NCBI RefSeq assembly: GCF_014643735.1
Contig: NZ_BMKA01000003.1
Location: 372,001 to 436,000, forward strand
Direction: 5' to 3'
DNA: 64,000 nucleotides
DNA from: Neptunicoccus cionae
Lineage (GTDB): Bacteria; Pseudomonadota; Alphaproteobacteria; Rhodobacterales; Rhodobacteraceae
A program made the position numbers and the translations under genes. The notes under the pieces were generated by a model. The model did no database searches and had not been told where the DNA came from. It was given only the letters and a program-made list of their open reading frames with translations. Position 1 is the first letter of the stretch; each line of letters begins with the position of its first letter. Shown piece by piece: positions 1 to 64,000 of the stretch.

Positions 1-1
1 A

Positions 2-1255
2 GACATGCTCGCCAAGGCCAACCGCTCCGTTACCTTGCACGGGCGTGACCCCAAACATGACATGATCCTGTCCGGCAACCGCGTTCACTACGGAACCGCA
101 GGCGCGGCGGTGCATTTGGTAGACGTAGAAAATAACGACTACCGCGAATGCACCGTTCAGGATTTGTATGATGCGGCGCGTATCGTGGACCGGCTCGACA
201 ACGTGCATTTCCTGCAACGCCCGATGGTGTGCCGTGACATTGCAGATAACTTCGAAATGGACCTCAACACGATTTACGCCTGCTGTTCGGGGACAACCAA
301 ACACATCGGCACGTCCTTCACCGAACCGTCCTTCATGAAAGGCGCGTTTGAGATGATCTACGAAATCGCGGGTGGCGAAGCTGCTTACCGCGACCGCCCG
401 TTCATATCCAATTCGAACTGTTTCGTCGTCCCCCCGATGAAATTCGCGACCGAGTCCTGTCAGGTGATGGAGCATTGCGTGCGTGGCGGGATGCCGGTGC
501 TGTTGCTGTCTGCGGGTCAGGCCGGTGCAACCGCCCCTGCCCCGATTGCCGGAGCAATTGTTCAGGCGGTCGCTGAATGCCTTGCCGGTATGGTCTATGT
601 TAACGCGATGGCCCCCGGCCATCCGACAATCTTTGGCACATGGCCCTTTGTGTCGGACCTGCGTACGGGGGCCATGTCGGGTGGCTCTGGCGAGCAAGCG
701 CTTTTGACCGCTGCCTGCGCCCAGATGCACCACTTCCTTGGCTTACCCGGCGGCGCCGCTGCTGGTATTGCGGATGCAAAGATGCCGGATATGCAGGCCG
801 GATACGAGCAGGCCCATTCCAATGTTATGGCAGGTCTCGCCGGTCTGAATATGGTCTACGAATCTGTCGGGATGCATGCCTCCCTCCTCGGGTTCTGCCT
901 TGAAAGCCTGATTATCGGGGACGATTTGCTTGGCCAATCGTTGCGCTGTGTACGCGGGATAGAGGTAACAGAAGACACGGTTTCTCTCGACGTGATCCGT
1001 TCGGTTTGCCTTGAGGGGCCGGGGCACTATCTGGGGTCCGCGCAAACCCTGTCTCTGATGCAAACCGAATACATCTATCCCGCACTCGGGGATCGCAGTT
1101 CGCCGAAGGAGTGGGCAGAACTTGGCAAACCCGATCTCATCCAAAAAGCCATAAAACGAAAGAACGAAATTCTGGCTGAACCGTCAAACGCGCGTCTTGA
1201 CCCGCAAACCGACGCTGCCATTCGCAAGGCCTTTCGCATACATTTACCCGCGTAA
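2..1255 (+). CDS. Trimethylamine methyltransferase (MttB) family protein, 5' end cut by the window
   Basis: The frame is open from the window edge to the stop, giving at least 416 residues; MttB proteins are usually near 480-510 residues, so the amino end lies outside. Glycine-rich stretches such as SAGQAGATAPAPIAGA and GTWPFVSDLRTGAMSGGSGEQ resemble the MttB TIM-barrel. The family moves a methyl group from a quaternary or tertiary amine to a corrinoid protein. No in-frame amber codon is present, so this is a non-pyrrolysine homologue, many of which act on quaternary amines such as glycine betaine. The carnitine genes at 13-17 kb fit a cell using such compounds, but the exact substrate is not visible. 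A MarR gene follows on the same strand. Confidence 0.8.
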   Translation, partial: DMLAKANRSVTLHGRDPKHDMILSGNRVHYGTAGAAVHLVDVENNDYRECTVQDLYDAARIVDRLDNVHFLQRPMVCRDIADNFEMDLNTIYACCSGTTKHIGTSFTEPSFMKGAFEMIYEIAGGEAAYRDRPFISNSNCFVVPPMKFATESCQVMEHCVRGGMPVLLLSAGQAGATAPAPIAGAIVQAVAECLAGMVYVNAMAPGHPTIFGTWPFVSDLRTGAMSGGSGEQALLTAACAQMHHFLGLPGGAAAGIADAKMPDMQAGYEQAHSNVMAGLAGLNMVYESVGMHASLLGFCLESLIIGDDLLGQSLRCVRGIEVTEDTVSLDVIRSVCLEGPGHYLGSAQTLSLMQTEYIYPALGDRSSPKEWAELGKPDLIQKAIKRKNEILAEPSNARLDPQTDAAIRKAFRIHLPA

Positions 1256-1319
1256 ACTTTACCTCTGTCCCCGTGGGAAAATCATAGCTTTTCATTGCGG
1301 GGTCAGGGGGTATAGTGAA

Positions 1320-1341
1320 CCTGTTATACAGTTTAAACAGG
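1320..1341. promoter_or_regulatory. Candidate operator upstream of the MarR gene
   Basis: An inverted repeat CCTGTT-N10-AACAGG lies 12 bases before the MarR start codon, and its right arm contains GTTTAAAC. Position and symmetry suit self-regulation by a MarR dimer. This is inferred from symmetry only. Confidence 0.35.
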
Positions 1342-1352
1342 CACGCCCATAC

Positions 1353-1781
1353 ATGAGCAAATTCTTCGTTAAGACAGATGAGTCCCTCCCGATTATGCTG
1401 CTTCGCGCCCGTGAGGCCGTGATGCGCAGAATACGGCCCTCCCTGACCAAGCACGATCTGTCCGAACAACAATGGCGCGTTCTGCGAATTCTTGACGAAA
1501 CCGGGCCGCTGGAACCCACGGAACTGGGGGATCGGTGCATGGTTCTTACCCCAAGCCTGACACGCATACTGGCCCTGCTGGAAAAACGCGGCATGATCCG
1601 GCGCGAACAACACCCGACGGACCGGCGTAAACAGATCATTCATCTGGCCCAACCGGGCCACGACATAATAGCTGAAATCGCGCCGGAAGCGCAAAAAATC
1701 TATGAGGATCTGGAGGAGCATTTCGGCAAGCCACAAATGGTCAACCTGCTGAACAAGCTAAAGAAACTTTCAGAGTTTTAA
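1353..1781 (+). CDS. MarR family transcriptional regulator, HpaR-like
   Basis: A 142-residue winged-helix protein. The core SEQQWRVLRILDETGPLEPTEL and the wing HPTDRRKQIIHL match the MarR fold, closest in look to HpaR regulators of aromatic-acid operons. The ATG at 1353 (MSKFFVKTDE) is preferred because the longer open frame would run into the methyltransferase gene. An inverted repeat lies just upstream. The gene converges on pcaB: both stop codons share the bases TTAA at 1778-1781. It may regulate aromatic degradation genes, including pcaB, but the target is inferred. Confidence 0.82.
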   Translation: MSKFFVKTDESLPIMLLRAREAVMRRIRPSLTKHDLSEQQWRVLRILDETGPLEPTELGDRCMVLTPSLTRILALLEKRGMIRREQHPTDRRKQIIHLAQPGHDIIAEIAPEAQKIYEDLEEHFGKPQMVNLLNKLKKLSEF

Positions 1782-3121
1782 GTCTTCTCCGGTCTCTGCC
1801 GCGCAACCAGATCACAGAACCGCGACACGATAGCTTCGGATTCACCAAGGGCGGATCGCGCGTCAAATACGCGGTCCCAATCAATCGCAAGAACCGTTTC
1901 CCGCGCCATGACAGTGCGCAACGGCTCCCCTGATTGGACAGATTTGGCACAAGCAGATTTGGTCAGCGCGCGCGCATCGGCCAGTGGCATATGTTCTGCC
2001 AGCGCAAAACTCGCTGCTTCGGCCATCATCAAACCGTTTGTTTCTTCAAAAACAGAAGCAAGTTTGTCTTGCTCTACGTCCAAAGACCCAGCCAGATCGA
2101 GCCCATGACACAGCGCGGCACCGGTGGCGACGATCAGAGACGGCAGCGAGAGCCATTCCTGCGACCAAGCCGCGCCGTCCCGTTCCTGCGCGTGAAACGC
2201 CGCGCCAGCAACTTGCGCGGCCAGCCCCTGCCCTTGCCGCGCCAGCGCCAGCATCGCCTCGGCCCCTGTCGGGTTGGCTTTGTGGGGCATGGTGCTTGAC
2301 CCGCCGCCAACACCGGCCCGCAGACCGTCCCCGATCTGCGCAGACAACAGTAAATCCTGCGCGATCTTGCCGAGCGAACCGCAGATCAATCCACAAAGGT
2401 TCGCCAATTCGCAAATCCCGTCCCGCGCAGAATGCCACGGCAGTTCGGCACGCCCAAGCCCCAGTTCCTTTGCAAGTGCATCCGCTGTTTCAAGCCCCCG
2501 CCCTTCAAACGCGGAAAGATTTCCCGACGCGCCAGCCAACGAAACCACCAGCACACGGGGCCGCAGCTCCGCCAGTCTTTGACGATGGCGCAGGAACGGC
2601 GCCCCCCAGCTTGCGATCCGCGCACCAAGGGCCGTCGGTGTAGCGATCTGATGCCGCGTCCGCGCCCCCATCGGGGTGGTTTTGTGGGTTTCAGCCTGTT
2701 TTGCCAAAGTGTCCAGCAAAACCGCCAACCGAGCATCCAGAATGTCGAGCACTCGGCGCAGGCGAAGAACCAGTGCGGTGTCGATAATATCCTGCGATGT
2801 CGCGCCTTTGTGCAGGTAAGCACTGTGTTCCGGCGCTTGCATTTCTGTTGCAAAGGCCGCCACAAGGGCTGGAACCACAACACCGTCCCGCGCTACTCCC
2901 GCAGCTAGGTGGCCAGGATCAATCAGCACTTCGCGGGCCATGCGGTTGATGATCTCACCGCTTTCTTGCGGAATCGTTCCAAGCTTGCCTTGCGCGGCGG
3001 CCAGCGCCCCTTCGACCAAAAGCATCGCGCGGACTTCGGCACTGTCCGAGAACAACACCGAAAGCTCGTTATCCCCGAACAACCCTTTAAACATCTGCCC
3101 TTCGGCCAAGGAAATCGCCAT
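1778..3121 (-). CDS. pcaB: 3-carboxy-cis,cis-muconate cycloisomerase
   Basis: A 447-residue member of the fumarase/aspartase superfamily, cytoplasmic. The superfamily signature GSSTMPHKANP is at residues 274-284 and the substrate-binding GATSQDI stretch near residue 106. In the protocatechuate branch of the beta-ketoadipate pathway the enzyme converts 3-carboxymuconate to 4-carboxymuconolactone. The frame stays open up to 3265, but homologues begin near MAISLAEGQMF, so the ATG at 3121 was chosen; its ribosome site is weak. No other pca gene lies in the window, so the rest of the pathway must be elsewhere. Adenylosuccinate lyase is the main alternative; the length and the SAGQ-free, Ala-rich carboxyl half favour PcaB. 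Confidence 0.85.
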   Translation of the reverse strand: MAISLAEGQMFKGLFGDNELSVLFSDSAEVRAMLLVEGALAAAQGKLGTIPQESGEIINRMAREVLIDPGHLAAGVARDGVVVPALVAAFATEMQAPEHSAYLHKGATSQDIIDTALVLRLRRVLDILDARLAVLLDTLAKQAETHKTTPMGARTRHQIATPTALGARIASWGAPFLRHRQRLAELRPRVLVVSLAGASGNLSAFEGRGLETADALAKELGLGRAELPWHSARDGICELANLCGLICGSLGKIAQDLLLSAQIGDGLRAGVGGGSSTMPHKANPTGAEAMLALARQGQGLAAQVAGAAFHAQERDGAAWSQEWLSLPSLIVATGAALCHGLDLAGSLDVEQDKLASVFEETNGLMMAEAASFALAEHMPLADARALTKSACAKSVQSGEPLRTVMARETVLAIDWDRVFDARSALGESEAIVSRFCDLVARQRPEKT

Positions 3122-3349
3122 GATCACACCCGTATTCTGATTTTGCGCGACCATACATTTTGCAATCGTGAAGGTCATCCGGATTTTTAGGGGCACGCGA
3201 GATTGTCGAATATCGAGAGGTGTGTGCGCGCGGGGACGTAAAACTATGAACGGGCAAGGCCGCATGCCTTATAAAGTGGACCTTGTGCCGTGTGAAACGC
3301 GAAATTCGTGCTTGGTAACATGCGGTTTTATAATACATATTCTTATTAA

Positions 3350-3399
3350 CATACTGCATATATGAAGCTTCATATAAGAAGCTTCTTAAATGAAGCTTC
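3350..3399. repeat. Palindromic array 1 (three 8-bp palindromes at 14-bp period)
   Basis: GAAGCTTC occurs at 3364-3371, 3378-3385 and 3392-3399, exactly 14 bases apart, separated by AT-rich hexamers. One register step upstream, at 3350-3357, is CATACTGC, the reverse complement of the GCAGTATG that ends array 3. No matching cap is seen on the right. The array lies in the divergent gap between pcaB and the esterase gene. Confidence 0.9.
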
Positions 3400-3459
3400 A
3401 AGGTTAACCATTCGTTAGGTAAGTCTTGCAGCCCCACCCCACCGGTCCTAAGTTAAGCC

Positions 3460-4377
3460 ATGGATTATTCAAAACACATCGATGCTGAAACTTGGGATTT
3501 CATCAATAAAACGGCGGAATATTATCCTCCGGACACGGTGGACAACACTGTCGAGCAACAGCGCGAAATCTACGACACCATGTGCCGCGCTTTTTTCACC
3601 GGCTACCCCGAAGGCGTCAGCGCAACGGATCATCTGATCGATCACATTCCTACCCGCCAATACACCTGCGGCGGCTCGGAGACGACTGTGATGTATTTCC
3701 ACGGCGGTGGTTTTGTTGTGGGGGGATTGGACTCTCATGACGATGTCTGCGCCGAAATTTGCGAGCGGACCGGAATGGACGTGGTTTCAGTAGATTACCG
3801 GATGGCGCCTGAGCATAAGCATCCCGCCATGTTCGACGATTGCCTCGCTGCAACGCAGCACATTCTGGCAACTCGGGAGGGACCTGTGATCCTCGCCGGT
3901 GACAGTGCTGGTGGCAATCTGGGCGCGACCGTCAGCCACCGCCTGCGCAGCAATCCCCGCCTGATCGGTCAGGTGCTGATCTATCCGGGGCTTGGCGGGG
4001 ATATTGATGCGGGCTCCTTCCTGACCCACGCCAATGCACCAATGCTCACACGGGATGAAATCCTGTTCTATGAGGGCGTGCGCTATAACGGGCCGAAACC
4101 CACCAATGACCCCACCGCGGTTCCGCTGCAAGACACGGAGTTTTCTAATCTGCCCCCCACTGTGCTGATCTCGGCAGAATGCGATCCGATCACAGATGGT
4201 TGCCGCGATTACCGCGATGCCCTGACAGCCGCGGGTGTTAACGTGGTCTGGTTTAATGAAACCGGTCTGGTTCACGGCTATCTGCGCGGGCGCCATACGG
4301 TTAAACGGGCGCGGGACAGTTTTGACCGCGTGATCGACGCTTTGAACGCGCTGCAACGGCGGGACTGGCCCTATTAA
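3460..4377 (+). CDS. Alpha/beta hydrolase, hormone-sensitive-lipase (family IV) type esterase
   Basis: A 305-residue protein with the family IV hallmarks: oxyanion-hole HGGG at residues 81-84, nucleophile elbow GDSAGG with Ser149, then Asp242 in CDPITD and His272 in VHGYLR completing the triad. Such enzymes hydrolyse short acyl esters or related carboxylic esters; no signal peptide is seen, so it should be cytoplasmic. It is followed after 24 bases by a sulfotransferase-like gene and the pair probably forms one transcript. The two genes are bracketed by palindromic arrays 1 and 2. The natural substrate cannot be told from sequence. Confidence 0.88.
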   Translation: MDYSKHIDAETWDFINKTAEYYPPDTVDNTVEQQREIYDTMCRAFFTGYPEGVSATDHLIDHIPTRQYTCGGSETTVMYFHGGGFVVGGLDSHDDVCAEICERTGMDVVSVDYRMAPEHKHPAMFDDCLAATQHILATREGPVILAGDSAGGNLGATVSHRLRSNPRLIGQVLIYPGLGGDIDAGSFLTHANAPMLTRDEILFYEGVRYNGPKPTNDPTAVPLQDTEFSNLPPTVLISAECDPITDGCRDYRDALTAAGVNVVWFNETGLVHGYLRGRHTVKRARDSFDRVIDALNALQRRDWPY

Positions 4378-4401
4378 CTGAATTGTGACGGACCCGCAGA
4401 T

Positions 4402-5010
4402 ATGATGATCGATTACGACCGGAAGCTGGTGTTCCTGTCCAACCGGAAGGTGGCTTCAACCTCGATGGAGCGCGCACTTGGGCAAGTCAAAGGCATGGCG
4501 CGGATGAATGGCAATCCGGTGCTTAAACACATCGATTACACCCGATACAAGCGGATGGAGCAGCCGCTGCGCACTAAGGGATTTACCACGATCACCGTGG
4601 TGCGAGAGCCTTTCGACAAAGCTGTCAGCTGGTACAAGTTCCGCGCGCGTCCCGAACTGAAAGGTGATCCCCGTTACGTCGGACATCTGGATTTTGAAAC
4701 CTTTCTGACCAACTTTATCACTGGCAAAAGCGGCTGGGCGATGGAGTTTCTCGACAACCTATTCTGCACGGACAGCCGCAGTGGAGAAACCGTGGATGTC
4801 ATCCACAGATACGAAAAACTCGGTGCATTCGAAACCCTGTTGCAGAACATATACGGCGACGATTTAACGCTGCCCCATTTGAATGTGTCCGCAGCTGTCG
4901 CCGACACGGATTTCGCCATGCACCGCGCCCGATACGAGGCCGCCTTCCCAGAGGCGTTTGACTGGTATCGCGCCCTTCCAGCACCTTTGGAAACGCTGGG
5001 CAGTCGGTGA
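4402..5010 (+). CDS. Sulfotransferase family 2-like protein
   Basis: A 202-residue protein with a PAPS-type phosphosulfate loop in NRKVASTSMERAL (from residue 14) and the 3'-phosphate binding motif VREPFDKAVSWYK (from residue 67, Arg68 and Ser76). A later RYEKL segment is also usual in this family. Members transfer sulfate from PAPS to carbohydrate or other hydroxyl groups. At this size it is a minimal single-domain form, and no membrane anchor is seen. A second ATG directly follows the first, so the start is uncertain by one codon. It sits 24 bases after the esterase gene and ends just before array 2. The acceptor is unknown; surface polysaccharide is possible given the capsule genes at 38-43 kb, but that link is speculative. 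Confidence 0.78.
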   Translation: MMIDYDRKLVFLSNRKVASTSMERALGQVKGMARMNGNPVLKHIDYTRYKRMEQPLRTKGFTTITVVREPFDKAVSWYKFRARPELKGDPRYVGHLDFETFLTNFITGKSGWAMEFLDNLFCTDSRSGETVDVIHRYEKLGAFETLLQNIYGDDLTLPHLNVSAAVADTDFAMHRARYEAAFPEAFDWYRALPAPLETLGSR

Positions 5011-5011
5011 T

Positions 5012-5103
5012 CACCCTGCATTTACGAAGCTTCATTTAAGACGCTTCATAAATGAAGCTTCCTGTATGACGCGTCTTGTATGACGCTTCATATTTGCAGG
5101 GTC
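5012..5103. repeat. Palindromic array 2 (five 8-bp units at 14-bp period with inverted end caps)
   Basis: Units start at 5026 (GAAGCTTC), 5040 (GACGCTTC), 5054 (GAAGCTTC), 5068 (GACGCGTC) and 5082 (GACGCTTC), in perfect 14-bp register. One step outside each end lies an inverted cap: CACCCTGC at 5012-5019 and GCAGGGTC at 5096-5103. Bases 5065-5102 are identical, on the opposite strand, to 48517-48554 of array 3. The array lies between two convergent genes, so a simple promoter role is unlikely here. Confidence 0.93.
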
Positions 5104-5173
5104 ATAGCTTTATCACAGAAATTTCATACACTTAAAGAATTACGCGACGCCTGACCTGTAAACCAAACAGCCC

Positions 5174-6010
5174 TTACGACAAAAACGGCTTCGCTTTCAT
5201 CGTTTCGGGCACCTCTGCCCCCAATCTGGTCAGGATCGTCGGCGCAAGTTGCACCTGCTCTAGCACCGTATCTGCCGCAGGCCCTTTAGCATCCCCGAAA
5301 TAATACAACGCAAATTCTTGTTGCAGCGCAGACCGCCCCCCGTGATGGCCGCGCTCGTCCTGCCCGTGATCCGCCGTCACCATCACCTCATAGCCTGCAG
5401 CCCGCCATTTCGGGATAAACGGTGCCAGCATCTCGTCCATGATGAAACAGGCCCCGTCCATTTCCTCGCTCTCGTGGAAATATCGGTGCCCCATACTGTC
5501 CAGCGTACAGGTGTGCAGCATCCCGTAATCCAGACCGAACCGCATGCACAGATTGGTCAGCGTGCCAAACAAGTCTAGATCGCAAGGCGTCATCTGGTTG
5601 GCGCGGCCATACCCCGTCATTGTGTGAAAGCGTCCGTGGTTGATCGTATCGCTCTCCGGTTCATCATATTCCACGTCCCGCACGTTATCGAACGGCGCGC
5701 GGTTAAAGAACTCGGACCAGAAGGAATGGGCCACCGCCCCTGTCACGCCACCCGCCTGACGCACTTGCGAAAATACGTCCGGATGCTTCAGCCGGAACAC
5801 ATTGCCATTGCCGGTACAGCCGTGCTCCGCCGGCACGACGCCCGTGTGGATCGATGCATAACAGCTCGCCGAAATAGACGGCAGAACCGAGCGCATCTTC
5901 CATTTCTGCGCATTGCCTGCATCCACATGGCCTTCCAGATTGCCGAACAACCGGCCCCAGTTGCGCCAGGGCACACCGTCCAAAATAATTAGCAGCAGTT
6001 TGTTGTTCAT
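5174..6010 (-). CDS. Alkaline phosphatase superfamily protein (phosphodiesterase/nucleotide pyrophosphatase type)
   Basis: About 278 residues. Counting from the possible upstream start at 6019, metal-ligand candidates are Asp14 in LDGVPW, Asp174 and His178/His182 in LDSMGHRYFH, and Asp217-His218 in ADHGQDERGHHGG, with a nucleophile region around PSISASCYASIHTG. That pattern is typical of the type I phosphodiesterase branch. No signal peptide is seen. The second ATG (6010) is preferred because AAGGA lies eight bases before it; the first ATG overlaps that site. It follows the ABC operon on the same strand, but a good terminator separates them. Substrate unknown. Confidence 0.8.
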   Translation of the reverse strand: MNNKLLLIILDGVPWRNWGRLFGNLEGHVDAGNAQKWKMRSVLPSISASCYASIHTGVVPAEHGCTGNGNVFRLKHPDVFSQVRQAGGVTGAVAHSFWSEFFNRAPFDNVRDVEYDEPESDTINHGRFHTMTGYGRANQMTPCDLDLFGTLTNLCMRFGLDYGMLHTCTLDSMGHRYFHESEEMDGACFIMDEMLAPFIPKWRAAGYEVMVTADHGQDERGHHGGRSALQQEFALYYFGDAKGPAADTVLEQVQLAPTILTRLGAEVPETMKAKPFLS

Positions 6011-6041
6011 CTTATCCATCCTTACGCTCGGCAGATCTCAC

Positions 6042-6075
6042 AAAAAAGGGGCAGGCCACCTTCGCGCCCTGCCCC
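6042..6075 (-). terminator. Rho-independent terminator of the ABC transporter operon
   Basis: On the minus strand GGGGCAGG pairs with CCTGCCCC around a 12-base loop, followed by six T. It lies 20 bases beyond the stop of the ATPase gene. Confidence 0.85.
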
Positions 6076-6095
6076 AATCGTTTCAAATAACAGGC

Positions 6096-7733
6096 TTAGT
6101 TGCCAGCGCTTTCCATCTTGCGGTGCGCGATTACCTCTTCCAACCAGCCGAGCTTCATTTCCGGCACAGAGGACAGCAGCAGATCGGTGTAATCGTCAAA
6201 CGGCGGCGACAGCACTTCGGACTTCGTCCCGTAACGCACCACTTTGCCCTGATACATCACCGCAATACTGTCGGCGATGGCCCGCACTGTGGCCAGATCG
6301 TGGGTGATGAACAGATAAGCCACGTTTTCGATCTTTTGCAGGTTCAGAAGCAGCTTCAAAATCCCGTCCGCCACCAGCGGGTCGAGCGCGGAAGTCACCT
6401 CGTCGCAGATGATCATCTTGGGCTTGGCCGCCAGTGCGCGCGCAATACAGACCCGTTGCTTTTGTCCACCAGACAGCTCTGCCGGATAGCGGTCGATAAA
6501 GCCGTCGGCCATCTCGATTTCCTCCAGCAACTCCTTGATGCGTTTACGCTTTTCCGCGCCGCGCATCCCAAAGTAGAACTCCAGCGGGCGCCCGATGATC
6601 GTTCCGACGGTCTGGCGCGGGTTCATCGCCGTATCCGCCATCTGATAGATCATCTGCAACTCGCGCAGGTCTTCCTTACTGCGTTGTTCAAGTGCAGGGC
6701 TCAGCGTGCGACCGGCAAAGTTGATATCACCGTCGCTTGGCGGCAACAGACCAGTAATCACCCGCGCGAGCGTCGATTTACCAGACCCACTTTCCCCCAC
6801 AACAGCCAGCGTCTGACCTTCGTGCAGGTCCACACTGATGTTGCGCAGCACGTCAAAGTTCGTGCCACGGTAACGGGCTGTCACATGATTAACGCTCAAC
6901 ACCGGATCGGGCGTTGGCTGCTTTTCCTCGTGATCAATAGACCGCACCGAGACGAGCGCTTGGGTGTACTCTTCCTGCGGGTTGTTAATGATCTGATCCA
7001 CAGTGCCATATTCCACAGTCTCGCCCATGCGCAGCACCATGATGTCATCAGACACCTGCGCAACCACAGCCAGATCGTGGGTAATATACAGCGCTGCAAC
7101 ACCGGTATCACGGATCGCTGCCTTGATCGCCATCAACACGTCGATCTGTGTTGTCACATCAAGCGCCGTAGTCGGTTCGTCAAACACCACCAGATCCGGT
7201 TCGGGGCACAGGGCAAGTGCTGTCATACAGCGCTGCAACTGCCCGCCGGACACCTGATGGGGATAGCGGTTGCCGATGGTTTCAGGATTGGGCAGGCCGA
7301 GTTTGTCAAACAGGCGCACAGCGCGTGCTTCGGCTTCCTTTCGGGAAAACTTCCCCTGCAGGATCGCCGCCTCTGTCACCTGCTCCATGATCTTTTTGGC
7401 AGGGTTGAAAGATGCCGCCGCCGACTGGCTGACATAGGTCACATCCGCCCCGCGCAAACGACGCAGGTCGCGGATACCGTGTTTCAGGATATCCTGACCG
7501 TTGACCCAAACCTCGCCGCCGGTGATTTTCACACCGCCGCGGCCATAGGCCATCGCCGACAGGCCGATGGTGGATTTACCCGCACCGGATTCCCCGATCA
7601 GCCCCAGCACCTTGCCCTTCTCTAGGTCAAAAGACACACCATGCACGATTTCGATATCATGGGGTTTGCCGCTCGGCGGATAGACCGTCGCGCCGATTTT
7701 CAGGTCACGCACCTTTAACATAGCATCGCTCAT
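6096..7733 (-). CDS. Dipeptide/oligopeptide ABC transporter, fused double ATP-binding protein
   Basis: 545 residues with two complete ABC modules, equivalent to DppD and DppF joined. The first has Walker A GESGAGKST at residues 47-55 and signature VSGGQLQR; the second repeats GESGSGKST and LSGGQKQR. Each also has a Walker B with the following Glu (VFDEPTTALD, ICDEVTSALD), so both should hydrolyse ATP. It powers the two permeases encoded just upstream; start and permease stop overlap by four bases. The terminator after this gene ends the operon. The likely cargo is a peptide or related compound, fitting the peptidase-like hydrolase gene upstream. Confidence 0.92.
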   Translation of the reverse strand: MSDAMLKVRDLKIGATVYPPSGKPHDIEIVHGVSFDLEKGKVLGLIGESGAGKSTIGLSAMAYGRGGVKITGGEVWVNGQDILKHGIRDLRRLRGADVTYVSQSAAASFNPAKKIMEQVTEAAILQGKFSRKEAEARAVRLFDKLGLPNPETIGNRYPHQVSGGQLQRCMTALALCPEPDLVVFDEPTTALDVTTQIDVLMAIKAAIRDTGVAALYITHDLAVVAQVSDDIMVLRMGETVEYGTVDQIINNPQEEYTQALVSVRSIDHEEKQPTPDPVLSVNHVTARYRGTNFDVLRNISVDLHEGQTLAVVGESGSGKSTLARVITGLLPPSDGDINFAGRTLSPALEQRSKEDLRELQMIYQMADTAMNPRQTVGTIIGRPLEFYFGMRGAEKRKRIKELLEEIEMADGFIDRYPAELSGGQKQRVCIARALAAKPKMIICDEVTSALDPLVADGILKLLLNLQKIENVAYLFITHDLATVRAIADSIAVMYQGKVVRYGTKSEVLSPPFDDYTDLLLSSVPEMKLGWLEEVIAHRKMESAGN

Positions 7734-8542
7734 CCGCGGCCTCCTTTCAGGCTGGTGGTTCGGTTCAGGATCCAGTCCGCCACAAGGTTCACAGAAATCG
7801 CCAGCGTCGCGATAGCCACCGCAGGCACCAGTGCCGCAGGAATACCATAGACGATACCTTCCTTGTTTTCCTTCACGATCCCGCCCCAGTCAGCCGCAGG
7901 CGGTTGAACACCCAGACCAAGGAACGACAGCGTAGAGACAAACAGAACCATAAAGATAAACCGCAGACCCATTTCCGCCACCAGAGGCGACAGGGCGTTG
8001 GGCAGGATTTCACGGAAGATGATCCAGATACGGCCCTCCCCGCGCAGCTTCGCCGCCTCAACATAGTCCATCACATTGATGTCCACAGCAACCGCGCGGG
8101 CCAGACGATAGACCCGCGTGCTGTCCAGTAGCCCCATCACAAAGATCAGCACAGTTACTGTCACTGGCATAACCGACAGCACCACCAGCGCAAAAATCAA
8201 GGAAGGGATCGACATTAGCAGGTCCACCAGACGGGACAGAACCTGATCTACCCAGCCCCCGATTGTCGCCGCCAGCAAGCCCAGTATGGAACCGGTCGTG
8301 AACGACAAAATCGTAGCCGCCGTTGCTATCCAGATCGTGGTTCGCCCGCCGTAGATCATCCGCGTCAGCAGGTCACGGCCAATACTGTCCGTTCCAAGCC
8401 AGTGGGTCGAACTCGCCGGTTCCCACACGTCGCCGACAGCCTCGGTCATGCCATAAGGCGCCAGCCACGGGGCGAAAATTGCGATGAAGAAATAGAGACC
8501 GGTAAAAAACAGACCGATCATAGCACTGATAGGAATTCTCAT
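7730..8542 (-). CDS. ABC transporter permease, DppC type
   Basis: A 270-residue inner-membrane protein with about six hydrophobic segments and the cytoplasmic EAA-like loop AAKLRGEGRIWIIFREILPN that docks to the ATPase. The amino-terminal region with WLGTDSIGRDLLTRMIYGGR is characteristic of DppC/OppC permeases. It overlaps the DppB-type gene and the ATPase gene by four bases on either side, indicating translational coupling. Confidence 0.92.
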   Translation of the reverse strand: MRIPISAMIGLFFTGLYFFIAIFAPWLAPYGMTEAVGDVWEPASSTHWLGTDSIGRDLLTRMIYGGRTTIWIATAATILSFTTGSILGLLAATIGGWVDQVLSRLVDLLMSIPSLIFALVVLSVMPVTVTVLIFVMGLLDSTRVYRLARAVAVDINVMDYVEAAKLRGEGRIWIIFREILPNALSPLVAEMGLRFIFMVLFVSTLSFLGLGVQPPAADWGGIVKENKEGIVYGIPAALVPAVAIATLAISVNLVADWILNRTTSLKGGRG

Positions 8543-9495
8543 TTCGGATGCCTCAGTCTTGGATTTGCCAAAATGGAAACGATGTCAGCGACCATATTCA
8601 GACCGATGTAAACCGCCGCAAAGATCAACCCGCAGGCTTGCACCACCGGCACATCCCGTTTGGCCACGTGATCCACCAGATACTGCCCCATGCCCGGATA
8701 GACAAAGACCACTTCCACAACCACAACGCCTACAACCAGATAGGCAAGGTTCAGCATCACAACATTCACAATCGGTGCGATAGCATTTGGAAATGCGTGT
8801 TTCCGGATGATGTTGAACATGGACAGGCCTTTCAGCTCGGCCGTTTCAATATAGGCAGATTGCATCACGTTCAGGATCGCCGCCCGTGTCATCCGCATCA
8901 TATGGGCCAGCACCACAAGTGTCAGAACCGTCACCGGCAGGGCAATCGCGCTCAGCTTTTCGCCAAGAGACATGCCGTCATAGATGGTAGAAACGGAGGT
9001 AAACCAGCCGAGTTTTACCGAAATAAAGTACATCAGCACATAGCCGATCAGAAATTCCGGAATGGAAATAGACGTCAGCGTCACCGCTGAAATCAGTTTA
9101 TCAGGCCAGCGGTTTTGATACCGCACAGCAAGCAACCCCAAAAAGATCGCCAGAGGCACAGAAATCAAAGCGGCCCAAAACGCCAGAAACATGGTGTTTT
9201 TAAGACGCACCCCAAGACTGTCGGCAATATCCCTGCCATTGGTCAAAGCGGTCCCGAGATCCCCCTGAAGCGCGCCAAACAGCCAGTCAAAGTAGCGGGT
9301 CAGCGCCGGTTCGTTCAAACCCAGCTCTGCGCGCAGGTTTGCCAGAGATTCAGGCGTTGCGGATTGACCCAGAATGGATTGCGCCACGTCGCCGGGCAAT
9401 ATCTGGGTGCCGATGAAGATCATTGCCGAAGCAGCGAGCAACAGAAGAAGGCTCAGCGCGATGCGCTGAACCAGAAGTTTCAAAATGGGGTGCAT
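8539..9495 (-). CDS. ABC transporter permease, DppB type
   Basis: A 318-residue inner-membrane protein. The first transmembrane helix is followed by ILPGDVAQSILGQSATPE, typical of DppB/OppB, and the docking loop is TAELKGLSMFNIIRKHAFPN. It pairs with the DppC-type permease to form the channel. It starts 17 bases after the binding-protein gene and overlaps the next permease by four bases. Confidence 0.92.
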   Translation of the reverse strand: MHPILKLLVQRIALSLLLLLAASAMIFIGTQILPGDVAQSILGQSATPESLANLRAELGLNEPALTRYFDWLFGALQGDLGTALTNGRDIADSLGVRLKNTMFLAFWAALISVPLAIFLGLLAVRYQNRWPDKLISAVTLTSISIPEFLIGYVLMYFISVKLGWFTSVSTIYDGMSLGEKLSAIALPVTVLTLVVLAHMMRMTRAAILNVMQSAYIETAELKGLSMFNIIRKHAFPNAIAPIVNVVMLNLAYLVVGVVVVEVVFVYPGMGQYLVDHVAKRDVPVVQACGLIFAAVYIGLNMVADIVSILANPRLRHPK

Positions 9496-9512
9496 GAGCT
9501 GTTCAAACCTGC

Positions 9513-11102
9513 TTACGCAAACCAGGTGCGAACAGGTGCAAAGCCGTTGGACAGCTCTGCGTTCGGATCAAGCACGTAACCCGCAATCTTGTCGCTGACC
9601 GCATCAACAAAGTCGTTGAACATCGGACAGATCAGACCGCCATTGTCCCGCAGGATATTGGCCATCTGGCTGTAGATCGCTTTACGCTTGCCTTCATCCA
9701 GCTCCGCCTTGGCTTTGCTCAGCAGGGCATCGAACTCGGGGTTCTTGAAGCGTGTGTCATTCCAGTCCGCTGTAGACAGATAAGCTGTGGAATACATCTG
9801 ATCCTGCACCGGACGGCCCCCCCAATAGGATGCACAGAACGGCTGTTTGTTCCAGACCTCGGACCAGTAACCATCGTTCGGCTCACGCTTGATTTCCAGC
9901 GGAATGCCAGCAGCACGTGCGCTTTCCTGGAACAAGGCACCAGCATCAACCGCACCCGGGAAGGCCCCATCGGCAACACGCAGGATGATCGGCGATCCGT
10001 CATGACCGGATTTCGCGTAATGCTCCTTGGCTTTCTCGATGCTGTGTTTGCGCTGCGGAATTGTCTCGTCAAACAGCGGATAGGCCGCATTGATCGGAAG
10101 ATCATTCCCGATTGTGCCATAGCCGCGCAGGATCTTGTCCACCATCTCCTCACGGTTGATGGCGTATTTCAGCGCCATGCGCAGCTCGTTGCTGTCAAAC
10201 GGCGCTGTATCGCAATGCATGATGAATACATAGTGGCCACGACCAGCGACGTTCTTGACGGACACGCCGGGTGCGCGGTCGATCAGCTTGGCAACTTTGG
10301 GCTCTACGCGGTTGATCATATGGACCTGACCGGATTGCAGTGCGGCAGTCCGTGCAGTTGCATCGTTGATCACCAGAACTTCGGCGCTGTCATAGTTCAC
10401 GACATCCCCGCCCCAGTAGTTCGGGTTCTTTTTGAACACGTGACGCACGCCAGGCTCATCTACGTCTACTGTATATGGGCCAGTACCGATGCCGGCACCC
10501 GGATTGTCAAACCCGCCGTCCGGCTGGATCACAAGGTGATAATCCGCCAGCAGGTAAGGCAAATCCGCATTCGGGCTTTTGAGGGTCACAGCAAAAGTGT
10601 CGCCATCCACTTTCATGGACTCAATACCCTGCATGATCCCCAGAGCACCGGATTTGGAATCCTCGTTAGAGTGACGCTCCATCGTGCGCATCACATCATT
10701 GGCGTCCATTGTTTTGCCGTTGTGGAATTCCACGTCCTTGCGGATTTTGAAGTTCCAGACTTTGGCATCGTCGCTGGCTTCGATGTTTTCAGCCAGACGC
10801 GGTGTCAGTTCGCCGTTTTCAGAGACTCCAACCAGTGTTTCACCGAAGTGACGCAGGTTTGCGAAAGGCACTTGCGATGCAGTCAGGGCCGGATCGAGCG
10901 TGTTGGTGCTTTCACCACCGCCCAGACCTTGCACCAGATGGCCACCCTTATTGGGGCCGGCTGCTTTTACCGCATCGGCCAGCAAAGAGTTCGCCGCAAC
11001 TGCGGAAACACCAAGGGCGCCCGCCCGTCCCAGAAAATCCCGACGGGACACTGTTTTGCGCGCAACCCGTGCTGCGAGATGCTTAAGTTCGTTGTTCATC
11101 AT
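9513..11102 (-). CDS. Tat-exported substrate-binding protein of a peptide-type ABC transporter (SBP family 5)
   Basis: A 529-residue periplasmic binding protein. The leader carries a twin-arginine motif SRRDFLG at residues 19-25 followed by a hydrophobic run, so it is probably exported folded. The mature part shows family 5 features such as LDPALTASQ and GTGPYTV. A clear GGGAG site lies six bases before the start. It is the first gene of the operon (binding protein, two permeases, double ATPase). The 269 bases between it and the hydrolase gene upstream hold its promoter region, with no clear motif recognised. Family 5 proteins bind peptides, nickel or opines; the cargo here is not known. Confidence 0.92.
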   Translation of the reverse strand: MMNNELKHLAARVARKTVSRRDFLGRAGALGVSAVAANSLLADAVKAAGPNKGGHLVQGLGGGESTNTLDPALTASQVPFANLRHFGETLVGVSENGELTPRLAENIEASDDAKVWNFKIRKDVEFHNGKTMDANDVMRTMERHSNEDSKSGALGIMQGIESMKVDGDTFAVTLKSPNADLPYLLADYHLVIQPDGGFDNPGAGIGTGPYTVDVDEPGVRHVFKKNPNYWGGDVVNYDSAEVLVINDATARTAALQSGQVHMINRVEPKVAKLIDRAPGVSVKNVAGRGHYVFIMHCDTAPFDSNELRMALKYAINREEMVDKILRGYGTIGNDLPINAAYPLFDETIPQRKHSIEKAKEHYAKSGHDGSPIILRVADGAFPGAVDAGALFQESARAAGIPLEIKREPNDGYWSEVWNKQPFCASYWGGRPVQDQMYSTAYLSTADWNDTRFKNPEFDALLSKAKAELDEGKRKAIYSQMANILRDNGGLICPMFNDFVDAVSDKIAGYVLDPNAELSNGFAPVRTWFA

Positions 11103-11370
11103 GTTTTCTCCCTAGATTAGCAGATTCTTCTTTTTATAAGTTATGACACAGAGCGTGCGGTGGATCACCCCCTGAACGCAAGCTTTTCTTTACTTTAACC
11201 CCTTGTCAGCGCTCACTTTTGCACCATAAAGACCGATGCGCTGGCTACACCCGACCGTTTGAATGCGTTTCGCGACAATTTACACGTCAGCGCGGTTTCT
11301 GGTGATCCGAATTGATAAAGAATGCGATTACCTTGCGCTGTAACACAGGCAATGGTCCAATCAAATTCCT

Positions 11371-13371
11371 TTACATTCGCGGCACCACCACACGCCAGTC
11401 TCTCTGAAACACCTCCGTTTGGGTATCCTGCGTCTCCTCAAAGGCCCGCAGTTCCGCCGTCAAAAGAAAACCATCGTTAACGGTTTCCATCTGCAAAAAC
11501 GAATTGACCGAAACCCGCCAGTCTCCCCGTCCGTAGCTGCGTTCCCACGCAAACCGGGCAGAGGCCGTGGCTGGATCAAACCGCGCGAAGGAGAAAACCT
11601 CATGGACCTTCTCGCGGGTCTCGAGCCCGGTCTCTGGGTTCCGCACAACCCCGTTTTCCCCGAGGATTTCATGCACGATGCGCTGACCCTCAATCCGTAT
11701 ATCCTTATGTTCCGCACGGGGCGTCATCTGCTCCAGCGGCAACGGCACGGCTGACTTTGGGCCGTCAAAAGCAACCGTTACACCCTCGCCATCCAGATGG
11801 GGCAGTTCGAGACAGCCACCCGATACACTCAGCGTAACAGGCTCGGCTTCGGGCCAGATGAACGGGAAATAAGACGGCGACAGCGCAATCCGCAAACGAT
11901 GGCCTTCGGGCAGGTGATAGGCTGCCTGATCCAGCAGAACCTCCACCTCAACCGCTTTATCGCGCGGCATATCCACCATCACAGCCGCTCCGTCCCGCTG
12001 GCGCAGGTTCAAAAAACCGTGGGCGATCAGGGCAGAGCTGCCATCTGGCCGCAAATCATTCAATCGCACTGCAATCTGTGCACGGGGACAATCACTCGAC
12101 AGCGCGAGTTTAACCTTTGCGCGCCCGACAATATCCATTCTATGATCCAGCGGATCACTGTCAAAACACATGGATAAAGCGTCATCCGCAGTCTGATCAT
12201 CGGGCAATTCACCCGGCCCGAACCCGAAGGGGAAATACTCTCCCGTTCCGCGACCGCATGCCAGATCGGTTCCCACATCGCGGGACACAGGCCCTTCTTC
12301 GGCGTCAAGTCCGGTTCCGTTCAGATAAAACCGCTTCATCCCCGCGCCGCGCGACTGCTCCAGCCCGACCCAACGGCCCGCGCGATGGGTAAACGACGTT
12401 TGCGGTGCGACACTGTCCATCACATAGCAGCGGTAGGCAGGATCCGCCTCAACGCCACGGTCAATCCCTTTTAGCCAATGATCCCACCAGCGCAGCATCT
12501 CGCCAAGAAAGTCGATCTGCGGACCGGGCACCGCGAAATGGGGGTATTTATGGTTCCAAGGGCCAGCGATGCCTTTCACCGGCGCTGTCAGATTGTCCAC
12601 CAGATGTCCCATGGTGTTGCGATAACCGTCATGCCAGCCGCCCACAGTCAGAACCGCCGCCTTGATCGCGCTGTAATCCTCGCAGACCGATCCGTGCGCC
12701 CAATAGTCCGAGCGCACCTGCTCTGCCACCCAGCGCTCTGCCACAAATGGCGTGTGCTCCAGACGGTTCAACCAGATGTCGCGCCAGTCCTCGCCCACAA
12801 GTTCGGGATCAGGCGGCGTTGAAAACCACGACAGCACCGTAGCGGCCCAGCCGGGATTTTCCCCCAGCATCACCCCGCCCTTGTAATGAATATCATCCGC
12901 AAAACGATCAGTGGTGGAACACAGCGTCACCACAGCCTTCAACGGCTCCGGCGCCCGTGCTGCAATCTGCAACCCGTTGAAACCACCCCATGAAATCCCC
13001 ATCATGCCGACCGCACCGGAACACCAGTCCTGCGCCGCCAGCCAGTTCACAACCTCTACCCCGTCCGAAAGCTCTTGCTCGGAATATTCATCATCAAACA
13101 GCCCGTCACTCTCACCGCAGCCCCGCGTGTCGACACGCACACAAACATAGCCCCTCGCGGCCATGTAAGGATGGGTCAGCGCATCCCGCGCCGCCGTGCC
13201 GTCCCGTTTGCGATAGGGCAGATACTCCAGAATAACCGGCACCGGCCCGCAGCCCACAGGCCGCCAGACCCGCGCCGAAAGGGTCATTCCGTTCGACAGA
13301 GGTATCCGCAGATTGGCCTCTTCCTCAACTCTGTAGATCGTCTCTTTAGGCACGAATGCTCCTGTTTCCAT
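11371..13371 (-). CDS. CocE/NonD family hydrolase (X-Pro dipeptidyl-peptidase-like)
   Basis: A 666-residue alpha/beta hydrolase. The nucleophile is Ser127 in GISWGGFNG; later GGWHDGY and GPWNHKYPH supply the probable Asp and His. The carboxyl half is the jelly-roll domain typical of CocE and X-Pro dipeptidyl-peptidases (for example YHLPEGHRLRIALSPSYFPF). Members split acyl esters or cleave X-Pro dipeptides. No signal peptide is seen. It lies between the peptide-type transporter and the carnitine genes on the same strand, so it may process an imported amide or ester. The 78 bases upstream contain no strong terminator, so co-transcription with lcdH is possible. Confidence 0.85.
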   Translation of the reverse strand: METGAFVPKETIYRVEEEANLRIPLSNGMTLSARVWRPVGCGPVPVILEYLPYRKRDGTAARDALTHPYMAARGYVCVRVDTRGCGESDGLFDDEYSEQELSDGVEVVNWLAAQDWCSGAVGMMGISWGGFNGLQIAARAPEPLKAVVTLCSTTDRFADDIHYKGGVMLGENPGWAATVLSWFSTPPDPELVGEDWRDIWLNRLEHTPFVAERWVAEQVRSDYWAHGSVCEDYSAIKAAVLTVGGWHDGYRNTMGHLVDNLTAPVKGIAGPWNHKYPHFAVPGPQIDFLGEMLRWWDHWLKGIDRGVEADPAYRCYVMDSVAPQTSFTHRAGRWVGLEQSRGAGMKRFYLNGTGLDAEEGPVSRDVGTDLACGRGTGEYFPFGFGPGELPDDQTADDALSMCFDSDPLDHRMDIVGRAKVKLALSSDCPRAQIAVRLNDLRPDGSSALIAHGFLNLRQRDGAAVMVDMPRDKAVEVEVLLDQAAYHLPEGHRLRIALSPSYFPFIWPEAEPVTLSVSGGCLELPHLDGEGVTVAFDGPKSAVPLPLEQMTPRAEHKDIRIEGQRIVHEILGENGVVRNPETGLETREKVHEVFSFARFDPATASARFAWERSYGRGDWRVSVNSFLQMETVNDGFLLTAELRAFEETQDTQTEVFQRDWRVVVPRM

Positions 13372-13449
13372 TTTCTAAAAAAATCCCGCCGGGGGTCAGG
13401 GGGATGCGAAATCCCCCTGCTCTGTCCTTACAACTGGTCCTGAACGCCT

Positions 13450-14907
13450 TCAGCGGCCCTGCCCGACAAACCGCCCCATACCTTCGGGAACCGACAGGGC
13501 TTCGTGGGCCTTGGCAATCGCCACCAGCTTTTCCTCAATATGTGGTGCAGGTGGTGCGGCCTTGCGGGTTTCAAGGGACACATGGATCAGCATATGTTCC
13601 CCCGTCGCCAGCAAACGCCCGTCGCTTGCCCGCATAAAGTGGAACAGGTGCATCTTTTTGCCCGCACCCAACACCACTTGCGTATCCACGGTGATCTCGG
13701 CACCGGCACTGACCTCATCGATGTGGCGGATGTGGGTTTCAGCGGTGAAATAACTTCCACCAGATGCGATATATTCCGCATCACAGCCCACGATTTCCAT
13801 CATCCGGTCGGTGGCATCGCCAAAGGCCTGCAAATACCGCGCTTCGTTCATGTGGCCGTTGTAATCCAACCAGTCGAGCGGCACCGTCCGCGACACAGTG
13901 CGCACCAGCCCGGACAGGTCAGGCTCCCCCAGAGCTGCTTTCGTTTCTGCATCGTAATTCGCCAGAACCGATCCCGCGCCCCAGTTTTGCGCCTTGAGCG
14001 CGCGCATCATCGACACAAGGTTGGTGTCGCGGATACGCTCCAGCTCGCGAATGGAATACATCCCCGATTGCGCATCCGACTGATCGGCAATCTTCTTGAC
14101 CAGCGTATCATCCAGCTCCGGCGTGTCCATCAGATGGGTCAGCGGCCAGTCCATCGTTGGCCCGAACTGACCGATGAAATGCAACATACCTGCCTCGCCG
14201 CCCGCAATCCGGTAGGTCTCAAACAGGCCCATCTGCGCCCAGCGCAGGCCAAAGCCGTAGCGGATCGCATCGTCGAGCACCTCGGTGGTACACACCCCGT
14301 CATTGACCAACCAAAGCCCCTCGCGCCAAACGGATTCCAGCAGGCGGTCCGCGATATGGCCAAGAATTTCTTTCTCGATCTTAAGCGGCTTCATCCCGAT
14401 GGAGGTCAGAATTTCCATACAGGCTTCAACCGCTTCAGGCGCTGCGGTTGATCCACCGACCACTTCGACCAGTGGCAGCAAATAGACAGGATTAAACGGA
14501 TGGCACACCATGATCCGGCTCTTGTCCTGCTGCTCGCTGGACAGTTCGGTGGGCGTGAAGCTCGACGTGGAAGACCCGATGATCGCGTCTTTATCACAAG
14601 CGGCGTTAATGGCGGTGAAGGTCTGGTGCTTGATGTCCATCCGCTCTGGCACGCTTTCCTGAATGTAGCTGGCACCGGCCACCGCTTCTGCAATCGTGTC
14701 GTGAAAGCTGATCGCGCCTTCCGCCGGCATCGTGTGATCCGACAGGCTCGGCAATGCGCGGCGGGCGTTGCCCAGCACCTCGCCAATTTTGCGCTCGGCT
14801 TCGGGATCGGGGTCAAATACCCGCACGTCCCACCCGTTCAGCAAAAAACGCGCAGCCCAAGCCCCGCCAATTACGCCACCACCAATGATCGCCGCTACTT
14901 TCGTCAT
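13450..14907 (-). CDS. lcdH: L-carnitine 3-dehydrogenase fused to a betainyl-CoA thioesterase domain
   Basis: 485 residues in two parts. Residues 1-320 form a 3-hydroxyacyl-CoA-dehydrogenase-like NAD enzyme: the Rossmann GGGVIGGAWA begins at residue 9 and the catalytic His136 is in HPFNPVYLLPL. Residues 335-475 are a hotdog thioesterase with DYNGHMNEARY at 348-358. The first half oxidises L-carnitine to 3-dehydrocarnitine; in the known pathway dehydrocarnitine is then cleaved with acetyl-CoA to betainyl-CoA and acetoacetate, and a thioesterase releases glycine betaine. Having both ends in one polypeptide fits the BKACE gene in the same operon. This fused form is known in rhizobia and related groups. 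Confidence 0.9.
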   Translation of the reverse strand: MTKVAAIIGGGVIGGAWAARFLLNGWDVRVFDPDPEAERKIGEVLGNARRALPSLSDHTMPAEGAISFHDTIAEAVAGASYIQESVPERMDIKHQTFTAINAACDKDAIIGSSTSSFTPTELSSEQQDKSRIMVCHPFNPVYLLPLVEVVGGSTAAPEAVEACMEILTSIGMKPLKIEKEILGHIADRLLESVWREGLWLVNDGVCTTEVLDDAIRYGFGLRWAQMGLFETYRIAGGEAGMLHFIGQFGPTMDWPLTHLMDTPELDDTLVKKIADQSDAQSGMYSIRELERIRDTNLVSMMRALKAQNWGAGSVLANYDAETKAALGEPDLSGLVRTVSRTVPLDWLDYNGHMNEARYLQAFGDATDRMMEIVGCDAEYIASGGSYFTAETHIRHIDEVSAGAEITVDTQVVLGAGKKMHLFHFMRASDGRLLATGEHMLIHVSLETRKAAPPAPHIEEKLVAIAKAHEALSVPEGMGRFVGQGR

Positions 14908-15018
14908 GTTTTACCTACATCGTTACTTTATTCAGGGTCGCAAGCCTCGCGGGCTTGTCCCGCAAAGCGATGTTTTCAATGACAAACTTCCCCGGCAACG
15001 CTTAGGTATAAAGCGCGC

Positions 15019-15216
15019 TTAAGGCAGTTCGACCTTTTCGCCGTTTGGCATATAGCCCGGGCAAAGATTGTAGTTCAGATCACCGGCCCGCGCAGTTTCC
15101 TGTGCGATCTCGCGGCAATATTCAAAGTCGAGCGACTGGTGATTGCTCTGATCTGAAACGGGGCCGTTACAGGCAGCGGTCAGTCCGGCAATGGCAATAA
15201 GAAGCGGCGTTTTCAT
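15019..15216 (-). CDS. Small lipoprotein of unknown function
   Basis: A 65-residue protein. MKTPLLIAIAGLTAAC is a short lipoprotein signal with a lipobox ending at Cys16; the mature part is about 50 residues and contains two further cysteines. The start at 15216 is preferred over an upstream ATG because it opens directly on the signal peptide and has AGGAT before it. It lies between lcdH and the lipocalin-like gene on the same strand, inside the carnitine gene run. I do not recognise a family. Confidence 0.7.
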   Translation of the reverse strand: MKTPLLIAIAGLTAACNGPVSDQSNHQSLDFEYCREIAQETARAGDLNYNLCPGYMPNGEKVELP

Positions 15217-15275
15217 AGGTAATCCTTGAATTTCAACAGGGTTTTCTTTCCCCGCAATATACGCCGTTCTTTTGC

Positions 15276-15779
15276 TCATTCCACCCGCAACCGTGCTACG
15301 TCAAAGCCGTTATGCTCCAGTGCGGACACGGCCGCTGCGATGCGGTCCGCCCCGCCTGTTGCCTTGCGATCCACGATAAACGCCGCGCTGCCGTCCCGTG
15401 TTGACAGGGCTGCCGTGCGGAACCCTTCGTCCACCCACAGCACCACCATTTGCCGCGTCGCGCCCGTTAACCCGCGATAATCCAGCGTGAAAACAGCCGG
15501 TTGATCCGGTGTCACATCAGCCTCGCGCGTGGCACCACCGGCTGCATCCTGTTCCACCCAGCGGCCCGCATCAAAGCGGAATCCGGCGATGCGCCAGTCC
15601 CCGTCGAAATCGGCCCGCGTGATCCAGTCGCCCGCAAACCGCGCCGTGTCATACCGAGAGGTCGCAGACATCATCACGCTGTCATCACGGATCGCCCCGC
15701 CTTGCGGTGCAGCCCCCCGATCACAAGATGCCAGCACCCCGAGGAGCGCTGCACCAAGAACGAGCCGCCGCATCCACAT
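15276..15779 (-). CDS. Lipoprotein, possibly lipocalin-like
   Basis: About 167 residues. The start region (MWMRRLVLGAALLGVLASC) is a lipoprotein signal with a lipobox LASC. The mature part opens with RYDTARFAGDWITRADFDG, which recalls the first strand and Gly-x-Trp motif of lipocalins, and is followed by beta-rich sequence. A GTG at 15785 would overlap the BKACE stop by four bases; the ATG at 15779 is a more ordinary start. Either way it is translationally close to the BKACE gene. The lipocalin link is a weak resemblance, and a role in binding a hydrophobic or quaternary compound is only a guess. Confidence 0.68.
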   Translation of the reverse strand: MWMRRLVLGAALLGVLASCDRGAAPQGGAIRDDSVMMSATSRYDTARFAGDWITRADFDGDWRIAGFRFDAGRWVEQDAAGGATREADVTPDQPAVFTLDYRGLTGATRQMVVLWVDEGFRTAALSTRDGSAAFIVDRKATGGADRIAAAVSALEHNGFDVARLRVE

Positions 15780-15781
15780 GA

Positions 15782-16693
15782 TCACGCCGGATCCCGTTTG
15801 GTCAGGCCCAGCTTCTCGCGCACGGCCTCTGGTCCCATAACTTTGGCGCCCATACGTTCGATGATGCCGACCGCGTTTTCCACCAGCATTTCATTGGTCG
15901 CAAGATTGCCGCGCCCCAGCATCAGGTTGTCTTCCAGACCGACCCGCACGTTGCCGCCCGCCAGCACTGCGGCTGCGACGAAAGGCTGCTGGTGACGGCC
16001 CAGCGCAAAGGCAGACCAGTTCCAGTCATCCGGCACATTGTTAACCATCGCCATAAAGGTGTTCAGATCATCCGGCGCGCCCCAAGGCACCCCCATGCAC
16101 AATTGCACCAGCGCAGGACTGTCCAGAATACCCTCTTTAACCAGCTGCTTGGCAAGCCAGAGATGACCTGTATCAAAGGCCTCTATCTCCGGCTTAACGC
16201 CACTGTCAGTCATCATCTGCCCCATAGCGCGTAGCATACCGGGTGTGTTGGTCATCACGTAATCGGCTTCGGCAAAGTTCATCGTACCACAGTCGAGCGT
16301 GCAAATTTCAGGGCGGCAATCCAACACGTGGGCCACACGCTCTGTCGCGCCAACCATATCGGTGCCTGCCTTCTGGATATCCATCGGATTTTCTACATCG
16401 CCAAAAACCATATCCCCGCCCATGCCAGCGGTCAGGTTCAGCACCACATCCACGTCTGCTGCGCGGATGCGTTCTGTCACCTCGCGGTAAAGATGCCCGT
16501 CACGGCGCGGCGCGCCTGTTTCAGGGTCGCGCACATGGCAATGCACAACAGCGGCGCCTGCTTTGGCGGCGGCAATCGCACTGTCGGCGATCTGCTCGGG
16601 GGAGCGGGGCACATGGGGGCTGCGGTCCTGTGTGCCGCCACCGCCTGTAACAGCACAGGTGATAAAGACATCGGTGTTCATTTCCAAAGGCAT
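15782..16693 (-). CDS. BKACE-family enzyme, probably dehydrocarnitine cleavage
   Basis: A 303-residue beta-keto acid cleavage enzyme (old name 3-keto-5-aminohexanoate cleavage enzyme). The zinc ligands His51 and His53 sit in HCHVRDPETG, and GLEDNLM near the carboxyl end carries the third ligand. The family condenses a beta-keto acid with acetyl-CoA and splits it into acetoacetate and a new CoA ester. Next to lcdH the expected substrate is 3-dehydrocarnitine, giving betainyl-CoA. The start at 16693 has GGAGAG five bases upstream; an upstream ATG at 16744 would overlap the divergent promoter region. First gene of the carnitine operon. Confidence 0.88.
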   Translation of the reverse strand: MPLEMNTDVFITCAVTGGGGTQDRSPHVPRSPEQIADSAIAAAKAGAAVVHCHVRDPETGAPRRDGHLYREVTERIRAADVDVVLNLTAGMGGDMVFGDVENPMDIQKAGTDMVGATERVAHVLDCRPEICTLDCGTMNFAEADYVMTNTPGMLRAMGQMMTDSGVKPEIEAFDTGHLWLAKQLVKEGILDSPALVQLCMGVPWGAPDDLNTFMAMVNNVPDDWNWSAFALGRHQQPFVAAAVLAGGNVRVGLEDNLMLGRGNLATNEMLVENAVGIIERMGAKVMGPEAVREKLGLTKRDPA

Positions 16694-16772
16694 GGCGCTC
16701 TCCAATTCGGGTATTTTGTGCAGTCTCCCACCCCTTGCACCCAAGCGCTTTACGTTTTACGAAACATACTTG

Positions 16773-17741
16773 ATGAAAACCGCAAAAATTCCAAAGTCGG
16801 CAACACCCATCTTTCACGTTCGCGCGCTGGTGATGCCCCAAAGCAATATGCTCTGCCTTGCAGCCGTTCTGGACCCATTACGTGCGGCCAACCGCGCTGC
16901 CGGAACGCAGGTTTATACGTGGGATATTGCCACTGCTACGGATGTGGCGGTGGAACTGACCACCGGACTGACGGTTCCCGCAAACCCCGCAGCCCAGTTG
17001 CCGCCACCCGACATGCTGGCCCTGATTGCAGGGTTTGATATTGAAAGCCAAAGCCGTCCGGAAACCCTGCGCCAGTTGATGCCCGCGATCCACCATGCGC
17101 CGCTGACCTGTGGCATTGACGGGGGCGGTGAAATCCTTGCCCGTTGCGGCGTGCTGCGCGGACACCGCGCCACAACCCATTGGGAGGACTTGGAAAAACT
17201 GGAGCTCGCCTTTCCTGAAATTACCGTGGTGCGTGACCGGTTTGTGCAATCTGGCAAGTTCATCACCACCGGCGGCGCCAGTCCGTGTATTGATATGATG
17301 CTGCATCTGATCCAGCGTCACCACGGGCGCACGCTGGCGGAAAGTGTGATGCGCACGTTTCTTTACGATCCGGTCCACGCAGGATCAGACCCCCAGTCGC
17401 TGGTCTCTGTGTCGCGGCTGAAACGCCGCTCTCCGCCAGTGGCCCGCGCCTTGCAGTTGATGGAGGAACACCTTGAGGAACCCATCCCCGTCAGCGAAAT
17501 CGCGCGGCTGTGTGGTCTGTCCGTGCGCCGCCTTGAAATGCTGTTTGTGGCGGAAACCGGCAGCGGTCCGGGGCAGACATTCCGCGCCCTGCGTCTGGCC
17601 GAGGCCCGCCGTCTGGTGGTCGACACACCCGACCCGCTGCAAAATATCGCCGTGCGCTGCGGGTTTAACTCTCTCCCCGCGTTTTCGCGCGCGTTCAAAG
17701 ACGCCTTTGGCACCGCGCCAAGCCATCTGCGCAAACGCTGA
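16773..17741 (+). CDS. GlxA/CdhR-type AraC-family regulator, probably of carnitine catabolism
   Basis: 322 residues. An amino-terminal DJ-1/PfpI (glutaminase-like) domain covers about residues 10-190, followed by an AraC helix-turn-helix domain from about residue 225 (SEIARLCGLSVRRLEMLF and the second helix QNIAVRCGFNSLPAFSRAFKDAFG). This architecture is that of CdhR, which activates carnitine dehydrogenase genes in Pseudomonas. It is divergent from the BKACE-lcdH operon across a 79-base gap, the classical layout for a regulator and its target. The ATG at 16773 is chosen because the domain begins soon after; the longer frame would run into the BKACE gene. Confidence 0.85.
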   Translation: MKTAKIPKSATPIFHVRALVMPQSNMLCLAAVLDPLRAANRAAGTQVYTWDIATATDVAVELTTGLTVPANPAAQLPPPDMLALIAGFDIESQSRPETLRQLMPAIHHAPLTCGIDGGGEILARCGVLRGHRATTHWEDLEKLELAFPEITVVRDRFVQSGKFITTGGASPCIDMMLHLIQRHHGRTLAESVMRTFLYDPVHAGSDPQSLVSVSRLKRRSPPVARALQLMEEHLEEPIPVSEIARLCGLSVRRLEMLFVAETGSGPGQTFRALRLAEARRLVVDTPDPLQNIAVRCGFNSLPAFSRAFKDAFGTAPSHLRKR

Positions 17742-17839
17742 TCCACGCTGCACCTGATTGACAAGCTGGCCCCGACAGGACACCACTGTCGCCAGCGCAG
17801 CACCCTTAAGCGGTCTAGCCGGTTATTTCAGGAAATCCA

Positions 17840-18724
17840 ATGACTTCACGCCCTGCCCCAATGTCTGCCAATCTGATCGGGGCTTTGTTCATGACTGCCG
17901 CGATGGCCGTGTTCGCGGTGGAGGACGCCCTGATCAAAGCCGCCGGAGCGTTAATGCCGCTTGGTCAGGTGATGATCCTCTTCGGGCTGGGCGGCGCGCT
18001 GGTCTTTGCCACGCTGACACTGATCCGCCGCGAGCCGCTGTTCACCCCTGACGTGATCTCGCGCCCCATGCGCATCCGCGTCGGGTTTGAGATCACCGGA
18101 CGGTTGTTCTATTTCCTCGCCATCACGCTCACGCCTTTGTCCGCCGCGACCGTGATCCTGCAAGCCACACCGCTGGTGGTGGTGGCCTGCGCTACGCTGG
18201 TGTTCGGGGAAACCGTCGGCTGGAAGCGCTGGGCGGCTATCGTGATCGGGCTGATCGGCGTTATCATCATCATCCGTCCGGGCAGTGACAGTTTCTCGGC
18301 CCTCTCCCTGCTGGCGGTGATCGGAATGCTCGGCTTTGCGGGCCGCGATCTGGCGAGCCGCGCAGCCCCTGCCACCATCAGCACGGCCCTGCTCGGCCTT
18401 TACGGGTTCTTGTCGGTGGTGGTGGCCGGAAGCCTGTTTGCACTTTGGGACGGAACGCCCTTTGTGTGGCTGGACCTGTCGGGTTGGCTGGTACTGAGCG
18501 CTGCGATTATCGCCGGCGTCTTTGCTTACAGCTTCCTGATGAAAGCCATGCGCACCGGCGAGATTTCCGCCGTGACCCCGTTTCGCTATACCCGTCTGCT
18601 GTTCGGTGTCGCGCTTGGCGTGATCCTGTTCGGCGAGAGCCTTAGCCCAACAATCCTGCTCGGCTCCGGCCTGATCGTCTGTTCCGGCCTGTTTATCGTC
18701 TGGCGGGCAAAACAAGCGGCCTGA
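17840..18724 (+). CDS. DMT superfamily (EamA) transporter
   Basis: A 294-residue inner-membrane protein with ten predicted hydrophobic segments arranged as two EamA repeats. It opens with the signature LIGALFMTAAMAVFAVEDALIKA and the second repeat ends FRYTRLLFGVALGVILFGE. Such proteins export amino acids or metabolites; the substrate cannot be read from sequence. It lies 98 bases after the CdhR-like gene and converges on the aldo/keto reductase gene. Confidence 0.88.
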   Translation: MTSRPAPMSANLIGALFMTAAMAVFAVEDALIKAAGALMPLGQVMILFGLGGALVFATLTLIRREPLFTPDVISRPMRIRVGFEITGRLFYFLAITLTPLSAATVILQATPLVVVACATLVFGETVGWKRWAAIVIGLIGVIIIIRPGSDSFSALSLLAVIGMLGFAGRDLASRAAPATISTALLGLYGFLSVVVAGSLFALWDGTPFVWLDLSGWLVLSAAIIAGVFAYSFLMKAMRTGEISAVTPFRYTRLLFGVALGVILFGESLSPTILLGSGLIVCSGLFIVWRAKQAA

Positions 18725-18755
18725 GCGATCCTGCCCCAGCCGCCTGCGCTTTCGT

Positions 18756-19802
18756 TCAATACGGCATCGGATGGGCCTTATGCACCGCATCAAGGTCTTG
18801 CAGAACCTCGTCTGACAGCTCCACATCCGCCGAGCCAAGGGCAATATCAAGCTGCTCCATGCTGGTCGCCCCAAAGATGGCCGAGCCCATAAAGGGCCGT
18901 GTCCGGCACCATGCCAGCGACATCTGCACAGGGTCGAGCCCGTGCTTCTGCGCCACCGCCAGATATTCCGCCACCGTGGGCAATGTGCGCGGCGTCATCC
19001 GCCCGCCCAGATCCTCCACGTAGCTGCGGCGGGACTTTTCGGGCACCACATCGCCCTGATACTTGCCAGTCAACAACCCAGCCGCAAGGGGTGAAAATGA
19101 CAGCAGGTCCACCTGTTCCTGATGGGCCATTTCGGCCATATCCGTATCAAACAGACGGCACATCAGGGAATATTCGTTCTGCACAGACACCACCCGCGGC
19201 AGGCCCATGTCCTCGGCCATGCGCACCCAGCGCGCGCAGCCCCAAGCGCTTTCGTTAGACAGACCGAAGTGGCGGATTTTGCCCTGTTCCACCAGTTCGC
19301 CGATAGTCTCCAGAACCTCCTGCATATGGCGCAGGGTTTCGGCGCGGTCCTGTCCGCTCGGGTCATAAGTCCAGTTCTGGCGGAACATATAAGACCCGCG
19401 ATTTGGCCAGTGCAGCTGGTAAATATCCACGTAATCTGTCTGTAAACTGCGCAGCGAGTTTTCCAGCGCTGTGTGGATCGTTTCACGGCTGATCGGCGCG
19501 CCGTCCCGCACATTTTTATAACCACTGCCCGACACTTTGGTGGCCAGCACAAAATCCCCGCGCCGCGCCTTGTTGGCCGCGATCCAGCTGCCAATCACCC
19601 GCTCTGTATCGCCTTGGGTTTCTTTGGACAGCGGATTGGTGGGATACATTTCGGCGGTGTCGATGATGTTCACCCCCCGCTCCAATGCACGTTCGATCTG
19701 GGCGTGGCCTTCGGCTTCGGTGTTCTGGGTGCCCCATGTCATCGATCCGAGGGCAAGTTCGCTGAGTTTAATATCTGTCGTGCTAAGTTGGCGATAGCGC
19801 AT
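18756..19802 (-). CDS. NADP(H)-dependent aldo/keto reductase (Tas-like)
   Basis: A 348-residue TIM-barrel oxidoreductase. The tetrad is visible as Asp and Tyr in DTAEMYPTN, Lys in LATKVSG and His in QLHWPN. It belongs to the longer bacterial branch with Tas of E. coli. The start MRYRQLSTTDIKL at 19802 is preferred, with AGGAC upstream; the longer open frame has no family support and would enter the SOS-box region. It is divergent from the imuA-like gene. Substrate unknown. Confidence 0.88.
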   Translation of the reverse strand: MRYRQLSTTDIKLSELALGSMTWGTQNTEAEGHAQIERALERGVNIIDTAEMYPTNPLSKETQGDTERVIGSWIAANKARRGDFVLATKVSGSGYKNVRDGAPISRETIHTALENSLRSLQTDYVDIYQLHWPNRGSYMFRQNWTYDPSGQDRAETLRHMQEVLETIGELVEQGKIRHFGLSNESAWGCARWVRMAEDMGLPRVVSVQNEYSLMCRLFDTDMAEMAHQEQVDLLSFSPLAAGLLTGKYQGDVVPEKSRRSYVEDLGGRMTPRTLPTVAEYLAVAQKHGLDPVQMSLAWCRTRPFMGSAIFGATSMEQLDIALGSADVELSDEVLQDLDAVHKAHPMPY

Positions 19803-19883
19803 CTGCGGCTGTCCTGTCGGTTTGTTCTGTTTGGCAAGAAACATGGGCGGATTTTCCGGCTTGTCAACGCGGAAAGGAGTTGA

Positions 19884-19898
19884 GAACAAATAGCGAAC
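19884..19898. promoter_or_regulatory. LexA (SOS) box upstream of the imuA-like gene
   Basis: The plus strand reads GAAC-AAATAGC-GAAC, which on the other strand is GTTC-N7-GTTC, the alphaproteobacterial LexA-binding direct repeat. It ends 17 bases before the imuA-like start codon, where LexA would block transcription. It also lies 81 bases before the divergent reductase gene. Confidence 0.8.
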
Positions 19899-19915
19899 AT
19901 AGTAATGTGGGGACT

Positions 19916-20542
19916 ATGAACGCCCTGACTCGCAAACCACTGAAACCCGCCAGCACCCACCAGATCGCGCAGGGCATCACCCTGCCCTATGACCGCGCCC
20001 ATGAACTCTGCGGGCCGTCACGACGCAGTCTCGCGTTGATGATCGCCAGCCGCAATGACGCCCCTATCCTGTGGATCAAACCGGACTGGCACCCCGATGA
20101 TCTGAACCCTCAAGGGGTGGTGCGGTTTATCAATCCTGCCCGCATTACCTTTGTGCGCCCCAAACGGGCCGAGGACATCCTATGGTGTATGGAGGAATCC
20201 TTACGTGCAGGATGTGTGCCGCTGGTGATTGCGGAATGCGACACACCCCCTGCCCTGACGCCGATCCGCCGCTTGCATCTGGCTGCCCAAAGCGGGGCGG
20301 AACTGGGCAAGATCAAAATCCTGCCTTTGTTACTGACACCGGGCGATGGCGGCGCACAAGGCATTGAAACCCGCTGGCATATGGCCCCCCGCCATGCCCA
20401 AGGCCAAAGCCGCTGGTTGCTGCAACGCCGCCGCGCCCGCATGGCTCCCCCTGCGGCATGGGCGCTGGGCTGGGAACAGAAAGAAGCGCGGGTCTATCCT
20501 GAAACCGCCCCTGATATATCCAGCGATATTGCCGCCGAATAA
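19916..20542 (+). CDS. imuA: ImuA-like SOS protein
   Basis: A 208-residue protein resembling the short ImuA-like proteins of Rhodobacterales, with HELCGPSRRSLALMIASR, RAEDILWCMEESL and LTPIRRLHLAAQ as recognisable blocks. ImuA is a RecA/SulA-like factor that normally works with ImuB and the DnaE2 polymerase in damage-induced mutagenesis. No Walker A loop is seen, so ATPase activity is doubtful. A LexA box lies directly upstream, which independently supports an SOS role. The start at 19916 follows GGGGACT; an upstream ATG at 19880 would overlap the LexA box. No imuB or dnaE2 follows; the next gene is an acetyltransferase. Confidence 0.72.
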   Translation: MNALTRKPLKPASTHQIAQGITLPYDRAHELCGPSRRSLALMIASRNDAPILWIKPDWHPDDLNPQGVVRFINPARITFVRPKRAEDILWCMEESLRAGCVPLVIAECDTPPALTPIRRLHLAAQSGAELGKIKILPLLLTPGDGGAQGIETRWHMAPRHAQGQSRWLLQRRRARMAPPAAWALGWEQKEARVYPETAPDISSDIAAE

Positions 20543-20599
20543 CTGCCTTACCGGGCGTATCCCGCTTGACAGCCCCCACAGGGCGCGCAACCTCATTGC

Positions 20600-21088
20600 A
20601 TGATTATTCGCCCCGCCACCCCGACAGACGCCGATGCCATTTGTGCAATCTGGAATCCGATCATCCGTGACACGCTGATCACCTTCACCACAGATGAAAA
20701 AACCCCCGAAGGCATCATCGCCCTGCTGGACACCAACCGTCAGAATAACTGGCCGTTTCTGGTGGCCGTGGACGGGCAAGATCTGCTCGGCTTTGCCAGT
20801 TACGGCCCGTTTCGCAGCGGTCCGGGATATGCCTATACCATGGAACAGTCCATTAACCTTGCCCCCGCAGCCCGTGGCAAGGGCACAGGGCGCAAGCTGA
20901 TGGTGGCGCTCGAAGATCACGCCAAGGACGCGCAAATCCACTCTCTGCTGGCTGGCGTCAGTGCTGCCAACCCTGCTGCAATCCGCTTTCACACCGCCTG
21001 CGGCTTTGTAGCGGTCGCAACCCTGCCCGAGGCAGGGTATAAGTTTGGGAAATGGCTTGATCTGGTGCTGCTGCAAAAGCTGCTGTGA
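20600..21088 (+). CDS. GNAT family N-acetyltransferase (phosphinothricin acetyltransferase-like)
   Basis: A 162-residue cytoplasmic enzyme. The acetyl-CoA pyrophosphate loop is LAPAARGKGTGRKL and the following NPAAIRFHTACGF is typical of the PAT/Bar branch of GNAT proteins. Members acetylate the amino group of phosphinothricin, methionine sulfoximine or similar compounds. It starts 57 bases after the imuA-like gene. Whether it is also SOS-controlled by read-through is unknown. Confidence 0.88.
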   Translation: MIIRPATPTDADAICAIWNPIIRDTLITFTTDEKTPEGIIALLDTNRQNNWPFLVAVDGQDLLGFASYGPFRSGPGYAYTMEQSINLAPAARGKGTGRKLMVALEDHAKDAQIHSLLAGVSAANPAAIRFHTACGFVAVATLPEAGYKFGKWLDLVLLQKLL

Positions 21089-21133
21089 CCGGAACAGGCA
21101 AACGCAGGAACAACGCAGGAATAAGGACGGCCC

Positions 21134-21817
21134 ATGTCAATCTGGACCCGCATCGCCGAGGCTCTCTCTGCCCTCACCAAAGGCGAAAGCCTTGCGCAGG
21201 TGCTGGAAAAACTCCGCACGCCCCCCGAACGTTCGATCGCGTTTACCATTGCGGTGATCGCGCTCGGGGCGAAAATGGCCAAGGCCGACGGTCTGGTCAC
21301 ACGGGACGAAGTCGCCGCCTTCAGGCAGGTCTTTCAGATCTCCAAAGAGGACGAACCCCAAGCCGCCCGCGTCTTCAATCTCGCCCGTCAGGATGTGGCC
21401 GGATACGAATCCTACGCAGGCACCATCGCGAAAATGTTCCGCGACGAAAGCGATGTGCTGGAAAACCTCGTGGAGGGCCTTTTCTACATTGCCATGGCCG
21501 ACGGCGAATACCACCCATCCGAAAGCGAATTCATCCACGAAGTCGCGCGCATTTTCGGGCTGAGCGAGCGTTGCTTTGACAGCCTGCACAAGCGCTTTGT
21601 CCCCGATGCCGCACCGGATGCCTACGATGTGCTTGGCGTAACACCGGACACTCCACTGGATGAAATCCGTCAGGCATGGCGTGCCAAAGTGCGCGACACC
21701 CATCCTGACCGCCTAATGGCCCGCGGCCTGCCCGAAGAAGCCATCACCCTTGCCACCAAACACATGATCGCCGTGAACGAGGCATGGGAAACCCTGTCAC
21801 AACGGCACGCTTCATGA
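21134..21817 (+). CDS. TerB-like and J-domain protein (DjlA-like)
   Basis: 227 residues. The first 150 form an alpha-helical TerB-type domain (KMAKADGLVTRDEVAAFRQVF and MADGEYHPSESEFIHEVARIF, each an acidic metal-binding-like repeat). Residues 160-227 are a J domain with the HPD tripeptide in DTHPDRLMARG, needed to stimulate DnaK. Unlike classical DjlA no clear transmembrane anchor is seen. It starts 45 bases after the acetyltransferase gene. It is probably a DnaK co-chaperone responding to envelope or metal stress. Confidence 0.85.
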   Translation: MSIWTRIAEALSALTKGESLAQVLEKLRTPPERSIAFTIAVIALGAKMAKADGLVTRDEVAAFRQVFQISKEDEPQAARVFNLARQDVAGYESYAGTIAKMFRDESDVLENLVEGLFYIAMADGEYHPSESEFIHEVARIFGLSERCFDSLHKRFVPDAAPDAYDVLGVTPDTPLDEIRQAWRAKVRDTHPDRLMARGLPEEAITLATKHMIAVNEAWETLSQRHAS

Positions 21818-21833
21818 AACAGCGGCCCCACTG

Positions 21834-22877
21834 ATGCGCATCGCCACCTATAACGTCGAATGGTTTGCCAGCCTGTTTGACCAGCAAAACAACCTGATAC
21901 AGAATGACAGCTGGTCGGGCCGTTATGACGTGACGAAGAACCAGCAGATTGCCGCCCTTGGCGCGGTTTTTCAACAACTCGACGCTGACGGGATCATGGT
22001 GATCGAAGCGCCAAATTCCGGCAACAGCCAATCCGCCAAAGCTGCATTAGAAAATTTCGCAGCGCACTTCGGTTTGCGCCAGAACACGGCCATTGTCGGC
22101 TTTGAAAACGATACCCAGCAGGAAATCGCTTTCCTTTATGATCCGACAAAGATGCAGGTGGCCCATGATCCCCAAGGCGATGAAAGCAGCCCCGACGGGT
22201 CCCGCACAGCCCCCCGCTTTGACAGTGTGTTCAAGATTGATCTGGATGTAGACAACCAGCCAGACACAGTGACGTTCTCCAAACCGCCGCTGGAGTTGCT
22301 CGTTTCGCCTAAGGGAGGTGCGCCACTGCGGTTTATCGGTGTGCACGCCAAATCCAAAGCCCCCCACGGCGCGCGCAATCGCCAGCAGGAAGTGCGGATT
22401 TCCATTGCCAACCGGCGCAAGCAACTGGCCCAGTGCATCTGGTTGCGCCAACGGGTGGAAAACCACCTCACCGCCGGAGAAGACCTGCTGGTGATGGGGG
22501 ATTTCAACGACGGTCCGGGGCTTGATGAATACGAACGCCTGTTTGGCCAATCCGGTGTAGAGGTCGTGCTGGGCGCGAATAATTCTGATGACCGGATGCT
22601 TTATGATCCCCACGCGCTGGCCAAACTATCGCCCCGCAGTCCCGCCCCCACCACGGCGCGTTTCTTTAATCACACCACCAAAACCTATCTGAATGCCCTG
22701 CTCGATTATATCATGATCTCACCGGATCTGCGCCGCAGGGCTGCGCCCGACTGGAAAATCTGGCACCCGTTCGACACCCCCGAATGCTTCCGCGACAGGG
22801 ACTTCTGCGCTGCCCTTCTGACAGCTTCGGACCATTTTCCGGTAACGATTGATCTGGATTTATCGACCAAGTGCTGA
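21834..22877 (+). CDS. Endonuclease/exonuclease/phosphatase family protein
   Basis: 347 residues. It opens with RIATYNVEWF and has a later catalytic block VMGDFNDGPG followed near the end by TASDHFPVTIDL, the Asn, Asp and His signatures of the DNase I-like fold. Members cut DNA, RNA, phospholipids or phosphoinositides. No signal peptide is present, so it should be cytoplasmic. It begins 16 bases after the J-domain gene and is probably co-transcribed. The substrate is not clear. Confidence 0.85.
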   Translation: MRIATYNVEWFASLFDQQNNLIQNDSWSGRYDVTKNQQIAALGAVFQQLDADGIMVIEAPNSGNSQSAKAALENFAAHFGLRQNTAIVGFENDTQQEIAFLYDPTKMQVAHDPQGDESSPDGSRTAPRFDSVFKIDLDVDNQPDTVTFSKPPLELLVSPKGGAPLRFIGVHAKSKAPHGARNRQQEVRISIANRRKQLAQCIWLRQRVENHLTAGEDLLVMGDFNDGPGLDEYERLFGQSGVEVVLGANNSDDRMLYDPHALAKLSPRSPAPTTARFFNHTTKTYLNALLDYIMISPDLRRRAAPDWKIWHPFDTPECFRDRDFCAALLTASDHFPVTIDLDLSTKC

Positions 22878-22908
22878 ACTTTTTGCGAAACAGTCCTATA
22901 TTAGGGTC

Positions 22909-23259
22909 ATGAAACATTTTGCCCCGCTGATACTCGCTCTGGCCTTGGCCACCCCCGTCGCCGCGCAACAGGAAGAGGACTCCTCTGAACTGTTTAAACG
23001 GTTTGAGCAATTGTCCGATGATGCCCAATCCATGCTCAAAGGCTGGGTGGATGAGCTTGGCCCCAAACTCGACGAACTTGGCCCTGCGATGGAGGACCTT
23101 GCAGAGCGTTTGGGCGAGATGAGCACCTATCACGCCCCCGAAGTTCTGGAGAACGGCGATATTCTGATCCGGCGCAAGACCCCGCTGCCCGAAAAAGAGG
23201 AACCGGAGGCACCCCGTGAAACGCCTTTGACCAACCCGCAAAACACCATAGAACTGTAA
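22909..23259 (+). CDS. Small exported helical protein of unknown function
   Basis: 116 residues. The first 20 (MKHFAPLILALALATPVAAQ) form a Sec signal peptide; the mature part is acidic and helical (ELFKRFEQLSDDAQSMLKGW, then ELGPKLDELGPAMEDLAERL, heptad-like), ending in a proline-rich tail. Similar small proteins in Rhodobacterales are often labelled AAA+ family ATPase, but no ATPase motif exists here and that name should not be used. Start chosen because it opens on the signal peptide. It probably works in the periplasm. Confidence 0.75.
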   Translation: MKHFAPLILALALATPVAAQQEEDSSELFKRFEQLSDDAQSMLKGWVDELGPKLDELGPAMEDLAERLGEMSTYHAPEVLENGDILIRRKTPLPEKEEPEAPRETPLTNPQNTIEL

Positions 23260-23283
23260 GCACAGTTCAATTCGGGGGTGGTC

Positions 23284-23790
23284 ATGGCCGAGGTGGAAAT
23301 CTGGGACGAAGACCTGTGCAAAGCCTGCGGTGCCTGTTGTGACGGCAGCTTGTTTGTGCAGGCAAAACTGGCCGACGGCGAAGGCATCCTGCCGGATATG
23401 GAAGAAAGCTTCGCCCGAAACCAGCGCGGCTTTGCCCTGCCCTGCCCTTACTTCTGTGAAACCTGCACCGTTTACGATATCCGCCCCAAGATTTGCCGTA
23501 CCTTCGGGTGCGAACTGCTCGCCGCTGTGAAAGACGGCGCTGTCCCTTATACACAAGCCCTGCAAGCTGTGGGACGATTGCGCACGGCACGTGCAGCACT
23601 GGCCACCCACCTGCCGGACGCCGCCAACAGCGTGCCCACGGCTGAACAGCGCTTTGCGGCGGGATATCGCAACTACCCCGATCTTGCGGCATTTCAGGCG
23701 GACAATGCCCAAACCATCGCAGCGATCAAGGAAATGCAGGACGCCACGCGCCCTTTTACCCACGGCAAAAACAGCGCGACCACCATGTAG
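23284..23790 (+). CDS. YkgJ-type cysteine-cluster protein
   Basis: 168 residues. The amino half has CKACGACCDG and later CPYFCETCTVYDIRPKICRTFGC, the cysteine spacing of the YkgJ zinc/iron-chelator family. The function of the family is not established, but a metal-binding role is assumed. The start at 23284 gives MAEVEIWDEDLC. It follows the small exported gene by 24 bases and may share its transcript. Confidence 0.8.
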   Translation: MAEVEIWDEDLCKACGACCDGSLFVQAKLADGEGILPDMEESFARNQRGFALPCPYFCETCTVYDIRPKICRTFGCELLAAVKDGAVPYTQALQAVGRLRTARAALATHLPDAANSVPTAEQRFAAGYRNYPDLAAFQADNAQTIAAIKEMQDATRPFTHGKNSATTM

Positions 23791-23877
23791 GGTGTCACGG
23801 CTTAATGATCGCCCCTTTCACTTCGCCGCCCGACACCCTAAGTCTTTTGCAACGAAATCTTTACCGGAGCTTTATAT

Positions 23878-25707
23878 ATGTTCAGACCCACCGCCCCCGA
23901 CCTGCCCAAAGACCACCGCGACGCAACAGGGGGTGCCACGCTGGGGGATTTGCCGGAATGGGATCTGACCCATCTTTACCCCGCCGAGGACAGCCCCGAA
24001 CTGGCCCGCGATTTGGAGTTCCTGACCAAAGAATGCGCCGCCTTCGCAGCGGATTACGAAGGAAAACTCGCAGGGCTCAGCGCGGCAGAGATGCTGAACT
24101 GCATCCAGCGTTACGAGAAAATCCAATCGGTATCAGGCCGGATCATGTCCTTTGCGGGGCTGCGTTACTATCAGGTCACGACCGATCCGGACCGTGCGAA
24201 ATTTATTTCGGATATGCAGGGCAAGATCACCGATCTGTCCACACCGCTGGTGTTCTTCTCTCTGGAAATGAACCGCATCCCCGACGATGTGCTGAACAAT
24301 ATGCTGTCCGACAACGCCGATCTGGCCCGTTACCAACCCGTGCTCGACCGGATGCGGGCGATGAAGCCCTACCAACTGTCGGACGAACTGGAAAAGTTCC
24401 TGCACGACCAATCCGTTGTTGGCGCCACCGCTTGGAACCGCCTGTTTGATGAAACCTGCGCCGCGTTGGAATTTGATGTGGACGGCGAACTGCTTAACCT
24501 TGAAGCGACCGCAAACCTGCTGTCCGATCCGGATCGCGCCACCCGTCAGAAAGCTGCCGAGGCTTTTGCCAAGACACTGGGCGAAAACATTACCCTGTTT
24601 GCGCGGATCACCAACACGCTTGCCAAAGAAAAAGAAGTTGAGGACCGCTGGCGCAGCCTGCCCACCCCGCAAGCCTCGCGCCATCTGGCCAATGATGTGG
24701 AACCCGAGGTGGTTCAGGCGCTGCGCGATGCTGTCGTTGCTGCCTACCCGAAACTCTCCCACCGGTACTATGCGCTTAAGGCGAAATGGATGGGGCTGGA
24801 AAAGCTGGAAATGTGGGACCGCAATGCCCCGCTGCCCGGCAACGATGAAGCCACCATTCACTGGGATGAGGCCCGCAAGACCGTCACCGACGCATATGCC
24901 GCCTTCTCCCCCAAAATGGCCGAACTGGCCGAACCGTTCTTCACCCAAGGCTGGATCGACGCTGCCGTTAAACCGGGTAAAGCACCGGGCGCCTTTGCGC
25001 ACCCGACCGTGACGGACGCCCACCCCTATGTGATGCTGAACTACCTTGGCAAACAGCGCGATGTGATGACGCTGGCCCATGAACTCGGCCACGGGGTGCA
25101 TCAGGTCCTTGCGGCGGATCAGGGCGAAATGCTGTCGTCTACGCCGCTGACGCTGGCAGAAACAGCCTCCGTCTTTGGCGAGATGCTGACCTTCCGTACG
25201 CTGTTGGACGCTGCCCCCGATCAGGCGGCGCGCAAACGTCTGCTGGCAGGCAAAGTTGAGGACATGATCAACACCGTGGTCCGCCAGATCGCGTTCTACG
25301 ACTTTGAATGCAAGCTCCACGCCGCCCGCGCAGAAGGCGAACTGACACCCGATCAGATCAACGAAATCTGGATGTCGGTGCAGGGCGAAAGCTTGGGTCC
25401 GGTATTCAACTTCATGGACGGCTATGAAACCTTCTGGTCCTACATCCCCCACTTCATCCACTCCCCTTTCTACGTCTACGCCTATGCGTTCGGCGACGGT
25501 CTGGTGAACGCGCTTTACGCAGTTTACGAAGAAGGCGAGCCGGGCTTTCAGGAGAAATACTTCGAAATGCTGCGGGCGGGTGGGTCCAAACATCACAAAG
25601 AACTTCTGGCCCCCTTCGGGTTGGATGCCAGCGATCCGAAATTCTGGGACAAGGGCCTGTCCCTGATCAGTTCCATGATCGACGAACTGGAAGCGATGGA
25701 AGAGTAA
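23878..25707 (+). CDS. pepF: Oligoendopeptidase F (M3 family metallopeptidase)
   Basis: 609 residues, the normal length for M3B enzymes. The zinc site HELGH occupies residues 401-405 in LAHELGHGVHQ, with the following ETASVFGEMLTF block supplying the third ligand Glu. It degrades short peptides in the cytoplasm, so it fits peptide uptake by the ABC system at 6-11 kb, though it is not linked to it. The start follows GGAGC with about seven bases spacing. A hairpin after the stop probably ends the transcript. Confidence 0.92.
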   Translation: MFRPTAPDLPKDHRDATGGATLGDLPEWDLTHLYPAEDSPELARDLEFLTKECAAFAADYEGKLAGLSAAEMLNCIQRYEKIQSVSGRIMSFAGLRYYQVTTDPDRAKFISDMQGKITDLSTPLVFFSLEMNRIPDDVLNNMLSDNADLARYQPVLDRMRAMKPYQLSDELEKFLHDQSVVGATAWNRLFDETCAALEFDVDGELLNLEATANLLSDPDRATRQKAAEAFAKTLGENITLFARITNTLAKEKEVEDRWRSLPTPQASRHLANDVEPEVVQALRDAVVAAYPKLSHRYYALKAKWMGLEKLEMWDRNAPLPGNDEATIHWDEARKTVTDAYAAFSPKMAELAEPFFTQGWIDAAVKPGKAPGAFAHPTVTDAHPYVMLNYLGKQRDVMTLAHELGHGVHQVLAADQGEMLSSTPLTLAETASVFGEMLTFRTLLDAAPDQAARKRLLAGKVEDMINTVVRQIAFYDFECKLHAARAEGELTPDQINEIWMSVQGESLGPVFNFMDGYETFWSYIPHFIHSPFYVYAYAFGDGLVNALYAVYEEGEPGFQEKYFEMLRAGGSKHHKELLAPFGLDASDPKFWDKGLSLISSMIDELEAMEE

Positions 25708-25735
25708 CTTCACGCGCAAAACGCCTCTTCAATTC

Positions 25736-25765
25736 AACCGGCGCCCTGCCCTGTGGGCGCCGGTT
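25736..25765 (+). terminator. Hairpin terminator after pepF
   Basis: AACCGGCGCCC pairs fully with GGGCGCCGGTT around an eight-base loop, 28 bases after the pepF stop. The T run after it is short (three), so the strength is uncertain. Confidence 0.65.
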
Positions 25766-26135
25766 TACGCTATTTCGACCCGCCGGAGACTTAAACGCGC
25801 TCCTGCAAGCGCGAATCGGACTTTTAACGGTTTAGACCCACTCCACCTAAAGTTTCGCGAATCCTAGCGGCACACCGCACGCCACAATCGCGCCGCAATC
25901 CTACCTGCCCTACCTAAATTCCGTTGCATTTCTGCCCGATCTTCTCCCAAAGCGCGTCCGGCGAGGGAGAACTGAGACCCAAAAGTCGCGTCTATAGCGG
26001 CAAATGAGGCTATTTGGGGGCATCTCAATTTCACCACAAATTGATTGTTAACCTCTTCGTAATTCGGTCGATGTGAATCAGTGATCAGGATCGAAGCAAA
26101 CACTTTTTGTGGAATTTAGGACGAGGAACACACAA
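25766..26135. other. Intergenic region before the RTX gene
   Basis: About 370 bases without a convincing gene. The last 100 bases are AT-rich (TTGATTGTTAACC at about 26041) and probably hold the promoter of the RTX gene. A minus-strand open frame of 79 codons at 25864-26103 has no recognisable feature or ribosome site and was rejected. GAGGAA at 26123 is the ribosome site of the RTX gene. Confidence 0.6.
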
Positions 26136-27305
26136 ATGACAATTAATGGTGGAGAAACTGCCGATACCCTCACAGGGACCAGCGGCGACGACGTAATTAA
26201 CGGCCTGGGCGGCGCGGATAGCATTGACGGTGCGGATGGCAATGACTCCATCTACGGCGGAGACGGCGCAGACGTAATCAGTGCCGGCCTTGGTGCCGAC
26301 TACATCGAAGGCGGCGCGGGCGCTGACGAGATTTCCGGTGACAATGGTGCTGACGAAGCTTACGGCGGCGGCGGTGACGACTTTATCGAGGGCGGTTCGG
26401 GCGCTGACGCGCTTTACGGCGGTGCCAATGTGGATATTATCTACGGCGATGATGGCAATGACCTACTGGACGGTGGCGGCGGCGATGACAGCCTTTATGG
26501 CGGATTGGACGACGATACGTTTTCCGGCAGCGCCGGGGACGATTACTACGAAGGCGGCGACGGAGACGACACATTCTTCTTTGGCACCGGTGTAGATTTC
26601 CATGATGGCGGCGACGGCTATGACACCATGTCTTATGCAAATGCAACAGCCAGCGTGACGCTCAGCATGTTCTCTTCGTCCGGCTCCTCATCAGGCGTTG
26701 GCAAAGGCGACACATTCGCCAATATTGAAGCCGTGATCGGCACTGAATTCGGTGACAACATCAGGGGATCTCAAGGTACCGAGACTATCTATGGTGAAGA
26801 TGGCAACGATGACATCGCTGGCATCGGTGGTGACGACGTTATCTACGGCGGCGGCGGCAGAGACGTTCTGAACGGCGACATGGGCAATGACGTTCTTTAT
26901 GGTGGCGCCGGCCGCGATAGGTTCCAAGATGATTGGGGTGACGATTTCTACTACGGTGGCGGTGGCAACGACAAAATCCAACTGCGCCGCGGATCCGATA
27001 CTGCCGATGGTGGTAACGGCAAGGATAAATTCGACATCCTTGCAGGGACGCACTCTGTAACCGGCGGGGGCGGGAAGGATAAATTCAACTTCCACACCGA
27101 CACGTTCGACATCACGATCACGGATTTCGAACATCGCACAGACAAACTGAAGTTCTACAAAGTGTTTGAGGACTTCACCGCAGCCAAAGACGCAATGACA
27201 GAAATCGGCAGCGACGTTCAAATCGAACTGGATGCCGCATTGGTCCTGATCGAAAACACCACGATCGACGATTTCGGTGGAAAAGACTTCAAATTCTTCG
27301 GCTAA
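26136..27305 (+). CDS. RTX calcium-binding repeat protein
   Basis: 389 residues, strongly acidic. From about residue 10 to 300 it is built of nonapeptides of the GGxGxDxUx type (GGAGADEIS, GGDGDDTFF, GGGGRDVLN and many more), which fold as calcium-binding beta-rolls. The tail has the FDITITDFEHRTDKLKF block typical of the carboxyl region of type I secreted proteins. It has no Sec signal, as expected for type I secretion, and no catalytic domain. No type I exporter is in the window. A surface or adhesin-like role is possible. The start at 26136 has GAGGAA eight bases upstream. Confidence 0.88.
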   Translation: MTINGGETADTLTGTSGDDVINGLGGADSIDGADGNDSIYGGDGADVISAGLGADYIEGGAGADEISGDNGADEAYGGGGDDFIEGGSGADALYGGANVDIIYGDDGNDLLDGGGGDDSLYGGLDDDTFSGSAGDDYYEGGDGDDTFFFGTGVDFHDGGDGYDTMSYANATASVTLSMFSSSGSSSGVGKGDTFANIEAVIGTEFGDNIRGSQGTETIYGEDGNDDIAGIGGDDVIYGGGGRDVLNGDMGNDVLYGGAGRDRFQDDWGDDFYYGGGGNDKIQLRRGSDTADGGNGKDKFDILAGTHSVTGGGGKDKFNFHTDTFDITITDFEHRTDKLKFYKVFEDFTAAKDAMTEIGSDVQIELDAALVLIENTTIDDFGGKDFKFFG

Positions 27306-27315
27306 GGCCGAACAT

Positions 27316-27343
27316 CTGTCGGGCGGTGCAAACTGCCCGACAG
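27316..27343 (+). terminator. Possible terminator after the RTX gene
   Basis: CTGTCGGGC pairs with GCCCGACAG around a ten-base loop, 11 bases after the RTX stop. There is no clear T run, so it may instead serve mainly as an mRNA 3' end. Confidence 0.45.
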
Positions 27344-27440
27344 GCACATTTCATAGATGCTGCTACCGGTTACAAACCGCGCTACCCTGCCCTGTGCGGG
27401 TTTTCTTTGGTTAACGATGGAGCAGATCGGCAAAGAGACT

Positions 27441-28340
27441 TCAATTCGCCTTCGCCATCATGCCTTTCTCAGCCGCAAGATCGCGCATTTTTTCCTGAAG
27501 TTTCTCAAACGCACGCACCTCAATCTGGCGAATACGTTCACGGCTGACCCCATATTCCCCGCTCAGATCCTCCAGCGTGGTCGGACTGTCCTGCAACTTG
27601 CGCTGCATCAGAATATCCTTTTCACGATCGTTCAGCACATCCATCGACTCCAGCATCAGCGCACGTCGCGCCTTCAGTTCGTCGCTCTCCGCATAGCTGT
27701 CCGCCTGATCCGCTGTCTCATCTTCAAGCCAATCCTGCCATTCCGCAGCGCTATCACCTTCCTCACCACCAACCCGCGCGTTCAGCGACGCATCGCCCCC
27801 AGACATCCGCCGGTTCATAGAAATAACCTCGTCCTCGGTGACGTTCAGATCATTGGCGATCCGCTTAACGTTCTCGGGGCGCAAATCGCCCTCTTCCAAT
27901 GCACCGATCCGGTTCTTGGCTTTACGCAGATTGAAAAACAGCTTCTTTTGCGCACTTGTCGTGCCCATTTTAACCAAAGACCAGCTGCGCAGGATGTATT
28001 CCTGAATGCTCGCGCGGATCCACCACATGGCATAGGTGGCCAGACGAAAACCCTTGTCCGGCTCAAACCGCTTCACCGCCTGCATCAGCCCGACATTGGC
28101 CTCAGAGATCACTTCGGCCGTAGGCAACCCGTACCCCCGATACCCCATCGCAATTTTCGCAGCGAGCCGCAGGTGACTGGTCACCAGCTTGTGCGCCGCC
28201 TCGGTATCTTCATGGTCAATCCAAGCTTTGCCCAGCATGTATTCCTCATCCGGCTCCAGCATGGGAAACTTGCGGATTTCCTGCATGTAGCGGCTTAACC
28301 CTTGTTCGGGACTTGGCGCTGGAAGATTGGAATAACTCAT
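27441..28340 (-). CDS. rpoH: RNA polymerase heat-shock sigma factor RpoH (sigma-32)
   Basis: 299 residues. Region 2 shows AAKIAMGYRGYGLP, then the -10 recognition block RLATYAMWWIRASIQEYILRSWSLVKMGTT, and the RpoH box QKKLFFNLRK follows. Region 4 ends with [23 protein letters not shown]. This combination is diagnostic for RpoH. It directs transcription of chaperone and protease genes. The start MSYSNLPAPSPEQGLSRY at 28340 fits homologues; the longer frame lacks support. It follows rluD on the same strand across a 159-base gap that carries its own promoter-like sequence. Many Rhodobacterales have two rpoH genes; which one this is cannot be said. Confidence 0.93.
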   Translation of the reverse strand: MSYSNLPAPSPEQGLSRYMQEIRKFPMLEPDEEYMLGKAWIDHEDTEAAHKLVTSHLRLAAKIAMGYRGYGLPTAEVISEANVGLMQAVKRFEPDKGFRLATYAMWWIRASIQEYILRSWSLVKMGTTSAQKKLFFNLRKAKNRIGALEEGDLRPENVKRIANDLNVTEDEVISMNRRMSGGDASLNARVGGEEGDSAAEWQDWLEDETADQADSYAESDELKARRALMLESMDVLNDREKDILMQRKLQDSPTTLEDLSGEYGVSRERIRQIEVRAFEKLQEKMRDLAAEKGMMAKAN

Positions 28341-28384
28341 GAACTCGGCTCCTTTGACAGCCCGCAACAGGCGGTACCACAGGA

Positions 28385-28414
28385 CAATTAGGCACCCGCA
28401 GGTCGGTTTTCAAG
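28385..28414 (-). promoter_or_regulatory. Candidate sigma-32-like promoter of rpoH
   Basis: On the minus strand CTTGAAAA is followed after 15 bases by CCTAATTG, about 45 bases before the rpoH start. The -35 matches the heat-shock consensus CTTGAA better than a housekeeping one, so self-activation by RpoH is possible. Judged by eye only. Confidence 0.4.
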
Positions 28415-28499
28415 ACAGAGAGCCTCCAATCCCGACCACATTCGTTGGATATAGAGTATTCCTCAAGTAATTGTGAAGAATACGTCACCCACATCGCGC

Positions 28500-29537
28500 C
28501 TACCCCAATGCACGCAATGCACGATCAAGGGCCTGAAGGTCCGCTGGCAGCGCTGCTTCAAATTCAACGTAGTCCTCAGACACCGGATGGACAAACCCGA
28601 GTTTTGCCGCATGGAGCGCCTGACGCGGAAACCCGCTGATCAAAGCCACATCTTCAGCGCCAAGCCCGGCGGTCTTTACCTTGCGCCGCGTCCCATAAAC
28701 CGGATCACCGATCAGCCCATGACCGATGTGGGACAGATGCACACGGATTTGATGGGTGCGCCCTGTTTCCAACCAGCATTCCACGCGCGCGGCACGATCT
28801 GCGAAACTCTCAATCACGGATGCTCGAGTGATCGCATGACGCCCCGAATTCGCAGCAACGGCCATACGCTTGCGGTCGGTCTTATGCCGCTCGATATTGG
28901 TGGCCACCCGTAGCACGCCGCCCTGTTCAAACCCGACACCGGGCAGACCGCGCAACCGCGGGTCGGCTGCAGATGGTACGCCGATACAAAAGGCCGTATA
29001 ACGCCGGTTGATCGAATGGTCGGCAAATTGCGCCGCCAGCCCCTGATGGGCCACGTCGCTTTTCGCCACCACCAGAATACCGCTGGTATCCTTGTCGATC
29101 CGATGCACAATTCCAGGCCGTTTCGCTCCGCCAATCCCTGACAGGCTGTCCGCGCAATGATGCAGCAGCGCATTCACCAGCGTACCATCCTCGGACCCCG
29201 GTGCCGGATGCACAACCATGCCCGCAGGCTTGTTCACCACGATCAGGTGATCATCCTCGTAGACCACATCAATCGGAATATCCTGCGCCACAGTTTCCAG
29301 CGTTTCCGCTGGGGGAACCACAACTTGCCATTCTTCTTGGGGTTGGCCTTGCGTCTTAAGCACAGTCACCGGCACACCATCCGCCACACGGGATACTGCC
29401 CCGGCTTCAATCAATTTACCAATCCGCGAGCGGCTAAGGCTCTCTTCCTCTGGAACTACTGCAGCCAGTGCCTTATCAAGGCGTGCAGGCGGCGTGTCGC
29501 CAAGGATCAGAACAAGGGTTTGCAACGTGTCAGACAT
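28500..29537 (-). CDS. rluD: RluA-family pseudouridine synthase, RluD type
   Basis: 345 residues. An S4-like amino-terminal domain (LDKALAAVVPEEESLSRSRIGKLIEAG) is followed by the synthase domain with HRIDKDTSGILVVAK, where Asp148 is the catalytic residue. RluD modifies helix 69 of 23S rRNA. The start codon overlaps the start codon of the divergent small membrane-protein gene: the four bases CATG at 29535-29538 contain both ATGs. Neither strand shows a strong ribosome site. Confidence 0.9.
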   Translation of the reverse strand: MSDTLQTLVLILGDTPPARLDKALAAVVPEEESLSRSRIGKLIEAGAVSRVADGVPVTVLKTQGQPQEEWQVVVPPAETLETVAQDIPIDVVYEDDHLIVVNKPAGMVVHPAPGSEDGTLVNALLHHCADSLSGIGGAKRPGIVHRIDKDTSGILVVAKSDVAHQGLAAQFADHSINRRYTAFCIGVPSAADPRLRGLPGVGFEQGGVLRVATNIERHKTDRKRMAVAANSGRHAITRASVIESFADRAARVECWLETGRTHQIRVHLSHIGHGLIGDPVYGTRRKVKTAGLGAEDVALISGFPRQALHAAKLGFVHPVSEDYVEFEAALPADLQALDRALRALG

Positions 29538-29844
29538 GGATCAAAATGAGTCCCAAATAGAGGAGCCCGCGAATTTGCGGTTCCTGAGAAGGCTGGTTAC
29601 GATCCTGACCGCAACCATGATCCTCGGGCTTCTAGCCATCTTCGCGGTGCTTGTCATGCGTTTCTCAACAGACAGTGGCCTTGCCATGCCCGACAGCATC
29701 ACCCTGCCCGATGGCACAAATGCCACTGCCTTCACCCAAGGCGGCGACTGGTATGCGATCGTGACCGCGCAAAATACCATCCTGATCTTTGACCGCACCA
29801 CCGGCGCCCTGCGCCAGACCGTTCAGATTAAACCCGGCTCATGA
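29536..29844 (+). CDS. Small membrane protein (DUF6476-like)
   Basis: 102 residues with one membrane helix (VTILTATMILGLLAIFAVLVM, about residues 20-40) and a small outer domain with GGDWYAIVTAQNTILIFDRTTG, beta-like. It resembles a family found across Rhodobacterales next to rluD and dnaG; the family name is from memory and the function is unknown. The gene starts head-to-head on rluD with a two-base overlap and is followed after 70 bases by dnaG. Confidence 0.78.
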   Translation: MDQNESQIEEPANLRFLRRLVTILTATMILGLLAIFAVLVMRFSTDSGLAMPDSITLPDGTNATAFTQGGDWYAIVTAQNTILIFDRTTGALRQTVQIKPGS

Positions 29845-29914
29845 CCCTCTTTTTGGTTCAAATATCCAAATTCCGCACCTTGCCGCAGCCCCCAATCGAC
29901 AGCATATTACACCC

Positions 29915-31894
29915 ATGAGCCTGCCAGACGGTTTCCTCGACGAATTGCGCACCCGCCTGTCCATCGCACAAGTGGTGGGCCGCAAAGTCACGTGGGACAC
30001 ACGCAAATCCAACATCGGCAAGGGCGATTACTGGTCCCCCTGCCCCTTTCATCAGGAAAAAACCGCGTCTTTTCATGTGGATGACAGGAAAGGTTTTTAC
30101 TATTGCTTTGGCTGCCACGCCAAAGGGGATGCGCTGACGTTTGTGCGTGAAACTGAAAACGTCGGTTTTATGGAAGCCGTCGAAATCCTCGCCCGCGAAG
30201 CTGGAATGCCGGTGCCAAAGCGCGATCCTGTTGCGCAGAAGAAGGCAGACCGCCGCACGGTGCTTGCCGACATTATGGAACAGGCACTGCAATTCTACCG
30301 GATGCAGCTTAAGACCGGACAGGCCGCCGCAGCGCGGGACTACCTCGACGGGCGCGGCATGCCGATGGCCATTCAGGAACGGTTTGAAATCGGTTACGCC
30401 AGCGACACCCGCGCGGCATTGTTCCAATACCTTACTGGCAAAGGCATCAGCCCCGCCGACCTCGACGAGGCCGGACTCTGTGTCAAACCGGGCGACGGTG
30501 GCACCCCGTTTGACCGTTTCCGTGGCCGCATCATCTTTCCGATCCGCGACGCTAGGGGCCGCTGCATCGCCTTTGGCGGTCGCGCGATGGACCCGAATGC
30601 GCGGGCAAAATACCTTAACAGCCCCGAAACACCGCTCTTTGACAAAGGCCGCAGCCTTTATAACCACGGCCCCGCCCGCGAGGCCGCAGGCAAAACCCAA
30701 AGCCTGATCGTCGCCGAAGGCTATATGGACGTGATCGCGCTGGCGCAAGCAGGGTTCGACCACGCCGTTGCGCCCCTTGGCACCGCCATCACCGAACCGC
30801 AGTTGCAACTGATGTGGCGCATGTGCCCCGAGCCCGTGATCGCCCTTGATGGTGACACTGCCGGCATCCGCGCCGCGCGCCGCTTGATTGATCTGGCCCT
30901 CCCCCTTTTGGAAGCGGGCAAATCCCTGCGTTTCGTTGTGCTGCCCGAAGGACAGGACCCTGACGACCTGCTCAAAGCTGCCGGTCCCGCCGCGATGCAA
31001 GCGTTGCTCGACAAAGCGCAACCGATGGTCACGCTGCTTTGGGAACGAGAGATCGAAGGCAAGGTTTTTGACAGCCCCGAACGCCGCGCCGCTTTGGATG
31101 CAAGTTTGCGCACGGCCCTTGCGGCGATTCAGGACCCGTCCTTGCGCACCCATTACACAGCGGCCATCAAAGAGTTACGCGCCGAGCTTTTCGCGCCAAA
31201 AAATCGCGCCGATACGCCGTGGCAGCCATCTTTTGGTAAGGGTGGTAAAGGCAAGGGCAAGTTCGGCTACCGCCCTCCCCAAACTGCCACAGCGGGCACC
31301 AAAACCTCGCTCCTTGCGCAGAAAGATTCACCCTTTGAACCCTCCCGCCTGCGCGAATCGATGATTCTCGCCGCTGCGATTCGCAATCCCGATGCCGCGC
31401 TGGAACGGGAAACCGCATTGGAAAAATGCCCCATCGCCGCCCCTGATTTAATTAAAATCCAATCGGCCCTCTTGGCATCGCTGCATTTGGACCTATCTGG
31501 GGAGGATGCATCGGGGAAACTGATTTCGGCAATGACGGGGCGGCTTGGCTTTGACCCGATGGCCCATCTGCTCGCCCTGCCCCCCGTGCGCATACACCCG
31601 CACCTGAAACCTGACACGGACCCCGAATTGATTGCACTGACCCTAAGCGAAGAACTCGCTAAACATGCTGCCAACAAAGGCGCGGAATTAGAATTGCTGG
31701 AAGCCGAAAGAGATCTCGAAGGACTGGCCGACGAAGGCCTGACCTGGCGCATTCAACAAGCCTCGTCCGAACGCGATATGGCAACCAAAGCCAGTGTGAA
31801 CCCCGGCGCCGGACAGTCCGAAGATCGTGAAAATTTGTCACAACAGCTACAAAAACTGATCGATGATCAGGTTTGGGTAAAGAAAAAGCAGTAG
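29915..31894 (+). CDS. dnaG: DNA primase
   Basis: 659 residues. The zinc-binding domain has Cys43, His46, Cys64 and Cys67 (CPFH and CFGC). The Toprim core has [11 protein letters not shown] and the metal motif [12 protein letters not shown]. The carboxyl part is the helical DnaB-interacting region. It makes RNA primers at the replication fork. The ATG at 29915 ([15 protein letters not shown]) matches homologues. With rpoD it forms the macromolecular synthesis unit; rpsU is not present upstream. Confidence 0.96.
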
Positions 31895-31902
31895 AACCAT
31901 TG

Positions 31903-31949
31903 CGAATCATCGATTCGTTCTATTGATTCGAAACCAGCAAAGTGATTCG
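31903..31949. promoter_or_regulatory. Cluster of four GANTC (CcrM) sites before rpoD
   Basis: GAATC at 31904 and GATTC at 31912, 31925 and 31944 lie within 45 bases between dnaG and rpoD. The first two form the dyad CGAATC-ATC-GATTCG. GANTC is the target of the cell-cycle methylase CcrM of alphaproteobacteria. Confidence 0.75.
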
Positions 31950-32018
31950 CCGTATTCGGTTGAACACTCAGCCGAAATAGGCCAAAGGCCAACGGCACAT
32001 GATATTTTGGAGGCTAAC

Positions 32019-34013
32019 ATGGCAGCGAAAGACAACGACGCGGCGAAAACCGACGATCCTGAAAACGCAGGCCCGATGAATGACATGAGCCAAGCCGCGG
32101 TCAAAAAGATGATCTCGGGCGCCCGTGCGCGCGGCTATATCACTTACGACGAACTGAACCAGGTGCTGCCACCGGATCAGGTTTCTTCTGAACAAATCGA
32201 AGACGTGATGTCCATGCTGTCCGAAATGGGCATCAACATCATTGAAGAAGAAGAACTCGAAGACGACAGCTCCAAAGAAGTCGCCGTTGTCGATACCTCT
32301 GCCAAAGAAGTGGCGCTGGCAGAAACCGGCAAGGAAACACTGGATCGCACCGACGATCCCGTGCGCATGTATCTGCGCGAAATGGGGTCTGTCGAACTGC
32401 TGAGCCGCGAAGGCGAAATCGCCATCGCCAAGCGGATCGAAGCTGGTCGCAACACCATGATTGCCGGCCTGTGCGAAAGCCCCCTGACCTTTCAGGCGAT
32501 CACCATCTGGCGCGAGGAACTTCTCGAAGAAGACATCCTGCTGCGCGATGTGATCGATCTAGAAACCACTTTCGGCAACACGATGGAAGAAGACGGCGTA
32601 GAGAGCGTCGTTGAAGGGCTCAAACCCGCAGCACCCGGCGCACCGGCGGCCCCAACTGCGGCTGAAAAGACCCAAGAGGTCGATGCAGACGGCAATCCGA
32701 TCCAGTCCGATGATGATGACGACGATGAAGACGAAGCCGCCAACATGTCACTGGCCGCAATGGAAGCCGCACTGAAACCACAGGTTTTGGAAACGCTCGA
32801 AAAGATCGCCCACGACTACGAAGCGCTGGCAGCCATGCAGGATGTGCGTATCTCGGCAACGCTGAACGAAGACGAAAGCTACTCTGCCACCGAAGAAAAA
32901 GCCTACCAAAAACTGCGCTCCTCCCTTGTGGAGCAGGTCAACGCGATGCACCTGCACAACAACCGGATCGAAGCACTGATCGACCAGCTTTACGGCATCA
33001 ACCGCAAAATCATGTCGCTGGATTCCGGCATGGTCAAACTGGCCGACCAATCCCGCATCAACCGCCGCGAATTTATTGACGCTTACCGCGGGCAGGAACT
33101 GGATCCGATGTGGCTCGACAATATCGCCGAACGGGACGGACGCGGTTGGAGCCAGTTCATCGAACGCTTCCGCGATAAAGCCGAGGATATCCGCAACGAA
33201 ATGGCACAAGTGGGCCAATACGTGGGCGTGGACATCACCGAATTCCGCCGCATTGTGAATCAGGTACAAAAGGGTGAAAAAGAAGCCCGCCTCGCCAAGA
33301 AAGAGATGGTCGAAGCCAACCTGCGGCTGGTTATCTCGATCGCTAAGAAATACACCAACCGTGGCCTGCAATTCCTTGATCTCATTCAGGAAGGTAACAT
33401 CGGCCTGATGAAGGCGGTGGATAAATTCGAATACCGTCGCGGCTATAAATTCTCGACCTATGCGACCTGGTGGATCCGTCAGGCGATCACACGCTCCATT
33501 GCCGATCAGGCGCGCACCATTCGTATTCCGGTCCATATGATCGAAACGATCAACAAACTGGTGCGGACTGGCCGTCAGATGCTGCACGAAATCGGGCGGG
33601 AACCGACACCGGAAGAACTCGCAGAGAAGCTGCAAATGCCGCTTGAGAAAGTGCGCAAGGTGATGAAAATCGCCAAAGAGCCGATCTCTCTGGAAACCCC
33701 GATCGGGGATGAGGAAGACAGCCAGCTTGGCGACTTCATCGAAGACAAGAACGCGATCCTGCCACTGGACTCCGCCATTCAGGGCAACCTGAAGGAAACC
33801 ACGACACGGGTGCTCGCTTCCCTCACCCCGCGGGAAGAAAGGGTTCTGCGGATGCGGTTCGGCATTGGCATGAACACGGATCACACGTTGGAAGAAGTCG
33901 GCCAGCAGTTCAGCGTGACCCGCGAACGGATTCGCCAGATCGAAGCCAAAGCGCTGCGCAAACTGAAACACCCAAGCCGCAGCCGCAAGCTGCGGAGCTT
34001 CTTGGATCAGTAA
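32019..34013 (+). CDS. rpoD: RNA polymerase primary sigma factor RpoD (sigma-70)
   Basis: 664 residues. Region 1.1 is at the amino end, an acidic non-conserved insert lies near residues 190-250 ([12 protein letters not shown]), and regions 2-4 follow with [42 protein letters not shown] and the region 4 helix-turn-helix [20 protein letters not shown]. It is the housekeeping sigma factor. The ATG at 32019 has GGAGG six bases upstream; the frame is open for 32 more codons but without such a site. The 124-base gap after dnaG contains the GANTC cluster. Confidence 0.97.
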
Positions 34014-34021
34014 GTTCTATG

Positions 34022-34049
34022 GGGATTGGCCGGACGACCGGCCGATCCC
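34022..34049 (+). terminator. Hairpin after rpoD
   Basis: GGGAT-T-GGCCGG pairs with CCGGCC-G-ATCCC around a four-base loop, eight bases beyond the rpoD stop. There is no T run behind it. Confidence 0.6.
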
Positions 34050-34216
34050 AAACACGTCGGGTCTATCAAGCCTTGTTGTGCAGCGATTTCCCGCGTTACA
34101 CATGCTCTCGCGATACACAGACGATGACCAATGTTATTGCGTTGCAAGCGACGCCTCCATAGCGCGGCCTAGGCGCGCGCGGTCATTCTTTCAGCATTAA
34201 TGGTGCACCGGCCCCC

Positions 34217-34882
34217 CTAACGGCAAATCCCCTCTACCTGCACATCTCCCCAGCCCACGACAACCTCTCGCACCGGCAGCTGATGCAAAGGGAAATGAGG
34301 GGTTAGCATGTCATGCAGCCGCTCTGTACGGGGTGCTGTCGGGTCCAACACAGAGCAGCAGAGGTACTCCTCTACGATGCGGCCTTGCTGTTCATAGCCA
34401 TAGGACAGGAAATCCCCGTTGCTGTCCGGATCAATCAGATAGGGGTCCGCCTTAGTCTGATGCTCCTGCGCTGCTTTCAACGGGTGATAGCCGGTTTCCT
34501 TTCTGTTTTGCCATTGCCAGACGTGGGTCAGCTCATGCGCGAGAAACATGGCTTGATAGAGATGCAGGCGGTCCGGATACTCCGTTGCGTAACTCTCTAA
34601 GTAATAGTCCGGATTTACAAAGATTCGGTTAAACAGCGTCACTGCGGATGGCGCACCGGTTACAATTTCGGTCTTGGGAGGGGGGAATACCCGCTCTGTG
34701 CAGGTCAGCCTCGGGCGTTTGGGCGCGCGCAGTGTGTAGGATCGCACTGGCGCGTTATCCACCAAACGCACTCTCAACACATTCAGATCCGGCCCATGAA
34801 ACTGCGCTGCAAACGCCTTTTCACTATCGGTCATGGGACGGCCACAAGCCGCTAGAAGAAACAGGATCAAGAGATTGCGCAT
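34217..34882 (-). CDS. Zincin-like lipoprotein of unknown function
   Basis: 221 residues. The lipoprotein signal MRNLLILFLLAAC puts the acylated cysteine at position 13. A metalloprotease-type HELTH motif sits at residues 116-120 in LAHELTHVWQWQN, and IVEEYLCC near residue 172 could supply a third ligand. The rest does not match a family I can name. It may be a membrane-anchored metallopeptidase of the periplasm, or a protein keeping the fold only. It is a single gene, oriented against rpoD and downstream of the membrane-protein pair. Confidence 0.75.
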   Translation of the reverse strand: MRNLLILFLLAACGRPMTDSEKAFAAQFHGPDLNVLRVRLVDNAPVRSYTLRAPKRPRLTCTERVFPPPKTEIVTGAPSAVTLFNRIFVNPDYYLESYATEYPDRLHLYQAMFLAHELTHVWQWQNRKETGYHPLKAAQEHQTKADPYLIDPDSNGDFLSYGYEQQGRIVEEYLCCSVLDPTAPRTERLHDMLTPHFPLHQLPVREVVVGWGDVQVEGICR

Positions 34883-34928
34883 ATGGTAATCATGCTGAAT
34901 TTATACAACAAAAGCAATGGCTTTCCCG

Positions 34929-35825
34929 TTAGCCAAAGATACCGGGGCGCAATCCCATCATCTCCATAATAAGCAGATAGGCAATACCGATCACATACCA
35001 CAAGCGCGCCTTTTTGGTGTGCTCGTCAGTCATCGCATAGCCCAAGATCAGATTCATCGACAGAAACACGTTTTCGTTTCGGGTCGAATAGATGATCAAC
35101 ACGAAAAGCAGCACAGCGTAGTGGGTCCATATCCCCATGCGCGAACGCAGCAAGACACAAGCCTCGATTGCCACCTGCGAAAACAGGGCCGCATAGGTCA
35201 GAACAATAGCCAGAAGTTGCACAAATGGCGGAATGGTTAGCGGCACTCCACTTCCCTGCCCTGGGGGCAGCGACAGCAAAGCTTTCTGCGCCATCAGGTT
35301 TTGTTGCACCACTTCCGGCCAGTTGGAATAAAATAGCGAAATCAACGTTTTGAACATATACCCATTGGCCAGATACCCGCCAACGAGCGCCCCGCTCATA
35401 TAGTGGGGCGAAACCAGTTTCTGGATCAATGCCAATCCCATCAAGATGCTGATCAGCAAAACCGCAGCGCGCGCGATAACCGACGACGCCTGCGCACCTG
35501 ATGCACACGCGATCATTAACGCGATACCTATATAAGTGATCATAAACCCATGATTTGCGATCACATAGTAATTTGCCCAGACGTTCAGCCCCAAGCCGAG
35601 CACGATGCAGAACAGCAAAACCACACGCTGCTTTACCTGCACCGCTGTCATCAAGAGGATCAGCAGGAAGGGGACCACCAGCCGCGCCGCAAATGGAATA
35701 TAGTCCTTAGTGGTAAAGAAAACGAAAACGATTGCGGAAAACAGGATCAGTAGCGTGCGAATATGTTCATCGCTCACAAACCGTGCGACGGGCTGGATCA
35801 AGGGGCGCTCTCGGAACGGTATCAT
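34929..35825 (-). CDS. Polytopic membrane protein of unknown function
   Basis: 298 residues with about eight hydrophobic segments and no known motif recognised. It overlaps the preceding gene by four bases (35822-35825), so the two products are probably made together. The arrangement recalls HTTM-like membrane proteins paired with a small partner, but the resemblance is weak and no function is proposed. Confidence 0.72.
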   Translation of the reverse strand: MIPFRERPLIQPVARFVSDEHIRTLLILFSAIVFVFFTTKDYIPFAARLVVPFLLILLMTAVQVKQRVVLLFCIVLGLGLNVWANYYVIANHGFMITYIGIALMIACASGAQASSVIARAAVLLISILMGLALIQKLVSPHYMSGALVGGYLANGYMFKTLISLFYSNWPEVVQQNLMAQKALLSLPPGQGSGVPLTIPPFVQLLAIVLTYAALFSQVAIEACVLLRSRMGIWTHYAVLLFVLIIYSTRNENVFLSMNLILGYAMTDEHTKKARLWYVIGIAYLLIMEMMGLRPGIFG

Positions 35826-36370
35826 TGGCCGGTCTCCCCACCTGTGCGTTGGTAAACAAGGCTGCGCGCGACTGTAGCCTCGGTTTGATTGTAACGATTC
35901 TCATAAACTTCCAGAGAAATCGTAGATGGTGCAAAGACGTTCCCGTCACTGGGCGTCACTGTGTTAATCAGAGTTTGCGGCCAGCGCACGCGGGACAGAC
36001 GGGAAATAAACGGATCACCGACACGATCGCGGGGATAAAACCGAAGACGCTCTGCACTGCGGGTCAGCCCGTTAAGATAGGCGCCGCCCCGCACACCGGC
36101 TGTGTCCCGCCAACTGGCAAAAGCCGCTGTTTCCGGCCACAGCTGCACCAGTGCTTCCGCTCCGCTTGCCCCCGTTAGGCGCAACCAGACGCCACGATCT
36201 TCGGCGTGGGGTTCGGTGTACATGCCAAAACCGCCGCCCTTCCACGCCAAAAGCGGCGTCGTCTTGTGCAGGTAAATCTGCCAGATCACGTTTCCCGCCA
36301 CAATCAGCGCCAGCACAGTGACCAACCCGAAAGCCCGCTTCCCGACCCAGTTTATTATTTTATCCAGCAT
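35822..36370 (-). CDS. Membrane-anchored partner protein of unknown function
   Basis: 182 residues with one amino-terminal helix (AFGLVTVLALIVAGNVIWQI) and a soluble part. KGGGFGMYTEPHAEDRGVWL resembles a block in small proteins encoded next to HTTM-type membrane proteins. The ATG at 36370 is chosen; an in-frame TTG lies four codons upstream. The stop overlaps the start of the polytopic membrane gene. The pair lies between rpoD and nrdR and has no clear link to either. Confidence 0.7.
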   Translation of the reverse strand: MLDKIINWVGKRAFGLVTVLALIVAGNVIWQIYLHKTTPLLAWKGGGFGMYTEPHAEDRGVWLRLTGASGAEALVQLWPETAAFASWRDTAGVRGGAYLNGLTRSAERLRFYPRDRVGDPFISRLSRVRWPQTLINTVTPSDGNVFAPSTISLEVYENRYNQTEATVARSLVYQRTGGETGQ

Positions 36371-36498
36371 ATCAGGCCCCAACCGTTCATTCGCGCGAAA
36401 CTACCCGCATTCAATCAGCACGGTCAACCAAAGCCACACAAGATAGCGAAACCGGCACAGTATCTTGGGGATGAGGATTTTTCCTACCCAAACGATTG

Positions 36499-36515
36499 AA
36501 GATTGTTATAATCTT
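36499..36515. promoter_or_regulatory. Promoter -10 with dyad before nrdR-ribD
   Basis: A perfect inverted repeat AAGATT-GTTAT-AATCTT overlaps a consensus TATAAT at 36507-36512, 30 bases before the nrdR start. No good -35 is evident. The dyad could be an operator. Confidence 0.5.
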
Positions 36516-36541
36516 AAAAAACAAAATTGAGGTACAGGTTC

Positions 36542-37015
36542 ATGAGATGTCCCTTTTGCGGCAATACCGACACACAGGTGAAGGACAGTCGTCCCGCCGA
36601 AGACCACGTGGCCATCCGGCGCCGGCGGTTTTGCCCGTCCTGCGGGGGGCGATTTACCACCTATGAACGCGTGCAGTTGCGCGACCTTGTGGTCGTTAAG
36701 AAGAATGGCAAGCGCGAGGACTTTGATCGCGACAAGCTTGAACGCTCCATCCGGATGGCAATGCAAAAGCGCCCCGTAGATCCCGAACGGGTGGATCAGA
36801 TGATTTCCGGCATCGTGCGGCGTCTTGAAAGCATGGGCGAAAGCGATGTGGCATCCGACGGGATCGGTGAAATCGTGATGGATACGCTCGCGCGGATAGA
36901 TACGGTGGCCTACGTTCGTTTTGCCAGTGTTTACAAGAACTTCCAAGCCGCCGACGACTTTGAGGATTTTGTCCAGCAATTGCGCCCCCCCACCGCGCCG
37001 GATGAGGCGAAGTGA
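36542..37015 (+). CDS. nrdR: Transcriptional repressor NrdR of ribonucleotide reductase genes
   Basis: 157 residues. The zinc ribbon [17 protein letters not shown] with [13 protein letters not shown] is followed by an ATP-cone domain ([20 protein letters not shown]). It senses ATP/dATP and represses nrd operons by binding NrdR boxes. The ATG at 36542 starts directly on the zinc ribbon. It overlaps ribD by four bases, a common pairing in bacteria. Confidence 0.95.
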
Positions 37016-38118
37016 CAACAGTCTTTATGGACGCACGGTTTATGCAGATGGCCCTGACATTGGGCCAGCGCGGGCTTGGTAATGTCTGGCCGAACCCTGC
37101 TGTGGGCTGCGTGCTGGTTAAGGACAACCGTGTGATTGCACGGGGTTGGACTCAACCGGGCGGCCGTCCCCACGCAGAAGTTCACGCCCTGACGCAAGCG
37201 GGCAGTCAGGCACATGGGGCCACAGCCTATGTCACGTTGGAGCCATGCGCCCATCACGGCAAAACCGGCCCCTGTTCCGAAGCGCTGGTACAGGCGGGGA
37301 TACGCCGCGTGGTCTGCGCAACGCAAGATCCTGACACCCGAGTATCTGGCAAAGGTTTCGAAATCCTTAAACAGGCTGGAATTGAGGTGACATATAATGT
37401 CCTAAAGGATCAGGCTGACAGGGACCATATTGGCTTTTTCAGCCGCATCACCAAAGGACGCCCCAGTGTTACCCTGAAGCTTGCCAGCAGTCTGGACGGG
37501 CGAATTGCGACGCGTACAGGTGACAGCCGCTGGATTACCGGACCAATGGCGCGGCGGGCAGTGCATTTGATGCGCGCGCGCCACGATGCGATCCTCGTCG
37601 GGCGCAATACCGTGGCGCAGGACGATCCGGACCTTTCGGTGCGTGATCTCGGGCTGGCTCATCGCTCTCCAGTGCGGGTGGTGCTGGACAGCAAGCTTTC
37701 TTTGGCGGCGACTGGACGGCTCGCCAGTACGGCGCAGGATATTCCGCTATGGATTTGCCACACAGGCGCCCCTGGTTCCCCCGACCACTGGACTGATATA
37801 GGAGCGCGTCCCCTGACTTGCGCCGCGACTGTTGATGGACGGCTTGATATTTCCGACGTCTTGAAAACCCTCGCGGACCAAGGCATTACCCGCCTTTTTG
37901 TCGAAGGCGGCGGGCAGGTTGCGGCGTCTTTGTTGCAGGCCGGTCTCGTGGATGAGCTGGCGTTATTTTCCGCTGGCGTTGCGATTGGGGCGGATGGGCT
38001 GCCCAATCTTGGCGCTTTCGGGGTTGAGGCGCTTGGGGATGCACCACGGTTCACCCGCAAATCCATCACGACCCTTGGACCGGACGTTTTGACAATCTGG
38101 TCGCCCGTACAGCCCTGA
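37012..38118 (+). CDS. ribD: Riboflavin biosynthesis protein RibD (deaminase/reductase)
   Basis: 368 residues in two domains. The deaminase has HAEVHAL and [11 protein letters not shown], the zinc site with the catalytic Glu; the reductase begins around residue 145 ([18 protein letters not shown]). It performs the second and third steps of riboflavin synthesis from the GTP product. The start is GTG at 37012, overlapping the nrdR stop; an ATG five codons later is possible. The next riboflavin gene, ribE, is 4.9 kb away beyond three capsule genes on the other strand. Confidence 0.95.
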
Positions 38119-38132
38119 GCCGCGCGTCACGT

Positions 38133-40214
38133 TTAGCGCCACAAATGGGCGTAGCTGGCAAACAGCCCTTGCAGCTTGGCCAACAGCCTGATCCCACCGG
38201 CCCCCCGAGTGTTAACCGTCCCCGTTGCAAAGCGGGTCAGGATGGTTTCCACAGCGCAAACACCCCTACCCGCCGCCCCCTTGCCTGACGGATCCCAATA
38301 GGTCGGGTAGTCCACCAGCGCAGCGTGGACCAACCCCTCAAGCGAGACGGTCGCATTCCGGCGTTCCGGAACCTGCCCGAGATCCTCGGTCAGGTTCCAG
38401 CCCGCGTAAAACGGCGCACCAAAGCACACCACCTGCTTGCCCCGCAAAAGCGCCTCAAACCCCGTGAGAGAGGTCATGGTCGCCACGCAATCCACCTGCC
38501 CCAACAGGAGAGCAATATCGGCCTGTTCCACAACCAGATCGGCAGCGTCCGCGAAACTGTCAATCGCCGCGCCACCATCGCGCAGCCCCGCCATTACATC
38601 AGGATGAGGTTTAAAAATGATGAAGCTGTCAGGAAATCTTTCGCGCGCGGCACGAAGCAGGCCAAGGTTTGTTCGAACGTCTGTACAGCCCTTCAGGATC
38701 GACTGGTCGTCTTCCACCTGCCCGGGCACCAACACCAGATGGCGATCTTGCGGCAGCTTTGGCAGGTTCCCCCCCGAAAGGTTATATTTGGACAGGCCTA
38801 GGGCGTTAATCCGCTCTACCAATTCTCGCGCTCTGATGCGTTTTTGTATAGGTAAATCAGCGTTTTGAGAGATTATCGTTTCCAGCCGGCTCTCGCGCGT
38901 GGGATCGTAATAAATCCCAAGATCATCCAAGGCGAGCGATACAGGTTCAACCAGTGCCGCGCCGAGCCCGCTGGACCGTAAGAACCCGTCTTCCACCCGT
39001 ACAAGCGGTACGCCAGCAGCCCTGCACGCCTGTGCCAAGGCAGGCGTTTCCTTGCCCGACCAGACATAAACCGTGCCAGATTTTTCGCCAGCCAAACGGG
39101 CCGCCTTTACCGGATCGTCCAGAAAAACCGGCGCCGGTCCGTCCTGTTGAAAGTATCGCCGCAAGAAGCCACGCTTCCATAAACGCATTCCGACAAACAC
39201 CTTGAACCCGCTGTTGTTACGCCCGAAATCCGCCGCAGCAGACAGGTGGCGCGCTGTCGCCACAAAATCCGTCGCTTCCCCTGCGACCGGATCGACCCAA
39301 CGGCTATAGTCGTGATAGACGGCGTGGAACAGCTGCGCCGCACTGCGATGGCCCAGCGGCTCTACCTGTGGATGACGGTCCTCGGTCAGGTCCATTCCGC
39401 AGTAATAGGCGTTGCCAAACACGACAGGGCGATGGCCTGCAAAAACCGCCTCCATCCCAATTTGCGAAGATACACAATAAACGGCCCGCGCCCGTTCCAT
39501 TACATGCCACGGAGACACAGGCGCATCCAAAAGCAGCACCCTGTCAGACACATTTGCCGCCGAGAAATACCCCCTCCGCTGCCCAGCGCGGGTTTCAGGG
39601 TGTGTTTTGATTACAATTTTAGCGTCCGGATGTTCATCAAGGGCCGCTTGCAACATCTGCGCAAATGTGTCCTCATTCGCACCCGCCCCCGCAATAGAAG
39701 CATCCTCGTAGGTTTGGTCCACAACCAGCACGAAAGGGTCAGGCAATTCCGGCGGTTCCAGCGTGAAGGCGTTGTATTTAGACAGATGAGTGTCACGCAG
39801 ACAAGCAATCCCCGCTAGCGCCACTTTCCGTTGATCGTCTGAAAGCACGGGGCCTGCGCGAAGAATATCGCGCAAATCATTCGGGGCTGAGGTTTCAAAG
39901 TAGATACCTTTGCGGTCTATCACCAGGGATCGTGGCGGTTCCCCCTGCCGTCCAGTGCGCAACGAACGCAGGAAACCATCTTCGACCGTGACCACAGCTG
40001 CGCCGCTTGATCGGGCAATCTGCATCCCGCGGCGAGACACAGGTTTGCGCCCCCAGACCAGCACCTCTCCCCCTTTGCGAGGCCAGCCGAGCCTTGGCGT
40101 AAGGCTCGCAGCCAGCAACGCCCGTCGCAAGGGTTTGTTCAGATAAAAGCTTGCCGAATAGCCAAAGGCCCGCGTGCTCTTTTCAGGCATAGTCGCGGGC
40201 CTTTTCTGTTTCAT
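38133..40214 (-). CDS. kpsC: Capsular polysaccharide biosynthesis protein KpsC (beta-Kdo linker transferase)
   Basis: 693 residues, the usual length. The protein is an internal duplication: VEDGFLRS and GKQV/GHRPVVFGNAYYCGMDLTEDRHP-type blocks occur in each half (GAPFYAGWNLTEDLG in the second). Such KpsC proteins make the poly-Kdo linker on lyso-phosphatidylglycerol for ABC-dependent capsules. It is the last of three capsule genes on the minus strand and converges on ribD with a 14-base gap. An ATG at 40190 is an alternative start. Confidence 0.92.
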   Translation of the reverse strand: MKQKRPATMPEKSTRAFGYSASFYLNKPLRRALLAASLTPRLGWPRKGGEVLVWGRKPVSRRGMQIARSSGAAVVTVEDGFLRSLRTGRQGEPPRSLVIDRKGIYFETSAPNDLRDILRAGPVLSDDQRKVALAGIACLRDTHLSKYNAFTLEPPELPDPFVLVVDQTYEDASIAGAGANEDTFAQMLQAALDEHPDAKIVIKTHPETRAGQRRGYFSAANVSDRVLLLDAPVSPWHVMERARAVYCVSSQIGMEAVFAGHRPVVFGNAYYCGMDLTEDRHPQVEPLGHRSAAQLFHAVYHDYSRWVDPVAGEATDFVATARHLSAAADFGRNNSGFKVFVGMRLWKRGFLRRYFQQDGPAPVFLDDPVKAARLAGEKSGTVYVWSGKETPALAQACRAAGVPLVRVEDGFLRSSGLGAALVEPVSLALDDLGIYYDPTRESRLETIISQNADLPIQKRIRARELVERINALGLSKYNLSGGNLPKLPQDRHLVLVPGQVEDDQSILKGCTDVRTNLGLLRAARERFPDSFIIFKPHPDVMAGLRDGGAAIDSFADAADLVVEQADIALLLGQVDCVATMTSLTGFEALLRGKQVVCFGAPFYAGWNLTEDLGQVPERRNATVSLEGLVHAALVDYPTYWDPSGKGAAGRGVCAVETILTRFATGTVNTRGAGGIRLLAKLQGLFASYAHLWR

Positions 40215-40232
40215 ACCGGTGTCTAAACGGAT

Positions 40233-41360
40233 TTACCCGCCAGTCGCCGCAGCAAGCGAATTCGCCGCACCTGCGCTGGAAGTCAGGACAGACAGCGTTT
40301 TCGTCCACTGCACATAAGGTGCCTCGGTGACATAAATCGTGTCGCCATCTCGGATCTCAAAATCACGGCCCAAAAACACGCCAGTCGGCTCTGTCAGGTC
40401 CAACACATAAGCAAAGCGTTTCGGCGTTGTGAAATCATTCCGACCAAGCACACGGTTGGCATAGTCCGGCGTCTCGTCACGGAAAATGAAGATACCAGTC
40501 GGGTCAGCGAGATTGCTGTTCAGGCCACCCAAATAGGCGATCGCTTCAATCGCGGTCATGTTGGGTTGGGGGAATTCCACCAAAGACTGTGAACCGGTGG
40601 CGCCCAGCGCGGTAAAGCGGCGAGTGTCTTCCTGAATGAGAATGCGATCCCCCGGACGCAGCGCAATGTCCTGTTTGTTGCTGGCAAACAGATCTTCCAG
40701 CCAGACGGTGCCTTTATGGGATCCGCGGATCACTGTAACGCGGGTGTTTTCCGGATCGGTTGTGACGCCGCCAGCGGCAGCGATCATGGTAGACAGCGTG
40801 CTGGTCGAGGCTTCAATCGGGTAAACCCCCTGCCCGCCAGCGCCAACGATTGAAACCGTCGAACCGTCACCGGCAGCGCGGGTCACGATGAACTGCGGAT
40901 CTGGCGTCTGCGCGTCAAGCTTGCGCGTGATGATCTGGCGCAATGCCTCTGGCGTATTGCCAGCGGCGCGAATGCGGCCCGCGTAGGGAATAAAAATGTG
41001 GCCGGTCTGGTCCACTTGCAGTTCTGTCAGCGTAGAGGGCGCGCCAGCGGTGCCAAACAGTCCCTCTTCCACGTTTTCATACACCGTCAGAAGAAGCTTG
41101 TCGCCGCGCCGGATCGTATCCGCGCCAATGCGTCCCGCGTTCAGGAAGGCGGCGTCAAACCCCGCATTCGGCGCATCGGCTGTCGCCTGCACTACCCTGT
41201 CATTCACGGAAACGATGTAAGCGTTGCCTTTTTGCTGGACGCTGCCCGCAAAAATTTCGCGTTTGTTTGGCCCAGGTCGCGGCAAACCGCAAGCTGACAC
41301 TGTGAACGCCACAACGAAGAGAGCCATTAACCCGGCCTTAGGTTTGTTAACTTTTGACAA
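40233..41360 (-). CDS. Polysaccharide export outer-membrane lipoprotein (Wza/KpsD-like)
   Basis: About 375 residues. The signal KAGLMALFVVAFTVSAC ends in a lipobox; the Poly_export domain follows (RRGDKLLLTVYENVEEGLFG to DQTGHIFIPYAGRIRAAG) and then SLBB-like repeats (GQGVYPIEASTSTLSTMIAAAGG). It forms the outer-membrane channel for capsule export. The TTG at 41360 is preferred because AAAGGGGC lies at a suitable distance; an earlier TTG at 41381 exists. It lies between kpsS and kpsC on the same strand. Confidence 0.9.
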   Translation of the reverse strand: MSKVNKPKAGLMALFVVAFTVSACGLPRPGPNKREIFAGSVQQKGNAYIVSVNDRVVQATADAPNAGFDAAFLNAGRIGADTIRRGDKLLLTVYENVEEGLFGTAGAPSTLTELQVDQTGHIFIPYAGRIRAAGNTPEALRQIITRKLDAQTPDPQFIVTRAAGDGSTVSIVGAGGQGVYPIEASTSTLSTMIAAAGGVTTDPENTRVTVIRGSHKGTVWLEDLFASNKQDIALRPGDRILIQEDTRRFTALGATGSQSLVEFPQPNMTAIEAIAYLGGLNSNLADPTGIFIFRDETPDYANRVLGRNDFTTPKRFAYVLDLTEPTGVFLGRDFEIRDGDTIYVTEAPYVQWTKTLSVLTSSAGAANSLAAATGG

Positions 41361-41451
41361 AGTTTCTGCCCCTTTTGTCAAAACTGCCTCAGTTTTTTCT
41401 TTTTAGCGTGGCACAAAGGCTAAAGAAATCAAAGCCCTTTCCCAAGGCGTC

Positions 41452-42732
41452 TTATTTGACGACCTGAAACTGTTGCACAGGGGACGCGCTGTCGGTTTCC
41501 AACGCATCATAAGGGTCCTGCTCTGACAGGACCATATCGACCACCTGTCGTACCAAGCGGACACGCCCGCGACGGGAATAATACCCCCCCGTAATTTGCG
41601 AGGTCATCAACAAAAACTGTCTGTAATCGCGATAGGCAGTCAGGTCCGGCTTTTTCGGCGCTGCAAAGAAATCTTCCAGCGCTTGATCAGAAGTAAACTC
41701 CGGCTTGCAGAACACACCCGCCCCCAGCGCCTTCACCGGCAGCCCACGCCATAGCGCCTGTTGCGCCGCAGTGGAATTGATGGTCACAACCGAGCGGGCA
41801 TAATCCAGCAATTCTGCCAGCTTCCCCCCGCGCACAAAGTGAATGCGCCCCGTCAGGTCGAACTCTGTTGCAAGCTGATCCGCCACTTTGGACAAGGGTT
41901 GTCTATCGTCCTCCAGCGGGTGTGATTTAAATACCAGATGGTGGTGCTTGGGCGCTTTTTTGGCGAAAGCCTCCACACAGATGCGCATGAATTCCGCCAT
42001 GCCGGTGAATTCGGAGTGGCTGCGAATAGAAGAGTCATGGCTAAGTTGCAGCAAGCTAAGATGATAGACAAACCCGTTGCGTTTAATTGCTTGGGTCGCG
42101 CGCCAACGGCGGAACGCATGGGCCGGTCGGGTGACAAGACGTTTGAAGTGCAACCAGAACTCGTGGCTGACAGGACTATCGCGATGGGTTTTATAGTTCG
42201 TAAAGCGGCGGTTCCGAAACAATATATGCCAGTGATACACCGCCCCGAGCAAAATATGCTGGCGCATGTCGCCCCAGCGGGCAGGTGCTTCGGGCTGGTC
42301 ATTGTCCACATGACTAAGCGCTTCGCGCATGGTGTTAACGCTCATCCCCATCAAGCGGGAATAGCCGTTCACACCGCCCCTTTCATACGTCACCCAATAG
42401 GGGCGCAGATAACCTTCTTCAAAGCAGTGCACCCGAATACCGAGCCTTTTAGCTGCCTCAACCGCAGCCTTGTGCAAGGGCCGCGTGTCACCGTAGATCA
42501 CCAGATCGGTGATCCCGTCTCCCAGAAAATCTTCGACAAATTTCGGCCACTGCTCGTAGGGTTTGGTAAACGCCACAAAGGTGGACCTATTGCGCCAGAA
42601 AAACCGGTCGCCTTCGTTGAAACCGATCTTGGTGACATCTGCGCCAGACTGCGAAATTGCCTTGCTCAGGTCGTAAAAAAACGGGCCATGCGGACCCTGT
42701 AAGAACAAAAAGGATTTCTTTTCTTGCTGCAA
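41452..42732 (-). CDS. kpsS: Capsular polysaccharide biosynthesis protein KpsS (Kdo transferase)
   Basis: 426 residues. It opens with FLFLQGPHGPFFYDLSKAI and contains FEEGYLRPYWVTYERGGVNGYS, both characteristic of KpsS, which adds the first Kdo to the lipid anchor. The start appears to be TTG with GGTAAG upstream. It is the first of the capsule genes and is separated by 247 bases from the divergent ribE. A perfect inverted repeat lies just upstream. Confidence 0.92.
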   Translation of the reverse strand: MQQEKKSFLFLQGPHGPFFYDLSKAISQSGADVTKIGFNEGDRFFWRNRSTFVAFTKPYEQWPKFVEDFLGDGITDLVIYGDTRPLHKAAVEAAKRLGIRVHCFEEGYLRPYWVTYERGGVNGYSRLMGMSVNTMREALSHVDNDQPEAPARWGDMRQHILLGAVYHWHILFRNRRFTNYKTHRDSPVSHEFWLHFKRLVTRPAHAFRRWRATQAIKRNGFVYHLSLLQLSHDSSIRSHSEFTGMAEFMRICVEAFAKKAPKHHHLVFKSHPLEDDRQPLSKVADQLATEFDLTGRIHFVRGGKLAELLDYARSVVTINSTAAQQALWRGLPVKALGAGVFCKPEFTSDQALEDFFAAPKKPDLTAYRDYRQFLLMTSQITGGYYSRRGRVRLVRQVVDMVLSEQDPYDALETDSASPVQQFQVVK

Positions 42733-42745
42733 AGTAAACTTACCG

Positions 42746-42761
42746 CAGACCGTTTGGTCTG
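42746..42761. promoter_or_regulatory. Inverted repeat upstream of kpsS
   Basis: CAGACC-GTTT-GGTCTG, a perfect 6-bp dyad with a four-base loop, lies 14-29 bases before the kpsS start codon. Its position within the leader suits an operator or a 5' hairpin of the transcript. Confidence 0.4.
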
Positions 42762-42979
42762 ATGCCCCTTGGTCGCTCTAATATTGTTCTTTTGTCTGCA
42801 AAGTCACGAATAAAAAGCCAACCTTGACGTTAACGTTCACCGAACGCCTGTATTTCAGGGTAAAAACAGTCATCGCGCTGGTAACGGGCCTCCCGTTCGA
42901 CCCTGCAAAAAGCATACTTAGACTTGCTCAATTTGTACACAAGAGCTAGGTGCAGAGGAGCATAAAACAGGTGAAAAAC

Positions 42980-43585
42980 ATGTTCACAGGTATCATCACG
43001 GATATCGGCACGGTTGCCGAGCTCGAACAGCGGGGCGATCTGCGCGCCCGTATCACGACAAATTACGATCCTGCCACGATTGACCTCGGGGCCTCTATCG
43101 CCTGCGAAGGCGTCTGCCTGACAGTGATCGAAATGGGCAAATCCGCGGACACCAACTGGTTCGACGTGGAAATCTCGGCTGAAACCGTTTCCAAAACAAA
43201 CCTTGGCGATTGGGCCCAAGGTCGGCGGATCAATCTGGAACGCGCCCTTAAGGTCGGGGACGAACTGGGCGGGCACATCGTGTCGGGCCATGTGGACGGA
43301 CTGGCCGAGGTGATCGAACTCCACGACGAAGGCGACAGCACCCGTGTTACCCTGCGCGCACCCCATGATCTGGCGCGGTTTATTGCGCCCAAAGGGTCCG
43401 TCGCGCTGAACGGCACGTCGCTGACGGTGAACGGTGTAGAAGATACAGATTTCGACATCAACTTCATCCCCCACACCAAACAGCATACCACTTGGGGGGA
43501 TGTATCCGTCGGGGACCGGATCAATCTGGAAATCGACACGCTCGCCCGCTATGTGGCGCGGCTGGCTGAAATGACAAAGACCTGA
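42980..43585 (+). CDS. ribE: Riboflavin synthase alpha chain
   Basis: 201 residues built of two lumazine-binding repeats: MFTGIITDIG opens the first and GGHIVSGHVDG the second, as in RibE. It turns two lumazine molecules into riboflavin. The ATG at 42980 (MFTGIITDIG) is preceded by AGGTGA. It begins the block ribE-ribBA-ribH-nusB; the gap to ribBA is nine bases. I searched the 247-base leader by eye for an FMN riboswitch and did not see one. Confidence 0.95.
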   Translation: MFTGIITDIGTVAELEQRGDLRARITTNYDPATIDLGASIACEGVCLTVIEMGKSADTNWFDVEISAETVSKTNLGDWAQGRRINLERALKVGDELGGHIVSGHVDGLAEVIELHDEGDSTRVTLRAPHDLARFIAPKGSVALNGTSLTVNGVEDTDFDINFIPHTKQHTTWGDVSVGDRINLEIDTLARYVARLAEMTKT

Positions 43586-43594
43586 GGTGACAGT

Positions 43595-44692
43595 ATGACC
43601 GAAGACACCTTCCACGACATGATTTCCCCGATCGAGGACATCATAGCCGACGCCAAAGCTGGCAAGATGTTCATCCTTGTGGACCATGAAGACCGCGAGA
43701 ACGAAGGCGATCTGGTGATCCCTGCGCAAATGGCCACGCCCGAAGCGGTGAACTTTATGGCCACCCACGGACGGGGGCTGATCTGCCTGTCCCTTGAATC
43801 GGAGCGATTGAACGCGCTGGGTCTGCCGATGATGGCCACCGCCAATTCATCCCGCCACGAAACCGCCTTTACCGTATCAATTGAAGCCCGCGAAGGTGTG
43901 ACCACCGGCATTTCGGCCCATGACCGCGCCAAGACGATCGCTGTGGCCATCGACGAAAACAGCGGCGCACAGGATATCGCCACTCCTGGCCACGTGTTCC
44001 CGCTGCGCGCCCGCGAAGGCGGCGTTCTGGTGCGCGCAGGCCATACCGAAGCTGCCGTGGACGTGTCCCGTCTGGCAGGGCTGAACCCGTCCGGCGTGAT
44101 CTGCGAGATCATGAACGATGACGGCACAATGGCCCGCCTGCCCGATCTGATTAGCTATGCCCAGTTGCACGGGCTGAAAATCGGCACGATTTCCGATCTG
44201 ATCGCCTATCGCCTGCGCTATGACAATCTGGTCAGCGAAACCGCCAACCGCGATGTCACCTCCAGCTATGGCGGCGACTGGAACCTGCGAATTTTCACCG
44301 ACAAAACCAATGACACGGAACACGTCGTGCTGGTCAAAGGCGATATCACCACATCCGAACCGGTTCTGGTGCGCACCCATGCGATGAACCCGCTCGAAGA
44401 TATTCTCGGCCTTGGCCCCGCCCCCGCCGGCGAGCTGGCCCGTGCGATGGAAACCATTGCAGACGAAGGGCGCGGCGTCGTCATGCTGTTCCGCGACCTT
44501 GAGGCCAAATTGCAACTGGACGAAGACTCGACACCGCGGCAATTGCGCTATACTGGGCTTGGCTCGCAGATCATGTCCTCTTTGGGTTTGCGGGATTTTA
44601 TCCTGCTTACGGATTCTCCCATGCCCAAAGTGATTGGTCTTGAAGCCTATGACCTGAACATCGTGGGCACCCGCCCCATTAAGAAAGCTTGA
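43595..44692 (+). CDS. ribB: 3,4-dihydroxy-2-butanone-4-phosphate synthase with degenerate GTP cyclohydrolase II domain
   Basis: 365 residues. The amino half has the RibB motifs DHEDRENEGD, THGRGLICLSLE and RAGHTEAAVDVSRLAG, so the butanone phosphate activity should be intact. The carboxyl half (from about residue 225) has the outline of a GTP cyclohydrolase II domain but lacks the three zinc cysteines (no CLTG/RCDCG block), so it is probably inactive. This matches the RibBX variant known in Proteobacteria, with true RibA elsewhere. It lies between ribE and ribH with three bases to the latter. Confidence 0.9.
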   Translation: MTEDTFHDMISPIEDIIADAKAGKMFILVDHEDRENEGDLVIPAQMATPEAVNFMATHGRGLICLSLESERLNALGLPMMATANSSRHETAFTVSIEAREGVTTGISAHDRAKTIAVAIDENSGAQDIATPGHVFPLRAREGGVLVRAGHTEAAVDVSRLAGLNPSGVICEIMNDDGTMARLPDLISYAQLHGLKIGTISDLIAYRLRYDNLVSETANRDVTSSYGGDWNLRIFTDKTNDTEHVVLVKGDITTSEPVLVRTHAMNPLEDILGLGPAPAGELARAMETIADEGRGVVMLFRDLEAKLQLDEDSTPRQLRYTGLGSQIMSSLGLRDFILLTDSPMPKVIGLEAYDLNIVGTRPIKKA

Positions 44693-44695
44693 TCC

Positions 44696-45250
44696 ATGGC
44701 CGGTTCCGAAACCCATTATGTGCTGCCCAGCCCGCAGTTTGACGGCGATGCGCCCCATATGCTGATCGTGGTATCGCCTTATTACAAGGACATTGCTGAC
44801 AATCTGGTCACTGGCGCCCAAGCCGCGATCAAAGCGGCTGGCGCCACCTGTGATCTGGTCGAGGTTCCCGGCGCTTTGGAAATTCCGACGGCGATCCGTC
44901 TTGCAGGGCGCTCCAACGATTTTGACGGGTTTGTCGCCCTTGGCTGTGTAATCCGCGGCGAGACATCCCACTATGACACGGTCTGCAACGACTCCAGCCG
45001 CGCGCTTAGCCTGCTGGGACTGGACGGCTATTGCATCGGCAACGGCATTCTGACGGTTGAAAACCGCACCCAAGCCGAAGTCCGCGCTGACAGCGAAGGC
45101 CAGAACAAAGGCGGCGGTGCAGCCGAAGCCGCGCTTCACCTGATTGCCCTGTCACGGCGCTTTTTGAATAAAACCAAAGGTATCGGGTTCAAACCCGCGT
45201 CCGAGAACATCTTGATGGCGGGCGACAACAAGGACACTAAAACAGCATGA
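44696..45250 (+). CDS. ribH: 6,7-dimethyl-8-ribityllumazine synthase
   Basis: 184 residues. VEVPGALEIPTAIRL and GCVIRGETSHYDTVCNDSSRAL are the lumazine synthase signatures, including the catalytic His in SHYD. It condenses the butanone phosphate with the pyrimidine to give lumazine. Three bases separate it from ribBA and its stop overlaps the nusB start by four bases. Confidence 0.95.
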   Translation: MAGSETHYVLPSPQFDGDAPHMLIVVSPYYKDIADNLVTGAQAAIKAAGATCDLVEVPGALEIPTAIRLAGRSNDFDGFVALGCVIRGETSHYDTVCNDSSRALSLLGLDGYCIGNGILTVENRTQAEVRADSEGQNKGGGAAEAALHLIALSRRFLNKTKGIGFKPASENILMAGDNKDTKTA

Positions 45251-45708
45251 AACCCGCTGACAAACGACAAATAAAATCTGCCACACGGATGTATCTGGTG
45301 CAGGCCCTGTTCCAGATGGAAGCCTCCGACACGGATGCAGAAACGGTGCGCGACCAGTTTGAGAACCACCGTTTTGGCGCGCAAGAAGAAGAGCATGAAT
45401 GGCTTGAAGGCAACGCCGGTTTCTTTGAGCGCGTCCTGCTGGCCGCTGTGCGCAATCAGGCCAAGATCGACCAGCACACAGATCAGGCGCTGGTGGAAAA
45501 ATGGCCGCTGAAACGCATCGACCCCACCCTGCGCGCCCTGTTCCGCGCGGCGGGTGCCGAACTGGTCAGCGAAGCCACACCGCCCAAAGTGGTGATTTCG
45601 GAATATGTGGACGTGACCAAAGCCTTCTTTCCGGAAGGACGCGAATCAAAATTCGTGAACGCGGTTCTTGATCACATGGCCCGCGCCCTACAGCCCGAGA
45701 AATTCTGA
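45247..45708 (+). CDS. nusB: Transcription antitermination factor NusB
   Basis: 153 residues, all helical. RMYLVQALFQME opens the NusB fold and KWPLKRIDPTLRALFRAAGAEL, then PKVVISEYVDVTKAF follow as in the family. It binds boxA RNA with S10 in rRNA antitermination. The start overlaps ribH (ATGA), a common link between riboflavin genes and nusB. Confidence 0.94.
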   Translation: MKPADKRQIKSATRMYLVQALFQMEASDTDAETVRDQFENHRFGAQEEEHEWLEGNAGFFERVLLAAVRNQAKIDQHTDQALVEKWPLKRIDPTLRALFRAAGAELVSEATPPKVVISEYVDVTKAFFPEGRESKFVNAVLDHMARALQPEKF

Positions 45709-45735
45709 TTTCGGAAATAATCCCGCAAAAACGGC

Positions 45736-45762
45736 AACCTGTTGTCGGGAACACAACAGGTT
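45736..45762 (+). terminator. Hairpin after nusB
   Basis: A perfect 10-bp stem AACCTGTTGT/ACAACAGGTT encloses a seven-base loop, 27 bases after the nusB stop. Only two T follow the stem directly. Confidence 0.55.
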
Positions 45763-45812
45763 TGGGGACAGGAACAGGCCAAGCTGCGCTTAATAGAGGT
45801 TAAAAACTTCCC

Positions 45813-47027
45813 ATGCGTTTGCTGATTTCATTTGCGGCCCTGTTTCTGTCGATCACCTTTTTGCAACTGTCCTCCGGCGCAATCGGGCCGCTGGATGCCC
45901 TGTCGGGGCATAAGCTCGGCTTTACGAACAATGAAATCGGCATACTCGGCTCGGCCCATTTTCTGGGCTTTTTTGTCGGCTGCTGGTGGTCCCCCCGTCT
46001 TATGGGGTCGGTCGGCCACACCCGTGCCTTCGCCGCCTTTGCCGCGTTCGGCGCGATCGGTGCCATCGCGCATCCCATGCTGCTTGATCCTTCGGCTTGG
46101 GCAGTGATGCGGATCATGACAGGCCTGTGCGTTGCGGGGTGCTACACCGTGATCGAAGCGTGGATGCAAGCCAAGCTGACCAACCAGACGCGGGGGCGCG
46201 TGATGGGCACCTACCGCGTGGTGGATATCGGTGCGTCCTCGCTGGCGCAATTGATGATCGGCGTGTTGGAGCCAGCGTCTTATGTGTCCTATAATCTGTT
46301 GGCGATCCTGTGTTGTGCCTGCCTGTTCCCGCTGACCCTGTCGCGGATCGAGCAGCCTAAAGTTCCTGCAGCCCCCCGCCTGCACCCGATCCGCACGGCC
46401 ATCCTGTCGCCCCTTGGCGCAGCGGGGGTGATGGTGGCAGGCACCACATCTGCCGCCTTCCGCATGGTCTCTCCGATTTACGGTCAGGAAATCGGACTGA
46501 CGGCCCAACAGATCGGTTCCTTTTTGGCAACCGTACTAATCGGCGGTGCGGTGGCGCAGTTTCCGGTGGGGTATCTGGCCGACAAATTTGACCGGCGGCA
46601 TGTTCTCATCGGCTTGTCTGTCGCCTCTGTTGTGGTTTGCGTGGGGTTTTCCTTCGTTAATCCTGACACGTTGGGTATGGTTTATCTGATGGCTGCCTTG
46701 TTCGGGTTGATGACCTTCCCGATCTTCTCTGTGTCCGCCGCCCACGCCAATGACTTTGCCAAGCCCGAGAATGTTGTGGAGGTAAATGCCTCCTTGATGT
46801 TCATCTACGCGGTCGGCGCAATCTTCAGCCCTGTCGTCGCCTCTGCGCTGATTACCGGCTTCGGGCCGTCGGCCCTGTTCCTGTTTATCTCGGCCGCCCA
46901 CGTGTTTCTGGTGGTGTTCGGTCTGGCACGGATGGGGGTTCGTCCCACCAGTGGCACCAAAACCCGCTATAAATATGTGCCGCGCACGTCCTACATTGTC
47001 GGACGGCTCCTGCGTAAAAAGCGCTGA
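45813..47027 (+). CDS. Major facilitator superfamily transporter (YcaD-like)
   Basis: 404 residues with twelve hydrophobic segments. FGLMTFPIFSVSAAHANDFA and GYLADKFDRRHVLIG (the conserved loop of the second half) place it near YcaD-type MFS carriers. The first half has GVLEPASYVSYNLLA. It moves a small molecule across the inner membrane, probably by proton coupling. Substrate unknown. It stands alone between nusB and lldD. Confidence 0.88.
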   Translation: MRLLISFAALFLSITFLQLSSGAIGPLDALSGHKLGFTNNEIGILGSAHFLGFFVGCWWSPRLMGSVGHTRAFAAFAAFGAIGAIAHPMLLDPSAWAVMRIMTGLCVAGCYTVIEAWMQAKLTNQTRGRVMGTYRVVDIGASSLAQLMIGVLEPASYVSYNLLAILCCACLFPLTLSRIEQPKVPAAPRLHPIRTAILSPLGAAGVMVAGTTSAAFRMVSPIYGQEIGLTAQQIGSFLATVLIGGAVAQFPVGYLADKFDRRHVLIGLSVASVVVCVGFSFVNPDTLGMVYLMAALFGLMTFPIFSVSAAHANDFAKPENVVEVNASLMFIYAVGAIFSPVVASALITGFGPSALFLFISAAHVFLVVFGLARMGVRPTSGTKTRYKYVPRTSYIVGRLLRKKR

Positions 47028-47144
47028 GACCCGTGAAATTCGCACAATCTGGTTAATCCGTTTGACCAGTTTGGCGTAATCCCCACTTGAGCCTGCTGCA
47101 GCCTTGCCCCTATTCTACCGCAAATATCGCAAGAGAGGTCGGCC

Positions 47145-48308
47145 ATGGCACCAATTACCAACATCTATGATCTGAAAGCCCTGCACCAGCAGCGCACACC
47201 GCGTATGTTTTACGACTACGCCGAAAGCGGCAGCTGGAGCGAGCAGACCTTTCGCGACAACGTAGATGATTTTGCGCGCCTGCGTCTGCGTCAGAAGGTG
47301 GCTGTGGATATGACCAACCGTACCACGCGGATGCCGATGCTCGGGCAGGAATATGCGATGCCGGTGTCCCTTGCGCCGATTGGCATGCTGGGGATGCAGC
47401 ATCCCGACGGTGAGATCCTCGCCGCGCAAGCCGCCGAAGCATTCGATGTGCCCTTTACCCTTTCCACCATGTCGATCTGCTCGATCGAGGATGTGGCCGA
47501 AAACACCACCAAACCTTTCTGGTTCCAGCTGTACGTGATGAAAGACCGCGATTACATCAACCGGTTGATTGACCGCGCCAAAGCGGCGAATTGTTCGGCG
47601 CTGGTGTTGACTTATGATCTGCAAATCCTCGGGCAGCGGCACAAGGATATTAAAAACGGCCTCTCCGCGCCACCGCGCCTGACACTGCCAAACATCATGA
47701 ACATCGCGAGCAAACCGCGCTGGGCTTACAATATGCTCAACACCAAACGGCGCGGATTTCGCAATATTATCGGCCACGTCAAAGGCGTTGAGGATATGAC
47801 CGACCTGTCGGCATGGACGGCCGAGCAGTTTGACCCGACACTGGATTGGAACGATGTGGCGTGGATCAAAGAACGCTGGGGTGGGCCGTTGATCCTGAAG
47901 GGGATTCTGGATGTGGATGACGCGAAGAAAGCTGTCGAGGTCGGGGCCGATGCGCTGATCGTGTCGAACCACGGGGGCCGCCAGCTTGACGGGGCGATGT
48001 CCTCTATCCGGATGTTGCCTGACATCGTTGACGCGGTGGGCGATCAGATTGAAGTTCACATGGACGGGGGCATCCGCTCTGGTCAGGACGTGCTAAAGGC
48101 GATTTCCTTGGGGGCCAAGGGGACGATGATCGGACGCTCGTTCGTACATGGTTTGGGCGCAATGGGGCGCGAAGGCGTGAAAGCCGCGCTTGATGTGATC
48201 CACAAGGAGCTGGACATCACTATGGCGCTCTGCGGGGAGCGGGACCTGAACAATATGGGGCGGAATAACCTGCTGATCCCGAAGGATTTCCGCGGGGAAT
48301 GGGAATAG
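47145..48308 (+). CDS. lldD: FMN-dependent alpha-hydroxy-acid dehydrogenase (L-lactate dehydrogenase type)
   Basis: 387 residues. SNHGGRQLDGAMSS holds the catalytic His and Arg, and the FMN-binding features VSLAPIGMLGMQHPDGE and DGGIRSGQDVLKAISLGAKG are clear. LldD oxidises L-lactate to pyruvate at the membrane. Related enzymes act on mandelate or glycolate, so the exact substrate is probable, not certain. A strong terminator follows. Confidence 0.87.
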   Translation: MAPITNIYDLKALHQQRTPRMFYDYAESGSWSEQTFRDNVDDFARLRLRQKVAVDMTNRTTRMPMLGQEYAMPVSLAPIGMLGMQHPDGEILAAQAAEAFDVPFTLSTMSICSIEDVAENTTKPFWFQLYVMKDRDYINRLIDRAKAANCSALVLTYDLQILGQRHKDIKNGLSAPPRLTLPNIMNIASKPRWAYNMLNTKRRGFRNIIGHVKGVEDMTDLSAWTAEQFDPTLDWNDVAWIKERWGGPLILKGILDVDDAKKAVEVGADALIVSNHGGRQLDGAMSSIRMLPDIVDAVGDQIEVHMDGGIRSGQDVLKAISLGAKGTMIGRSFVHGLGAMGREGVKAALDVIHKELDITMALCGERDLNNMGRNNLLIPKDFRGEWE

Positions 48309-48336
48309 ACCTTAGGGTGAAAAGAAGCCCATTTTT

Positions 48337-48372
48337 AAGCCACCCGATTTCGCTGCAGCGGGTGGCTTTTTT
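48337..48372 (+). terminator. Rho-independent terminator after lldD
   Basis: AAGCCACCCG pairs with CGGGTGGCTT around a twelve-base loop and is followed by TTTT. Confidence 0.88.
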
Positions 48373-48853
48373 GTGCGTGATGTTTTTGGACTAGGCTGCG
48401 CTCCCCCGCGGGCAACGCCGCTGGCAAGTCGCTCATTGACCACCAGATCCCCGAACAAAGAGAACTCTTTTTGAAGAATCCTTAGCCGGAAAAACGGCCA
48501 ATCGCATCTGCTTATCACCCTGCAAATATGAAGCGTCATACAAGACGCGTCATATATGAAGCTTCATTTAAGAAGCTTCATATCGGCAGTATGTTAACGG
48601 CATTTTCGAAGCAAAATCATCACCTTATGCTCCCCGCACTTAAATCGCACCCCAGTGCTGCGCGCCCTCGCCCCTTTGTACTTCCAGCAAACCTCCGCCA
48701 TAAAACACCACACACGACGACGGCCCATGCCCCCCGGCCACACAGCGCACCAGATTCAGGCTTGCCTTTTCACCATTTCCCCCCTAATGGAGCGGCTTCA
48801 CGCGGCACTTACACCCTTGGAGGATTGCCGCCTTTACATATTGGAGAATTATC
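48373..48853. other. Intergenic region between lldD and rplY
   Basis: About 480 bases. It holds palindromic array 3 (48516-48593) and then the leader and probable promoter of rplY. No convincing gene was found: the open frames across it run into rplY out of frame. TTGGAG at 48840 is the ribosome site of rplY. Confidence 0.7.
48516..48593. repeat. Palindromic array 3 (four 8-bp units at 14-bp period with end caps)
   Basis: Units are GAAGCGTC (48530), GACGCGTC (48544), GAAGCTTC (48558) and GAAGCTTC (48572), again in exact 14-bp register. Caps lie one step outside on both sides: CACCCTGC at 48516-48523 and GCAGTATG at 48586-48593. Bases 48517-48554 equal 5065-5102 of array 2 in opposite orientation. 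Confidence 0.93.
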
Positions 48854-49495
48854 ATGGCCGAGATGCCAAACATCATCGCCACATCACGCGACGGGACCGG
48901 CAAGGGGGCCGCCCGTCAAGCTCGTCGCGACGGGCTTGTACCTGGTGTTGTCTACGGCGGCGGCGAAGAGCCGATCGCGATCAACGTAAAATTCAACGAA
49001 CTTCTGAAACAGCTGAAAGCCGGCCGTTTCCTTTCCACACTTTTCAACCTCAAAGTTGAAGGTCAGGAAGATGTTCGTGTGATCTGCCGTAACGTCCAGC
49101 GCGATGTTGTGAAAGACCTGCCTGTTCACCTCGACCTGATGCGCCTGCGTCGCACATCCCGTGTGAACCTGTTCGTACCTGTAACCTTCATCAACGAAGA
49201 AACCTCCGTTGGCCTGAAGCGTGGCGGCGTTCTGACAGTTGTGCGTAACGAGATCGAACTGAAAGTGACAGCGGGCAACATCCCTGACGCGATCGAAATC
49301 GATCTGGCCGATCTGGACGTAGGCGACATCGTTCACATTTCCGACGTGACCCTGCCAGAAGGTTCGCGCCCGATGATCACAGACCGTGACTTCGTGATTG
49401 CGAACATCTCTGCACCGTCCAGCCTGAAATCTGCGGATGACGAAGCTGAAGACGAAGCAGAAGCAGCACCGGCAGAAGACGCCGCAGAAGAATAA
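48854..49495 (+). CDS. rplY: 50S ribosomal protein L25, general stress (CTC) form
   Basis: 213 residues, the long CTC form with a carboxyl extension and an acidic tail ([15 protein letters not shown]). [27 protein letters not shown] is the L25 opening. It binds 5S rRNA. TTGGAG lies eight bases upstream of the start. A strong terminator separates it from pth, although the two genes are commonly neighbours. Confidence 0.95.
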
Positions 49496-49516
49496 GCCTC
49501 ACCGGCGATTCATCTT

Positions 49517-49553
49517 AAACCCCGCGTGTTCCGTAGAACGCGCGGGGTTTTTC
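49517..49553 (+). terminator. Rho-independent terminator after rplY
   Basis: AAACCCCGCG-TGTTC pairs with GAACG-CGCGGGGTTT (one mismatch) around a four-base loop and runs into TTTTTC. Confidence 0.88.
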
Positions 49554-49629
49554 TTTGCGGTTTTGGCATCTTGCAGGGATACCCGTTATAAAGCCAGCGA
49601 ATCGAACACCCGCCAAAGGACTATCCCTC

Positions 49630-50322
49630 ATGCAAATTTTTGTCGGACTTGGAAATCCAGGCGCAAAATACGCCAATAACCGGCACAACATCGGCTTCAT
49701 GGCACTGGACCGTATTGCAGCGGACCACGGCTTTGCTCCTTGGCGGGGCAAGTTTCAGGGCAAGGTCTCTGAAGGGCGGCTTGGCGGCGAAAAGGTGATC
49801 CTGCTAAAGCCGGAAACCTTCATGAACCTCTCCGGTCAATCCGTCGGAGAGGCTTTGCGTTTTTACAAAGCAACTGTCGAAGACCTGACTGTCTTTCACG
49901 ACGAACTGGACCTCGCTCCGGGCAAATGCCGTGTGAAACAGGGCGGCGGTCATGCGGGCCACAACGGGCTTCGGTCCATCCATCAACACGTAGGCGAGGC
50001 TTATGCAAGGGTGCGCATCGGCATCGGCCATCCGGGCCGTAAAGAAGCGGTAGCCGGTTACGTGCTTCATGATTTCCCCAAGGCGGACGAAAACTGGATC
50101 GACGATCTGCTGCGCGGTATGTCTGATGGGGCACCGGATCTGGCCAAGGGCGATAGCGGGCGGTTCATGAATGCGGTTGCCTTGCGCGTGGCCCCGCCAC
50201 GCTCTTCCAACACAGCTGCGAAGCCGGCCAAAACGCCTGCTAAGATAAAGGAACCGCAAACACAGGAACCCGCCGAGGACACCCGCAGCCCGCTACAAAA
50301 GCTGAAAGACAAATTTTCCTGA
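49630..50322 (+). CDS. pth: Peptidyl-tRNA hydrolase
   Basis: 230 residues. [24 protein letters not shown] has the catalytic His of PTH, with [13 protein letters not shown] and [27 protein letters not shown] following. It frees tRNA from dropped-off peptides. The tail from about residue 190 is a low-complexity Lys/Pro extension ([15 protein letters not shown]), longer than in E. coli. The ATG at 49630 is chosen as it opens the domain. Confidence 0.95.
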
Positions 50323-50331
50323 AAGCGTCCC

Positions 50332-51540
50332 ATGCCTGATTACGCCCGATATGCCGACACAGCCAGAATCCTCGGCCGCCTGCTGGTGAAAGGGGACGTT
50401 AACGGCATCCGGCGCGTGGCGCGCACTGGCAGCCTGTTTGCCCCGCAAAACATTATTCGCAACTTTGGCAACATGCAGGCGCTGTTCTACCATCAGGACG
50501 CCAAGGTCACGCCGCAAACCCCGAGCCCCCTGCCCGAAGCGCCGCGCCCTATTGAACAAAACTTCACCCATAAGGGGCGCAGCTTTGATCTGGAGACATG
50601 GCAACAAGAACGTAACATCACGGCGCTGGTGGTCCTGAAAGACGGCGCGATTGTTCATCAAGAGTATCTCAAAGGCACCACAGCGCAGGACCGGCGGATT
50701 TCGTGGTCCATGTGCAAAAGCGTCCTGTCAGCCACCTTTGGCGTGATGGTGGACCGCGGTATGATGCCCGACCTTAACACGAAAATTGGTTCTCTGGTGC
50801 CGGAGCTTGAGAACTCCGCCTACGCGCAGGCCAGCATTCGCAACGTGTTGAACATGGCCAGCGGGGTTGCGTTTAACGAGGATTATCTCGACTATCATTC
50901 CGATATCAACCGCATGGGCCGCCTGCTCGCGGTGGGCGGGTCTATGGATGCTTTTGCCGCCGGTCTGACACAGCAACACTACGCACCCGGCACCTATAAC
51001 AACTATGTTTCTATCGACACCCATGTGATCGGCATGGTGATGCGCGCGGTGTCAGGCCAAGGGACCAATGCGCTTGTCTCGGACCTTCTGCTACAACCTA
51101 TGGGGCTTGAACAGAAACCCTATTTCCTAACCGACAGCATGGGGGAGCCCTTCGTGCTCGGCGGGTTAAACATGACAACACGGGACTACGCGCGGTTCGG
51201 CCAATTGTTCGCACAAGGTGGCAAGTTAAACGGCAAGCAGATCGTTTCAACCAGATGGGTCAAAGCCGCAACCGCTCAATCCGCCCCGCCCCCGACACCC
51301 GAGACCGCCGCCACCCCGCAGGGTGCGCAGGGGTATGGGTATCAATGGTGGCGCCCCGCCGCCGCAGCCGAGGGCGAATTTTACGCAATCGGGATCTATG
51401 GCCAGTATATTTTTGTGGACACAGCGCGACAGGTCGTGATCGCCGTAAACGCCGGAGACACCAATTTCCGAGTGGGGAACGGCGCAGTCACCCAAAGCAA
51501 TATCGCAGTTTTCCGCCAAATCGCAGCCTCTTTAGAATAA
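50332..51540 (+). CDS. Serine hydrolase of the beta-lactamase/PBP4* family
   Basis: 402 residues. The SxxK motif is Ser126-Met-Cys-Lys129 (SWSMCKSVLSATFG); YNNYVSIDTHV holds a possible YxN-like motif and GYGYQWW is usual in this family near the end. No signal peptide is seen, unusual for a penicillin-binding-like protein, so it may be a cytoplasmic esterase. It starts nine bases after pth and may be co-transcribed. Confidence 0.85.
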   Translation: MPDYARYADTARILGRLLVKGDVNGIRRVARTGSLFAPQNIIRNFGNMQALFYHQDAKVTPQTPSPLPEAPRPIEQNFTHKGRSFDLETWQQERNITALVVLKDGAIVHQEYLKGTTAQDRRISWSMCKSVLSATFGVMVDRGMMPDLNTKIGSLVPELENSAYAQASIRNVLNMASGVAFNEDYLDYHSDINRMGRLLAVGGSMDAFAAGLTQQHYAPGTYNNYVSIDTHVIGMVMRAVSGQGTNALVSDLLLQPMGLEQKPYFLTDSMGEPFVLGGLNMTTRDYARFGQLFAQGGKLNGKQIVSTRWVKAATAQSAPPPTPETAATPQGAQGYGYQWWRPAAAAEGEFYAIGIYGQYIFVDTARQVVIAVNAGDTNFRVGNGAVTQSNIAVFRQIAASLE

Positions 51541-51609
51541 TTCTAAATCTTGACAGTGCGCCGTTGGAAGCGCATATCTAGGGCAACCTTCCAAAAGGAT
51601 GTAAAAGAC

Positions 51610-52170
51610 ATGTTTATCCAGACCGAAAGCACCCCAAACCCGGCCACGTTGAAATTTCTGCCTGGTCAGGCGGTTCTCTCCACCGGCACTGCCGATTTCC
51701 CAACAGAGGAAGCGGCACAAGCCTCGCCTCTGGCGCAGCGCATCTTTGGTGTGCAGGGCGTAACAGGGGTTTTCTTCGGCCCCGATTTCGTCACCGTGAC
51801 CAAGAACGAACAGACCGAGTGGAACCACGTCAAACCAGCCATTCTTGGCGTGATCATGGAACACTACCAGTCCGGCCAGCCCGTGATGGGCGCGGATGCG
51901 GAAAACACCGGCCACAAGGAACACACGGGCGAAGACGGCGAGATCGTGCAACAGATCAAGGATCTGCTGGACACCCGCGTGCGCCCCGCTGTGGCACAGG
52001 ATGGCGGCGATATTACCTTCCACGGCTTTGATCGCGGTATCGTCTACCTGCACATGCAAGGCGCCTGCGCAGGCTGCCCGTCTTCGACCATTACCCTGAA
52101 AATGGGCATCGAAAACCTGCTGCGCCATTATATCCCCGAAGTAACCGAGGTGCGCCCCGTTGCCGCCTGA
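51610..52170 (+). CDS. nfuA: NifU-type iron-sulfur scaffold protein
   Basis: 186 residues. An amino-terminal Nfu_N domain (FIQTESTPNPATLKFLPGQAVL) is followed by the NifU domain with the CxxC motif in GACAGCPSSTITLK. It carries a 4Fe-4S cluster to target apoproteins. The ATG at 51610 fits homologues. The stop lies 11 bases inside the start of tsaB, and the three genes nfu, tsaB and rimI overlap in a row. Confidence 0.92.
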   Translation: MFIQTESTPNPATLKFLPGQAVLSTGTADFPTEEAAQASPLAQRIFGVQGVTGVFFGPDFVTVTKNEQTEWNHVKPAILGVIMEHYQSGQPVMGADAENTGHKEHTGEDGEIVQQIKDLLDTRVRPAVAQDGGDITFHGFDRGIVYLHMQGACAGCPSSTITLKMGIENLLRHYIPEVTEVRPVAA

Positions 52171-52792
52171 ACCACTCACTCTGGCCTTTGATACAGCAGC
52201 CGCGCATTGCGCGGCTGTCCTGTTTCAAGGACCGAACATGTTGACCTGCCGCGTCGATCCAATGTCCAAAGGACAGGCAGAGCACCTGCTGCCGATGCTT
52301 GAATACTTGCTAACATCGGCAGGCTACAACTGGCCCGACCTTAACACGCTTGGTGTGGGCGTTGGACCGGGTAATTTCACCGGCATCCGTATTTCTGTCG
52401 CTGCCGCCCGTGGTCTGTCATTGTCCCTAAACGTGCCCGCCATCGGGATCTCCCGTCTCGACGCGATCGCTTATGGCAGCGCCGGACCGCAATCTGTGGT
52501 GGTCGATGCCCGCCAGAACCGCGTGTATCACCAGCGCTTTGACAATGGCGTCGCCCTGTCCGATGTCGAACTCGTCGAACGGGACAGCCTGCCCCACGAT
52601 CAGTCTTACCTGTCCGACAGCCCGTTGGAGCTTGCAGATATCACGCAAGTCTGCGCCGAAGATGTGATCCGCAACACAGGTGCACTCGTGCAATTGCGCC
52701 GAACCGAGGAACACCCACGCCCTGCCCCGCTTTATGTGCGTGCACCGGATGCGGCGCTGCCCTCTGAACAGCCCCCGCGCATTCTGCCGTGA
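52160..52792 (+). CDS. tsaB: tRNA threonylcarbamoyladenosine synthesis protein TsaB
   Basis: 210 residues. LTLAFDTAAAHCAAVLF is the actin-like amino end and GVGVGPGNFTGIRISVAAARGLSL is the TsaB core. It works with TsaD and TsaE in making t6A on tRNA. The start is a TTG at 52160 inside the end of nfu, with no other start before the core; the next ATG would remove the first strands. Its stop overlaps rimI by four bases. Confidence 0.9.
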   Translation: MPPEPLTLAFDTAAAHCAAVLFQGPNMLTCRVDPMSKGQAEHLLPMLEYLLTSAGYNWPDLNTLGVGVGPGNFTGIRISVAAARGLSLSLNVPAIGISRLDAIAYGSAGPQSVVVDARQNRVYHQRFDNGVALSDVELVERDSLPHDQSYLSDSPLELADITQVCAEDVIRNTGALVQLRRTEEHPRPAPLYVRAPDAALPSEQPPRILP

Positions 52793-53199
52793 CACCGGAG
52801 CAAATGGCAGAGATCCACGCGGCCTGTTTCACCCAGCCCCGCCCGTGGTCCACAGCAGAGCTCACAGACCTCTGCGCCTCTCCGCTTTGTCTCGTCAAAA
52901 CCCTCGATCAGGGATTTGCTATCGTCCGCCGCGCCGGACCAGAGGCAGAGCTACTGACCATTGCGGTTCACCCTGACGCCCGCCGCCAAGGCAAAGCCCG
53001 CGTATTACTGACAGGGCTTCTGGCAGAGCTGCACTCCACCGGCTGTGAGGAAATCTTTCTGGAGGTCGTCGAAGACAATGCTCCGGCAATTGCACTTTAT
53101 AAAGCGACCGGCTTTGCCGCGCTTTCTTTCCGAAAGGACTATTACAACGGTCCAAACGGTAAGAAATCATCCGCACTCGTCATGCACAAAACGCTCTAA
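52789..53199 (+). CDS. rimI: Ribosomal protein S18 alanine N-acetyltransferase
   Basis: 136 residues, GNAT fold. [19 protein letters not shown] is the acetyl-CoA loop and [25 protein letters not shown] is the RimI-type ending. The start is GTG overlapping the tsaB stop, and tsaB-rimI is a widely conserved pair. Its stop overlaps the stop of the convergent SDR gene. Confidence 0.88.
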
Positions 53200-53933
53200 C
53201 CGCGCCCGACAAATGGCATATCCCGCGCCATAACGTTCATAAACAGAACATTCGCCTCCAACGGCAGCCCCGCCATATGCAGCACCGCATTGGCCACATG
53301 TTGCACATCCATCGTCGCTTCAGGCTTCACCGAACCATCCGCCTGCACGATACCCTCAACCATCTGGGTGACCATTTCGGTGTGGGCATTGCCGATGTCG
53401 ATCTGCCCGCAAGCGATGTTGACCGCCCGCCCGTCCAGCGCCAGCGTTTTGGTCAAACCGCTGATTGCATGTTTGGTCGCAGTGTAAGGCGCTGAACCGG
53501 GACGCGGCGTGGTTGCGGAAATAGAGCCGTTGTTGATGATCCGCCCCCCCTGTGGAGATTGCCCGCGCATGACCCGCCATGCTGCACGGGCGCACAAAAA
53601 ACTGCCGGTCAGGTTGATGTCCACACAATTGCGCCACGCTGCTACGTCCATCTCGTCAATGCTCGACCCTGGCACACCGGTTCCTGCATTGTTAAACAGC
53701 GTGTCGATCCGCCCGAAGTGATCCGCGATCCGTTCGAACGCGGACTCCACCTGTGCTTCATCCGTGACATCACAGGACACCGGAAGCGCTGAATCCTGCC
53801 CGCCCGCGACCTCTTCCAAGGGCTCTGCGCGTCTGCCGATCAATCCGACATTCCAGCCCGCCGCCAGAAAAGCTTGCGCCGTTGCCTTGCCAATCCCGCT
53901 GCCTGCGCCGGTGATTACGATCGTCTGTGCCAT
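53196..53933 (-). CDS. Short-chain dehydrogenase/reductase
   Basis: 245 residues. The cofactor motif TGAGSGIG is at about residues 7-14, NNAGTG follows, and YTATKH is the catalytic Tyr-x-x-x-Lys. The classical SDR fold is complete. The ATG at 53933 has GGCGAG upstream; the frame stays open to 54026 without domain support. Substrate unknown. It converges on rimI. Confidence 0.9.
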
Positions 53934-54149
53934 GTAAAACTCGCCTTGTATTGTCCCGAACTGCCTAAGTTCTGGCGCAGCGCTTTGGCTTTGTCTAGGT
54001 AATCCCCACCTGATCCGCACCACCAATTCGCATGAACTCCCCCCTTTAAGTCCAGTAAATGCCTTGGAAACCTGCCAACTGGCTGGTTGCCCGAAGCGTC
54101 CTGCGCGCGTATACCGTTAAGAACCTGAACGATAAGAGGTTACACGCCC

Positions 54150-56033
54150 GTGGACGCGACTACCCTAACCCCCGACATGATCGTTGTGCTGACTTTGCTC
54201 GGCTTTACCGTCCTGCTGTTTGTAACCGAAATCGTCCGCGTTGATGTGGCGGCTGTGATCGTGATGGTGCTGCTCGGCGCACTCAGTTACCTGCCGGGCC
54301 TCGGTGGTCTGATCGAGATCAACCACCTGTTCGACGGCTTCGCCTCTAATGCGGTGATCTCGATCATCGCGGTGATGATCCTTGGCGCGGGGCTCGACAA
54401 AACCGGCCTGATGTCCACGGTAGCCTCTACGATCCTGAAATACGGCGGCACGGCGGAGCGGAGAATCATCCCGATTATTTCTGCTTCAGTGGGCTTTATC
54501 TCTAGCTTTATGCAAAATGTGGGCGCCGCAGCGCTGTTTCTGCCCGTGGTTTCGCGAATTTCCTCGCGCACCAACATTTCCATGTCGCGCCTACTGATGC
54601 CCATGGGCTTTTGTGCGATCCTCGGAGGAACCATGACCCTTGTCGGTTCCTCTCCGCTGATCCTGCTGAACGATTTGATCGACACATCGAACCTGGACCT
54701 GCCCGCCGATGCACAGATGGAACATTTCACCCTGTTCTCGGTCACCCCGGTCGGCCTTGCACTGGTGCTGACCGGAATTGCCTACTTCGTTCTGTTTGGA
54801 CGCTGGGTGCTGCCCGGCTCCACGACCAAGGGGGACGGCACGTCCGGCCAAACGATGAACGCGTATCTCAAACGACTGTACGGGCTGAAAGCCGACATCG
54901 TGGAGGTCGAGGTGCCGGAAGGCAACATCCTGCTCGGCGAAACGTTTAGCGACCTTATGGACGTACACCATTGCTACATTATCGGCAGTTACTTCCAAGG
55001 CCACCGATGGATTGCGCCACTGGTCACTACAGAAATCACTACTCCCTGCCGTCTGGCCATTCTGGGCCGACGCAAGGTGATAGAGGAAATGGCAGATATC
55101 TACGGGCTGGAAATCAAACCAAACCTCGATATTTTCGCTGAAGAATTCGCTGCCACCAAAAGCGGCGTTGCTGAAATTGTTGTGCCGCCGGACAGTCAGG
55201 TCATCGGGAAGACCGCACAGGATCTGGCGCTTCGTAAAACCTATGGTATGTCCATGCTCGCGATTCATCGCGGCGACGACACAATGAGCCACGTCGAACA
55301 TGAAGACCACGAAGCCACCCGCATCGGCAAGGTGCCGTTCCGCGCCGGTGACACATTGGTCGTCCACGTGCTTTGGGAAAATCTGGTCCGCATTAAAAAA
55401 GGCCGCGACTTCGTCGTCGTTACCACCGACTTTCCACAGGAAGAACTGCGCCCGCAAAAAGTCGGCTGGGCTATTCTGTTCTTCATCATCTCGCTTAGCC
55501 TGATCCTTTTCACGGATATGCGCCTGTCCCTGTGCCTGCTGACAGGGGCCGTGGGCATGATCGTAACCCGCGTGATCAATATGGACGAAGCGTATAATGC
55601 GGTCGGCTGGAATACCGTATTCCTGCTCGCCTCGCTTATCCCGCTTGGGCAAGCGGTGCAGATGACCGGCACCGCAGAATGGATTGCCCAAGGCGTGCTC
55701 TCGGTTTTGGACGGCTGGCCGATCTGGTCCTTGCAAGCGGGCGTTGCGATCCTTGCCACGATCTTTACGCTGATTATGTCGAACGTGGGCGCCACCGTCC
55801 TGCTGGTGCCCCTCGCGGTTTCGATCGCGATAGCATCGGGCGGTGATCCGGCCGTTTTCGCAATGACCGTTGCGATTTCCACCTCCAACTCTTTCCTGAT
55901 CCCGACCCATCAGGTCAACGCGCTGATCATGGGTCCGGCAGGCTACCGTGTGGTGGATTTCATGCGTACAGGCGGCATCATGACCATTCTGTTCCTAATC
56001 GTATCTCTGGTCATGATGAACATCGTATTCTAG
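54150..56033 (+). CDS. SLC13-family transporter with TrkA-C (RCK) regulatory domains
   Basis: 627 residues. Two membrane halves (residues 1-215 and 430-627) flank a soluble middle with two TrkA-C type repeats, roughly 220-300 and 330-410 (EGNILLGETFSDLMDVH and DSQVIGKTAQDLALRKTYG). SLC13 carriers move sulfate, phosphate or dicarboxylates by sodium coupling. The RCK part may sense a ligand. The start is GTG at 54150 with AGAGG upstream. It stands alone. Confidence 0.86.
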   Translation: MDATTLTPDMIVVLTLLGFTVLLFVTEIVRVDVAAVIVMVLLGALSYLPGLGGLIEINHLFDGFASNAVISIIAVMILGAGLDKTGLMSTVASTILKYGGTAERRIIPIISASVGFISSFMQNVGAAALFLPVVSRISSRTNISMSRLLMPMGFCAILGGTMTLVGSSPLILLNDLIDTSNLDLPADAQMEHFTLFSVTPVGLALVLTGIAYFVLFGRWVLPGSTTKGDGTSGQTMNAYLKRLYGLKADIVEVEVPEGNILLGETFSDLMDVHHCYIIGSYFQGHRWIAPLVTTEITTPCRLAILGRRKVIEEMADIYGLEIKPNLDIFAEEFAATKSGVAEIVVPPDSQVIGKTAQDLALRKTYGMSMLAIHRGDDTMSHVEHEDHEATRIGKVPFRAGDTLVVHVLWENLVRIKKGRDFVVVTTDFPQEELRPQKVGWAILFFIISLSLILFTDMRLSLCLLTGAVGMIVTRVINMDEAYNAVGWNTVFLLASLIPLGQAVQMTGTAEWIAQGVLSVLDGWPIWSLQAGVAILATIFTLIMSNVGATVLLVPLAVSIAIASGGDPAVFAMTVAISTSNSFLIPTHQVNALIMGPAGYRVVDFMRTGGIMTILFLIVSLVMMNIVF

Positions 56034-56101
56034 ACAAGAGCTCGGCTTCTTCTGGCCCTAAATATCCCGGGGTCACAGGGGCAGAGCCCCTGACGCGGCC
56101 C

Positions 56102-57625
56102 CTATTCCGGCGGGGCGGGCTGCTCTTCCAGCTCCAGCACCGGCGCTGCAACACGGCGCAAATCCTCGACGCCCAGCGGTGCCACCGGTTTGGCCAGCAT
56201 ATACCGTGTTACCCAGTGCAACCGGTGCTCCGCTCGCGTGATTGCTACATAGGCCAGCCGCTTCCACAAGGCGATCCCCGCCTCGGTGCGTCCTGCACGG
56301 CTTGCTGCATAAATATCCGGCGCGAACACCTGCACATCGCCCCACTGCGACCCTTGCGCCTTGTGGATTGTACAGGCCGCCCCGTGAACAAACGCCGCCC
56401 CCATCCGCGCTGCGGACGGAATGAACGGTTCTTCCTGATCGGGCAGCTCGATCTTGATAATGGTCGCCGCAGAAACCTGTGGATCTTCTGCGCCAACCAC
56501 GTGGAGGCGCGAAAAACCGGGCTTGCGCCCTTCCCCGAGATAGACCGCCTGCGCCCCTTTGATCAGCCCGCGGGCTTCAAGATCAATACGCTTCTTGCGG
56601 TGTTTCATCGGCAGTTCCAGCCCGTCACAAATCAGCGGTTCACCGGGCAACAGCATTTCCGCTGGTGCGCCAAAGGCATTTCGAAAGGCATGGATCAGAC
56701 GGATGCGGGTGGCATTACGCCAGACCAGAACCGGCGCGCGGGCCATTGCAGTGGCATCTACGCGAGGGGACACGATTACACGATCATCCTTGCGCGCAGC
56801 CTCTTCGATCATCCGCTCGAACTCGGAAAATTCCAACGCCGGATCGCTGAGCGCATGGGCCAGATCGAGGATCGGATTATCATCCGCCTGACGGTGCACT
56901 CGGTTCAGGTACAGCTTGCGCGGTTCGGGTAGATCATCAAAGGCCATGCTGCCGGACTGTCCCACAGGGGCAAGCTGTGCGGGATCACCAAACAAGATCA
57001 GCGTAGAGAAGATTTCCTGCAAATCCCCAAGCTGTTTGTCGTCTAGCATGGAAGCTTCGTCTACAAATCCAACATCCAGCGGATCTTCACGGCGTTTCCA
57101 ACCCACGATGAAATCGGACCCGCGCAGCCCGGCCACAGCCAACGCGCCGGGGATGGACTTATTGCCTTCATAGAACTGCGCCGCGCGATCCAGCGCAATA
57201 TCGCTCAGGCCTTCAATCTCGGGCTTTTCCGCGTTTCCTGCAAGCCATTCAGCGATCTTTTCATACTCCGGATCATACATCGGCGTGTAAAGAATCCGGT
57301 GGATGGTCGTCGCCGCCACACCCCGATTGCGCAGAACGCTGGCCGCTTTGTTTGTAGGCGCAAGGATCGCGAGGGTGCGGCGTTCCTTGCGCGCGCGCCC
57401 CTCATAATCGCCACTGATCGTGTCCACACCCGCATCAGTCAGCGCGTCCGCAATCTTGGCCAGCAGCATGGTCTTGCCCGACCCCGCCTTCCCCAACAGC
57501 GCAAGCGTCTGCTGTTTGCCGGTTGTTTCAGGGATCAACATCCCGTTTTCCAAATCCACACCCGAGGCTTTCAGCACCTCGGCCACAGCATCATAGGCAC
57601 TGGCTTGATCTTCAGAAAACTGCAT
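56102..57625 (-). CDS. RecD-like ATP-dependent DNA helicase
   Basis: About 507 residues. Walker A is GKAGSGKTMLL near residue 55, Walker B is in VGFVDEASMLDD, and the 1B/2B end contains HGAACTIHKAQGSQWGDV and the last motif YVAITRAEHRLHWV. This is the short single-protein RecD2-type helicase of superfamily 1B, without RecB/C partners nearby. It moves 5' to 3' on single strands in repair. The ATG at 57625 (MQFSEDQ) is preferred to one at 57658. Confidence 0.86.
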   Translation of the reverse strand: MQFSEDQASAYDAVAEVLKASGVDLENGMLIPETTGKQQTLALLGKAGSGKTMLLAKIADALTDAGVDTISGDYEGRARKERRTLAILAPTNKAASVLRNRGVAATTIHRILYTPMYDPEYEKIAEWLAGNAEKPEIEGLSDIALDRAAQFYEGNKSIPGALAVAGLRGSDFIVGWKRREDPLDVGFVDEASMLDDKQLGDLQEIFSTLILFGDPAQLAPVGQSGSMAFDDLPEPRKLYLNRVHRQADDNPILDLAHALSDPALEFSEFERMIEEAARKDDRVIVSPRVDATAMARAPVLVWRNATRIRLIHAFRNAFGAPAEMLLPGEPLICDGLELPMKHRKKRIDLEARGLIKGAQAVYLGEGRKPGFSRLHVVGAEDPQVSAATIIKIELPDQEEPFIPSAARMGAAFVHGAACTIHKAQGSQWGDVQVFAPDIYAASRAGRTEAGIALWKRLAYVAITRAEHRLHWVTRYMLAKPVAPLGVEDLRRVAAPVLELEEQPAPPE

Positions 57626-57689
57626 GGCCTCGGGTCCGGTCTTGTTTCGCGCCAACATAGCGCAACACCCCACCGGACTGAACGGCTTT

Positions 57690-58358
57690 TTACGACCAGC
57701 GCGGGGAAACTTGGCTTGGCATCTCCTGCGCCAGATTTATGGGTTTCGCACCAAAAGCAGCAGCGAACCAATCCGCAGATTGCGCAGGGCTGACATCGGC
57801 GGCGACACACAGCGTATCGCGAATCTGTTGCGAGAATTCCCACAGCCCGACTGCAATCTGTTGGCGACCCTGCCCCTGCGACCCGACGATTTCCGGCGCC
57901 CATCCCAACCGGCGATATATCCGCACCATCCGCGCATCAAAGACGCCTATGGCGTGCCGCAGATGGAACCCCAACCCGATTTCACACCCCGCCAGCATAA
58001 TGGCCGCAGATATCCGCCCCGCCTGATCCGAAACGCGCGGCGACAGACAAAACCGTGTGCTTTCCCAAATCACCGGGCTGGTAATTGCCCCGCCGGTCAC
58101 ATCACAGAAATGATCGTTGGTCATGCAAGGCCCCGTAGTGGGCAGCACCCGCATGGACCCGCCATGGCTGCCATCGGGCAGTTGCCAGATCGCATAAAGC
58201 GGGTTCATCCCGTCATAATCGTCTTGTTCCCAACCCCGCCGGTCGATCGTCAGGTCCCAACCAAGCCGGTCCACGAACTGGGTCTTGCGGTCGCGAAACA
58301 TCGTATCCTGCAACAGCGGGAAGGCAGCGATTTCATCGGCATAGAGATAAGAAAGCAT
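57690..58358 (-). CDS. luxI: Acyl-homoserine-lactone synthase, LuxI family
   Basis: 222 residues. The conserved active-site set is visible: Arg25 and Phe28 in FRDRKTQFVDRLGWDL, Trp34, the Asp pair in EQDDYDGMNPLYAIW, Arg70 in GSMRVLPT, and Glu/Arg in WESTRFCL. It makes an acyl-HSL signal from S-adenosylmethionine and acyl carriers. GGAG lies six bases before the start. luxR lies upstream on the same strand across a 172-base gap with a candidate lux-box. Confidence 0.92.
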   Translation of the reverse strand: MLSYLYADEIAAFPLLQDTMFRDRKTQFVDRLGWDLTIDRRGWEQDDYDGMNPLYAIWQLPDGSHGGSMRVLPTTGPCMTNDHFCDVTGGAITSPVIWESTRFCLSPRVSDQAGRISAAIMLAGCEIGLGFHLRHAIGVFDARMVRIYRRLGWAPEIVGSQGQGRQQIAVGLWEFSQQIRDTLCVAADVSPAQSADWFAAAFGAKPINLAQEMPSQVSPRWS

Positions 58359-58388
58359 AAGAAACTCCGGACGTTAGACCGCCGGTTT

Positions 58389-58402
58389 CCCTAAGTTAAG
58401 GG
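58389..58402. promoter_or_regulatory. Candidate lux-box-like dyad upstream of luxI
   Basis: The imperfect dyad CCCTAAGTTAAGGG lies 31-44 bases before the luxI start codon. Position suits activation by LuxR, but the sequence is not a known roseobacter lux box. Confidence 0.3.
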
Positions 58403-58530
58403 TAAGGTGCAGACGATCCTGATTTCAAGATGAACTGCGTCCAGACTTCGGTAATTTTGGTTAACAACTCATCACCGTGCGCAACGGTAAGGTTTTGTAA
58501 ACCTGAGGAACACGCCTCAACACTATGATA

Positions 58531-59244
58531 TTAAATATTAATCAGACCCTGCGCCATTGCCTTAGCTACAGCATGTGTCGTGTTCGATGCATTCAATTTC
58601 GAACGTGCGGATTCAATGTAAACCCGCAAGGTGTGTTCCGAAATCTTCAATTGTTCCGCAGCACGCCCCCGGTTCAATCCCGCCCCGAGCAAGCGCAGTG
58701 CATCGGTTTCCCGTGGCGACAGCACCACATAATTGCCCTCTACTCCGGGAAACTCCAGCGCGCGAATACTGGCGTGGATATAGTGACCGATAAGAAGAAA
58801 GTTGGGCATATGGGCGGCGAGAAAGCGGGTCCAGACCTCGTCCGAACAGGTGTGGCTGACAGAAAACAGTGCAAATTCGCCGTGTGGACCGCGCACTGGA
58901 ACGGATACGCCCTGATTGCCCACCCCCCCGTCCTGCGCCTCTTGAAAGAACCGCCGCGCCGGTTTCTTTTCCCAGTCGAGCGACTTCCAATCATATGGGT
59001 GGAACCGTTGGAACGCCCCAAGAACAACAGGATCCACCCGATACAGTTCTTCGCTTTCGTAATACTCGGCCCACTCCTGACCGTATGTTGCCAGCGCGTA
59101 GGGCTCCCCTAGGCTGTTGACTGAATGATAAACAACGTGGTTAACCTGAAAAATGTGCCGCAACTCTGCGACCACCGTGTTCAGTTCGATAAGCGTTTTA
59201 CATTGCTCCACGCGTTCGAGAAACGTCCCTATTTGATTTTGCAT
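58531..59244 (-). CDS. luxR: LuxR-family quorum-sensing regulator
   Basis: 237 residues. The autoinducer-binding domain covers about 15-160 (with WAEYYESEELYRVDPVVLG, the Trp/Tyr/Asp binding residues), and the HTH domain has LSPRETDALRLLGAGLNRGRAAEQLKISEHTLRVYIES. The ATG at 59244 is chosen, with GGAGGG before it; the open frame continues to 59355 but lacks family similarity. A small gene overlaps its start region. luxI follows downstream. Confidence 0.93.
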   Translation of the reverse strand: MQNQIGTFLERVEQCKTLIELNTVVAELRHIFQVNHVVYHSVNSLGEPYALATYGQEWAEYYESEELYRVDPVVLGAFQRFHPYDWKSLDWEKKPARRFFQEAQDGGVGNQGVSVPVRGPHGEFALFSVSHTCSDEVWTRFLAAHMPNFLLIGHYIHASIRALEFPGVEGNYVVLSPRETDALRLLGAGLNRGRAAEQLKISEHTLRVYIESARSKLNASNTTHAVAKAMAQGLINI

Positions 59245-59401
59245 CACCCTCCGCCGCCGCGATATTGCGGGCCTTTGTTGTTGTCTCTGCCACAGCAACA
59301 TGGATTGTGTCGTCCAACTGCTCTGCCAACCGTCCCAACTGGTTTTGGTTTGCAAAATTCTTTAAGTCCTTGAGGACTGAGATGATCCATTCTTGTGACA
59401 T
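59198..59401 (-). CDS. Small conserved-looking protein overlapping luxR
   Basis: 67 residues, opening MSQEWIISVLKDLKNFANQN, mostly helical and acidic, with a positively charged tail. Its end overlaps the luxR start by 47 bases in another frame, so the two would be translated in succession. I believe similar small proteins sit in this place in other roseobacters, but this is from memory. It may tune luxR translation or act with LuxR; function is unknown. Confidence 0.6.
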   Translation of the reverse strand: MSQEWIISVLKDLKNFANQNQLGRLAEQLDDTIHVAVAETTTKARNIAAAEGDAKSNRDVSRTRGAM

Positions 59402-59570
59402 AATGAGTCTCGTTTACAAAGGTTAACAGGGGATTAATACAACTATACCACGAGTAAGTTTGAACCGAAAAATCTTATTAGTAAACTCACTGGAAATAGC
59501 GAGTGCATTTCACTTAAACCCCGAAAACAAACACTTTCCTGTCGGTCCATCGTTCATTTCAAAGCAAATC

Positions 59571-59600
59571 AGCCCGCAATCCGGTGACGAATTGCGGGCT
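59571..59600. terminator. Hairpin terminator between ccr and the lux genes
   Basis: AGCCCGCAAT pairs perfectly with ATTGCGGGCT around a ten-base loop. On the minus strand it lies just beyond the ccr stop; on the plus strand it is followed by GTTTTTC. It probably ends ccr transcription before the lux genes. Confidence 0.72.
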
Positions 59601-59622
59601 GTTTTTCTTAATTTTGTTAAGC

Positions 59623-60906
59623 TCAGAACTTGGCCTGGCTCGCCTCAAGCGTATCCTCAAAGGTGCGCAGACCGGTTTGTGTGGCACTGATCAGCACGGC
59701 CATGTTACCGGGTTTATGCTCGTTCTTGCGCATCTTGATATGCGCATCGGGGATCTGCTCCCATGAGAAAACTTCGGACATGCAAGGATCAAGACGACGT
59801 TCCATCATCAACTTGTTCGCAGCAGCAGCCTGTTTCAGATGGGCAAAGTGGGACCCCTGAACACGTTTCTGGTGCATCCAGATGTAACGCGCGTCCATTG
59901 TCAGGTTATAGCCGGTGGTGCCCGCACAAATCACAACCATACCGCCTTTTTTACAGACGAAAGTGGACACAGGGAACGTGGACTGACCGGGGTGTTCAAA
60001 CACCATATCGACGTTGTTGCCCTTGCCGGTAATGTCCCAGATGGCCTTACCGAACTTGCGGGTTTCAGCGAACCACGCTTTATATTCGTCGGTGTTCACT
60101 TCTGGCAATTGGCCCCAGCAGTTGAAATCCTTGCGGTTGATCACACCTTTGGCGCCAAGGGACATCACAAACTCGCGCTTGTCTTCGTCTGAAATCACAC
60201 CGATGGCATTGGCCCCTGCGGTATTGATCAACTGGATCGCAAAGCTGCCCAGACCACCTGAAGCGCCCCAAACCAGTACGTTTTGGCCCGGTTTCAGCGT
60301 GTGCGGACGGTGGCCGAACAGCATCCGATAGGCGGTGGCCAGTGTCAGCGTGTAACAGGCGCTTTCTTCCCATGTCAGGTGCTGTGGACGTGGCATAAGC
60401 TGTTGGGCCTGAACGCGAGTGAACTGGGCAAAAGACCCGTCCGGCGTTTCATAGCCCCAGATGCGCTGGCTGTCCGAGAACATCGGATCGCCGCCGTTAC
60501 ATTCCTCGTCGTCGCCGTCATCCTGATTACAATGGATCACCACCTCGTCGCCGACTTTCCAGCGCTTAACCTTTTCACCAACCGCCCAGATGATACCCGA
60601 GGCATCGGAACCTGCGATATGGTAATCTTCCTTGTGTACGTCAAACGGACTGATCGGGATGCCAAGACCTGCCCAAACCCCGTTGTAGTTCACACCTGCC
60701 GCCATAACAAAGACCAGTACTTCGTTACTGTCCAGCTTGGGGGTTTCGACCACTTCAACCTGAAAGGATTTGTCCGGCTCGCCGTGACGGTCGCGACGGA
60801 TCGCCCAAGCATACATTTCCTTGGGCACGTGACCCAAAGGTGGGATTTCTCCGACTTCATAGAGGTCTTTTTCGGGGGCTTCATATCCGGCGTCGAGTGG
60901 GGCCAT
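59623..60906 (-). CDS. ccr: Crotonyl-CoA carboxylase/reductase
   Basis: 427 residues, the usual length for Ccr. The medium-chain dehydrogenase fold has the nucleotide motif VWGASGGLGSFAIQL and the family block GIPISPFDVHKEDYHIAGSDASGI. Ccr reductively carboxylates crotonyl-CoA to ethylmalonyl-CoA with NADPH and CO2, the key step of the ethylmalonyl-CoA pathway. GGAGAT precedes the ATG at 60906. Strong inverted repeats lie upstream. The next pathway gene, ecm, starts at 63758. Confidence 0.95.
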   Translation of the reverse strand: MAPLDAGYEAPEKDLYEVGEIPPLGHVPKEMYAWAIRRDRHGEPDKSFQVEVVETPKLDSNEVLVFVMAAGVNYNGVWAGLGIPISPFDVHKEDYHIAGSDASGIIWAVGEKVKRWKVGDEVVIHCNQDDGDDEECNGGDPMFSDSQRIWGYETPDGSFAQFTRVQAQQLMPRPQHLTWEESACYTLTLATAYRMLFGHRPHTLKPGQNVLVWGASGGLGSFAIQLINTAGANAIGVISDEDKREFVMSLGAKGVINRKDFNCWGQLPEVNTDEYKAWFAETRKFGKAIWDITGKGNNVDMVFEHPGQSTFPVSTFVCKKGGMVVICAGTTGYNLTMDARYIWMHQKRVQGSHFAHLKQAAAANKLMMERRLDPCMSEVFSWEQIPDAHIKMRKNEHKPGNMAVLISATQTGLRTFEDTLEASQAKF

Positions 60907-60935
60907 GATGTAATCTCCTGCGTTGGGCAATTCCT

Positions 60936-60958
60936 GTAACGAGTCACTGCTTCGTTAC
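60936..60958. promoter_or_regulatory. Perfect inverted repeat upstream of ccr (operator candidate)
   Basis: GTAACGA-N9-TCGTTAC, 30-52 bases before the ccr start codon. Exact 7-bp arms with 9-bp spacing are typical of a dimeric regulator such as a TetR type. In Methylorubrum the TetR protein CcrR binds a palindrome before ccr; whether this site is equivalent is not known. Confidence 0.5.
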
Positions 60959-61001
60959 GTTGACACGATCAATGCCGCGATGCAGCAAAAATCGCAAGAG
61001 C

Positions 61002-61025
61002 AATAATCATAAAAAAATGATTATT
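61002..61025. promoter_or_regulatory. AT-rich perfect inverted repeat further upstream of ccr
   Basis: AATAATCAT-AAAAAA-ATGATTATT with exact 9-bp arms, about 96-119 bases before the ccr start. It could be a second regulator site or bind a nucleoid protein. Confidence 0.45.
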
Positions 61026-61094
61026 TCCACGAAATTTAATTGCGCGAAGAATTTTTAGTGGCTCCGGCCCGCCTTTGACAAAAGGTTGCGCATG

Positions 61095-61119
61095 AAAAAA
61101 GGGGGGCCAAGCCCCCCCT
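61095..61119 (-). terminator. Rho-independent terminator after ppaC
   Basis: On the minus strand GGGGGGC-TTG-GCCCCCC is followed by TTTTTT. It lies about 30 bases beyond the ppaC stop. Confidence 0.87.
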
Positions 61120-61147
61120 TCCCGTAACTTCATCGCTGTAACGGACC

Positions 61148-62080
61148 TTAGACAGCCAGTTGCGGGATGATCTGTTTTTTCCGGCTGACAACACCCGGCA
61201 GCACGACGGTATCGCCTGTCACCGTTGCCCCGAAAGATTTCTCGGCGACTGTTTTCACCAGATCATTGGACACCAGCAACGTGGATTCTTCGTTCAGAAT
61301 GTCCACAACGAACAGCAAAACCTGATCCACACCGTCTTCGGAGGCAACGGTTGTCATGCTGTCCATCAGGCTTGCCTTACGGTCCAGAACGATTGCAGGT
61401 GTTGTGGTTTCCAGCACGGAAACGCGGAACGCCTTGCCGCCGACTTCGTATTTCTTGGAATCCATCCGCAGCAGTTCCGCATCGGAAAACGCGGATACGT
61501 CGGATTTGGCCGCAAACATTTCGGCCGCGTATTCGGCAATATCCACACCCAGTTCCGCCGCCAGAGCTTTCGCCCGTGCAACATCCACATCCGTCGTGGT
61601 GGGGGAGCGGAACTCCAGCGTGTCAGAGATGATGCAGGACAACATCACGCCTTTAATCGCGTCCGGTGCTTTTGCCAGATCATCGCCCATCAGGTCAGCC
61701 ATGATGGTCGCAGTACAGGCCAGCGGGCGCACAGTGATATTGATAGGACCCTTGGTCTTGATCCCGCCAACCAGCATGTGGTGGTCGATGATCTCAAGAA
61801 TGTTCGCATCATTGATAGACGCAGGCAGCTCTGCAGGGTTATTCGTGTCCACAATCACCACATCATCGCCTGCAGCAACGTCCGTGATAATCTCCGGCTG
61901 ATCAAAGCCCCAGCGGTTCAGAACGAAAGCAGCTTCGGTGTTGGGCGTACCCAGCAGTTTGGCCGCAGCGCTTTGGCCTTTGACCTCGTTCAGGTACCAG
62001 GCCCAAACGATTGCGGAGCCGGTTGCGTCTGTATCGGGGGCCATATGGCCGAAAACTTGGATCATTGTCATCATTTCCAT
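61148..62080 (-). CDS. ppaC: Manganese-dependent inorganic pyrophosphatase (family II)
   Basis: 310 residues. The DHH-family metal motifs FGHMAPDTDATGSA, VIVDTNN and EIIDHHMLV are present, and the carboxyl half has the DHHA2 ending with SRKKQIIPQL. It splits pyrophosphate in the cytoplasm. The start is uncertain among ATGs in the first six codons. It is followed by a strong terminator and then ccr on the same strand. Confidence 0.92.
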   Translation of the reverse strand: MEMMTMIQVFGHMAPDTDATGSAIVWAWYLNEVKGQSAAAKLLGTPNTEAAFVLNRWGFDQPEIITDVAAGDDVVIVDTNNPAELPASINDANILEIIDHHMLVGGIKTKGPINITVRPLACTATIMADLMGDDLAKAPDAIKGVMLSCIISDTLEFRSPTTTDVDVARAKALAAELGVDIAEYAAEMFAAKSDVSAFSDAELLRMDSKKYEVGGKAFRVSVLETTTPAIVLDRKASLMDSMTTVASEDGVDQVLLFVVDILNEESTLLVSNDLVKTVAEKSFGATVTGDTVVLPGVVSRKKQIIPQLAV

Positions 62081-62160
62081 GCAAAATAGGGGTGTTCGCG
62101 GCGCTTATAACGGCGCCTGTCCCACCTGTCACTACTCTGTGATGCAATGCACCCCTGCGC

Positions 62161-63540
62161 TCAGCGCAAATGGGCGATGGCGTTGGCGTAGTAGCGCACG
62201 ACCTCCAGCTGTTCGGGCTGAAGCGTGAATCGTCCGTCCTTTTCCACCAGCGCGCGGCGCAGCACCAGCATCCGCAACCCGACCTCTACCGCATAATCCA
62301 GCCGTTTGCGCGGAATATGCATATGGGCGCCATTGGCAAGTAACCGCTCCAGCTCTGCCTCTGCCAGATGTTGCACCTCAGCGGCGTTCAGCGGCGTTTC
62401 CCCCTGATCGAGAAGAACCGTCGACACCAAGGACACCGGCAGCACCGGTATCACCCGCCCGACCTGCTTCATCAAGGCTTTGCCCAGGTCGGCAGTCATC
62501 TTTTCGTGGCTGACCTTCTCCTTCTCCGCCAGAAACGCCTTCAGGGACAGGGGCACGCCGAAACTAACACTGGCATAGCCGAATTTGTAAAACCGCCCCG
62601 TCAGGCGCAGCCACAAATGGCGCACCACGAAATGCACAAAGGTCCAAAGCTTGAACAGAAGGCCAGTCTTCTCCCCGCGGTTCGCCGCAAGCAGCACACG
62701 GTCCTCCAACACACGGTCGTAATTCACGCCCACAGGCACAAAAACCACGTCCCGTTCCTGATCAGGGTCAAAATCCGACACAATATAATTCAGCAAGCCC
62801 AGCTTTGCAGGACGCAAGCTGCCATCCCGCGACAGGCTGCCCTCTGGGAACACTGCTTGCGTCACCCCCGCCGCCGTGGCCATCTGCACATAGCGCGACA
62901 AAACCCGCCGATAGAGCAGATTGCGCGATTTGCGCCGGATAAAATAGGCCCCGGTGGAGCGGATCAACTGTTTTAACGGCCACACCCGCGCCCATTCCCC
63001 AACCGCATAAGACAGCGCAGAACGGGAGGCAGCCAGAAAGGTCACGATCACATAATCCATGTTAGAGCGGTGGTTCATCACAAAGACGACCGTGGCATTC
63101 GGGTCCATCTTTTGAAGCGCACCCTCATCCACATAGCCCAATCGCACACGATATAGCGTCCGGCTAAGCCAGCGGGCAAAGCGGATGCCAAAGCCGAAAT
63201 AGGCAAATGCGGAAAACGAAGGGACGATCTCGCGGGCGTACCCCATCGCCATTTTTGCCGCAACGTGATAGGGAATGCCCTCCTCGTTGGAATGCTCCAA
63301 CACAGCCTCCATAACCTGTGGGTCATGGGCCAAGCGATCCACCATCACCTGCCGCTGAGTCAGCTTGAATGGCTGAATCTGCAATTGCAGCTTGGAATTC
63401 AACTGTTCAATCGCGCGGTTGAAACGGCGGCGCAGATACCACCGGACAGAAGGCATGAGGATACGGTCCAGCAATCCCGCCAGCGCCAGCAACCCCGTGA
63501 CCCAGACTACCCAGACCTGTATTTCTACCGTTTCAAACAT
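62161..63540 (-). CDS. Acyltransferase of the PlsC/glycerol-3-phosphate acyltransferase family
   Basis: 459 residues, longer than typical PlsC (about 250). It has one amino-terminal membrane helix ([22 protein letters not shown]), the HX4D motif in [11 protein letters not shown], and [20 protein letters not shown]. Such long forms resemble bacterial PlsB-like proteins and add an acyl chain to glycerol-3-phosphate or its lyso product. It lies between ppaC and ecm. Which of the two acylation steps it serves is not clear. Confidence 0.83.
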
Positions 63541-63723
63541 TCCGCTCAGATGTAGCCTGATTTCACCGCCCCGCCAATTCTTAGTTCAGCCGTGTAACAC
63601 CGGCTACAACAGACTGTTGCGCCCTCGCCTGCCCCATGTGGTTGGTGTCGCAGCGTCGCCGCTTGAAACTTTCTGCGCACGAATATTATACAGACAGTTG
63701 CAATTGGGTAATTTTATAACTTA

Positions 63724-63738
63724 TGCTGCGGCGCAGCA
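63724..63738. promoter_or_regulatory. Inverted repeat upstream of ecm
   Basis: TGCTGCG-G-CGCAGCA, exact 7-bp arms around a single base, lies 20-34 bases before the ecm start. It could bind a regulator. It does not match the repeats before ccr. Confidence 0.35.
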
Positions 63739-63757
63739 CAGATCGGAGTCGCAACAC

Positions 63758-64000
63758 ATGACACAAACACCTGACCGCCCTTGGCTCTTCCGCACATATG
63801 CGGGCCACTCCACCGCCAAAGACAGCAACGCGCTGTATCGTGGCAACCTTGCCAAAGGGCAGACCGGCCTGTCAGTGGCTTTCGATCTGCCAACGCAAAC
63901 AGGCTATGACAGCGATCACGAACTGGCACGCGGCGAAGTGGGCAAGGTCGGTGTGCCAGTGGCCCATCTTGGCGATATGCGGTCCCTGTTTGACGATATC
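63758..64000 (+). CDS. ecm: Ethylmalonyl-CoA mutase, amino-terminal part cut by the window
   Basis: The first 81 codons are visible. [18 protein letters not shown] and [22 protein letters not shown] match the start of the coenzyme B12-dependent mutase family; the ending [20 protein letters not shown] resembles Ecm of Rhodobacter. Ecm converts ethylmalonyl-CoA to methylsuccinyl-CoA after Ccr. GGAG lies upstream. Methylmalonyl-CoA mutase is the alternative, but the nearness of ccr favours Ecm. Confidence 0.85.

What the first reader, a model, noticed from the sequence alone, without database searches (positions are those of the whole stretch)
3350..5103. Dispersed element of phased 8-bp palindromes at exact 14-bp period
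Three intergenic loci carry 3, 5 and 4 copies of GAMGCKTC with AT-rich hexamer spacers, always 14 bases apart (3364/3378/3392; 5026/5040/5054/5068/5082; 48530/48544/48558/48572). Caps CACCCTGC, CATACTGC or their reverse complements sit one 14-bp step outside. At 10.5 bp per turn successive sites rotate by about 120 degrees, so every third one faces the same side. Because each unit is its own reverse complement, adjacent units can also pair into 8-bp stems with 6-base loops in RNA. I do not know a described family with this layout. It could be a multi-site binding platform, a centromere-like array, or an RNA element; the function is inference.
Basis: partly seen in the sequence, partly recalled or inferred. 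Interest (0 to 1): 0.85.

Follow-up and report, generated by a model that had tools for sequence, protein, structure and literature searches.

The report
Phased palindrome arrays at gene ends
A small group of marine bacteria carries a dispersed family of short DNA arrays, built of 8-base palindrome-like sites 14 bases apart and placed mostly where genes end, whose letters are conserved as if a protein reads them; which protein, and what for, is not known.

Summary
In detail: three arrays of GAMGCKTC at exact 14-base steps, capped one step outside (array 1 on one side only). They belong to a dispersed family: of 64 public stretches with three exact units, 37 come from four related genomes (two Neptunicoccus, two MAGs) and 27 look unrelated. 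I catalogued 79 arrays, about 31 orthologous loci. All lie between predicted genes, 46 between convergent ones; 119 of 158 ends face a gene 3' end. Close exact 8-mers are 14, 28 or 42 bases apart in 178 of 178 cases. Orthologous arrays of equal length are 88-97% alike where flanks are 64-78%. Compensatory changes do not exceed permutation, so the linear DNA sequence, not RNA pairing, seems to be kept, although the arrays fold strongly. I read it as a multi-site DNA platform for an unidentified protein at gene 3' ends: REP/BIME-like in place, unlike in sequence and build, with no Y1 transposase and no target-site duplication. Some uncapped ends carry a CtrA-like box. In the outgroup MAG the step is not strict. 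Function remains inference.

The parts
3346..3357 (+). left end of array 1, type B: TTAA + cap CATACTGC (reverse complement of GCAGTATG)
   Evidence: same kind of end at the orthologous array in G001, G002 and G003; GCAGTATG is the third most common cap, 24 of 158 ends
3364..3399 (.). array 1: 3 units GAAGCTTC at 14-base steps, between divergent genes 1778-3265(-) (lyase family) and 3460-4377(+) (alpha/beta hydrolase)
   Evidence: orthologues with 3 units in G001, G002 and G003
3404..3418 (+). right end of array 1, type C: TTAA-N7-TTAG (CtrA-like box) four bases after the last unit
   Evidence: 12 of 37 uncapped ends against 4 of 1818 intergenic 40-mers carry TTAA-N7-TTAR
5012..5019 (+). left cap CACCCTGC of array 2; the TGA stop of the gene 4402-5010 adjoins it
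5026..5089 (.). array 2: 5 units at 14-base steps, between convergent genes 4402-5010(+) (sulfotransferase family) and 5174-6019(-) (phosphodiesterase family)
   Evidence: 5 units in G001 and G002, 2 units in G003 at the orthologous place
5096..5103 (+). right cap GCAGGGTC of array 2
   Evidence: GCAGGGTG and GCAGGGTC together are 87 of 158 ends
48516..48523 (+). left cap CACCCTGC of array 3
48530..48579 (.). array 3: 4 units at 14-base steps, downstream of 47145-48308(+) (FMN-dependent dehydrogenase) and upstream of 48854-49495(+) (ribosomal protein L25). A mechanical ORF 48528-48989 spans it but was not predicted as a gene.
   Evidence: orthologues with 4, 3 and 4 units in G001, G002, G003
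48586..48597 (+). right end of array 3, type B: cap GCAGTATG + TTAA

Best explanation
A dispersed, clade-specific DNA element: a row of 2 to 7 near-palindromic 8-mers at 14-base steps (repeat GAMGCKTC WTNNAW), mostly closed by degenerate cap units. I propose that a sequence-specific dimeric protein binds the units side by side and forms a short nucleoprotein block at gene 3' ends, above all between convergent genes, where it acts as a boundary (stops read-through or holds transcription-driven supercoils). Shown: the arrays, their phase, their place, the conservation of the linear sequence, and no excess of compensatory changes. Inferred: that a protein binds, its dimeric form, and the boundary role. 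The copies were probably spread once like a BIME or MITE (inference) and are now mostly inherited in place.
For: 79 arrays in 69 of 70 sources scanned (window plus 69 loci of three genomes): all between predicted genes (two touch a gene end by 2 bases); 46 convergent, 27 tandem, 6 divergent, against 20, 157 and 91 of 268 non-array gaps of 100 bases or more (Fisher p 1.5e-20, computed there with 20 of 267). As orthologues are not independent: within single genomes 16 of 30, 15 of 23 and 14 of 23 are convergent, p 1.2e-7, 1.6e-8, 4.2e-7. 119 of 158 ends face a gene 3' end, median 104 bases from the last unit. Distances between consecutive exact 8-mers within 150 bases: 14 (148), 28 (25), 42 (5), none off step. 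72 orthologous pairs: flanks 64-78% identical, caps 74-89%; in the 37 pairs of equal unit number arrays 88-97%, with changes at 29 of 1030 fixed and 121 of 680 free positions. Double compensatory changes: 1, 5, 4 for unit, spacer and whole-array pairing against permutation means 0.55, 3.57, 2.63. 38 of 108 gene 3' sides have a predicted intrinsic terminator between stop codon and array, 4 in shuffles.
Against: No binding protein has been identified and no experiment was run. Place at gene 3' ends is also what plain repetitive elements show when promoters are avoided. 6 of 79 arrays, from two orthologous groups, lie between divergent genes, among them array 1 and its orthologues. In the outgroup MAG the step is not strict: 12 (1), 14 (15), 26 (7). 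Some sites are empty or decayed in sister species, so single arrays are dispensable. Conservation could in part come from exchange between copies. The finder tolerates few mismatches, so decayed arrays were not counted and conservation is overstated; fixed and free positions were defined on the same data. Unit symmetry is weak: 166 of 293 units are exact palindromes. Gaps were compared only inside loci chosen for their arrays, with gene calls from a home-made script. On 70 of 108 gene 3' sides no terminator was found before the array.
Confidence: 0.45

Rival explanations
1. A REP/BIME- or MITE-like mobile repeat with no host function: arrays were spread by a transposase acting in trans, tolerated at gene 3' ends, and are now decaying.
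For: In the outgroup MAG G004 an 85-base element has, among 17 listed matches (short and opposite-strand ones included), 5 of 64 bases or more at 93-100% identity, the query itself being one; this points to recent copying. Two arrays of G001 are absent at the orthologous place in G002 and G003, and one is decayed in G002. REPs too are reported mainly between convergent and unidirectional genes (PMC3733652, passages seen). 26 of 79 arrays have the GCAGGGT type of cap inverted at both ends.
Against: Arrays are conserved well above their flanks, and fixed positions change about six times less than free ones. No target-site duplication: mean longest match 0.5 against 0.72 in shuffles over 26 arrays. 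No clean empty site was seen at the four places looked at. Y1_Tnp (PF01797) was not found in 4 of 4 genomes; no other transposase family was sought.
Confidence: 0.3
2. An RNA element: the array is transcribed from either side and folds into hairpins that end or protect mRNA 3' ends.
For: The three window arrays fold much better than shuffles: z -5.05, -7.95, -7.24. Most array ends face gene 3' ends. Array 2 begins right at a stop codon. Pooled tables show weak positive association for pairing within units (odds 1.87, p 0.024) and across the spacer (2.20, p 0.0084).
Against: Orthologues are pooled in those tables; single genomes give p below 0.05 in only one of 12 tests, and pairing of the outer arms of neighbours tends to be negative. 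Whole-array pairing shows no association (p 0.64). No clear excess of double compensatory changes in any scheme: 136, 85 and 70 of 300 permutations reach the observed number. 32 changes at the outer G/C of units, none compensated, though only about one would be expected to be by chance. A T-run (6 of 8) lies outside only 14 of 158 array ends, while predicted terminators stand before the array on 38 of 108 sides. No Rfam family at these sites at gathering score.
Confidence: 0.12
3. A topology platform tied to GapR or gyrase at sites of positive supercoiling.
For: GapR maps to 3' ends and convergent genes in E. coli and yeast and to 3' ends in Caulobacter (PMC8360656, passages seen); BIME-2 binds gyrase (PMC2817692, passages seen). 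gapR is present in 4 of 4 genomes, and in 3 of 4 its 3' end lies 118-121 bases from an array, including the only 7-unit array, in G001.
Against: GapR is not known to read a sequence of this kind and is spread through alphaproteobacteria (both recalled) while the arrays are not; the gapR contig of G004 (5311 bases) has no exact unit. The neighbourhood is one orthologous locus, found after the fact; by rough reckoning of mine, not from a call, some 60 of about 3900 genes flank an array, so chance is near 1.5%.
Confidence: 0.08

Closest known systems
REP / BIME elements (GTAG and CGTC super-families)
   Same: Dispersed, intergenic, palindromic, often in arrays, mostly between convergent and unidirectional genes; BIMEs bind proteins (PMC3733652, PMC2817692, PMC12306157, passages seen).
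   Different: Unit is an 8-mer in a 14-base repeat, not a 20-40 base hairpin with a GTAG or CGTC tag; 14-base phase; caps; no Y1 transposase found in the four genomes; 23-30 arrays catalogued per genome, where REPs usually exceed 100 copies (PMC2817692).
MITEs
   Different: No target-site duplication, no clean empty site; several cap types; internal repeats vary in number. A parent transposon was not sought beyond Y1_Tnp.
Operator arrays of cooperative repressors (such as met boxes of MetJ; recalled, not tested)
   Same: Short palindromic boxes repeated at a fixed step.
   Different: Here most ends face gene 3' ends (119 of 158), not promoters.
CtrA boxes of alphaproteobacteria (TTAA-N7-TTAAC, PMC4046655, passages seen)
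   Same: 12 of 37 uncapped ends carry TTAA-N7-TTAR at one fixed offset.
   Different: Joined to an array; most are TTAA-N7-TTAG; binding by CtrA not tested.

Membership tests
REP/BIME | extragenic and multi-copy with a common consensus | tested here: met
   79 of 79 arrays between predicted genes; 14-mer composition over 214 repeats
REP/BIME | palindrome able to form a stem-loop | tested here: inconclusive
   folds strongly but pairing is not clearly under selection
REP (GTAG class) | RAYT / Y1 transposase in the genome | tested here: not met
   PF01797: 0 of 4 genomes, rings in 5 of 14 controls; two of the four are MAGs
REP (CGTC class) | unpaired CGTC tag at one end of a 20-40 base hairpin | tested here: not met
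   CGTC lies inside the octamer and is not fixed: position 6 is T in 128 and G in 84 of 214 repeats
MITE | target-site duplication | tested here: not met
   26 arrays with the same cap type at both ends, mean 0.5 against 0.72 in shuffles
MITE | terminal inverted repeats | tested here: inconclusive
   same cap type inverted at both ends in 26 of 79 arrays; most others have unlike ends
MITE | parent autonomous transposon with matching ends | not tested
   only the Y1_Tnp family was sought
Intrinsic terminator | hairpin followed by a T-run | tested here: not met
   14 of 158 ends have 6 of 8 T within 30 bases
Known Rfam RNA | match above gathering score | tested here: not met
   only PYLIS_3 at 767-866 in the window
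CtrA box | TTAA-N7-TTAAC sequence | tested here: inconclusive
   the looser TTAA-N7-TTAR is in 12 of 37 uncapped ends (5 orthologous groups), 3 of 121 capped ends, 4 of 1818 background 40-mers; by eye 2 of the 12 have the full TTAA-N7-TTAAC
CtrA box | bound by CtrA in cells | not testable with these tools
   needs ChIP or gel shift

The most novel reading that the evidence does not exclude
A dedicated site-specific boundary system: a clade-specific protein polymerises on 14-base-phased sites between convergent genes, with capped ends that stop the filament and CtrA-like boxes that tie some arrays to the cell cycle, so that the chromosome has marked, inherited transcription or topology boundaries.
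Probability: 0.2. Interest if true: 0.8.

Novelty: new variant of a known kind. Interest (0 to 1): 0.5.

Why it matters
If the arrays are read by a protein, they are a ready-made set of 23 to 30 catalogued sites per genome, mostly at gene 3' ends, in a genus with named isolates, with unit number varying between sister species. That makes the question whether bacteria mark convergent gene junctions with specific DNA-bound barriers directly testable. If they are only repeats, they are still a family that I did not find described, and show how phased palindromes arise and are kept.

Tried and rejected
RNA covariation: self, adjacent, outer and mirror pairing were tested by contingency tables and by permutation on 37 equal-length orthologous pairs; weak pooled associations only. 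Target-site duplications: none. Empty sites: G002 lacks the array of L116 and the region is wholly diverged; the arrays of L105 (13745) and L112 are absent in G002 and G003 without a clean scar, and that of L113 is decayed in G002. RAYT: none. Integron attC and CRISPR were considered and dropped by inspection only, no formal test. Even spacing along contigs: p 0.096 (G002) and 0.52 (G001), 17 gaps each. Plasmids: one weak hit, E 4; viral contigs: no exact match. Papers: searches returned 0 papers; some searches returned listings in which no title or abstract start describes this family (only 15 of 754, 12 of 32, 8 of 8, 6 of 6, 15 of 1505 and 10 of 383 papers were listed). The library holds open-licence papers only.

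Limits of the counts. The 79 arrays are not a full census: G001 was listed only in part, G003 was chosen by the CTGC cap pattern, and at least two G003 arrays (L042, L058) are outside the 79. L104 (two caps, one unit at G001:C31:39033) gave no array, and one cap match of G003 (C24:58238) was not fetched. That unit numbers differ by whole 14-base steps between orthologues is built into the finder; the independent evidence is the 8-mer distances. The G004 loci (12) are not in the 79; two of them, L170 and L171, have near-identical flanks and may be one place. The 394 genomes are a draw from a larger group and did not include G002, G003 or G004.

Full report
Observation. The two-unit pattern has nine matches in the window, all in these arrays, and none in 100 shuffles. 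Array 1 has one cap only; 9 of 12 units are exact palindromes.

Where it occurs. A scan of the collection of 84,980 species genomes for three exact units gave 64 stretches. By title, and by inspection of their flanks, 37 belong to Neptunicoccus sediminis (15), Amylibacter cionae (10; I take it to be the Neptunicoccus cionae), Rhodobacteraceae MAG P03SST1bin.12 (10) and an uncultured Amylibacter MAG (2); the other 27 are mostly GC-rich tandem repeats without caps. IMG/VR gave none. Of 394 genomes drawn from the family, 3 had the two-unit pattern: N. sediminis with 60 forward matches and two with one match each; the reversed control pattern also matched once in 6 of the 394, so single matches look like chance. 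A similarity search with an element of the outgroup MAG found 1 of 394, again N. sediminis. These draws did not include the other three genomes. The window is 87% identical to N. sediminis over 6.2 kb, with two of its arrays at the same places, so I take it to come from a close relative.

Anatomy. I catalogued 79 arrays in the window and 69 loci (0.98 Mb; 69 of 70 sources had one): 3 in the window, 30 in N. sediminis (G001), 23 in N. cionae (G002), 23 in the MAG (G003). Counted by hand they fall into about 31 orthologous loci. They have 2 to 7 units (15, 21, 19, 21, 2, 1). Over 214 repeats the 14-mer is G A M G C K T C W T N N A W, with A2, G4, C5 and T7 in at least 213 of 214 and T10, A13 in 202 and 203. 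Of 290 exact 8-mers, 257 lie in arrays; the other 33 are outside, 27 of them in predicted genes. Consecutive exact 8-mers within 150 bases are 14, 28 or 42 apart in 178 of 178 cases. Caps sit on the same step: GCAGGGTG 44, GCAGGGTC 43, GCAGTATG 24, GCAGTGTC 3 of 158 ends. Of 37 ends that my pattern calls uncapped (a few have degenerate caps), 12 have TTAA-N7-TTAR, against 3 of 121 capped ends and 4 of 1818 background 40-mers; in all 12 the box starts at the same offset, and the 12 come from five orthologous groups (groups). This resembles the CtrA consensus TTAA-N7-TTAAC used for Dinoroseobacter (PMC4046655, passages), but binding is untested.

Place. All 79 lie between predicted genes, two touching a gene end by 2 bases: 46 convergent, 27 tandem, 6 divergent. 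Non-array gaps of 100 bases or more in the same loci: 20 convergent, 157 tandem, 91 divergent. Within single genomes the excess stays: 16 of 30, 15 of 23, 14 of 23 convergent against 7 of 100, 5 of 78, 5 of 69. 119 of 158 ends face a gene 3' end. The gene finder was a codon-usage script of mine, so single calls may be wrong.

Evolution. Flanks on both sides pair up 72 orthologous array pairs between genomes. Identity: flanks 0.64-0.78, caps 0.74-0.89, arrays of equal unit number (37 pairs) 0.88-0.97. Changes at fixed positions 29 of 1030, at free positions 121 of 680. The classes of positions were taken from the same data, so the comparison with flanks is the safer one, and the finder drops decayed arrays. 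Some arrays are absent or decayed in sisters. In the outgroup MAG G004 exact units are 12, 14 or 26 bases apart (1, 15 and 7 of 23), and five copies of one element of 64 bases or more are 93-100% identical, the query included. This suggests that the family once spread as a repeat and that the strict step is a feature of the Neptunicoccus branch.

DNA or RNA. The arrays fold well as RNA, as inverted repeats do. Pooled tables give weak support for pairing within units and across spacers, none for whole-array pairing and a negative trend for outer arms; by genome only one of 12 tests is below 0.05. 32 changes at the outer G/C of units are never compensated, a weak test since about one would be expected. 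Double compensatory changes do not exceed permutation in any of three pairing schemes. T-runs follow 14 of 158 array ends, and predicted intrinsic terminators precede the array on 38 of 108 gene 3' sides (4 in shuffles). The linear sequence is what seems to be kept. I therefore favour a DNA-bound protein.

Mechanism. Inference: side-by-side binding of dimers on 14-base repeats, closed by weaker cap units, makes a block at gene 3' ends. Such a block could stop read-through between convergent genes or hold supercoils; published parallels are gyrase on BIME-2 (PMC2817692, passages) and GapR at convergent genes (PMC8360656, passages). gapR ends 118-121 bases from an array in 3 of 4 genomes, a lead that may be chance.

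Known or new. It shares place and palindromic nature with REP/BIME elements but lacks their tags, unit size and Y1 transposase, and lacks the target-site duplications of MITEs. I call it a new variant of a known kind. No paper describing it was seen in the searches named in Tried and rejected.

Noticed in passing
window 767-866 (+): Rfam PYLIS_3 (pyrrolysine insertion sequence of mttB), 53.1 bits, within the ORF 5-1255(+); possibly a homologue of the non-pyrrolysine MttB family (recalled), not checked.
   Followed up: no
L101, L097, L084 (right of the arrays): gapR lies convergent to an array 118-121 bases away in N. sediminis, the MAG and N. cionae; the N. sediminis array there is the only one with 7 units. 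The gapR contig of the outgroup MAG has no exact unit.
   Followed up: partly
12 of 37 uncapped array ends, e.g. window 3404-3418: CtrA-like TTAA-N7-TTAR boxes at a fixed offset from the last unit, far above background.
   Followed up: partly
L162, L163, L164, L166, L167 (G004): Near-identical copies with a 26-base step between exact units, which suggests recent copying in the outgroup MAG.
   Followed up: partly
L094, just left of the array at 6632: Two CACCCTGC caps in a row outside one array.
   Followed up: no
inner units of arrays: The outer G or C of a unit is swapped (GACGCGTG, CACGCTTC and the like) in 32 units, only in inner units, and shared between species in several orthologous groups; meaning unknown.
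   Followed up: partly
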